Below are positions 1-30,434 of a stretch of 30,434 nt of DNA, piece after piece. Location: the IMG/VR virus record IMGVR_UViG_3300031951_000839, positions 1 through 30,434 of that record. The stretch is one strand, 5' to 3'. The notes beneath the pieces were generated by a model. It had not been told where the DNA came from. It saw only the letters and a program-made list of their open reading frames with translations, and ran no database searches. Numbering within the stretch: position 1 is the stretch's first letter; each line of letters begins with the position of its first letter. Made by a program: the position numbers and the translations under genes. Source of the DNA: a virus.

Positions 1-365
1 AGCTTAAGATTCGTAAGGTTGAGGGTTACCCCAATTACGATAAGTCTGAATTCGACTCTCCCGCACCACTGTTCGATGATGACGATAAGCTTGAAGCAGT
101 TTGGAAACAGGAGCATTCCCTTCAGGAACTCGTGGATCCAAAGCACTTTAAGTCGTATGACGAACTCAAGGCACGTCTCAACAATGTTCTGGCCCTAAAT
201 GCTCCGGCAAAGGTCCGTGGTGTTGAACTTGACGAGGAAGAGTATAAGGCTCCGGCCCCAGCCTTCCAGGCGGCAGCTGCTCCAGCTGCTCCAGTTGCTT
301 CGGCAGCCGTCGATGATGATGACGAGGATCTGGCTTTCTTCAAGCGGCTTGCTGAAGAAGATTGA
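1..365 (+). CDS. 32: gp32-type single-stranded DNA-binding protein, C-terminal part (5' end outside window)
   Basis: The frame is open from the left edge (first full codon at base 3) to TGA at 363-365, so only about 120 C-terminal residues are present. It begins with a KIRKVEGYPNYDKSEFD stretch and a short acidic DDDDK patch, as I recall for T4-like gp32 homologues. An Ala/Pro-rich linker (bases about 250-310) follows, then a strongly acidic tail (DDDDEDLAFF...AEED). In T4, gp32 coats single-stranded DNA during replication, recombination and repair, and its acidic C-terminal tail recruits replication proteins. The tail is kept here although the linker is low-complexity. It is the only replication gene in the window; the rest are structural. 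A Met at 132 is internal and is not the start. The family call rests on remembered sequence similarity and the acidic tail; the diagnostic DNA-binding core lies outside the window. Confidence 0.82.
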   Translation, partial: LKIRKVEGYPNYDKSEFDSPAPLFDDDDKLEAVWKQEHSLQELVDPKHFKSYDELKARLNNVLALNAPAKVRGVELDEEEYKAPAPAFQAAAAPAAPVASAAVDDDDEDLAFFKRLAEED

Positions 366-370
366 TTGGT

Positions 371-404
371 GGGAAAGGGGGCTCTCGGGTCCCCTTTCTT
401 TTTA
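371..404 (+). terminator. Rho-independent terminator of gene 32
   Basis: Six bases after the gp32 stop, AAAGGGG (374-380) can pair with CCCCTTT (391-397) around a 10-base loop, and the stem is followed by CTTTTT. This is a standard intrinsic terminator for + strand transcription. On the minus strand the same hairpin is followed by CCCACC rather than a U run, so it should stop the opposing tail operon poorly. The T run overlaps the stop codon (402-404) of the converging minus-strand gene. Confidence 0.85.
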
Positions 405-2057
405 TCTAGCTACTTTAATTGGTGCGTTTGTTTCTTTATATCCAAAACGGCTTAGATAGTATTGCACACTATTTCTGTCAATCATTGTAGGTGCATTTTG
501 TACAGCAGTCGAACCAGCCGCGCTGATATTCGGTGGAGATACTGTCAAACGCGGTGCAGGTTTGTTTGCATCGCTTTTTATTTTAGCAATTTCTGCAGTT
601 TGTACAGCCGCTTCATTTGAAATGAGTTTTGCAAAATCAGGAGCGGCGGTTGTAAGATCGCGAGCAACCCCAGGTCCGACAACCTTTCCGCCAATAGTAC
701 CAATAAATTCTGCCATGTTTGTAAGAGTTTTATCGACAACCTCGCCGCCTTTATTCACAACTCTTTCAGCCACCGATTGCCTAGCAGTAACTTCTCCTTG
801 TTCAGGAGAAAGACCCTTTCCGCCGAACTGAAAGTGGCCACCATGAGTGCCTTTATATTTGTTTTCTACCCACCCATACTTAGCACCGTGCTTTTTTATC
901 CAAGCGTTTGATTCACCATGAATGTCCATAGCAAGGCCACTTAAATGAAGTGATCTTGTCGCAGGATTATAACCCTGCTTTTTCATTTCTTCTTGATACG
1001 CACGCGTTCTTTTACTGCTCGTAACGTCGCTCGGCTTTACCACGCCATTCGAATCTATCATCATCTTATAAAAAGCTTCAGCGCCTTCTTTAGTGAATAC
1101 TACAGGACGCCCTCTTTGATCGTTGGCGCCAGCAATACCCCATCCTTCTCCAGTAGAAGGATGGCTAACTTTAATCACTTTACTTGAAGGCGACTTTGCC
1201 GCTGATTCCTGTTGTCCAGACTGGGCACTTGGTGCTGATTTCCCGCCCGCCCAACTTGGTGCATTTCGTTCCCACCAACTTCTATCATCTTTTACTTGCT
1301 TAGAACTTGTAGCTGGTTTAGATTCTTGGGTCGGACCTGCTGTTACAACCGGTTTCTTATAATCACCCGCTTCAGCTTGGCCTCTCAGCGATCCGGCTGG
1401 TTTAGCAGGCGGCGGAATCGGTTTTGCATCAACGGGAGCCGGTGGAGGTGGTGGAGGGTTCGTAACACCGGCTTCCGCTTGACCTCTGAGAGTTCCGGCA
1501 GGTAATGCTGTTGGAAGCGCCGTGGTTTCTATTGATTCTTCTTCTGGTTCGTCTGGCAAAAAACCATTAAAAAACGAGGTAATCTCTTTTACAGTGTCTG
1601 AAATGAACGTCCCGGCTTCAACAGTAAAATCTACAACACCTTTAATTGCGTTCATAATAGGATCATATGCCAACAAACCAATACCTGCAAGCGCCAGAAA
1701 TCCAAGTCCGCCTTCTTCTGAGCCGTGAACTTTTTCTGCGTCTTTGAGTTTTTCTAATCGGCTTTGTCGCTCTATTCTATCTTCTTGCTCATTCAATTTA
1801 TTATTTTGATATGCAATTTTTTGATTAGTTAGCTTTTGTTTAAACAAGTTGTCCATTATAGAAAGTTGATCTATAACGGCAACTAGTTTTTTAGAGTTTA
1901 ATTCTGTTTTTTGATAAGAAACTGCATCGTCGTTGGCTGCAATTGGTTTTGCAGCTCTTTTAATATCACTTTCATTAAGTAAAACAGAACCAACGATGCC
2001 AAAAGATTTAGCCGTGTTGGTTGTGTCGATGGCAGTGATAAGAACCTTTAATGCCAT
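402..2057 (-). CDS. Virion-associated M15-type peptidase (D,D/L,D-peptidase-like) with coiled-coil N-terminus
   Basis: A 551-residue protein. Residues 55-110 are highly charged and look like a coiled coil. Residues 115-131 are hydrophobic (GGLGFLALAGIGLLAYD). Residues 180-300 are a Pro/Ala/Ser-rich linker holding two copies of PAG-[T/S]-LRGQAEAG (187-197 and 221-231). Residues about 300-412 form an M15 (VanY/Peptidase_M15_3-like) domain: SLHLSGLAMD gives the SxHxxGxAxD signature with H371 and D378, and HGGHFQF supplies the likely third zinc ligand H408. Such enzymes cut peptide cross-links of peptidoglycan. Residues 444-485 match a segment of the neighbouring muramidase protein closely (AEFIGT-[I/L]-GGK and PDFAKLIS). 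The start ATG overlaps the upstream stop (TAATG). It is the last gene of the minus-strand operon. The likely role is local cell-wall digestion during DNA injection, carried in the tail; a free endolysin is less likely given the linker, coiled coil and position. Confidence 0.8.
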   Translation of the reverse strand: MALKVLITAIDTTNTAKSFGIVGSVLLNESDIKRAAKPIAANDDAVSYQKTELNSKKLVAVIDQLSIMDNLFKQKLTNQKIAYQNNKLNEQEDRIERQSRLEKLKDAEKVHGSEEGGLGFLALAGIGLLAYDPIMNAIKGVVDFTVEAGTFISDTVKEITSFFNGFLPDEPEEESIETTALPTALPAGTLRGQAEAGVTNPPPPPPAPVDAKPIPPPAKPAGSLRGQAEAGDYKKPVVTAGPTQESKPATSSKQVKDDRSWWERNAPSWAGGKSAPSAQSGQQESAAKSPSSKVIKVSHPSTGEGWGIAGANDQRGRPVVFTKEGAEAFYKMMIDSNGVVKPSDVTSSKRTRAYQEEMKKQGYNPATRSLHLSGLAMDIHGESNAWIKKHGAKYGWVENKYKGTHGGHFQFGGKGLSPEQGEVTARQSVAERVVNKGGEVVDKTLTNMAEFIGTIGGKVVGPGVARDLTTAAPDFAKLISNEAAVQTAEIAKIKSDANKPAPRLTVSPPNISAAGSTAVQNAPTMIDRNSVQYYLSRFGYKETNAPIKVAR

Positions 2058-3883
2058 TATGATGCCAGTCTATAGTGCCCGAGATATTTTTCAATCCCGC
2101 CAGTACCAGGATAGTTTGGATCAACAACAGAAATAGATCCGTTTGGAGAAATAGACTTTAAAGCACGAGCAGCCGGCGGTATATTGGCAGCTGCGGTGTT
2201 AGTCTTTTTCTCACCCATCGCAATTTGATTTTGAATTTTACTAGACTCTTCAGAAATGAGTTTTGCAAAATCTGGTCCGGTTGTAGTAAGATTTCTTACT
2301 TTCCCTGGGCCTAAGATTTTCCCGCCAAGAGTTCCAATAAACTCGGCGACGCTTGTTAACATTTTATCGGCAGCATCTGCAGCAGTATCAGCAGCTTGTT
2401 GTAATGGACTATCAGATGAAGCAGCTGGACTCATTGGAACACTATTAGTTCCTTTAAGAGTTCCTTCCTTTTTCAGGATATCCATTCTTGCTTCTTCAAA
2501 AGAACGAGGATCGGATCTTTGTCCTGTACCTCCATATGACGGAATATAGTAAGCCCATTGCTTATTTAGAGTACCTGCTTTATTGGCTTGATCATAAATC
2601 GCCTTAGCAGCTTTATCTTGTGTTGCCGCATTAAAAGTATCAGTTAATTTAACTACGCCTTGATCAACCAGACCTTGTAGTGTTTTTGACACAATTTGAT
2701 AAGCGCCCATGGCACTAGAATTCATACTTCCAGAATTAGGAATTAAAACGTTTCTTCCGAACCATAATGCCTCGGCAACAGTAAGTTGTGATAGCTTTCT
2801 ACCATTGAAGTAGTCTTCTGGTTTTCCAAATTTGCCATAACCCAATACGACATCGTATGGCGACTGGCCAGCTGTAGAGGCTGATTGAGTTCCTGATGGA
2901 GTAGGTGCAGCAACTTGTTGTCCTCCCTTTAACTCTTCAGCCATCTTAGATGGTTCATAGGCCCCAGGATCTGCTTGTATTCTTTTTGTTGCTTCAACAG
3001 CAGCGGCGTTTCTTTTATCGCCAGGACCATACGCATTTAAAATATCTTGGTATTTTGAAGGAAGCGCGTTTGGTTTATATGTTTTGCCATCGGGAAGAGT
3101 ATAGCCTGTAGTCCATCTGCCAGATTCATCAAGAACCGGTTTCATGCCATACATCTGTTCCAATTCTTTTCTTGCCTGCAACGGTTCCATCGCAGTATTT
3201 TTCATGAACTTGTCAACACCCCACACAATAGCACCAGCCGCGGCCAGCGCAGCGGCAATTGGTCCGATCGGAAGTGCTCGTGCAAGTCCTAATAAACTCT
3301 TTATATTCTTTAAGAAAGAAATTCCTCGTAGCCATTTCCAGGCTGAAGAAAACGCTTCAAAGGCTGTGACCAACCCCTTGAGTAATGCATCTAGTCCTAA
3401 TTTTCCAAGACTGCCAAGCGCACTTAGAATACCGGCTACGATGCCGCCACCGGGTTTTTGGTTATCGTTTGCTGCACCGTATCGCTTTCCAAGTTCTTCG
3501 AACGTACTGTTTTGTTCAACTTTTGCTTCTCTGGCAGCAAGAGCATTTTCTTCATATACTCTTCTGTCAAAGTCAATTTGCTTCTTTAGAGTACCGTTGA
3601 TTGATACTAAATACTTCACAACATCGGTCAGAAGCTTTTCAGTATCATTCGTTTTTGCTTTGTACGTGCTTTTAGCCTGAGCCGCTGGTAGTGTTCCAGA
3701 CCCGGAAACCCGCTGTTTGGCGGCGGTACCGGCCAATCCGAAACTAGCATAAATTACATTCGAGTTTTCTTGGCTTATCTTATCTTTTGAAGAGAGCATA
3801 GCAGAAACACCCGACGCCAGGCCAGTTACTGCTTTAGATCCGCCTGTAAGAGCACCTTGTACGGCGTCTAATAATCCTGCCAT
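2057..3883 (-). CDS. Tail protein with muramidase-like domain; tape-measure candidate
   Basis: A 608-residue protein. The N-terminus (1-60) is Gly/Ala/Ser-rich and residues 80-125 are charged and helical. Residues 146-226 carry hydrophobic helices (GIVAGILSALGSLGKLGLDALL; LPIGPIAAALAAAGAIVWG), typical of tape-measure or membrane-active tail proteins. Residues about 341-475 resemble lambda-endolysin-like (GH104-type) muramidases: SPYDVVLGYGKF, then SSAMGAYQI (389-397) matching the S-x-A-x-G-x-YQ core. The usual catalytic Glu just before the YDV motif is absent; E371 (LTVAEALWF) is an alternative, so activity is unproven. Residues 508-550 repeat the segment shared with the adjacent M15 protein. 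It follows the gp26/gp51-like pair directly, where tape measures sit in many tailed phages; T4 gp29 (590 residues) is close in length. TAATG overlaps join it to both neighbours. I infer a tape measure or hub protein with a wall-cutting domain. Confidence 0.72.
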   Translation of the reverse strand: MAGLLDAVQGALTGGSKAVTGLASGVSAMLSSKDKISQENSNVIYASFGLAGTAAKQRVSGSGTLPAAQAKSTYKAKTNDTEKLLTDVVKYLVSINGTLKKQIDFDRRVYEENALAAREAKVEQNSTFEELGKRYGAANDNQKPGGGIVAGILSALGSLGKLGLDALLKGLVTAFEAFSSAWKWLRGISFLKNIKSLLGLARALPIGPIAAALAAAGAIVWGVDKFMKNTAMEPLQARKELEQMYGMKPVLDESGRWTTGYTLPDGKTYKPNALPSKYQDILNAYGPGDKRNAAAVEATKRIQADPGAYEPSKMAEELKGGQQVAAPTPSGTQSASTAGQSPYDVVLGYGKFGKPEDYFNGRKLSQLTVAEALWFGRNVLIPNSGSMNSSAMGAYQIVSKTLQGLVDQGVVKLTDTFNAATQDKAAKAIYDQANKAGTLNKQWAYYIPSYGGTGQRSDPRSFEEARMDILKKEGTLKGTNSVPMSPAASSDSPLQQAADTAADAADKMLTSVAEFIGTLGGKILGPGKVRNLTTTGPDFAKLISEESSKIQNQIAMGEKKTNTAAANIPPAARALKSISPNGSISVVDPNYPGTGGIEKYLGHYRLAS

Positions 3884-4065
3884 TACTTCTTTCTACTCTC
3901 TATTTCTTGTCTCTGCTTATCTAAAAATTCCATGAGCATATCGACATAAAGATCTCTTTCATAAGGAATCAAATTTTCAATCTCTGTAATAGAATATTTA
4001 TGATGCTGAGCCAGAGAAAATACCATCGAGTAGTATCTTGCTAGGTTTGTATGGCTCAGCCCCAC
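3883..4065 (-). CDS. Small tail-assembly protein at the gp51 position; likely -1 frameshift extension of the gp26-like gene
   Basis: This frame encodes 60 residues if begun at the GTG at 4065-4063; no ATG is available at the overlap. It is charged and probably helical (LARYYSMVFSLAQHHKYS; LIPYERDLYVDMLMEFLDKQRQEIESRKK). It overlaps the end of the gp26-like gene by 10 bases and its stop forms TAATG with the next start. It occupies the place of gene 51 in T4 (order 26-51), though T4 gp51 is much longer (about 250 residues). Two readings are possible. In one, it is the C-terminal extension made by a -1 ribosomal shift on T-TTT-TTT at 4074-4068, giving a fusion of about 293 residues. In the other, it starts on its own from GTG, helped by AAGGA at 4079-4075. 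The downstream 9-bp stem favours the shift. Confidence 0.75.
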   Translation of the reverse strand: MGLSHTNLARYYSMVFSLAQHHKYSITEIENLIPYERDLYVDMLMEFLDKQRQEIESRKK

Positions 4066-4074
4066 ATAAAAAAA
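4005..4074 (-). promoter_or_regulatory. Candidate programmed -1 ribosomal frameshift signal (slippery heptamer plus stem)
   Basis: Read on the minus strand, the gp26-like frame ends GAT TTT TTT ATG TGG GGC TGA. The run T-TTT-TTT (4074-4068) fits the X-XXY-YYZ slippery rule in the correct phase. Seven bases later, GCTGAGCCA (4060-4052) is perfectly complementary to TGGCTCAGC (4013-4005), a 9-bp stem with a 38-base loop. After a -1 shift the next codons are TAT GTG GGG CTG, which run straight into the downstream 60-residue frame. Heptamer phase, spacer length, stem and joined frame together match tail-chaperone frameshift sites such as lambda G/T and P2 E/E'. AAGGA just upstream could also act as a ribosome-binding site. 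Confidence 0.7.
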
Positions 4075-4763
4075 TCCTTGAGATTTGTTAACTCAATCTC
4101 CCTATCATTCCCTAGGGAATTTTTATACTTGATAGTGTGATGAAGTCTTGGAATGCTTTCAAAGAACTTTCTGATCTTTTCAAACGTCGAGACGTCCAAG
4201 TTATCTAGGAACTCAGAAATTTCTTTCTCTGAATAATCTGTTGCTGGATATACATTGTCCGCGTCGTAGATCACGTCGATGCAATTGACAATGAAGAAGG
4301 TCATGAGCTCTACCTCGTTTGTGATATTGCCCATTTTATCGGTGATGTCTGCAGTAGGGTACCGCATCATCATTCCTACGTCATCATTAATTTCAATCTT
4401 AGAATTTACTTGATCTGGCATACTTACTTCTACATCATCCAGATTTAATTCAAAATCATAAATCTTTTCGTCTTCAGTATCTTTATAAGATAGCTTGATG
4501 ATGTTATTCACCGATCGCGATCTCAACTTTAAGAACAAATATTCTAAGTCAAAGATAGCAAGATTATCGATATTCACTTCACTCTGAATACAGTTTCCAA
4601 GAATTTGCTTGATTGCCCTAATAATTTCAGAATCGTTTCCACTCTGCTGAGCAACCAGCAAGATTTTCTCTTCCTTTACTAGGAATGGTCTAAACATAAC
4701 TTTTTGCTGAGTCGAAGGAATTACAGCATCAAAAAGAGGTTGATCAATTTTTGGCAAAGTCAT
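4056..4763 (-). CDS. 26: gp26-type baseplate hub assembly protein (tail-assembly chaperone-like)
   Basis: A 235-residue protein, close to T4 gp26 (208). Its start (MTLPKIDQPLFDAVIPSTQQKVMFRPFLVKEEKILLVAQQS) has the features of the T4_baseplate family: a short N-terminal strand set with FRPFLVKEEKILL, then an ILGNCI segment and a long acidic C-terminal half. In T4, gp26 is needed to assemble the hub but is not found in the solved baseplate structure, which suits a chaperone. GGAG about 11 bases before the ATG (4763-4761) is the ribosome-binding site. It lies directly before the small frame and the tape-measure candidate, as G/GT chaperones do. Its last codons form a slippery run that may send a fraction of ribosomes into the next frame. 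The family call is by recognition of the N-terminal half; the C-terminal half is less distinctive. Confidence 0.8.
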   Translation of the reverse strand: MTLPKIDQPLFDAVIPSTQQKVMFRPFLVKEEKILLVAQQSGNDSEIIRAIKQILGNCIQSEVNIDNLAIFDLEYLFLKLRSRSVNNIIKLSYKDTEDEKIYDFELNLDDVEVSMPDQVNSKIEINDDVGMMMRYPTADITDKMGNITNEVELMTFFIVNCIDVIYDADNVYPATDYSEKEISEFLDNLDVSTFEKIRKFFESIPRLHHTIKYKNSLGNDREIELTNLKDFFMWG

Positions 4764-4782
4764 TTCAAAAATACTCCATTAA

Positions 4783-5757
4783 TTAAATTTCAGTTCCACT
4801 AAGATTTTTAGTAGTTATTGTTCCGGTTAAATTGCTTGCGCCTGTAGATTTTTGTGCTCGGTTGTTTATAGCGTCTGGTGAAGTTGCTCCTATAGAATTT
4901 TGAGGATTCAATCCAACACGGCGACTATAGTCTTTTTTGTTTTTCTTTTGCTTTTGTTTTTCTGCAGCTGATGCAGCTGCGTCGGCTGCAGCTTGTGCTT
5001 CAAGGACTGTTTCTAGTTTTCCGTTTAGTGCTCGCGGAGTAAGTGTCGTCATATTAGTAAATGCAAATGTCACAGTAAGCTTTTGTACTTCGTTTTCTTG
5101 TGTCCAAGCCAAATTTTGAGATTGAATATTCATTGGAAACACATCATAAAGAATATACTCAGTAACCGTATTTAACTCACGATCATAAACTCTAATACGT
5201 ACGTTAGGACAAGTATATTCGTCCTTGTATCCTACTTCATAGCCAAGGTAGTTGTTTAATCCTGGGCGATCACTTACATTTTTTAAACTGCTAATTCCGG
5301 AAGTTTCATACAATACAATTGTATTCATCCACTGATGGAAGAAGTCAATTAGTTCGGATCTTTTATCGACTAGCCAAGTAAGAGTCAAATCGTTAAACTG
5401 CATTCCATACGGAACTTTTTCTACTGGGCCATATCCATATCGTCTAATGTTTTCTTCTTCTAAAACTTGTATGGTCGGAAGTATAACAGATTCACAACGG
5501 AAAATTAACTTATTAGAATTATACCTTACAAATTCTGATAGTGGAGCATTTGCTTCAGACCCCAGTCTGAACGGAGCAAATGTCACCAGATAACTGTGTG
5601 ACGGCAAAACTTCGTTTTTATTCAGTTCTGATCTAAAATTGGCGATGTTGAAGCTTTTTCTTCCGCCAGTAACGAGGATCTCGTCTTCTAGGACAAACGG
5701 ATCAGTTCTAAACTCGGCTGTAGCTTTTGTTTCTTCGTTCTGTGGTGCCTCAGACAT
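4783..5757 (-). CDS. 54: Tail-tube-fold protein, probably gp54-type baseplate tail tube initiator
   Basis: A 324-residue protein, almost the length of T4 gp54 (320). The central part shows the order of tail-tube-like proteins: SHSYLVTFAPF (about 53-63), LIFRCESVILPTIQVLEEENIRRYGYGPVEKVPYG (about 84-118), DLTLTWLVD then FFHQWMNTIV (about 122-148), VRIRVYDRELNTVTEYILYDVFPMNIQSQNLAW and VQKLTVTFAF. The strand, helix and strand-pair layout is that of gp19/gp48/gp54. In T4, gp54 sits on the hub and nucleates tube polymerisation, with gp48 as its partner; a gp48 homologue opens the opposite operon here. The C-terminal 80 residues are an Ala-rich, Lys-rich low-complexity tail (AAADAAASAAEKQKQKKNKK) that T4 gp54, as I recall it, lacks. 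The start ATG overlaps the upstream stop (TAATG). Assignment to gp54 and not another tube-fold protein is an inference from size and partner genes. Confidence 0.65.
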   Translation of the reverse strand: MSEAPQNEETKATAEFRTDPFVLEDEILVTGGRKSFNIANFRSELNKNEVLPSHSYLVTFAPFRLGSEANAPLSEFVRYNSNKLIFRCESVILPTIQVLEEENIRRYGYGPVEKVPYGMQFNDLTLTWLVDKRSELIDFFHQWMNTIVLYETSGISSLKNVSDRPGLNNYLGYEVGYKDEYTCPNVRIRVYDRELNTVTEYILYDVFPMNIQSQNLAWTQENEVQKLTVTFAFTNMTTLTPRALNGKLETVLEAQAAADAAASAAEKQKQKKNKKDYSRRVGLNPQNSIGATSPDAINNRAQKSTGASNLTGTITTKNLSGTEI

Positions 5758-6356
5758 TACTTTCTAATCCCTAGCATTCTCTTTGAATCGTTCCATACCT
5801 GAGTCTTTGACTTCTTGGCAAAACGTTCTGTTGGTAAGAAGAGAGCAATGTCCCACTCAGAAGGATACACATACATGAAACGTGAACGTACATGCTCATC
5901 TAGATAGTGCTTTACACAAGGAGCAAAGAATCGCATCTTTGCAATGCTCGTGAGAAGCTGATAGTTTAATTTGATCTTGGTTGACTCGTCATAACGAGTG
6001 TTGTTGGCATAATCATACAGAGCATCCATTAACTTTGCTCTGAGCTGTGGTGGAAGATAGTGAAGGTTGATTCCATAGAATCCACCAGGAACTTTACGAA
6101 ATGGAAAGACCAGAGGAAACCTGTCATAGTACGGTAGTTCCTCTTTCCACTTTGGATCATAATTGAACATGTACATCGAGCCAACGATCGGGCGATTTGT
6201 CAATCGGCTTTGATCGCCCTTCATCATTGTACGTTCGTTGACAGTTCTCATCTTACCGGCCGTTTCACGAAACCAATCGCGTGCTCCCTGTGTACGCGCC
6301 GGAATCTGTCCGGAACGAACGCCTTGAGTAATGATTGTATCAAATATAGTTGCCAC
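5757..6356 (-). CDS. Conserved T4-like protein, possibly gp2-type DNA end protector
   Basis: A 199-residue basic protein. It starts at GTG (6356-6354), which shares its first base with the last base of the gp4 stop (TAGTG); no ATG fits as well. It contains MYMFNYDPKWKEELPYYDRFPLVFPF (about 62-87) followed by GFYGINLHYLPPQLRAKLMD (about 92-111), a block I associate with a conserved protein of marine T4-like phages that is often labelled DNA end protector (gp2). In T4, gp2 binds packaged DNA ends and protects them from host RecBCD, and genes 2 and 4 lie close together. The adjacency to gp4 here supports that reading but does not prove it. T4 gp2 is longer (274 residues), and I see no motif that decides the function. 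It could equally be another neck or packaging protein. Confidence 0.58.
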   Translation of the reverse strand: MATIFDTIITQGVRSGQIPARTQGARDWFRETAGKMRTVNERTMMKGDQSRLTNRPIVGSMYMFNYDPKWKEELPYYDRFPLVFPFRKVPGGFYGINLHYLPPQLRAKLMDALYDYANNTRYDESTKIKLNYQLLTSIAKMRFFAPCVKHYLDEHVRSRFMYVYPSEWDIALFLPTERFAKKSKTQVWNDSKRMLGIRK

Positions 6357-6796
6357 TAGAATTTCAGCCCTAAATGATCTTCTGTTAGTATCTCGAAATC
6401 CCAGCCACGGTCTTTACAGAATTCTGTGGCTGCTTTCCATTTGGCTTCGTTTACGCCCCACGTCATCACTTCGTTGATATAACGCTTGTTTGGTTTATTT
6501 ATTACCTTCGGTGGGACAGTCTGATGCTTTGGCTTGATTTCGATCAGTGCACACTTCGTCTTGCCGTTTGGCATTTTCTTTTTAATATAAAAGTCGACAA
6601 AGTATCTGTGTATTCGATTGTCGATAGGAGAGCGATAAGGAATTACGTGTTCCTCACTTGCCCATTCGACTATGTTTGGATCTTTATCTAATCGAGACAT
6701 GTAAACGAGTTCCCATCTCGAACGGTAAACAATGTTCGTGGGATCGCCTCTATACTTTGAAGGGTTCAATGGTTTGAAAAAGCCTTTGTATGCCAT
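6356..6796 (-). CDS. 4: gp4-type head completion protein (TnsA-like nuclease fold)
   Basis: A 146-residue protein close to T4 gp4 (about 150). The opening MAYKGFFKPLNPSKYRGDP and the segment NIVYRSRWELVYMSRLDKDPNIVEWASEE are typical of the gp4 family. A VDFYIKKK strand follows, then ALIEIKPK, giving the D-x(n)-E-x-K arrangement of restriction-type/TnsA-like nucleases: D89 in FVDF, then E and K in IEIKPK. In T4, gp4 (gp50/65 in older names) completes filled heads before tails attach; its nuclease-like fold may trim or process DNA at the portal. It is the first gene of the minus-strand operon. A perfect late box lies only 6 bases upstream of the ATG, so its mRNA probably begins at or next to the start codon with no Shine-Dalgarno site. 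The conserved N-terminus argues that this ATG is the true start. Confidence 0.82.
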   Translation of the reverse strand: MAYKGFFKPLNPSKYRGDPTNIVYRSRWELVYMSRLDKDPNIVEWASEEHVIPYRSPIDNRIHRYFVDFYIKKKMPNGKTKCALIEIKPKHQTVPPKVINKPNKRYINEVMTWGVNEAKWKAATEFCKDRGWDFEILTEDHLGLKF

Positions 6797-6801
6797 GATT
6801 C

Positions 6802-6809
6802 TATTTATA
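6802..6809 (-). promoter_or_regulatory. T4-type late promoter for the minus-strand operon
   Basis: The minus strand reads TATAAATA at 6809-6802, the exact T4 late -10 box used by gp55-type phage sigma factors. By T4 spacing (box about -13 to -6), transcription would begin at about 6796, the A of the gp4 ATG. It overlaps the plus-strand late box. Confidence 0.75.
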
Positions 6810-6813
6810 AATA
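6806..6813 (+). promoter_or_regulatory. T4-type late promoter for the plus-strand baseplate operon
   Basis: TATAAATA at 6806-6813 matches the T4 late box exactly. The predicted start is near 6819, leaving a leader of about 23 bases before the gp48 ATG at 6842. AAGAGAAG just upstream of that ATG is a weak ribosome-binding site. The box shares four bases with the minus-strand box; together they form the palindrome TATTTATAAATA (6802-6813). Confidence 0.78.
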
Positions 6814-6841
6814 AAGAGAGAACTTTTAAAAAGAGAAGCTG

Positions 6842-8089
6842 ATGGCCCTTATCAAACTCAATATTAACAACTTCAAAAAAGACCTAGGTGGTATTGCTAA
6901 CCGGCTAGTTGATAGTGTTGTGAATAAAGTAGAGCAGAAACTAGAAAATGCTGTAGAAGATGCATTTGCAAAAGGCCTTAAAAAAGTTGGTCTTTCTGAT
7001 AATATCGCCGGCGAGCTTTCTGCAAGATTTGGAGACGCGTTCTCTGTTGGTCAGGCCGATAGATTCTTTGGAACATCTACGGCAGAACAGAATAGAGTTT
7101 CTTCAAGAGACTGCGTGGATAATATCCTGAACCGCGGTGCTGAAACTGTGGTTGATGCGCAACGATCGATTAATAGTAAAGTTCAAGCAAACGAAGGTCT
7201 CCTTCAATTTCCGCCAGATGTTGGCGAATATTATATGCTTATGAAGTTTACAGAATACTCTAGACCAAGTCCACAAACCGTTGCGGTTCGTAAAGCGCTT
7301 AAGAATTTTATTCTTCCGGTTCCTCGAGAACTAAAAGAACAGTTTGCAAATAATATTGATCCAAAGGGGACTGGTGTTTTAGCTGGCGGATTGGCTGACA
7401 TCGGTACTGATATCTTTAGAGGCGGTGAAGGTGGAGGAGACAGAGCTAAGAATCAACTCGCTGCGCTGGCGTATGCACAAGGTGTTCAAATGGCTGGCCA
7501 GTACGGAGATCTACTTGGTCAGTTTGGCGGAGCAGTTCCGAATCCTCACTTGCAAGCAATTTTCTCCGGTGTTCAAATGAGAACACACAGTTTTCAGTGG
7601 ACATTTTCGCCAAGAAATGCTCTTGAGAGTCGACAACTTCAGCAAATTATCTATGAACTGAAAAAGTATTCACTTCCTGCTTTTAGCAATCTTGGCACAG
7701 CTGCTCTTCAATATCCGCCTCTGGTCGATCTTGAATTGTATCCATGGAAGAAAAATGGAGAAGATCTTATTGTATTCAAACCATGCTTGATTCAAAATAT
7801 TTCTGTAAACTATTCTCCACAGGGGTTGCCAGCATTCTTTAGAGGAACTAAACAGCCAACGTTTATTCAAATTTCAATTGACTTTATGGAAACAGAAATT
7901 CAAACTGCATATGATTATGGAACAAAAGTTGGTGAACGCAATGACCAAGCAACCAAAATCTATGAAGAGTTAAAAGGCGCGGCAAGTGAAAAGTTTCCAG
8001 GATTGACCGGTGCAATTAGCGAAGCAGTAGATTATGGAACCAAATTAATAAACACAGCCAGCGCAGCAGCAGATAAGGCTAACCAATAA
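6842..8089 (+). CDS. 48: gp48-type baseplate tail tube cap
   Basis: A 415-residue protein (T4 gp48 is 364). The family core is clear: LPVPRELKEQF (about 158), then NPHLQAIFSGVQMRTHSFQWTFSPRNALES (about 234-263) and LQQIIYELKKYSLPAF. PPLVDLELYPW, CLIQNISVNYSPQG and PTFIQISIDFMETEIQTAYDYG follow. T4 gp48 has the same NPxxxxxFxxxxxRTHSFxxxFxPRN and VNYSP blocks. The protein caps the hub and, with gp54, gives the first ring on which gp19 polymerises. The N-terminus (1-60) is helical and charged, and the C-terminus ends in an Ala/Lys-rich helix. It is the first gene after the late promoter, and its stop overlaps the gp53 start (TAATG). The gp54-like partner lies in the opposite operon, unlike the adjacent 48-54 pair in T4. 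Confidence 0.85.
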   Translation: MALIKLNINNFKKDLGGIANRLVDSVVNKVEQKLENAVEDAFAKGLKKVGLSDNIAGELSARFGDAFSVGQADRFFGTSTAEQNRVSSRDCVDNILNRGAETVVDAQRSINSKVQANEGLLQFPPDVGEYYMLMKFTEYSRPSPQTVAVRKALKNFILPVPRELKEQFANNIDPKGTGVLAGGLADIGTDIFRGGEGGGDRAKNQLAALAYAQGVQMAGQYGDLLGQFGGAVPNPHLQAIFSGVQMRTHSFQWTFSPRNALESRQLQQIIYELKKYSLPAFSNLGTAALQYPPLVDLELYPWKKNGEDLIVFKPCLIQNISVNYSPQGLPAFFRGTKQPTFIQISIDFMETEIQTAYDYGTKVGERNDQATKIYEELKGAASEKFPGLTGAISEAVDYGTKLINTASAAADKANQ

Positions 8090-8919
8090 TGTCTAGATAT
8101 TTTTCGAGATTTCCTCTTGTAGATTATAATGGTGCTCCTGCTAAAAACATTTTAGCACGTGTTGACTTTACAGACGAAGCGAAGAGAGACATCTATTCAA
8201 ATTTTGATTATGTGATTCAAGACGATTTGATTCGGCCTGATTTTCTTTCTTACACATACTACGACTCATCACAATATGACTGGATGATCTATCTTTCAAA
8301 TAGCGTTATAGATCCATACCATGATTATTATTTGAGCGCAGACGATTTTGAAAAATACATTATTGGAAAGTATGGAACACTGGCATCAGCTAGAGAAAAA
8401 ACTTTATTTTATAGAAACGATTGGGCTGCAGACGAAAGCTTAATCACAGAAGCCACTTATGAATCTCTTGAAGCTTCAATCAAAAAATATTGGAAACCAC
8501 GCCTTGGTGCTAACAATCAAATTGCTGGCTATGAAAGAGTGAAAGAAGACTGGACAGTAAGTACTAATAAAATTTTAGAGTTAGTCTTATCGGCCAATGT
8601 CGCTGCTTTTGATGCTGGTGATATTATATCTCAGTCATCTACTGAAGCACGGGCAACAGTTGTTTCTATCGATACTACAAGAAATTCTGTCATCGTCCAG
8701 CACGTAGAAGAAGAGTTTGAAGTTTCTGTTGGTGAAGGTCTATTAGAAATAAACACACTCAAAGTTAATATCCCAACGACAGAAAATGCTTTTTGGAGTA
8801 GGGTAAGTGCTTATGATTATGAGCAAGAAAAAAACGAACTGAAGAGATACATCAATCTCATCAAAAAATCGTATCTTCCGGAAGTAGAAAAATTGTTTAT
8901 AGAGCAACTTAAATCATGA
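8089..8919 (+). CDS. 53: gp53-type baseplate wedge protein with an inserted beta module
   Basis: A 276-residue protein (T4 gp53 is 196). Residues 1-115 carry the gp53 pattern: a short N-terminal strand (MSRYFSRFPLVDYNG), DLIRPDFLSYTYYDSSQYDWMIYLSNSVIDPYHDYYLSADDFEKYI, then the YKN-like helix. T4 gp53 has the equivalent block with YWVLLMCNDNYDPYYGWITS. The C-terminal helix (NAFWSRVSAYDYEQEKNELKRYINLIKKSYLPEVEKLF) also fits. Between them, residues about 160-222 form an extra beta-rich block (FDAGDIISQSSTEARATVVSID) of a type that recurs in other wedge genes of this window. gp53 links the wedge to the hub and to gp6/gp25. The stop overlaps the next ATG as ATGA, suggesting translational coupling. 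Confidence 0.83.
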   Translation: MSRYFSRFPLVDYNGAPAKNILARVDFTDEAKRDIYSNFDYVIQDDLIRPDFLSYTYYDSSQYDWMIYLSNSVIDPYHDYYLSADDFEKYIIGKYGTLASAREKTLFYRNDWAADESLITEATYESLEASIKKYWKPRLGANNQIAGYERVKEDWTVSTNKILELVLSANVAAFDAGDIISQSSTEARATVVSIDTTRNSVIVQHVEEEFEVSVGEGLLEINTLKVNIPTTENAFWSRVSAYDYEQEKNELKRYINLIKKSYLPEVEKLFIEQLKS

Positions 8920-10196
8920 GTTCAAATGTTGTAATGCGTGAAGGAAAGTTTAAACTAAAAACGTTTGAACTCACTACACCTATCGATTGTAAAACACTTA
9001 AACTTGCACCGTATTGTGCGAGAGCCGACATTTATGAGAGTGTTCTAGAACCAACAGTCGTTGCAGAATTTATTATTACTGATAAAGTAGGAATCTTTAA
9101 CCACTTTAACTTTTTAGAACAACGTATTAATATTGAGTTCACTACATATGAAGATAACGATGACGCAAGTGTAAAATATACTTTATATCCTATTTCTGTT
9201 GACCCGGCAGAAACATTACCAGATGACAAAGGTATCATATACAAACTTACTTGTGTATCTAAAGAAGCAATCAAATCAACACAAATCAAAAACATTCCTC
9301 TTGTAAGGAAAAAAATTGAAAGCGAAACTATTGTTGATGCTCTCTTACAGCTTGTAGAAACAGACAAGAAGTATTTCTTTGAAAAAACGCGTGGGCTTCA
9401 AGCTTGTAATTTTACTGAGCTGACTCCATTTGAAGCAATTGATCAAATAAGACTTAAGTCTATGTCCAGCAAGTACAATGGACACTGTTTCTTATTCTAT
9501 GAAAACAGTAAAGGCTATCACTTTAAAACCTTCGAAGGTTTGATTGATGATGGAAAGAAAAAGATTGGTGACAAGTATTTCACTCAAGTAGCTCTGGCCG
9601 ACGTATCTGTTACTGGATCTCGATGGAGAAATATTCTTGGGTTGAAGGTGATTCAGTCCGGAAACCAAAACGTAACACGATTGCTGGGCGGCGGTAAAGT
9701 TTTAATTAAGAGAAAGAATATAATTACCGGCGAGATCGAACCGTTTACAACAGATTCATCTAAGATAGAATTTGTTTCTTTGAACAAAGGATCATTGAGT
9801 CAGAACTTGACATCAAAGAAAGAACTTTCGAAAGATGAAGGCAGAATCGAATTAGTTTATTTTGATCCATCGGTTGAAACTGTTGAACAAGCCGAAGCAA
9901 AGTCGCTTCGACCATATTATCTTTCGTTTCTTTTTAATACTGTTGCACACATCACCGTGTATGGTGACAGCACACTTACAATCGGCGATGTGATCACATG
10001 TGATATTCCTGAACACACTGCACTAACGCTCGGTGAGGAAAGACCATTTGTTGAGAGCAATGAAATGCTAGCAGGTAACTACCTAGTAACTAAGTGTCGC
10101 CATATTCTTTCCTTTAATGAAGGTGCAGAATATATGCAAGCGCTTGAGATTGTGAAAGATGGGTATGGCGGTGAAATGCCAAGGCCTACTAAATAG
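8916..10196 (+). CDS. 27: gp27-type baseplate hub protein
   Basis: A 426-residue protein (T4 gp27 is 391). The N-terminal domain (LKTFELTTPIDCKTLKLAPYCARADIYESVLEPTVVAEFIITD...NHFNFLEQRINIEF) and the later segments YKLTCVSKEAI, ETIVDALLQLVETD and FTELTPFEAIDQIRLKSMSSKY follow the order of gp27/gpD-type hubs: two tube-like domains with an inserted helical part. The C-terminal part (HITVYGDSTLTIGDVITCDIPEH...GNYLVTKCRHILSFNEGAEYMQALEIVKDGYG) matches the late-control-D-like ending, where the hub closes on the spike. gp27 forms a trimer that joins the tail tube to gp5. The gene is followed by gene 5 after only 8 bases with GGAG between them, which fits the physical partnership. The family call rests on the pattern and on the gp5 neighbour. 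Confidence 0.78.
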   Translation: MSSNVVMREGKFKLKTFELTTPIDCKTLKLAPYCARADIYESVLEPTVVAEFIITDKVGIFNHFNFLEQRINIEFTTYEDNDDASVKYTLYPISVDPAETLPDDKGIIYKLTCVSKEAIKSTQIKNIPLVRKKIESETIVDALLQLVETDKKYFFEKTRGLQACNFTELTPFEAIDQIRLKSMSSKYNGHCFLFYENSKGYHFKTFEGLIDDGKKKIGDKYFTQVALADVSVTGSRWRNILGLKVIQSGNQNVTRLLGGGKVLIKRKNIITGEIEPFTTDSSKIEFVSLNKGSLSQNLTSKKELSKDEGRIELVYFDPSVETVEQAEAKSLRPYYLSFLFNTVAHITVYGDSTLTIGDVITCDIPEHTALTLGEERPFVESNEMLAGNYLVTKCRHILSFNEGAEYMQALEIVKDGYGGEMPRPTK

Positions 10197-10204
10197 GAGA
10201 TATC

Positions 10205-11023
10205 ATGAATATTCAAAAGTGGTTTGAAGGCGAAATTGTAGATGTAAACGACCCTGAAAAACTGGGACGTGTAAAAGTAAGAGAGACGCTTGGCCATAGC
10301 AACAGAGTAGAATCTGAAGATTTGTTTTGGTCACATGTTCTTATGCCGCCAACCGGAGCAAATGCCAAAGGTGCTGGCGTTGCGCCAGTTGGGTTAACAG
10401 AAGATTCCAAGGTAATCGGATTTAGAATCAACGAAACTCTTTCCTATGTCATAGGCTCTGTTGCCTACGTACCAAATGAAGCAGACCATTCTTTATCAAG
10501 ACATGCCAGAGGTGTTGGTCCAGTTCAAAAAGAATATATCGAAGAGCTTGGTGAAAAGAGAACGGCATATGCGGCAAAGTATCCACATAATAAGACTATT
10601 ACCACAACATCTGGTCATGTTCTAGAGCTTGATGATACGCCAAAAGCAGAACGTATTCATGTGTATCACAAGTCAGGAGCTTATGTAGAGATCTTTCCGG
10701 ATGGATCAATCGTAACCAAATCGATGAAAGACTCTGTGAGCGTTACTATGAACGATCACTCGATTAGCGTAGTGAAAGGCGATCTACAGATTGTAGCAAA
10801 TGAAGGTAAGATTCAAATCAACTCTGATGGAGATATTGATCTTGTCTCGAAGTCAGGTGTAGTGAATATTGCCGGCACCGAAGTTGGAATTACTGGCAAT
10901 CTATTCATCGAAGGCGATGTTGAGATTGAAGGAAAGCTTGATGCTACTGACGAGATCACATCTGATAAAATTAAATTGACCAAACACAAGCACTCGCCGA
11001 AGACCGGTTTACCGACTGAATAA
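10205..11023 (+). CDS. 5: gp5-type central spike without lysozyme domain, His-x-His tip
   Basis: A 272-residue protein, less than half of T4 gp5 (575). Residues 1-95 are the OB-fold (WFEGEIVDVNDPEKLGRVKVRETLG; LFWSHVLMPPTG; VIGSVAYVPN), the collar that sits on gp27. Residues about 130-245 are a strand-rich spike (TTTSGHVLELDD; YVEIFPDGSIVTKSM; IVANEGKIQINSDGDIDLVS; GDVEIEGKLDATDEI). The T4 lysozyme insert is missing entirely: the OB-fold runs through a short linker straight into the spike. The C-terminus (LTKHKHSPKTGLPTE) carries H261-x-H263 followed by a Gly/Pro turn, as in P2 gpV and phi92 gp138, where three such pairs hold an iron ion at the tip. T4 instead uses a separate PAAR tip (gp5.4). 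TAG-GGAG-ATATC-ATG gives a good ribosome-binding site. The spike pierces the outer membrane during injection. Confidence 0.85.
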   Translation: MNIQKWFEGEIVDVNDPEKLGRVKVRETLGHSNRVESEDLFWSHVLMPPTGANAKGAGVAPVGLTEDSKVIGFRINETLSYVIGSVAYVPNEADHSLSRHARGVGPVQKEYIEELGEKRTAYAAKYPHNKTITTTSGHVLELDDTPKAERIHVYHKSGAYVEIFPDGSIVTKSMKDSVSVTMNDHSISVVKGDLQIVANEGKIQINSDGDIDLVSKSGVVNIAGTEVGITGNLFIEGDVEIEGKLDATDEITSDKIKLTKHKHSPKTGLPTE

Positions 11024-11026
11024 ATA
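11019..11026 (+). promoter_or_regulatory. Possible late promoter upstream of gene 25 (one mismatch)
   Basis: AATAAATA overlaps the gp5 stop codon and differs from the T4 late box only in its first base. The predicted start is near 11032, 12 bases before the gp25 ATG. AAAGAGAG lies in the small gap of 20 bases between the two genes, one of the larger gaps in the operon. Confidence 0.45.
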
Positions 11027-11043
11027 TTTAAAAAGAGAGTTCA

Positions 11044-11481
11044 ATGGTAGATATCACACGTATCGATAAGATAACGCGTACTGATAAAGCTTCTGAGAAG
11101 AAGCCTTATTATAGTGACTTCTACACGAACTTCAATGCTCACCCACAGAACAAACGGCTTGTAAAATACACCAATGAAAATTCTGTAAAAAGAGCTGTTC
11201 GCAATTTAATTCTTACCGAACCGGGCGAAAGACTTTTTCAACCAGATATTGGGTGCAAAATCAGAAGTTTGCTTTTCGAAAACATGTCTGATATTACAGC
11301 GATGCAATTAAAAAATGCTATTGAAGAAACAATAAGACTACACGAAAAGCGTGCTAGGGTAATCACGGTAGAAGTTATTCCAAATGAAGATCTTCATACC
11401 TATGACGTATACATTATTTTTGAAGTAATAAATAGTATCACTCCTATTGCCCTCAACATCACTTTATATAGAGCAAGATAA
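11044..11481 (+). CDS. 25: gp25-type baseplate wedge protein
   Basis: A 145-residue protein (T4 gp25 is 132). It carries the GPW/gp25 family signature: RNLILTEPGERLFQPDIGCKIRSLLFENM (about 57-85), with the EPGER element that begins the sheath-docking fold, then a helix (AMQLKNAIEETIRLHEKRARVITVEV) and the closing strands. gp25 sits in the wedge core, binds gp6 and gp53, and gives the handshake strand on which sheath subunits start to polymerise, as gp25-like proteins do in type VI secretion systems and other contractile tails. The N-terminal 50 residues are longer and charged. The stop overlaps the gp6 start as TAATG, matching the usual pairing of gp25 with a gpJ/gp6-type gene. Confidence 0.93.
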   Translation: MVDITRIDKITRTDKASEKKPYYSDFYTNFNAHPQNKRLVKYTNENSVKRAVRNLILTEPGERLFQPDIGCKIRSLLFENMSDITAMQLKNAIEETIRLHEKRARVITVEVIPNEDLHTYDVYIIFEVINSITPIALNITLYRAR

Positions 11482-13277
11482 TGGCCGCCAATTCAAGTAT
11501 CATTCTTACACAACTTGACTTTAACGAATTCAAAAGTTCGTTAAAAACTTATCTTACTGCACAAGATGAGTTCAAAGATTATGATTTTGATGGAAGCAAT
11601 CTTTCTGTTTTGCTCGATGTACTTGCTTATAATACATATCAGAATGCATTTTATCTGAATATGATTGGTAACGAAATGTTTCTTGATAGTGCACGTCTTC
11701 GTGACAGTGTAGTTTCGCACGCAAAAGAGTTAAACTATCTTCCTCGATCATTTACTTCAGCTACTGCAAAAGTCCAACTGAGAATTACTCCAACAGATTC
11801 GAATAAAAATTCTATTGTTATTCCAAAGGGAACCACATTTATTTCTCGTGTGGATGATTTTACGTATACATTTAGTACAAATGAAAACATAGTAATTACA
11901 AATAAAGTAAATGGAACTTTTGTAAGTGAAACCATTACTATTTACGAAGGCAATTACTTAAGTGACACCTCTGTTGTTAACTATAGCAATCCTTTAATCT
12001 ATAAAATCAGCAACAGAAATGTAGACATTTCTAGCATTAGCGTTACAGTGCTTGAGGACAACGGTTCTACAACACTTGAATATTCTCGTGCAACTTCGCT
12101 TTTTGGGCATGATGAAAACTCAAAAGTATTCTTCTTACAGCCAGCTGTTGGCGACTCGTATGAAGTAGTATTTGGCGATGGCGTAGTCGGTCGTAAACCA
12201 AAGAATAATGCAATTGTAATTATTGAATACCGAGTATCAAACGGCGAATTACCGAATGGTGCCTTTAAATTCATCAACGCCGGTCGTATTGACAACGAAG
12301 CGAACGTGGCAATTACGACGGTGAGTGCAGCTGCGGACGGTGCTGTTGCCGAAGATCTAAACTCGATCAAGTTCAATGCTCCACGTGCTTTCACTACACA
12401 AGAAAGAGCTGTAACTGCAGAGGACTACGAGAATCTTCTCAAGGCAAACTTCCCGGAGATCAATGCAGTGACTGCATATGGCGGCGAAGATGCTACACCT
12501 CCGCAGTATGGTCGCATCTTCGTTTCGGTTGACCTGACAGATGTCGATGGTCTACCAAAGATCAAAGAAGATGAGTACAAGAGATTCCTTCGCTCACGTT
12601 CTTCGGTAGCGATGGAGCCGCTGTTTATTACTCCGGATTACACGTACCTGAAGATCGATAGCACGGTAAGATACAATATCAACAGAACTGGGCAGAATCC
12701 AGAAGATCTTCGTGCATTCGTTATCGACTCTATTCTGAATTATGCCTCGACAAGCCTGAATAGCTTCTCGAAGACTTTCAGATACTCGAAGCTAGTTCAA
12801 GCAATTGATGCTACAGACGCTAGCATCATCAGCAATGAAACCGACATCAATCTTGTAAAGTACTTGACACCAGAACTTGGTGTGCCTCTGAACTTAACTA
12901 TTGATTTCAAGTGCCCTCTGACTCAAGAGATTCCTTTGTTGAGCGATGAACATCCTATTGTTGACGTTCATGCGATTACTTCAACACCGTTCACATATAC
13001 CGGAATCCAAAACTGTGTTCTAGAAGACAACGGCGACGGCGTTGTTCGAATCGTGACACCAGTTGGGGCAAATCATAAGAAGATTGTTGATATCGGAACT
13101 GTTGATTATGACACCGGCGTGGTTAGATTAAATAACTTCAATATTCAAAATTATTCTGGTACATCGCTAAAGATCTATGCTGAACCAAGATCGCGTGATA
13201 TCACCGCTATCCAGAACGTGATCTTAAATATTATCGAGCCAGATGTGAATATCACTGTCGAACAGATTAGAGAATAA
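11481..13277 (+). CDS. 6: gp6-type baseplate wedge protein (baseplate J family)
   Basis: A 598-residue protein (T4 gp6 is 660). The N-terminal part (LDFNEFKSSLKTYLTAQDEFKDYDFDGSNLSVLLDVLAYNTYQNAFYLNMIGNEMFLDSARLRDSVVSHAKELNYLPRS) is the well-conserved opening of marine T4-like gp6 homologues. Residues about 305-400 hold the baseplate J core: TTQERAVTAEDYENLLKANFPEINAVTAYGG, YGRIFVSVDL and KRFLRSRSSVAMEPLFITPDYTYLKI. Two gp6 copies per wedge form the ring that iris-opens on contraction, in complex with gp7 and gp53. Codon use changes along the gene: the first 800 bases favour AAA lysine and A/T-ending codons, while the rest favours AAG and C-ending codons like the following large genes. It is coupled to its neighbours by TAATG at both ends. 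Confidence 0.88.
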   Translation: MAANSSIILTQLDFNEFKSSLKTYLTAQDEFKDYDFDGSNLSVLLDVLAYNTYQNAFYLNMIGNEMFLDSARLRDSVVSHAKELNYLPRSFTSATAKVQLRITPTDSNKNSIVIPKGTTFISRVDDFTYTFSTNENIVITNKVNGTFVSETITIYEGNYLSDTSVVNYSNPLIYKISNRNVDISSISVTVLEDNGSTTLEYSRATSLFGHDENSKVFFLQPAVGDSYEVVFGDGVVGRKPKNNAIVIIEYRVSNGELPNGAFKFINAGRIDNEANVAITTVSAAADGAVAEDLNSIKFNAPRAFTTQERAVTAEDYENLLKANFPEINAVTAYGGEDATPPQYGRIFVSVDLTDVDGLPKIKEDEYKRFLRSRSSVAMEPLFITPDYTYLKIDSTVRYNINRTGQNPEDLRAFVIDSILNYASTSLNSFSKTFRYSKLVQAIDATDASIISNETDINLVKYLTPELGVPLNLTIDFKCPLTQEIPLLSDEHPIVDVHAITSTPFTYTGIQNCVLEDNGDGVVRIVTPVGANHKKIVDIGTVDYDTGVVRLNNFNIQNYSGTSLKIYAEPRSRDITAIQNVILNIIEPDVNITVEQIRE

Positions 13278-16200
13278 TGAAAAAAATAGAAGCAATCATT
13301 TCTCCATTCATCGAGAACCAGTTTCCTTCATTCTATAAGGAAGAGGGCCCGCAGTTCATTGCTTTCGCCAAAGCATATTTTGAATGGATGGAAACTGCTA
13401 ATAATGTTCTGTATCAAGCTCGTAAGCTTCCAGACTATCGTGATATCGATACGACAGTTGACGAGTTTATTGTACAGTTCAAAGAGAAGTATCTCAAAAA
13501 TATTCAGTTCGATACTGCTACAAACAAAGAACTTCTGATCAAGAACTCGCTTGACCTGTACCGCTCAAAGGGTACAGAGCGTTCTATCGACCTATTCTTT
13601 AAACTGGTATACGGCACGTCTGCCGAAGTACGCTATCCTGCTGACAACATTCTACGTGTGTCTGACGGCGTTTGGGAACGACCAGAATATCTAGAAATTA
13701 CTCATAACAGATACAACGTAGATTATGTAGGCAAGCAAGTTGTCGGTGCACTGTCTGGTGCAAAGGCTTTTGTCGAGAAGTTTATTCGCCGTCGTACCTC
13801 TGCTGGATATGTAGATCTGCTTTATATCTCTGGTCGACAAGGCGAGTTTACCAATGGCGAACTCATCGGCTTGAATGTTAACAATCAACCGGTATACGAC
13901 AGAGCAAAAAGAGCAAAGTTACTTGGTTCTGTAAAAAGAGTATTGATCCAAGACCGTGGCCGTGATTTTCGTGTTGGTGATATTGTAACATTTACCGGAT
14001 CGACGAATGGTACTGGCGGATTAGCACGCGTTGAAGCGGTAAGCGAAGCGACCGGGATTGTCGATTTCATCTTTATCGACGGCGGATACGGATACACCCT
14101 TGACTCTGAATCAATCATCTCTGAAAAAGTAATTACCCTTGATAATGTAGTTGCCAATACAAATAGCGACCAATACTTTAAACTATTCGAGCAAGCAGTA
14201 GAGCCAATTGTGAATGCCACATTCACCAGTGCCACTGCAAACCTTGCGATTGGTGATACACTATTCCGTTATGCAGCAAACGGTCAACTAGCTGGGGCCG
14301 GCAAGGTCATTGATCTAGATCAAACTGATACCAATGGCACAGTGATGATCTCACATGTGAATGGTGTGTTTACGAATACCACAACTTATTATACAACCGG
14401 AAACGCTGTATCGTTTTACGCCAATACGATTGAAGATCGTACTATTGGCGGAAAGGTGATGGGTATCCCTGATGTTTACACCATTTCTATTACCGATCAG
14501 ACTGGCACCCTGTCAGTTGGCGATTCTGTCTTGTACAAGAATACATCGGCGATTGTTGGCAGTGGCCTAGTTCAAAGTATCACACAAGTTCCTGGTGGCA
14601 ATACACTTGTTCTTACTTCCGCCCGTGGAACATTCCCAATTGGCCAGAGACTTGAAGTTTCAACAAACTCGTCAGTCTCTGCAAATGTGGCTGAAGTAAA
14701 TCTTACAGTTGGTGTTTATGAAATTAAAAAGTTCATTAACACACTGAAGTACTCATCGGCCAATAACAACGAATTACCAGTGAGTAACAGAATCTATCGC
14801 TATGATAGTGCCGGCAAGAAGATCGCTGAGGGTCTTCTGCTGACGGTTTCACATGATTCTGGAACTGGAACTGGTAACCTTACATTTATTCCTGTGAAGG
14901 GATACTTTACAGAGACGGATAGATTTTATACCGACTCGAATACATCACAAGCTACAGTTGTAACATACACCGTTGCAAATGCTGGCGGTGACTATGTTGC
15001 GTCAGAACATGCAAGACTGTTCACACAGACAACAAACACGACAGCGGTTCCATTAACTACTAGCTTTGGATCTGGTGCCGGATTTAACGTTGGAACTCTC
15101 GGTGATACAGAAGAGGTTTTCATCGGCACCGATCTAATCTCTGCAAATGGGGTCGGAACTCTCGACTATGATCGTGTTGTTCTGACAGTAACATCGAATA
15201 CTGGTTTTGCTGTTGGTGATAGAGTCTATCAAGAAACAAGTAAAATCGGATTTAACGCAAATAGTTCGGTGAATGCAACAACCGGATTCATTACTCTTCC
15301 GACTGCAAATACACGATTCATAGTCGGCGACATTGTCAGATATGAAGTAGCAACAGGAAACACCGCTCTTACCGGACTGTTTAATGGTGATTACTATTAC
15401 GTTGCTGCAGCGAATACTACAGGTATTATTCTGTCGTATCCTTATCGTAAATCCGATCAAATCAATTCAACTAACTTCTCGACATTCGCCAATAATAAAG
15501 TTAATGAAGTTGGTCACTATTTGTATAAAATGGCACACGGAACAGTTTTTGAAATCGGTTCTGGCGTGATCCGAACAAAAGATAACCATAACGCATTTGG
15601 AAATACCGGCGGAACTGCAAATACCACAACATATGCAAATAGCAATGTGATCAAGTATAGTGGTACTACAACAAATACCGCTATCAACTCCATTACAGTA
15701 TACACGACTCTTACACAAGCAAACCAGGCATATTCTGCTCTTCCAGTTGCTGCCGCTGCTTTTGGATTCCCAAAGAATCCACAGGGTGATTCAAAGAATA
15801 CTATCTTCTCGTGTCTTTCGTTTAATAAGTTTACGATAGGGTCGATCGGATCACTATCTGGAGTCGACCCAGGTTCTGGTTATAACGTCGACCCATATGT
15901 TATTGCACACCAGCCATACATTTCTGGATTCAATCGAAAAGACTTTGTGATCACTGTTACTGATTCTACTGGTGTGTTTGTTGTAGGTGAAAGAGTAAAT
16001 CAAACACTTGCCAATCTTGTGTACTATGATCTAAAGGTAGATGATGGTGCATACAGCAATACGTTTGATGAAAAAATCGCAACAGTGAATACAAAAGACG
16101 AGATTCAAAGCGCAAATGACTTTATTCTGTATGCATCAAACACTGTAACATTTAATACTACAGATGAAGTCAACTCAAATACCGACTTTATTACAATTGC

Positions 16201-17962
16201 AAATGCAGACGTAAATTATCCAGCAAACTCGTATGTGCGTTATTATACCAACACCGGAAATACTGCATTAACTGGTCTATCAAATAACGCGTTCTATTTT
16301 GTTGCGTATGCTAACTCTACTGGAGTTACTCTTTCATCAACCGTCGGTGGCGCAAACCTAAATATTACACAGACTTCGAACGTAGCGACATTCAACTCAA
16401 ACACCTCTGTAAATGGAACTGCTAACTTTATCAGTATTACGAATGCGAACACATTGTTTGCAAACGGCCAACAAGTCAGATATCTGACTGCCGCCGGAAA
16501 TACTGCAGTTACCGGCCTGACGAACAACGCACTATACTATGTAAGATACGCAAACAGCACCGGTCTTGCTCTGTCCGAAACCGTTTCTGGAGCAAACGTC
16601 GATATTACCGCTCTCAATCCTGGAGGTTCTGGTCACTTCCTGAGATATTATAATGCAGATGCAAACGGGCATAATCTGGTAAAGTATGCAAACGAGTTTG
16701 CCAACAACCAGAGACTTCTGTACAGAACACCTGCATCAAATACCGTGATTGCAGGCCTGGCAAATAACACTGCGTACTATATTGTCAATGCAAACACAGT
16801 TGGATTCCAACTATCTGATACTCGCGGCGGTGCGGCCAAGACTGTAAATGCTACAGCCGGTGCAGCAGAATCACATACATTCTCGACCGTTCCTGGATTC
16901 TTACCAGGAGATCGTCTGTATGTAAACAGTTCACCGGTTGTGAACGTTACGGTGCAATCAATCTATACCGTCGGAGCAAACGGATTTGTTCGTGTGTCTG
17001 GTAATACCGGTACACTTACAACAAATACTCTACACTCGTATTCGAATCCATACGCAAGCGCAAACGTTTCAAATATTGCGCTGTATCAAATCACCTCAAC
17101 TGCAAAGGGTATTGTCAAGTCGGCAAACACATCAGTTGTTCGTGTGAAGAGACTTACATTCGAAAACACATTCCAAGAAGGATCGTTGCTGATTGGTGAT
17201 GTTTCAGGTGTTTCTGCAAATGTGGTTGGTGTAGCACAAGATCTAGATGTTCTATATCCGATCGGACTTAATGCAGATATCGAAGCAAATGTTATTACAG
17301 CAAACGGACAGGTCACATCTCTTCAGGTTATCGATTCTGGTATCGGTTATTCGAATGGTGACGTACTACAATATACATCAGAAGATGGACTCAGAGCTGG
17401 GTCGATCAAGGTTGTAATTGACGGTCACGGGATTGGCAAGGGTTATTACAGAAGTACAAAGGGCTTCCTCTCAGAAGACATGTACGTACATGATGGCGAT
17501 TACTATCAAGAATATTCTTATGAGATTCTTTCAAAGATCTCGGTTGATCGCTATGCCGATATGTTCAAGAAGGTAATGCACACAGCTGGCACGAAGTTCT
17601 TCGGGTCGGCGGTTATTGTTGAAGAAGACTCGGCAACAGTAGAACTTTCAGAGATTGCAACCGGTCAAGAAGTACAGTTTAACTCAGCCACAGATGTCAG
17701 CTCTGTGAATGAAACGATTGATACTGATATTACGCCAAATCCATTTGCGAATGGAGATATTGTAAGATATACTACAGCTGCAGCAAATACTGTTGTCCAG
17801 GGTCTAGCAAACAATACTAATTATTATATTGTTCAGACATCCGGAACTACAGTAAAGCTTGCAAGCACTGCGAATGGAACTCCTATAAATATAACAGCTA
17901 ATACTACAGCAAGTGGAGCTGCAACATCAGGCCACTATTTGACAAAGACGATCGAGGAATAA
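13277..17962 (+). CDS. 7: gp7-type baseplate wedge initiator, greatly extended by beta repeats
   Basis: A 1561-residue protein (T4 gp7 is 1032). Residues 1-130 (IISPFIENQFPSFYKEEGPQFIAFAKAYFEWMET; LLIKNSLDLYRSKGTERSIDLFFKLVYG) contain a helical gpI/gp7-like domain, with RSKGTERSIDLFF at about 96-108 matching the K-GT motif of P2 gpI-type wedge proteins. The rest is Asn/Thr/Gly-rich and built from repeated beta blocks. Four copies of a module with F-x-NG-x-x-VRY, GNTA-[V/L]-TGL-x-NN and YY-[V/I]-x-YANS lie at bases 15265-15430 and 16139-16880, with a fifth at the C-terminus (17665-17959). gp7 nucleates the wedge together with gp10 in T4. Position between gp6 and gp8 agrees with T4 order. The repeats probably form peripheral domains outside the conserved core. 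The stop lies directly before the gp8 ATG. The N-terminal match and gene order support gp7; the repeat region has no T4 equivalent that I can see. Confidence 0.75.
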   Translation: MKKIEAIISPFIENQFPSFYKEEGPQFIAFAKAYFEWMETANNVLYQARKLPDYRDIDTTVDEFIVQFKEKYLKNIQFDTATNKELLIKNSLDLYRSKGTERSIDLFFKLVYGTSAEVRYPADNILRVSDGVWERPEYLEITHNRYNVDYVGKQVVGALSGAKAFVEKFIRRRTSAGYVDLLYISGRQGEFTNGELIGLNVNNQPVYDRAKRAKLLGSVKRVLIQDRGRDFRVGDIVTFTGSTNGTGGLARVEAVSEATGIVDFIFIDGGYGYTLDSESIISEKVITLDNVVANTNSDQYFKLFEQAVEPIVNATFTSATANLAIGDTLFRYAANGQLAGAGKVIDLDQTDTNGTVMISHVNGVFTNTTTYYTTGNAVSFYANTIEDRTIGGKVMGIPDVYTISITDQTGTLSVGDSVLYKNTSAIVGSGLVQSITQVPGGNTLVLTSARGTFPIGQRLEVSTNSSVSANVAEVNLTVGVYEIKKFINTLKYSSANNNELPVSNRIYRYDSAGKKIAEGLLLTVSHDSGTGTGNLTFIPVKGYFTETDRFYTDSNTSQATVVTYTVANAGGDYVASEHARLFTQTTNTTAVPLTTSFGSGAGFNVGTLGDTEEVFIGTDLISANGVGTLDYDRVVLTVTSNTGFAVGDRVYQETSKIGFNANSSVNATTGFITLPTANTRFIVGDIVRYEVATGNTALTGLFNGDYYYVAAANTTGIILSYPYRKSDQINSTNFSTFANNKVNEVGHYLYKMAHGTVFEIGSGVIRTKDNHNAFGNTGGTANTTTYANSNVIKYSGTTTNTAINSITVYTTLTQANQAYSALPVAAAAFGFPKNPQGDSKNTIFSCLSFNKFTIGSIGSLSGVDPGSGYNVDPYVIAHQPYISGFNRKDFVITVTDSTGVFVVGERVNQTLANLVYYDLKVDDGAYSNTFDEKIATVNTKDEIQSANDFILYASNTVTFNTTDEVNSNTDFITIANADVNYPANSYVRYYTNTGNTALTGLSNNAFYFVAYANSTGVTLSSTVGGANLNITQTSNVATFNSNTSVNGTANFISITNANTLFANGQQVRYLTAAGNTAVTGLTNNALYYVRYANSTGLALSETVSGANVDITALNPGGSGHFLRYYNADANGHNLVKYANEFANNQRLLYRTPASNTVIAGLANNTAYYIVNANTVGFQLSDTRGGAAKTVNATAGAAESHTFSTVPGFLPGDRLYVNSSPVVNVTVQSIYTVGANGFVRVSGNTGTLTTNTLHSYSNPYASANVSNIALYQITSTAKGIVKSANTSVVRVKRLTFENTFQEGSLLIGDVSGVSANVVGVAQDLDVLYPIGLNADIEANVITANGQVTSLQVIDSGIGYSNGDVLQYTSEDGLRAGSIKVVIDGHGIGKGYYRSTKGFLSEDMYVHDGDYYQEYSYEILSKISVDRYADMFKKVMHTAGTKFFGSAVIVEEDSATVELSEIATGQEVQFNSATDVSSVNETIDTDITPNPFANGDIVRYTTAAANTVVQGLANNTNYYIVQTSGTTVKLASTANGTPINITANTTASGAATSGHYLTKTIEE
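16139..16880 (+). repeat. Tandem protein-level beta repeats inside the gp7 homologue
   Basis: Three successive modules of about 75-80 residues share F-x-NG-x-x-VRY / GNTA-TGL-x-NN-x-x-YYV-x-YANS-TG-x-x-LS-x-T-x-GGAN-x-x-I. Related copies lie at 15265-15430 and 17665-17959 in the same gene and at 23135-23370 in the DUF4815-like gene. Copies differ at many bases, so the duplications are old. Confidence 0.75.
17884..17891 (+). promoter_or_regulatory. Possible internal late promoter for gp8
   Basis: TATAAATA, an exact T4 late box, lies inside the 3' end of the gp7 gene (codons for Ile-Asn-Ile). The predicted start is near 17897, 66 bases before the gp8 ATG. Its sequence is constrained by coding, so it could be chance. 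Confidence 0.4.
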
Positions 17963-20368
17963 ATGTCAGTTACTCAGAAACTTGTAACAACAAATTTTAA
18001 TGTAGAAAGCGCCGCAAGTTTTGTGAGCTCTTTTGCAAACAACGATTACTTTGTCTTTGCTGGTAAGCATACTCCATATCCTGGAAGTGATGCAAACCTA
18101 ACTACACCGAATAATAGTTTGAAGTCAACAAACCTTGACGTCTATGATAACATGATCTTCGCCAAAAGAATTTCTTCCAGCGATGTGGTGCATGTTGTCA
18201 ACAAATATCTTTGGACTTCAAATACTTTCTATTACAAGTATGATCATCGTGATGGTGATCTTTACGACAAGAGATTTTACACCGTTGTAGACGATAGCAC
18301 AGAGTTTAATGTTTATAAGTGCCTATTCAATGCTAGTAATACTACAGTCAATGTAAATTCTACTGTTGCTCCTTCAACAAAAACCCTAGATCCAATTATT
18401 ACCGGCGACGGTTATATTTGGAAGTACATGTATAGCATCTCAAAAACACAATATGAAAAGTTTGCAACTGGGAATTATATTCCGGTTGTTGCTAATACAA
18501 CCGTACAGGATGGTGCAGTTGACGGAACGATTGAAGTAATTGATATTATTACTCGCGGCCGTGGTTATGACAACTATATCGAAAACGGTGTGTTTAGAAC
18601 AACCGATCTTTCAGTCGGAGGATCGAGCGAAGTTTATGGTGCACCTGATGATGCCGAAGCTGAAGATGACTATTACCGTGGTTGTGTAATCAAGATTACC
18701 AACTCTTCTGTAGGAGCTGCAGGACAATATCGTCGAATTGTTGATTATCGTGGTGTTGGTGGCCAGAAGATCTTTACTTTAGACTCTGCATTTACGACAG
18801 CACCCGCTGCTGGTGACGAGTATGAAGTCTATCCGTATGTTTATGTTTGGGGTGATGGAACAGAAACTACTTCCGCTGAAGGAAGAGCTATTATAGATTC
18901 TACTGCCAATTCCATCGTAGAAATCGAAATGCTGAATGTTGGTGCTGGTTATCGCTATGGCGAATCATATGCTGGTAAAACACCAGATACTATTCCAGTT
19001 ACGATTAATAGCGCTTTTATTGATCTTCCTGCTTCTATTGCAAATAATGCTAATTTCACGGCTGCAACACTTCAGCCGATTATTTCGCCAATCGGCGGGC
19101 ATGGGGCTGATCCTCTTAAAGAACTTGGGGCAAGAAGAGTTTGCATCAGCACAAAATTTACAAATAGCGAAGGCGGAACTATTCCAGTTGAGAATGATTT
19201 CCGTCAAGTCGGAATTGTAAAGAATCCTTTATTCACAAATGTAGATATTATTTTAAGATCGGCAAACACCGTCGGTGGCAGCTTTACGATCGGCGAAACA
19301 GTACATCAATTCAAGCAATATAAGCTACACGGAAACGTATCAGTAACCGCATCAAATAGCACTATTAAGAAAACAGACCAGGGACGTATTTCATCAACTG
19401 TTACCATCACAAATGGCGGTACCGGATATAACAGTGCAGTTGATACAATTACTGTAAACAACACCGGCACAGGTGGATCTGGCTTTGCTGCGACCTTTGC
19501 TAATAATGGATCAGGTGTAATCACTTCGGTTACAGTAACCAATCAAGGTAATAATTATGTTACGGTTCCAACACTTTCGATTAGTACAGCTACCGGTTCG
19601 AATGGTCAACTTGCGGTTGCACTAGCAAATCCGCAGACTCCGACATTTAAAGACAATTTTGCTGTTGGGGATTATGTTTTAGTAACTAACGGAAGCAATA
19701 ACTATCTTTCGACTGTTGCAAGTGTACCTTACGATTATCAGATTACTGCATCTACCAATTCTACATTTACAGCCGACAACTGCGAAATTTCAGCTCTTGT
19801 TCTAGAGGCATCCGGAACAGTTACTTCGACAAGTGCCGGGCAAATTACACTTTCAAATGTTTCAGGGGTGTTTACAGAAGAATCAAAGATCATTGGTCTT
19901 ACTTCGAATACGACTAGCATTATCCAGACAACTGCTCTTGCCGGTCAAGCTGCTATTCAAGTCAATGATAAAACTGCAGGATCTTTTGATACGGCAGTTC
20001 AACTGTCAAGACTTGTTGGCAACTTCCCTTCAGGTGGTACAGACTTTATTTCTGATGAAACCATTCAACAGAATAGCCTAGTAGAATATGCTAAGCCACG
20101 TGGCGCTTTCCACTCTATCAGTCTTGGCGGCGGTGTTGATGACGATGTCATGTATATCAGTAATAAATTTGGAATCTATAATCTAGACCCGGCTGGAGTA
20201 AGAAATATCGTTGGTGCAACTTCTGGCGCTACCCTTCAGAATTTGAGTAATAAATATCCTGGAGACTTTGTTGTTGGCAGCGGTCAAGTTCTATATATTG
20301 AAAATCTAGATCCGATTACTCGAAGCGGCAACAAATCAGAAATAATTAAGATAATTTTGGAGTTCTAA
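17963..20368 (+). CDS. 8: gp8-type baseplate wedge protein, extended
   Basis: An 801-residue protein (T4 gp8 is 334). Residues 1-180 match gp8: SVTQKLVTTNFNVESAASFVSSF, DYFVFAGKHTPYPG, DVYDNMIFAKRISSSDVVHVVNKYLW, YDHRDGDLYDKRFYTVVDDSTEFNVYKCLFN and DPIITGDGYIWKYMYSISKTQYEKF (compare GDGYVWEYLFEI in T4). The remaining 600 residues add beta-rich blocks, including GxGY units (RGRGYDNY, VGAGYRYGE, GGTGYNSAV) and a GVFTEESKIIGLTSNTTSI unit; the last part (SISLGGGVDDDVMYISNKFGIYNL...VGSGQVLYIENLDPITRS) is conserved in wedge and fibre-junction proteins of such phages as I recall them. gp8 dimers sit on the wedge periphery and hold gp7/gp10. GAGG about 6 bases before the ATG serves as ribosome-binding site. 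Confidence 0.8.
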   Translation: MSVTQKLVTTNFNVESAASFVSSFANNDYFVFAGKHTPYPGSDANLTTPNNSLKSTNLDVYDNMIFAKRISSSDVVHVVNKYLWTSNTFYYKYDHRDGDLYDKRFYTVVDDSTEFNVYKCLFNASNTTVNVNSTVAPSTKTLDPIITGDGYIWKYMYSISKTQYEKFATGNYIPVVANTTVQDGAVDGTIEVIDIITRGRGYDNYIENGVFRTTDLSVGGSSEVYGAPDDAEAEDDYYRGCVIKITNSSVGAAGQYRRIVDYRGVGGQKIFTLDSAFTTAPAAGDEYEVYPYVYVWGDGTETTSAEGRAIIDSTANSIVEIEMLNVGAGYRYGESYAGKTPDTIPVTINSAFIDLPASIANNANFTAATLQPIISPIGGHGADPLKELGARRVCISTKFTNSEGGTIPVENDFRQVGIVKNPLFTNVDIILRSANTVGGSFTIGETVHQFKQYKLHGNVSVTASNSTIKKTDQGRISSTVTITNGGTGYNSAVDTITVNNTGTGGSGFAATFANNGSGVITSVTVTNQGNNYVTVPTLSISTATGSNGQLAVALANPQTPTFKDNFAVGDYVLVTNGSNNYLSTVASVPYDYQITASTNSTFTADNCEISALVLEASGTVTSTSAGQITLSNVSGVFTEESKIIGLTSNTTSIIQTTALAGQAAIQVNDKTAGSFDTAVQLSRLVGNFPSGGTDFISDETIQQNSLVEYAKPRGAFHSISLGGGVDDDVMYISNKFGIYNLDPAGVRNIVGATSGATLQNLSNKYPGDFVVGSGQVLYIENLDPITRSGNKSEIIKIILEF

Positions 20369-20372
20369 ATAA

Positions 20373-23300
20373 ATGGCTCTGCAGACAGACCTAAACGTAT
20401 TTCCATATTACGACGACTACGACCCGAACAAGAATTTCTATCGTGTTCTTTTTCGCCCGGGCGTGGCCGTTCAGGCACGTGAGCTAAATCAGCTACAGAC
20501 TATTCTGCAGAATCAAATCGAACGATTTGGCGACAATATTTTCAAGCGTGGTACAATCATTGAGGGTTGTAACATTGTTCGCCATCCAGTGCTGCCATTC
20601 GTCAAGATCAAAGACACCGAAACTGACGGAACACAAATTGCTGTTACTGCATACGAAGGTATGTCCGTTCGTAACAGTTCAAACGTAACCGGTTATATTG
20701 TCAAGACGGTTGCCGGGTTCGAATCGCGCGCACCTGATCTTAATACTCTCTATGTCAAGTACAATTCGTCGGGTTCTGATTCGAATACTTCGACATTTGC
20801 TGCCGGCGATACACTCACTGTATTCAGCCCACTTTATCCAATCTTTAAGACACGCGTAACCAACGGGTCATCGCTATTTAGTAATAATGATGGAGTTGTG
20901 TTCGTTTCGGCTCTTGCTGTACAGAACTCGACCGGGGGCGCAACATTCCCTGCCGCGGCATTCGTAGCAGGTCAAGTAATTCAGAACGGTGTTGCCAACA
21001 TACAGATTATTGAAGCAAATACCACAGCAAATACTCAAGCTCTTATTCTTAAGGTGAAGCCGCTTGCTGCTGACCTTCTGACTGCAAACACGACAAAGTG
21101 GCGCTTCGGTGCTGGTGAAACTATTCGTAATGCAACAACTGCAAATACTGCAAACGTTGTAGCCGTGATTGGTTCAGGTGCTGCTGGTTCTCTTGTAACA
21201 GACTCTCTCGGTAAGATTACTTCTATCTCTATTACCGGCCAAGGCGGTGGATACTATGTTGCTCCACACGTAACTGTTATGAAGCAGACTACATCTTCGC
21301 TTTCAGCAACTGAAATTGCGGATCTCGATGTCACCGCTCTTAACTATATGGCCGATGTGACTGTTGCTAACTCGTCGCTGACACCAGTCGGAACCGGTTA
21401 TGGTGTAACGGTCGATGAAGGTACCATTTATCAGAAGGGCTTCTTCTCACGCGTTTCATCACAGCTCGTTGTTGTAAGTAAGTACTCGAACACAGACTTT
21501 GATAAGTCGGTTGGATTCTACACTGCAGAAGACATCATCGACAGCAACGAAGATACTTCTCTTCTAGACAATGCTACTGGCACATACAACTACGCTGCTC
21601 CTGGCGCAGACCGTCTGAAGTTGACTCCAGAACTTCGCGTTCTTGACAAAGAAGAAGCTGATGCAAATACAGACTTCCTTCCTGTCATCGAGTTCGCTGA
21701 TGGTCGTCCATACAAGCAAACACAGAGCACTGTTTATAATGTTATCGGTAACGAGATTGCTAAGAGAACATATGAGGAGTCTGGTAACTATGTTCTAGAC
21801 CAGTTTATTCTTTCTACTCGCGATTCTTCTACATTCTCTGAAACACCATCTGTCTTCAAGATCAACGTTGATCCAGGTAAAGCCTACATCAATGGTTTCC
21901 GTGTAGAGACAGAACACTACAGAGCAAATGTCGCCAAGGGTATTGCAACCGCAACCAATAATTCGGCTAAGATTCGTCTTGGATACGGAAACTTTGTTCG
22001 CGTAAATCAACTGGCTGGTAACTTTGCTTTCAACCTCGGAGCTCAGATCGATCTCCAGAGCGCAGCTGCTACTTATGTTACATCGAATGCCGGCAACACA
22101 ATCACAGCCGCTGGTACTAAAATCGGCGAAGCTCGCATTCGTTCAATAACTCTTGAATCTGGTGAACCAGGTTCTGCCAATGCCGTGTACAGGCTGTATC
22201 TATTTGATATCGTCATGAGCAGCGGCAAGAACTTCGGTGCTGTACGTTCTGTTTATTACGGTGGAACAAACAGAGGTGTTGCAGATATTGTTCTTGGTGC
22301 ATCTGGTGCAGCAGTGCTAGAAGATGCCGGAGCCAGTGCTCTTCTTTATAGCTCTGTTCCTGCTATGAAGTCAGCATCAAATATCTCCTACACATATCGT
22401 ACAATTAACGAATCAGAAACTGCAAACACGACAGGATACATTGAACTAAATCTTGGTACCGGTGAAAACTTCCCTTATACTGGTGCACTAGGCACTACTG
22501 CTAAGAGAGAACTTCTTGTTATACCGAAAGCCAACTATCAGGCTTCTGCTGCGGCAACAGGAACAATTTCAATCGGCGCTGGATCTACTTCAAATACAAT
22601 CGTTGCTGGTGCTGGTGGTACAAACTTCTTGAATGTATTTAGTGCCGGCGACTTTGTCAAGTTCGCAAATAGCACCGGCGGTACAACTGTAATTAGTCAG
22701 GTTGCTCAGGTGACTGGCGCGTCGTCGATGATTCTTACAGCTGGTCCAGGGCAAACATACAGTGGTGGTACAGCGACTCTATATTTCCCAGCCAATGTTC
22801 CTATTTCACTAACAAACAAAGCATCGCGCTGGGCGAACGTAAGCGTTTCGAACAGCCAAGTCATGACTATCTACCTTGCAAACAATATTGCAAACTCGAC
22901 AGGTAGCTCGTCATCTGCTAACGTAATGGTGATCTACAACGCTACGCGAAACAATGTAAGCTCGGCTGTAAAAACATCAAACCGCTCAGTTCACACCCGC
23001 CTCGTGTGCTCTAACAATGCTGGTGGTGTGCGTGGACCATGGGCTCTTGGTCTATCTGATGCTTTCCGTCTCAGAAAAGTATATCAAGCCAACGGTGCTT
23101 CTACTGCAAAGACGTTCAATGCCAATACCGGTGTTTTAAACTCCGGCACTGCAAACGCATTTATTCAGATTTCCAACAATCCATTTGCTAATGGAGATTC
23201 ACTTGTTTACGCGGACAATGCTACAACAATTACAGGACTATCTGACGGCGGAACATACTATGCTGTATATGCCAATAGTAGCGGTATGGCTCTTGCTTCT

Positions 23301-25691
23301 ACTCGTGGTGGAGCCAATCTAACTCTTACCGCGACAGGAACATCTGAGAACCATACGCTCACCGGCCGCGCGATCTTCTTTACCGGAAACACGTATGGAG
23401 TGCTGGATGTCACAAATGATTTCTATATTGACACAAACCAGAAAGAAGACTATTTAGATACTTCTTATCTGTACAGAAAGCCACGTGCAACTGCTCTGTC
23501 GACAAATGACGTTCTACTTGTTCAATATGACGTCTTCACCGGTGGTGACGCTAGCGTAAAAACAATCAGCTCTTATCCAATTGATGATAGCCTTGGGTTT
23601 ACTGCTCTTACTGCGTCGGCTAATGTCCATACAATGGAAATCCCAGAGATCCTGGGAACAAGCGGAATCTATTATGATCTTCGTGATCAGTATGACTTCC
23701 GTCCTCGTTCAGCTAATACAATCAACTTGATCACAGACATCTCTTCTGTTGCCGCAGGAGCAAATGCTGCTTCTATTATCAACCCAACAGAACCAAGTGC
23801 TGCAAACCGTTTCACTGCTTCTGAGAAGTATTTCCCCGCACCTGATACTGATCTGACAGCAAATATCGAATACTATCTTGGTAGATCGGATCGTGTTGTT
23901 GTTGATAGCAACGGCGACTTTGTTGTTCGTACCGGCAAGAATGGATTCCAGAATGAGATTCCACCCGAGCCACAGAACAGCTTGACTCTTCAGGTTCTAA
24001 GCATCCCACCGTATCCTTCACTTCCACAGTCACTGTCGGAAGACATGGCGAAGATCATTGATACGAAGGTTGCTAATGAATCGTTCGGAAGAAGAGTAAA
24101 GAATTATTCTGTTACTACTCTGATTAGTGCTACAGACCGCTCGCGTATCCAAGTCAAGGGATACAAGATGTCTGATATTGCTTCTCTCGAGAAGCGTATT
24201 AAGGATCTGGAATACTACGTATCGTTTACTCTAGCAGAGGCACTGGCTAAGGCAAGATTTATTCCTTCGTCGCTTGATGCTCTGACCGACCGTTTCCGTT
24301 TCGGATTCTTTGTTGATCCATTCACCGACTACAATTATTCTGATCTTGGAAACCCAGAGTTCTATGCTACAATCAAGGACGATCAACTTGGTCCAAGACT
24401 GTCTGAACTCAATCTTGAATTCAAGCCGCAGGATAACTCGGTAGGTGTTGTAACGCTTCCATACAACGAATTCACTATTGTATCACAGAATGATGCAACT
24501 GATGGTTCGGTCGAAGGACCTGTTGAGGTTACCGTTGTTACTCAAACCACTTCGATTGCTCTCCAGTCTCAACGCAGCACATCAAAGAGCGATAGCGGAA
24601 CGGTATACGAAGAGTTCTTCTATACATTCAGTAGTCTGGCTGGACCGGTTGAGTTCTATATCAACGGCCGCGATAACAACCTGGCTCTGGAAGTGTTCCA
24701 ATCTCAGACACCTGGCGGTGAATATGTAACCACATATACTTCGGCAGCCGCTCTTCCTCTTACAAATGCTGATATCTCGGCTAAGGGTCTAAGCGTCCTG
24801 AATGATGGAAGAAAGATTGAACACCCAGGTTCTATGGAACGTAAGTCTTATGGTCCTGTTGGTGGTTGGATCGAAGATCACTTCAAGCTTCTTTGGACAC
24901 ACAATCCAAATGATGGTCAGTACTATAAGTTTAGAATCTATAAAGGCAAGTTCGACAGTGGTCTCTTCCAGAGTGCCAAGGCAGGAACCTTTGGTTACAA
25001 ACTATACTACCCATCGGATGTTGTAACTCGCGAAACACGTATTGTACCAAATCCAGCCAATTTCGGTTATACTGGTGTGGTACATAACGTTTCTCCATCA
25101 GAGTTTACAATTTCTCTATCGACACAATATGTCTATGGCGATTTCTTCGGTTCGATTCCAACCGGAGAATATATCTCTGATGCTCAAAAGTTCTCGATTG
25201 CAATCACTGGTCTAAAACCAAATACATATCACAAGTTTGTATTTGACGGCGAGGATCAGACCTCGAAGTGCTCGCAGTCAAGAACATCCACAACAAATAC
25301 AAGTGGACTTCTGACTGACGCAAATGGTACGCTCACCTTTGATTTCTACTTTGATGCTGGAATCAATGAAGCTACCAGTGATCTTGAGCAACAAAACAAA
25401 CTGGCAGCAGCAAAGGCTGGGATTAAGGTCTTCACCGTCCAGTCATATGATGGCAACTCGAAGACAACAGGTTCTATTGGTCTAAAGTATTACACAAGCC
25501 TTCCATATGGTTACGCCGATCCGGTTGGTCTAAATACTTCGCAGACTGCTACAATGGCTTCCACTGTTGAATCGCCGACTGTTACAACAGAAATTCCAGT
25601 TGGATTTACTTCACAGTATATCAATGATGCAATGGATAGAAATAATGTTCGATTCATTGACTGGAATGGTCTTAACGAGCAGCTTTACTAA
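20373..25691 (+). CDS. DUF4815-like very large virion structural protein
   Basis: A 1772-residue protein, the longest in the window. The N-terminus (LNVFPYYDDYDPNKNFYRVLFRPGVAVQARELNQLQTILQNQIERFGDNIFKRGTIIEG) is the hallmark opening of DUF4815 proteins, commonly encoded next to gp8 in marine T4-like phages. Residues about 430-520 (LTPELRVLDKEEADANTDFLPVIEFADGRPYKQTQSTVYNVIGNEIAKRTYEESGNYV) continue that domain. Later parts are beta-rich and include one copy (bases 23135-23370) of the module repeated in the gp7 homologue. A short coiled-coil-like stretch (IASLEKRIKDLEYYVSFTLAEALAKARF) lies near residues 1268-1295. The C-terminus ends INDAMDRNNVRFIDWNGLNEQLY. GGAG about 10 bases upstream of the ATG is the ribosome-binding site. 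Position after gp8 suggests a peripheral baseplate or fibre-network role, possibly in place of gp9/gp10/gp11, for which I see no homologues. The function is inferred. Confidence 0.75.
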   Translation: MALQTDLNVFPYYDDYDPNKNFYRVLFRPGVAVQARELNQLQTILQNQIERFGDNIFKRGTIIEGCNIVRHPVLPFVKIKDTETDGTQIAVTAYEGMSVRNSSNVTGYIVKTVAGFESRAPDLNTLYVKYNSSGSDSNTSTFAAGDTLTVFSPLYPIFKTRVTNGSSLFSNNDGVVFVSALAVQNSTGGATFPAAAFVAGQVIQNGVANIQIIEANTTANTQALILKVKPLAADLLTANTTKWRFGAGETIRNATTANTANVVAVIGSGAAGSLVTDSLGKITSISITGQGGGYYVAPHVTVMKQTTSSLSATEIADLDVTALNYMADVTVANSSLTPVGTGYGVTVDEGTIYQKGFFSRVSSQLVVVSKYSNTDFDKSVGFYTAEDIIDSNEDTSLLDNATGTYNYAAPGADRLKLTPELRVLDKEEADANTDFLPVIEFADGRPYKQTQSTVYNVIGNEIAKRTYEESGNYVLDQFILSTRDSSTFSETPSVFKINVDPGKAYINGFRVETEHYRANVAKGIATATNNSAKIRLGYGNFVRVNQLAGNFAFNLGAQIDLQSAAATYVTSNAGNTITAAGTKIGEARIRSITLESGEPGSANAVYRLYLFDIVMSSGKNFGAVRSVYYGGTNRGVADIVLGASGAAVLEDAGASALLYSSVPAMKSASNISYTYRTINESETANTTGYIELNLGTGENFPYTGALGTTAKRELLVIPKANYQASAAATGTISIGAGSTSNTIVAGAGGTNFLNVFSAGDFVKFANSTGGTTVISQVAQVTGASSMILTAGPGQTYSGGTATLYFPANVPISLTNKASRWANVSVSNSQVMTIYLANNIANSTGSSSSANVMVIYNATRNNVSSAVKTSNRSVHTRLVCSNNAGGVRGPWALGLSDAFRLRKVYQANGASTAKTFNANTGVLNSGTANAFIQISNNPFANGDSLVYADNATTITGLSDGGTYYAVYANSSGMALASTRGGANLTLTATGTSENHTLTGRAIFFTGNTYGVLDVTNDFYIDTNQKEDYLDTSYLYRKPRATALSTNDVLLVQYDVFTGGDASVKTISSYPIDDSLGFTALTASANVHTMEIPEILGTSGIYYDLRDQYDFRPRSANTINLITDISSVAAGANAASIINPTEPSAANRFTASEKYFPAPDTDLTANIEYYLGRSDRVVVDSNGDFVVRTGKNGFQNEIPPEPQNSLTLQVLSIPPYPSLPQSLSEDMAKIIDTKVANESFGRRVKNYSVTTLISATDRSRIQVKGYKMSDIASLEKRIKDLEYYVSFTLAEALAKARFIPSSLDALTDRFRFGFFVDPFTDYNYSDLGNPEFYATIKDDQLGPRLSELNLEFKPQDNSVGVVTLPYNEFTIVSQNDATDGSVEGPVEVTVVTQTTSIALQSQRSTSKSDSGTVYEEFFYTFSSLAGPVEFYINGRDNNLALEVFQSQTPGGEYVTTYTSAAALPLTNADISAKGLSVLNDGRKIEHPGSMERKSYGPVGGWIEDHFKLLWTHNPNDGQYYKFRIYKGKFDSGLFQSAKAGTFGYKLYYPSDVVTRETRIVPNPANFGYTGVVHNVSPSEFTISLSTQYVYGDFFGSIPTGEYISDAQKFSIAITGLKPNTYHKFVFDGEDQTSKCSQSRTSTTNTSGLLTDANGTLTFDFYFDAGINEATSDLEQQNKLAAAKAGIKVFTVQSYDGNSKTTGSIGLKYYTSLPYGYADPVGLNTSQTATMASTVESPTVTTEIPVGFTSQYINDAMDRNNVRFIDWNGLNEQLY

Positions 25692-25692
25692 T

Positions 25693-25700
25693 AATAAATA
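25693..25700 (+). promoter_or_regulatory. Possible late promoter before the 691-residue gene (one mismatch)
   Basis: AATAAATA lies in the 31-base gap after the 1772-residue gene and differs from the T4 late box only in the first base. The predicted start is near 25706. AAGAGGA (25712-25718) is a good ribosome-binding site for the ATG at 25723. Confidence 0.5.
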
Positions 25701-25722
25701 AAGAAAAGACTAAGAGGAATTA

Positions 25723-27798
25723 ATGTCGACATTTGACTATATTCAAACATTCTATGTAAATCCTGATACGGTTGCAAATGCGACTGAAATCATGTTGACT
25801 TCCGTAGATCTGTTCTTTAAAGCAAAGCCTGCAGAAAATGCTAATGTCAGTGGTACAACAAAGCCCGGCATTAACGTTTGGATTTGTGAAGTAGAAAACG
25901 GCGATCCAAACCCAAATCTTTCGCTAGTTAATTCTGTCAAGGCGATTGATTACGATTCTGTCAATATCAGCAGTGATGCACAAACACCAACTGTTGTTGG
26001 CTTTTCAAATCCCGTTTTAATCAAAACAGACAGATATTACGGGATTGTAATCAAGTATAACGATCCTGCTTATGACATTTGGACGAATGTTCAAGGTGAT
26101 AGACTGATCGGATCAGGCGGAGTTACTAATACCGCTTCGCCAGGTTCACAATCACGTTTTGATGGCTTCCTTTATAAGGCGACTAACTCAAATAGTTATG
26201 ACAAGTTCAGCAACAAAGATCTGAAGTTCAAAGTAAAAGTAGCTCAGTTTATTTCGAACACTGTCACAGTACCTCTTGTAAACAAAGACTATGAGTTCTT
26301 TACCATCGACTCTACTTCATCTGGAGCATTTATCGGCGGTGAATGGTGTTATCAGAATGTTGCAAATGCCACCGGTACTGTTACGGTGTCTTCTGCATCG
26401 AATACGATTGTAGGATCTGGTACAACTCTCACCGGATATAATATCGAAGACAAGCTTGTTGTTTCAAACGGAACAGTGAGCGATGTTCTTACAATTACAA
26501 ATGTGATTAATGCTACTGCCATGACTGTTGATAGATTCCCAAGCTTTAGTGCTTCCGGAATCGGATTCAAGGTTCCACCGATCGGTGTAGTATACTTCAC
26601 AGACTATACAAAGAATAAAGTGTATCTTGTAGATTCCTCTGCAAACAGTTCTGTCAAGTTTGCAACCGGAACCAGAATTATTGGGGCAAGATCCGGTGCT
26701 TCTGCAAATGTAACTTCAATCGATCGTTTCCAGGTTGATAACTTTAAGCCAACATTTCTGATTGGTAATCCAACCACTTCAGATTATTCGATGGTTTACA
26801 ATATTGCTAACTCATCGAATGCAATGCCAGCCACTACAAATAATCTTGAATTACTGAAGTTCAACAACGCAGTGAGAGAATCTTATATTCTTTCGAGATC
26901 GTTAGAAGTTGATAACATCAATCTGTATGGCGCAACAAGAAAATCTGCGGTTGTCAACGTTACATTTAATGTGGCCGTAACCGAAGCAAATCGATTCTCT
27001 GTTCCTTATCTGAAGACCAATGAACTTGATTTCTTCTTCTATCAGAATGATATTAACAATACCTATACAGAAACTCGTGGAAGTATTACGGACTACGACA
27101 CCGAAGTTGATCGCAACGGTCTTGCAAAATCAAAGTATATCTCGAAGAAGATCTCGTTTGGTGAAGGCAGATACGCAGAAGACGTAGTTGTCTATCTTGC
27201 AGGATATCGTCCAGCCGGTACACAAATCAAGGTGTATGCAAAGCTGCACAACGCTGCTGACAAGGAAGCGTTCGATGATAAAGCCTGGACACCGTTAGAA
27301 CTCAAGAACAACACCGATCGATTCAGTACAGAAGATCCAAAGGATCTGTGGGAATATACCTACGGTCTTCCACAATATCCAGAAGTTCATACCGCTCTAT
27401 CTGGTACTTTCCTAACGACTCTCAGCAGCAACTCGATTGCTACCTCTACTGATCAATCTTCTATTGTTTCTACTGGTGATTTAGTTCGTGTGTATAGTGT
27501 TCTTACACCTGAGAATCATGAAGTATTCCCAGTGTCGAGTGCAAACTCTACTGCTATTACTCTCTTCAAGCCAATATCAAACACTAATATTGTTGGCGAT
27601 GTTGGTGTTCAAAAGCTGAAGTACAAGAATGTTGCATGGAATAATATTGCCAATGACAACGTAGCAAGATATGTTACTTCATCATATACAGAATTTGATA
27701 CGTACAATACTATGCAGATTAAGGTTGTTCTACTTTCTGAAAATACACATACTGTACCAAAGGTAGAACAAATCCAAGTAATTGGGGTATCTGCATAA
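25723..27798 (+). CDS. Virion structural protein following the DUF4815-like gene
   Basis: A 691-residue protein. It opens FDYIQTFYVNPDTVANATEIMLTSVDLFFKAKPAENANVSGTTKPGINVWICEVENGDPNPN, followed by NPVLIKTDRYYGIVIKYNDP, a lectin-like or jelly-roll-looking pattern that I associate with the gene after DUF4815 in marine T4-like phages. The middle (bases 26365-26575) has TGTVTVSSASNTIVGSGTTL, a beta module also found in the 1772-residue protein. Bases 26653-26727 have KFATGTRIIGARSGASANVTSIDRF, a module shared with gp53, gp7 and gp8. The C-terminal third (ISFGEGRYAEDVVVYLAGYRPAGTQIKVYAKLHN...KDLWEYTYGLPQYP...YTEFDTYNTMQIKVVLLSENTHTVPKVEQIQVIGVSA) is distinct and beta-rich. I do not recognise a named T4 counterpart. 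Position suggests a baseplate periphery or fibre attachment protein. It ends TAATG, overlapping the small gene that follows. Confidence 0.68.
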   Translation: MSTFDYIQTFYVNPDTVANATEIMLTSVDLFFKAKPAENANVSGTTKPGINVWICEVENGDPNPNLSLVNSVKAIDYDSVNISSDAQTPTVVGFSNPVLIKTDRYYGIVIKYNDPAYDIWTNVQGDRLIGSGGVTNTASPGSQSRFDGFLYKATNSNSYDKFSNKDLKFKVKVAQFISNTVTVPLVNKDYEFFTIDSTSSGAFIGGEWCYQNVANATGTVTVSSASNTIVGSGTTLTGYNIEDKLVVSNGTVSDVLTITNVINATAMTVDRFPSFSASGIGFKVPPIGVVYFTDYTKNKVYLVDSSANSSVKFATGTRIIGARSGASANVTSIDRFQVDNFKPTFLIGNPTTSDYSMVYNIANSSNAMPATTNNLELLKFNNAVRESYILSRSLEVDNINLYGATRKSAVVNVTFNVAVTEANRFSVPYLKTNELDFFFYQNDINNTYTETRGSITDYDTEVDRNGLAKSKYISKKISFGEGRYAEDVVVYLAGYRPAGTQIKVYAKLHNAADKEAFDDKAWTPLELKNNTDRFSTEDPKDLWEYTYGLPQYPEVHTALSGTFLTTLSSNSIATSTDQSSIVSTGDLVRVYSVLTPENHEVFPVSSANSTAITLFKPISNTNIVGDVGVQKLKYKNVAWNNIANDNVARYVTSSYTEFDTYNTMQIKVVLLSENTHTVPKVEQIQVIGVSA

Positions 27799-28007
27799 TG
27801 TTAGCAAAAACAAATCATCATGGTTATGTAAAAGATACCGATACCGGTGTCATCATAAATAACGATGAAGAAGAATATAAAAAGTTCTTGGCAACACGAG
27901 AATCTATTAAAAGAAACAACAATCTGTGCAAGAGAATAGATGAAGTTGAAAACGATCTTCGTGATATCAAAGAACTTTTACTACAGTTAGTACATAGGAA
28001 TAATTAA
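27798..28007 (+). CDS. Small coiled-coil protein of unknown function
   Basis: A 69-residue protein with TAATG overlaps at both ends, so it is firmly part of the late operon. Residues 1-25 look like a short strand pair (GYVKDTDTGVIINND); residues 25-66 are helical and charged, with a heptad-like RIDEVENDLRDIKELLLQLV end. T4-like phages often carry a small protein of this sort (strand pair, then coiled coil) among structural genes; its role is not known to me. Between two large structural genes, it could be a chaperone, a linker or a minor virion subunit. Confidence 0.7.
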   Translation: MLAKTNHHGYVKDTDTGVIINNDEEEYKKFLATRESIKRNNNLCKRIDEVENDLRDIKELLLQLVHRNN

Positions 28008-30304
28008 TGGCAAGACAAGTAGCTAACGTAGACATTATTACTGATAGTTTTGAAGTTTGGTTGCTTCAGACCAACGAACTGCTGCATGCCTTTTCACGTG
28101 AAATCATCACGGCCAATACCACATATGCTAACACTGGCAACTCGACGATTAGCCGTACCTCTCAACTATGGGGTACCTTTGGTGCTAATAATCTTGTAGT
28201 AACAGATGCTCTTCGTGGCGGTAATGTCAACGGTCTTTCTGCCAACCTGGTAATTACCACAAATGCTACTGCTTACGTTGCTGCCGATGCTGGCATCCGT
28301 GTGCTAGCAGGCAACAGCACTTCGAACAGTTTCCTCAGTCCAGTTGGCGTTCACTTAGGTCTTGGTACTGCTAATACTGTCGTTAACAGCATAGCTATTA
28401 TAACACAATCCAACAATGTTGTAAACACAAATATTAGCCCAACGCGCATTCAAATTGCAAATAGTACGTCAACTGCAAACATGACACCGACTGCTTTCAG
28501 CACCGGCCTGTTTGTTGGTAATACTACTGCGATGGCTATTGGTGCAAATGTATATGCCAATGCTACTTCTGTATATGTCGGTAACTCTACACTGAATAGT
28601 ACATTCGGAAATGGAACATGGTCGGGTACTGCTAACCTTGCAATTACTCCTACCGGTTATCTTACAGTTACTGGCGCTGCTAACGTTACAAGTAATGCTA
28701 ATTTTGCAAATACAGTTACGGTCACTGGAGCAACAACTCTCTCGAATACTCTTGCAGTCACAGGAAATGTAACGCTTTCAAATACTCTTGCTGTTACAGG
28801 CGCTGCAACTCTTTCTAGCACTCTTGGTGTGACTGGAGCGACAACACTCTCGAATACATTGACCGTATCTGGACTTGCAAACGCCGCAGCCGGATTAAAT
28901 ACCACGACAGCAAATGCTTCTGTGGCCGTGAATGTTGGAGCAAACGTCAATTTAACAACAACCGCTGTAAATGTTGGCAACTCAACAGTTAATACTGCAA
29001 TTACTGCTACAGCAATTGACACCGATGGAACTCTAGCGGTTCTCGGTGCTACTACTCTTTCAAATACGCTTTCAGTCACCGGCCTGACTACTGCTTCCGG
29101 TAATTTAAATACACCAACAGCAAATGCTTCTGTGGCCGTGAATGTTGGTGCCAATGTTAACTTGTCGACAACATCTATAAATGTTGGCAACTCGACTGTT
29201 AATACGTCTATTACTGCTACAGCAATTGACACCGATGGAACTCTAGCGGTTCTCGGTGCTACTACTTTGTCAAACACTCTTAATGTGACTGGACTGGCAT
29301 CTCTGAATGGTGCGCTAAATACTACAACAGCAAATGCTTCTGTGGCCGTGAATGTTGGTGCAAACGTTAATCTTACTACGTCTAGATTTAACGTTGGTAA
29401 CTCAACGGTTAATACATTCATTACATCCACTGCTATTGAAACAGACGGCACGCTCACAGTTCTTGGAGCAACATCACTAGCAAATACGCTTGGTGTGACT
29501 GGAGCTGCTACGCTTTCAAATACTCTTGGTGTATCTGGAGCTACGACCCTTTCTAGCACTCTTGGTGTGACTGGAGCTGCAACGCTTTCGAATACAATTG
29601 CAGTAACCGGTGCAGCTACGCTTTCGAATACATTGAACGTAACTGGTCTATCAACACTAGGTCTTCTGAATGCGACAACTGCTAACGTAACTACACTGAA
29701 TGTCGGTGCTAATGTTAATCTGTCGACGACACGAATCAATGTTGGCAATTCGACTGTTAATACATTCATTACTTCGACTGCAATTGAAACTGATGGTACG
29801 CTCACAGTTCTTGGTGCAACATCATTAGCGAATACTCTTGCAGTTACTGGCGCAACAACACTTTCGAACACGATTACAGTTACCGGTGCGGCTAACGTAC
29901 TTAGCACCTTTGGTGTTGGCGGTGCCACATCTCTGGCTGGATCTCTTACCGTTGGCGGTGTTACTACACTTCAAAACGAATATGTAATCGACGTGGCAGC
30001 AAATGCTGACATTGGTTCTACTGTTGGTCCTGTACTTGTTTACAGATTCCCGAAAGCAACGTATGCTTCGGCCAAGTTTGAAGTCCAGGTAAAGAATGGT
30101 AATACACAACTTTCAGAACTAGTTCTAGCTCATGATGGCGGACTCAATGCCTTTGTGACTGTGTATGGTACTGTTGCTTCAAACGGTGGCGCTTCTCCAC
30201 TCGGAACATTTACTGCAAATACTGATACTGCGAATGTGAATCTCTATCTCGTTCAGACTGTTGCAAACTCGGCCGTGAAGGTCGTAGCTCATCTAATTAA
30301 GTAA
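28007..30304 (+). CDS. Repetitive tail-fibre-like protein
   Basis: A 765-residue protein. The N-terminus (VANVDIITDSFEVWLLQTNELLHAFSREIITANTT) is a conserved anchoring segment that I associate with fibre-like proteins of marine T4-like phages. Residues about 45-230 are Asn/Thr-rich strands. Residues 239-655 are made of two interleaved repeats: a 12-residue unit (VTGATTLSNTLA) in arrays at 28721-28864, 29459-29638 and about 29807-29974, and a 70-residue unit (ANASVAVNVGANVNL...INVGNSTVNT...TDGTLAVLGA) starting at 28907, 29117, 29327 and, degenerate, near 29675. The last 110 residues (YVIDVAANADIGSTVGPVLVYRFPKATYASAKFEVQVKNG...VKVVAHLIK) form a different, globular beta domain, probably the tip. 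Such fibres form trimeric beta-structured shafts, the repeats setting the length and the tip contacting the host. The receptor is unknown. It is joined to the small gene upstream by TAATG. Confidence 0.75.
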   Translation: MARQVANVDIITDSFEVWLLQTNELLHAFSREIITANTTYANTGNSTISRTSQLWGTFGANNLVVTDALRGGNVNGLSANLVITTNATAYVAADAGIRVLAGNSTSNSFLSPVGVHLGLGTANTVVNSIAIITQSNNVVNTNISPTRIQIANSTSTANMTPTAFSTGLFVGNTTAMAIGANVYANATSVYVGNSTLNSTFGNGTWSGTANLAITPTGYLTVTGAANVTSNANFANTVTVTGATTLSNTLAVTGNVTLSNTLAVTGAATLSSTLGVTGATTLSNTLTVSGLANAAAGLNTTTANASVAVNVGANVNLTTTAVNVGNSTVNTAITATAIDTDGTLAVLGATTLSNTLSVTGLTTASGNLNTPTANASVAVNVGANVNLSTTSINVGNSTVNTSITATAIDTDGTLAVLGATTLSNTLNVTGLASLNGALNTTTANASVAVNVGANVNLTTSRFNVGNSTVNTFITSTAIETDGTLTVLGATSLANTLGVTGAATLSNTLGVSGATTLSSTLGVTGAATLSNTIAVTGAATLSNTLNVTGLSTLGLLNATTANVTTLNVGANVNLSTTRINVGNSTVNTFITSTAIETDGTLTVLGATSLANTLAVTGATTLSNTITVTGAANVLSTFGVGGATSLAGSLTVGGVTTLQNEYVIDVAANADIGSTVGPVLVYRFPKATYASAKFEVQVKNGNTQLSELVLAHDGGLNAFVTVYGTVASNGGASPLGTFTANTDTANVNLYLVQTVANSAVKVVAHLIK
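28721..28864 (+). repeat. 12-residue (36-base) tandem repeats, first array
   Basis: Four in-phase copies of V-T-G-x-x-T-L-S-[N/S]-T-L-x occur in the fibre-like gene. Synonymous codons differ between copies (for example CTCTCGAAT against CTTTCAAAT). Further arrays of the same unit lie at 29459-29638 (five copies) and about 29807-29974. Confidence 0.85.
28907..29458 (+). repeat. 210-base tandem repeats in the fibre-like gene
   Basis: Units begin at 28907, 29117 and 29327, exactly 210 bases apart; the third is cut short by a 12-residue-repeat array, and a diverged fourth unit starts near 29675. All three begin with the same stretch (ACAGCAAATGCTTCTGTGGC and beyond). A 57-base block is identical at 29000-29056 and 29210-29266, while flanking parts of the units differ. 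Confidence 0.88.
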
Positions 30305-30311
30305 GGTTGAC

Positions 30312-30434
30312 ATGGCAAATACGACTTTTAAAGTAGACAATGGACTTTTAGTAAACGAAGATGCGCTGTTTACGGCGAACGCAACTGTAAATGGTCATGC
30401 TGTTGTTAATCAGACTCTTTCGGTGAATGGACCT
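30312..30434 (+). CDS. Start of a further fibre-like or structural protein (3' end outside window)
   Basis: An ATG at 30312 follows the fibre-like gene by 7 bases, with AAGG at 30303-30306 as ribosome-binding site, and stays open to the window edge (41 codons). The product begins MANTTFKVDNGLLVNEDALF and continues ANATVNGHAVVNQTLSVNGP. This style (FKVDNGLLV followed by N-x-x-V-NG and L-x-VNG repeats) resembles the start of other shaft-type fibre proteins in marine T4-like phages and the repeats of the gene before it. Function cannot be settled from this fragment. Confidence 0.7.
   Translation, partial: MANTTFKVDNGLLVNEDALFTANATVNGHAVVNQTLSVNGP

Follow-up and report, generated by a model that had tools for sequence, protein, structure and literature searches.

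Paralogous neighbours of the baseplate hub genes with exchanged wall hydrolases, a candidate two-protein tape measure of T4-like phages

In the parts of T4-like cyanophage records and literature that were available, no tape measure was named, and the term was absent from the accessible text of the S-CREM2 long-tail paper. The locus analysed here raises the question of whether two neighbouring large genes could fill this role. They lie in the window, i.e., the whole stretch of DNA that was analysed (30,434 nucleotides, positions 1 to 30,434 of IMG/VR record IMGVR_UViG_3300031951_000839). The open reading frames reported by a first-pass annotation at 2057-3883 (608 aa) and 402-2057 (551 aa) were both recovered on the minus strand, and are hereafter called A and B. 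They are located directly 3' of gp26-like and gp51-like genes, with further tail genes beyond them on the opposite strand, a gene place expected of a tape measure. The start codon of B overlaps the stop codon of A by 1 base (TAATG). The features of the locus are as follows.

4056..4763, minus strand: gp26-like protein of the baseplate hub (PHROG 150, E 1.4e-62)
3883..4065, minus strand: gp51-like catalyst of baseplate hub assembly (PHROG 634, E 1.9e-21), immediately followed by A
2057..3883, minus strand: gene A (P0002), 608 aa, scaffold and muramidase-like domain; first large gene 3' of gp51
2894..3883, minus strand: N-terminal scaffold of A (residues 1-330), long helices predicted, kept in sister contigs
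3221..3277, minus strand: 19-residue segment of peak hydrophobicity in A (residues 203-221), mean Kyte-Doolittle 1.83
2555..2872, minus strand: muramidase-like domain of A (about residues 338-443), lacking a Glu that relatives have
2072..2401, minus strand: C-terminal segment common to both proteins, in A (residues 495-604)
2253..2272, minus strand: exact 20-base repeat, copy 1 (in A)
402..2057, minus strand: gene B (P0001), 551 aa, scaffold and M15 peptidase domain
1203..2057, minus strand: N-terminal scaffold of B (residues 1-285), paralogue of that of A by profile comparison
1653..1709, minus strand: 19-residue segment of peak hydrophobicity in B (residues 117-135), mean Kyte-Doolittle 1.58
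783..1199, minus strand: M15 peptidase domain of B (residues 287-425)
444..767, minus strand: C-terminal segment common to both proteins, in B (residues 431-538)
619..638, minus strand: exact 20-base repeat, copy 2 (in B)

As judged from their sequences, genes A and B are paralogues, related through both the C-terminal segment and the N-terminal coiled coil. The C-terminal segments shared 40 of 101 residues (40% identity, E 2e-16, BLASTP) with a score of 72.4 bits, higher than those of all 100 block shuffles (maximum 28.1) and of the reversed sequence (18.5). This segment includes the AEFIGT motif (beginning at residue 513 in A and 449 in B), and part of it is encoded by the exact 20-base repeat, the sole exact repeat of at least 20 bases in the region. 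The likeness and the repeat described by the first-pass annotation were thus real, while the wording "near-identical" was an overstatement because 26 of 44 aligned residues (83 of 132 bases) were identical. The N-termini were weakly similar when compared pairwise (24% identity, E 3e-4), and profile comparison of the N-termini alone gave a probability of 98.8% (E 9e-17), against no more than 21% with reversed sequence as control, so that the shared scaffold extends beyond the short segment, as had been proposed. Statements on scaffolds made here refer to this N-terminal comparison; a whole-length profile matrix was set aside, since both the enzyme domains and database rows in common raise its values.

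The M15 peptidase domain previously assigned to B was well supported by fold and motif. The top three fold matches were M15 peptidases (best E 0.026, probability 0.98), and the motif S-x-H-x6-D ... H was present (S369, H371, D378 and H408, which we take to be the zinc ligands); these four residues, together with G374 and A376, were invariant in a seven-row alignment. Other M15 enzymes carry a catalytic acid three positions before the last His; neither Asp nor Glu was found at this position in the aligned domain of B. PDB sequence searches returned nothing useful, a topoisomerase match spanning 55 residues being dismissed as chance.

The muramidase-like assignment of A held as a relationship of sequence. 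The domain matched the phage endolysin/muramidase family PHROG 90 (E 2.3e-7), presumably lambda-R-like phage muramidases, was also found in cyanophage "endolysins" (tblastn), and was joined by iterative search to domains of eight other proteins. On the other side, no enzyme match was obtained for A in a Pfam search and no match against PDB folds with Foldseek. A Glu ahead of a Y[ND] motif, which we assume to be the catalytic residue, occurred in seven of the eight muramidase-like members shown and was missing from A of this phage, whose domain has probably lost it; the muramidase-like domain of S-RIM8 is among those that retain it. The complementary glycan- and peptide-cutting activities initially suggested are therefore doubtful in this phage. 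Elsewhere, glycan-plus-peptide enzyme sets were common (11 of 14 classifiable pairs) without being a rule: a strict rule was rejected, as it is broken by S-CREM1 (two peptidases, that of B by annotation) and by S-CREM2 and S-N03, where the PHROG names indicate a chitinase-type and a lysozyme-type enzyme.

The pair is common to many T4-like phages and not peculiar to this one. With the gp26-like gene as an anchor for locating the equivalent locus in other genomes (L001, a duplicate of the present stretch, was omitted from counts), 18 of 25 named T4-like phages, T4 excluded, displayed two large genes after gp26-gp51, and the remaining seven displayed one. This position, at which relatives have a single large and often tape-measure-like protein, had gone unnoticed in the first-pass annotation. 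Nineteen of 26 A/B pairs scored above all 100 shuffles, while the other seven did not exceed every one; all seven further A/B pairs were related at E 2.2e-7 or better. The profile link between the scaffolds of this phage and those of cyanophages was weak (at most 53%; 66% via L031). Proteins in homologous position were reported in purified virions of two other cyanophages: both members were present in the S-SCSM1 virion proteome, and both in that of S-CREM2, with 73 and 71 unique peptides.

The scaffolds of A and B formed separate clades in seven marine cyanophages (support 100/100), and the duplication is therefore old; corresponding supports were 90/93 in four other phages and 99/99 in the group of this phage. 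The tree of M15 domains required four changes between the A and B slots, at least two of them by starred branches, and this conflict with the scaffold tree argues for movement of enzymes from one scaffold to another. A different domain stood in place of the muramidase domain of A in eleven sister contigs, with the frame conserved. The C-terminal segment searched alone gave only chance matches in named phages (best E 2), and in IMG/VR was found at 14 loci, all from the group of this phage. Where readable, B always carried an M15 domain at these loci, and A either a muramidase-like or an NPGN-type domain (one locus, L135, ends before most of A); the check proposed earlier, whether the segment accompanies other enzymes, yielded the NPGN-type alternative in A within the same phage group. 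By these comparisons of trees and contigs, enzyme domains were exchanged between scaffolds and with outside sources while frames were retained, in agreement with the earlier suggestion of duplication followed by domain replacement.

The reading favoured here, which we consider probable on balance, is that A and B together are a two-protein tape measure, an old tandem duplicate with exchangeable wall hydrolases. Its extension, that a large T4-like group uses a hetero-oligomeric two-protein tape measure derived from an old duplication, with inherited frames and swapped or replaced peptidoglycan-cutting domains, is offered more tentatively. Both proteins are predicted to be long and mainly helical with a hydrophobic segment, with helices of up to 55-56 residues in low-confidence models (mean pLDDT 43.9 and 42.1). 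The hydrophobic segments reached 1.83 in A and 1.58 in B, compared with at most 1.48 in ten other proteins of this phage. A 19-residue segment of at least 1.6 was found in 24 of 30 A proteins, 21 of 30 B proteins and none of the ten other proteins of this phage, whose own B stays at 1.58. Against the reading, a PHROG scan of A and B from this phage gave no match to any tape-measure family; when 19 members of pairs or slots were scanned singly, four gave weak matches to such families. In its favour, the T4 tape measure family (PHROG 1283) gave no useful E-value in 13 records besides T4; neither the longer contig of this phage nor the sister contig had a match, while T4 as control gave E 2.8e-252. 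Literature on "two tape measure" proteins concerned other matters.

Lengths bear on whether both proteins act as ruler. A alone could be the tape measure, B being an old paralogue turned into an accessory tail-lumen or tail-tip lysin with no role in length; this appears unlikely, although several observations favour it. In six phages with published tail lengths, this phage not included, tail length tracked A (Spearman 0.89) more than B (0.77). Tail length per residue of A was 1.38-1.82 angstrom in five of them and 2.67 in S-CREM2, which has the longest tail, lies off the line and dominates the fit. A and B lengths did not co-vary in 13 non-cyanophage pairs (r 0.12) and were very unequal in some phages (589/1074 in L034, 1167/749 in S-PM2), and several phages carried both enzymes on B with none detected on A. 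Against this stand the same architecture retained in A and B, the similar numbers of unique peptides in S-CREM2, and the co-variation of lengths in 17 cyanophages (r 0.76; 0.54 without S-CREM2). Length tables omitted L108 (S-RIM2, its A gene fragmented in the annotation) as well as L041 and L077 (second reading frame doubtful). A proportionality of tail length to the sum of A and B was rejected, since five phages had 0.66-0.83 angstrom per residue and S-CREM2 had 1.38.

That neither protein is a ruler, both being virion-associated lysins or baseplate-hub pilot proteins while an unrecognised protein sets length, is a good deal less probable. The adjoining genes are hub genes, the S-CREM2 tail (418 nm) exceeds one helix of A (about 235 nm at 1.5 angstrom per residue), and T4 gp29 showed no profile-profile link to any query used here, all of which would fit. 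Helical architecture and hydrophobic segments speak against it, as does the single large protein found at this place in relatives, which often matched tape-measure families (the best-represented one in 6 of 39) and is annotated as tape measure in Cr30. Many cyanophage records name such proteins "endolysin", and the S-CREM2 paper speaks of a "lysis protein". An endolysin acting in lysis from within would be expected to have a separate lysis gene and to be no tail component; helical proteins of 400-1500 residues, encoded within a cluster of tail genes and coupled both to one another and to genes of the hub, and with homologous-position pairs in purified virions of two phages, make this highly improbable.

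If A and B are indeed a two-protein tape measure, they would be translationally coupled and assemble within the tail tube into a mixed complex composed largely of helices, starting on the hub and helping to set tube length. At infection they would leave the tail first, their hydrophobic segments could then enter the inner membrane, and the enzyme domain near the C-terminus would open the cell wall. Complex formation, length setting, ejection, membrane entry and wall opening are inferred; paralogy, position and exchange are observed, and presence in the virion is known from the literature on two other cyanophages. The frame would be retained and the enzyme exchanged, presumably tracking host walls; in this phage, B would bring the M15 peptidase and A a muramidase-like domain probably without its catalytic Glu.

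The pair probably occupies the tail place of the single length-setting protein of other phages. Were it the ruler, marine viruses of very high abundance would have their missing tail component named, a ruler would be shown to be able to consist of two paralogues, and a natural system exchanging wall-cutting enzymes on a fixed delivery frame would be available, usable for studies of host-range change and modular lysins.

Among known systems, T4 gp29 (PHROG 1283, a subunit of the baseplate hub also assigned to tail length) is of similar size (590 aa) and belongs to the gp26-51-27-28-29 hub gene group, but is a single gene, could be linked to A or B neither by sequence nor by profile, and had no enzyme domain in the PHROG scan. 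Sinorhizobium phage phiM7 gp98 and gp97 bring together in one phage both classes of enzyme discussed here (muramidase-like, its Glu retained, and annotated peptidase M15), but are proteins of the hub gene group rather than a pair after gp51. The tandem "endolysins" of T4-like cyanophages (S-CREM2 ORF208/209, S-SCSM1 ORF213/214, S-SM1, S-RIM50, P-RSM4) share the place, paralogous scaffolds and wall enzymes, while being mostly longer than A and B (about 580-1565 aa), with different enzymes and weak scaffold likeness by profile. Peptidoglycan hydrolase domains within tape measure proteins are described, in the available parts of the reports, for mycobacteriophage TM4 (PMC1796659) and for phiCbK, whose authors call such a wall-cutting domain "not unusual" (PMC3556154). 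Like A and B, the proteins concerned are long tail proteins carrying a wall-cutting domain; the parts available present one such protein per tail, whereas here there are two paralogous scaffolds with exchanged enzymes.

Genes A and B both lie on the minus strand at the coordinates assigned to them in the first-pass annotation, where the stop codon of A and the start codon of B overlap by a single base (TAATG).

2057-3883, minus strand: gene A, ORF of 608 aa
402-2057, minus strand: gene B, ORF of 551 aa
10205-11023: gp5-like ORF of 272 residues, gp5 identity from place only

In the window (virus record, 30,434 bases), minus-strand genes were ordered gp4-like, gp2-like, tail tube, gp26, gp51, A and B, followed on the plus strand by a gp48-like gene and more baseplate genes, including a gp6-like gene whose closest relatives (34-39% identity) were found in Caulobacter phage Cr30 and in Sinorhizobium and cyanobacterial T4-like phages. 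The gp5-like ORF, placed by position only, probably lacks the length to hold a T4-type lysozyme insertion, a possible reason for the wall enzymes being carried by A and B. A 765-residue ORF (28007-30304), made mostly of TLxVTGAATLSNTL-type repeats, probably encodes a fibre or adhesin-like virion protein.

C-terminal segments of A and B shared 40 of 101 residues (E 2e-16, score above all 100 block shuffles), and the exact 20-base repeat reported earlier was confirmed. The N-terminal halves alone also matched in profile-profile comparison (98.8%, E 9e-17; reversed control at most 21%), so that the likeness corresponds to a common frame rather than to a short segment. Using gp26 as anchor, the locus was examined in 25 named T4-like phages other than T4 itself. 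Two large genes followed gp51 in 18 of them (S-SM1, S-RIM50, S-RIM8, S-RIM2, P-RSM4, S-CAM3, S-SSM2, MED4-213, S-CREM1, ACG-2014f, ACG-2014d, S-CREM2, S-B68, S-PM2, S-N03, S-H34, S-SCSM1 and MS29; S-RIM2 was counted though its annotation breaks up A), and a single one in seven (S-CRM01, ACG-2014j, phiM7, Melnitz-3, S13, DLP_6 and Cr30). Among 26 deduplicated pairs, window included, 19 scored above all 100 shuffles and seven did not (loci L039, L041, L048, L052, L077, L108 and L112); seven further pairs, compared without shuffles, gave A/B E-values of at most 2.2e-7.

In trees of the N-terminal scaffold, one branch parted all A from all B in seven marine cyanophages (support 100/100); A and B were likewise parted within four cluster-C cyanophages (90/93) and within the group formed by the window and contigs L005, L009 and L031 (99/99). 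By these trees, the scaffold duplication is old. The M15 domain was borne by B in the window, L005, L009, S-SM1, P-RSM4, S-RIM2 and S-SCSM1, and by A in S-RIM50, S-B68, MED4-213, S-CREM1 and ACG-2014d. Its tree required four changes between the A and B positions, at least two of them forced by well-supported branches, and the A-borne domain of S-RIM50 was 48-59% identical to the B-borne domains of the window group, S-SM1, P-RSM4 and S-RIM2. This departure from the scaffold tree shows that enzymes moved between scaffolds. The window muramidase-like domain has relatives in the first large gene of L041, in B of three phages (S-RIM8, ACG-2014d, S-CAM3) and in a phiM7 protein encoded in the hub cluster. 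Adjoining hub-group genes of phiM7 (L021, 1269-4447) carried a muramidase-like domain with its Glu and an annotated peptidase M15; the same enzyme classes thus travel between different structural carriers.

The proposed domain replacement was borne out by comparison of A with the sister contig L006: identity, taken over stretches of 25 residues, was mostly 0.5-0.96 as far as about residue 325 (0.4 in one stretch), fell to 0.08-0.16 at about 340-450, and returned to 0.8-0.96 near 515-550. An ARTNNPGN-motif domain occupied the place of the muramidase-like domain; in L009 this NPGN-type domain matched a tape-measure family (PHROG 2276, E 3.7e-9), in L005 an endolysin family (PHROG 873, E 4e-4). 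It was present in A of 11 of the 14 frame-carrying contigs with a readable middle domain (two in part), while the muramidase-like domain was found in three (window, L004 and L012), which form one lineage (99.3-99.99% identity over aligned pieces). A of the more distant L031 was likewise of NPGN type. In contig L130 (2708-4546), a frameshift within the NPGN-type domain splits gene A. Gene B of L012 (IMG/VR 3300008262_000149), a contig that elsewhere matches the window at about 99% identity or higher, lacks 112 bases at about 9007-9008 (gene positions 700-811), so that the linker and the M15 domain no longer share one frame; this is either a true variant or an assembly error.

C-terminal likeness between A and B was specific to single phages or genera. 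In L031, residues 645-688 of A and 597-640 of B were 73% identical over 44 residues, a stretch without match in any other phage of the set; S-CREM1 and MS29 showed similar, shorter patches. Such likeness looks like within-genome homogenisation of tandem genes or adaptation to a common partner.

The complementary glycan and peptide cutting first proposed for the pair is doubtful in this phage. The B enzyme is an M15 peptidase, the best three fold matches being the M15 enzymes LysECD7, ChiX and RB49 peptidase (E 0.026, 0.079 and 0.22). Seven of the eight muramidase-like members aligned carry a Glu among the residues preceding the Y[ND] motif; the next residue after this Glu is Ser or Gly in six of them and Ile in L041. 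Window A has no such Glu. By comparison with lambda endolysin, the Glu has a presumed catalytic role; lacking it, window A probably has no muramidase activity or acts in some other way. Glycan and peptide cutters were combined in 11 of 14 pairs with two classifiable enzymes (window, S-SM1, P-RSM4, S-RIM50, S-RIM2, ACG-2014f, ACG-2014d, L034, L056, S-SSM2 and S-SCSM1, not S-CREM1, S-CREM2 or S-N03), a plain count of family names in related phages that includes the window despite its absent Glu.

Virion data come from published work on other cyanophages. The adjoining "endolysins" ORF208 and ORF209 of S-CREM2 (1565 and 1456 aa) were detected in the virion with 73 and 71 unique peptides (PMC10665884), in a paper whose text does not contain "tape measure". 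Both ORF213 and ORF214 of S-SCSM1 (950 and 1131 aa), which adjoin each other after gp51, were likewise detected in the virion, and a structural role was considered unlikely by the authors (PMC9602691). For S-CREM1, 14 virion proteins were reported (PMC9964418).

A tape-measure role was favored by the place after gp51, the hydrophobic segments, the helical (low-confidence) structure models of A and B, the annotation of the single large gene of Cr30 as tape measure, and a tape-measure PHROG as best-represented family in 6 of 39 single-gene relatives. The T4 gp29 family profile (T4 control E 2.8e-252) had a sole match among 13 other records, in S-CRM01 at chance level (E 0.08). Against the role, window A and B matched no PHROG tape-measure family, profile-profile comparison gave no link between gp29 and the A/B queries, and A and B lengths were uncorrelated outside cyanophages (r 0.12, n 13). 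No description of the pair, or of a two-paralogue tape measure, was found in open-licence literature, which is weak evidence of absence. Published tail lengths were 418 nm for S-CREM2, 173 for S-SCSM1, 165 for S-CREM1, 138 for S-N03, 129 for S-H34 and 124 for MS29 (PMC10665884, PMC9964418, PMC9602691, PMC10436341); two more values, 140-170 nm for S-CRM01, which has a single large gene, and 72-114 nm for S-SZBM1 (PMC9146016), were excluded. Tail length followed A length (Pearson 0.99, dominated by S-CREM2; Spearman 0.89; n=6). The S-CREM2 pair (L117, 7484-16555; 1565 and 1456 aa) was the longest found here, and its 418 nm tail is nearly twice the span of A at 1.5 angstrom per residue. Tail length per A residue was 2.67 angstrom in S-CREM2 and 1.38-1.82 angstrom in the five other phages, the latter close to the helix value applied to phiCbK (1,964 aa, 295 nm; PMC3556154).

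Follow-up and report, generated by a model that had tools for sequence, protein, structure and literature searches.

The stretch of DNA analysed here (the window) is a virus record of 30,434 bases on a single contig, and the features of interest lie together on its minus strand (Table 1). At its centre is a gp26-type reading frame, which belongs to PF12322 (T4_baseplate, 5.5e-58), its sole Pfam match at E<=1, and to phrog_150, baseplate hub of gp26 type (1.4e-62). The closest isolates match it at no more than about 43% and include cyanophages, Caulobacter phage Cr30, Stenotrophomonas phage DLP_6 and Sinorhizobium phage phiM12, among others. The end of this frame is overlapped by a 60-residue frame that matches phrog_634, baseplate hub assembly catalyst of gp51 type (1.9e-21). 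On the upstream side, the gp19-like protein also matches PF06841 at 1.9e-6, slightly short of the Pfam cut-off. On the downstream side, the 608-residue candidate has no Pfam match above cut-off, and the gene in the same position in Cr30 and phiM12 is annotated as, or has been likened to, a tape measure. An earlier note on this DNA had placed the pair just before the tape-measure candidate, and indeed the gp51 stop overlaps the candidate's ATG (TAATG at 3883), while in some relatives a small ORF intervenes between the gp51 domain and the tape-measure gene. The candidate (2057-3883, minus strand) and the protein of the adjacent gene (402-2057, minus strand) have about 110 C-terminal residues in common (BLASTP 1e-17); the former carries a weak endolysin-type match (phrog_90, 2.3e-7) and the latter a weak DUF5715/MepK-like peptidase segment. 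An NCBIfam search gave no useful match.

Table 1. Features of the gp26-gp51 junction and its neighbourhood in the window
Feature	Position	Strand	Basis
gp19-like tail tube protein, upstream of gp26	4783..5757	-	phrog_45 tail tube, 2.3e-34
gp26-type ORF, 235 aa, zero frame, short form (TAC-N-like)	4056..4763	-	PF12322, phrog_150, predicted fold
Slippery heptamer T TTT TTT, gp26 phase	4068..4074	-	read directly; T-TTT-TTN in 196/209 relatives
-1-frame segment (YVGLSH...), 60-aa 'gp51' domain	3883..4068	-	phrog_634; T4 gp51 C-terminus
Spacer ATGTGGG, 7 nt	4061..4067	-	read directly
Predicted stimulatory stem, 5' arm GCTGAGCCA	4052..4060	-	pairing kept in window cluster
Predicted stimulatory stem, 3' arm TGGCTCAGC	4005..4013	-	pairing kept in window cluster
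608-aa tape-measure candidate, directly downstream	2057..3883	-	position; annotation of relatives

At the junction itself, a slippery heptamer in the gp26 phase is followed by a short spacer and by two arms, GCTGAGCCA and TGGCTCAGC, which are perfectly complementary over 9 bp and enclose a 38-nt loop. A -1 shift at the heptamer yields a gp26-gp51 fusion of 293 residues with the junction ...KDFF-YVGLSH... Heptamer, phase, spacer, stem, loop and fusion length had all been proposed from the letters alone, and every one of them agrees with the sequence base for base. The same is true of the statement that the 60-residue frame has only a GTG start within the overlap, the earliest start codon of that frame being the GTG at 4065.

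To place this junction among its relatives, we drew on IMG/VR and on annotated phages, choosing sequences in which a gp51 domain follows gp26 in another frame; the copy of the window itself (L001) and repeated contigs were dropped as identical junctions, and 209 distinct junctions were retained. The gp51 domain lies in the -1 frame in 209/209, and in the +1 frame in 0/209. The heptamer T-TTT-TTN, whose conservation in related phages the earlier note had proposed to examine, is retained in 196 of the 209, and when the junctions are grouped into 35 clusters at 60% protein identity it is found in every member of 32 clusters and in no member of the other 3. The codon before it may be GAT, AGT, TCT, AAT or GCT, encoding Asp, Ser, Asn or Ala, and always ends in T. 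Given the amino acids and the codon usage of the family, a T in the third position of this preceding codon together with TTT as the first Phe codon in 32/32 representatives has a log10 P of about -13.5, a figure that serves as a guide only because the cluster representatives share ancestry. The frameshift junction of the window is not a product of chance. One of the 196 sequences, L041, carries a TAG nonsense codon roughly 7 codons upstream of its slip site; its gp26 is intact apart from this, and the sequence is either a mutant or an assembly error.

The 13 exceptions comprise the Ackermannviridae (L173, L340, L341, L344 and others) and L333, which keep the -1 frame and have RTT-TTC at the slip site. 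The folding analysis described below gave no downstream structure signal at their junctions, and they possibly use a different slip mechanism. The sole oddity with respect to frame is Bacillus phage SP-15 (L381:1465-2238, plus strand), where GAA TTT TTT CAC is followed by a gp51-like segment, GMTWEATESMAIFERKEMYSRLLL, in the +1/-2 frame; the ribosome may shift here by +1 or by -2, or the six-T run may contain a homopolymer or sequencing error.

Structure downstream of the heptamer is predicted in the window and in other clades. The 60 nt containing the window stem fold with a z of -4.1 against dinucleotide shuffles. For the comparison across clades, one representative per cluster was folded over the region 12-72 nt past the first base of the heptamer. 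The mean z there was -1.66, and half of the clusters scored under -2; the same calculation at 13 other offsets gave means from -0.59 to +0.20 (one-sided Wilcoxon p of 0.013 to 3e-6 against the slip-site region), so that the predicted structure peaks only at the slip site. The stems vary in sequence from clade to clade and yet share their location, as illustrated by a 14-bp stem in S-PM2. Within the window cluster (46 unique junctions), 95% of stem cells are paired, versus 20-34% if the partner arm is displaced by 1-3 bases. The compensatory stem changes that the earlier note had proposed to look for are weak within the window clade and come down to one pair, 9-62, which changes from C-G to T-A in three sequences of the window cluster and is C-A in six; what does hold is that unrelated stems recur at the same place in other clades. 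A stimulatory RNA structure is not needed in every known frameshifted tail assembly chaperone (TAC).

The correspondence with T4 genes 26 and 51 suggested in the earlier note is supported. Both T4 gp26 and T4 gp51 belong to PF12322 (8.8e-64 and 3.9e-52), and the extra domain that the window encodes in the -1 frame is found in T4 on gp51 alone, in frame and C-terminal (phrog_634, 1.2e-23). By sequence, T4 gp26 and gp51 are paralogues, gp26 corresponding to the short form and gp51 to the long form; T4 therefore has two genes where the cyanophages, Aeh1, KVP40 and the window have one gene and a predicted shift. Genome-wide counts of PF12322 fall along the same line, with a single copy in Kyanoviridae members, Cr30, DLP_6, phiM12, Melnitz, Astolliot, Aeh1, KVP40, K567 and Marshall, and two copies in T4, RB49, RB43, 44RR and 133. 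T4 gp26 even retains the residues 'EFF' at this point, although their codons, GAG TTC TTT, are no longer slippery. In a tree of the family the long copies group together (100/99), as do the frameshift-type proteins (95/97), on long branches; the tree is unrooted and thus does not give the direction of change.

Two further observations concern phages with a separate long gene. The Campylobacter phages CP220 (L382, L386) and CP21 (L383, L385) each have two PF12322 genes, one short and one long, lying far apart, the gp51 domain of the long gene being in frame in CP220 and broken in CP21. The CP220 copies fall away from the T4-type ones on very long branches, and this pair is perhaps a duplication independent of that in T4. 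In L370:2001-2746 (plus strand) and in Acinetobacter phage ZZ1 (L384, L387), a frame change interrupts the long gp51-type gene part-way along, in both cases probably through a sequencing error.

The predicted fold points to the tail assembly chaperones. The AF2 model of the window gp26 has a pLDDT of 86.9, and VIA-align matches its residues 1-95 to 3fgx, 2ob9 and 3klu with Z scores of 7.6, 7.3 and 7.0, with 84-85 residues aligned, an rmsd of 4.1-4.3 and 9-11% identity. The same three structures have also been grouped as tail assembly chaperones elsewhere (PMC9603447). On its own a Z of 7 to 8 between a model and a structure is suggestive rather than decisive; the match is made stronger because precisely the known chaperones top the list, followed by 5ir0 at Z 5.0 and by the remainder at 2.9 or less. 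With Foldseek against the PDB, the HK97 TAC stands at rank 3 with an E of about 1, which is not significant, and a sequence search of the window gp26 against the PDB returned no significant relative. The model of a T4-type in-frame long form (L362; pLDDT 91.9) keeps this order of elements and adds three helices at the C-terminus, and a VIA search of this long-form model against the PDB gave no TAC match.

How far the protein should be regarded as a chaperone at all is the point at which an alternative survives best. Most records annotate gp26 as baseplate hub, and the older genetics had assigned it to the hub as well (PMC3004832), so gp26 might be a structural hub protein and the fusion a minor hub variant. 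The same review, however, lists T4 gp26 and gp51 as hub assembly chaperones, with gp51 required and yet absent from the particle (PMC3004832). A chaperone would also fit the gene order before the tape measure, the short and long pair and the TAC-like fold, and TAC genes of T4-like phages have been identified by Vladimirov et al. (2022), as later papers cite that work. We consider a structural role unlikely.

Somewhat less likely still is that gp51 is made separately, by reinitiation at GTG 4065 once a ribosome has ended gp26 at the nearby TGA. This GTG falls within the overlap and precedes the gp26 TGA by 7 nt, an AAGGA stands 9 nt upstream of the GTG, and several cyanophage records annotate a separate gp51. 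In close relatives, however, AAGGA, the possible weak start site in the window, is replaced by AAAGA; in 23/35 clusters the majority of members lack an ATG, GTG or TTG around the slip site; and only 3/209 junctions, the window among them, have an SD-like motif. The pattern that the earlier note had set against its own claim, relatives with both frames but no heptamer and with a strong start for the small gene, is not what the junctions show, 196 of 209 of them keeping T-TTT-TTN. A separate start would in addition leave unexplained the conserved heptamer, the RNA structure peak and the in-frame long form of T4. As neither starts nor SD sites are conserved, an independent gp51 start is rejected as the main route.

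A third alternative attributes the fusion to slippage of RNA polymerase on the T run rather than of the ribosome. The window has a run of seven T, and L352-L354 have about nine. Polymerase slippage usually needs longer runs, and most clusters have six T followed by C, in a fixed phase and with RNA structure downstream, an arrangement that fits ribosomal slippage; we regard polymerase slippage as improbable. Finally, homopolymer runs are prone to error, but a misassembled or misread T run as the source of the frame change is rejected as negligible, since the frame relation is identical across all 209 distinct junctions, which come from many independent contigs and isolates.

We therefore consider it very probable that genes 26 and '51' of the window form a single tail-assembly-chaperone gene that gives two products through -1 slippage. 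The earlier note had read the two frames as a G/GT-like tail chaperone that depends on -1 frameshifting, and this is supported by the frame, the heptamer and the stem, by their conservation, and by the homology, synteny and predicted fold. Slippage in cells, its efficiency and the chaperone function of the window protein are what we infer. Most ribosomes would end at the gp26 stop and release the short form, whereas a minority, aided by the downstream stem, would slip back one base on T-TTT-TTT and produce a long form that includes the gp51 domain. If the analogy with the lambda gpG/gpGT model, summarised in PMC5009743, applies, the common N-terminal part would coat the tape-measure protein of the adjacent gene, and the extra gp51 domain would recruit tail tube subunits. 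In T4 and several relatives, the same two proteins come from two paralogous genes.

More tentatively, the single gene with a frameshift may be the ancestral state. Gene duplication would then have replaced it at least twice, once in T4-type Straboviridae and independently in Campylobacter phages, and the slip mechanism would have changed in Ackermannviridae and perhaps in SP-15; we consider this history possible, at somewhat less than even odds. If it were true, the family would be a natural experiment on keeping or replacing a protein ratio set by a frameshift. The family contains both solutions, the frameshift type in Aeh1 and KVP40 and the two-gene type in T4, RB49 and others, which makes it directly testable why phages retain the frameshift.

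The earlier note knew of no description of such a shift for T4-like phages, but one had been published. Vladimirov, Gautam and Davidson (Virology 566:9-15, 2022) are cited as having identified the tail assembly chaperones of T4-like phages. The Adele paper (PMC12846349) cites them for poly-T -1 signals in the TAC-N genes, and the PRFect paper (PMC10885494) for T4-like phages that, in place of frameshifting, have one short and one longer, fused gene. On the strength of that work as cited, a frameshifted T4-like chaperone is already a known kind; the survey across lineages, the peak in predicted structure, the Aeh1 domain that had gone unnoticed and the exceptions may be what is additional here. 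Sullivan et al. (2010; PMC3037559) described gp51 as short in cyanophages and a vibriophage and as absent in Aeh1, and invoked no frameshift. We find the gp51 domain of Aeh1 present and unannotated at L171:3683-3889 (plus strand), in the -1 frame after T-TTT-TTC, and the 200 residues at issue in that study would be provided by gp26 via the shift. In many public T4-like genomes the two frames are listed as separate hub proteins, for which one frameshifted gene would be the better annotation.

Compared with known systems, the window shares with the lambda G/GT type a conserved overlapping -1 frame, an in-phase heptamer, a predicted downstream structure, a place before the tape-measure candidate and a TAC-like predicted N-terminal fold. 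It differs from lambda gpG/gpGT and P2 E/E' in its heptamer, which is GGGAAAG in lambda and TTTTTTG in P2, and in that the window gp26 has no sequence match to the Phage_TAC Pfam families; as judged from sequence, it is outside the lambda G family, though it would work like a member. To HK97 gp13 (2ob9), YqbN (3klu) and RBSTP2171 (3fgx) the likeness is that of predicted fold over residues 1-95, whereas identity is low and about 140 further gp26 residues lie outside the match. The Adele-type TACs of Vandenendeviridae and Andersonviridae (PMC12846349) have in common with the window family a poly-T slip site that ends TAC-N, a conserved open -1 frame and a place before the tape measure, and are distinguished by a GTTTTT motif instead of T-TTT-TTN. 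Closest of kin in sequence to this pair, T4 gp26 and gp51 share its PF12322 family and its short and long forms, the long form being the short one plus a gp51 domain, and differ in that T4 uses two genes for what the window appears to achieve with one gene and a -1 shift.
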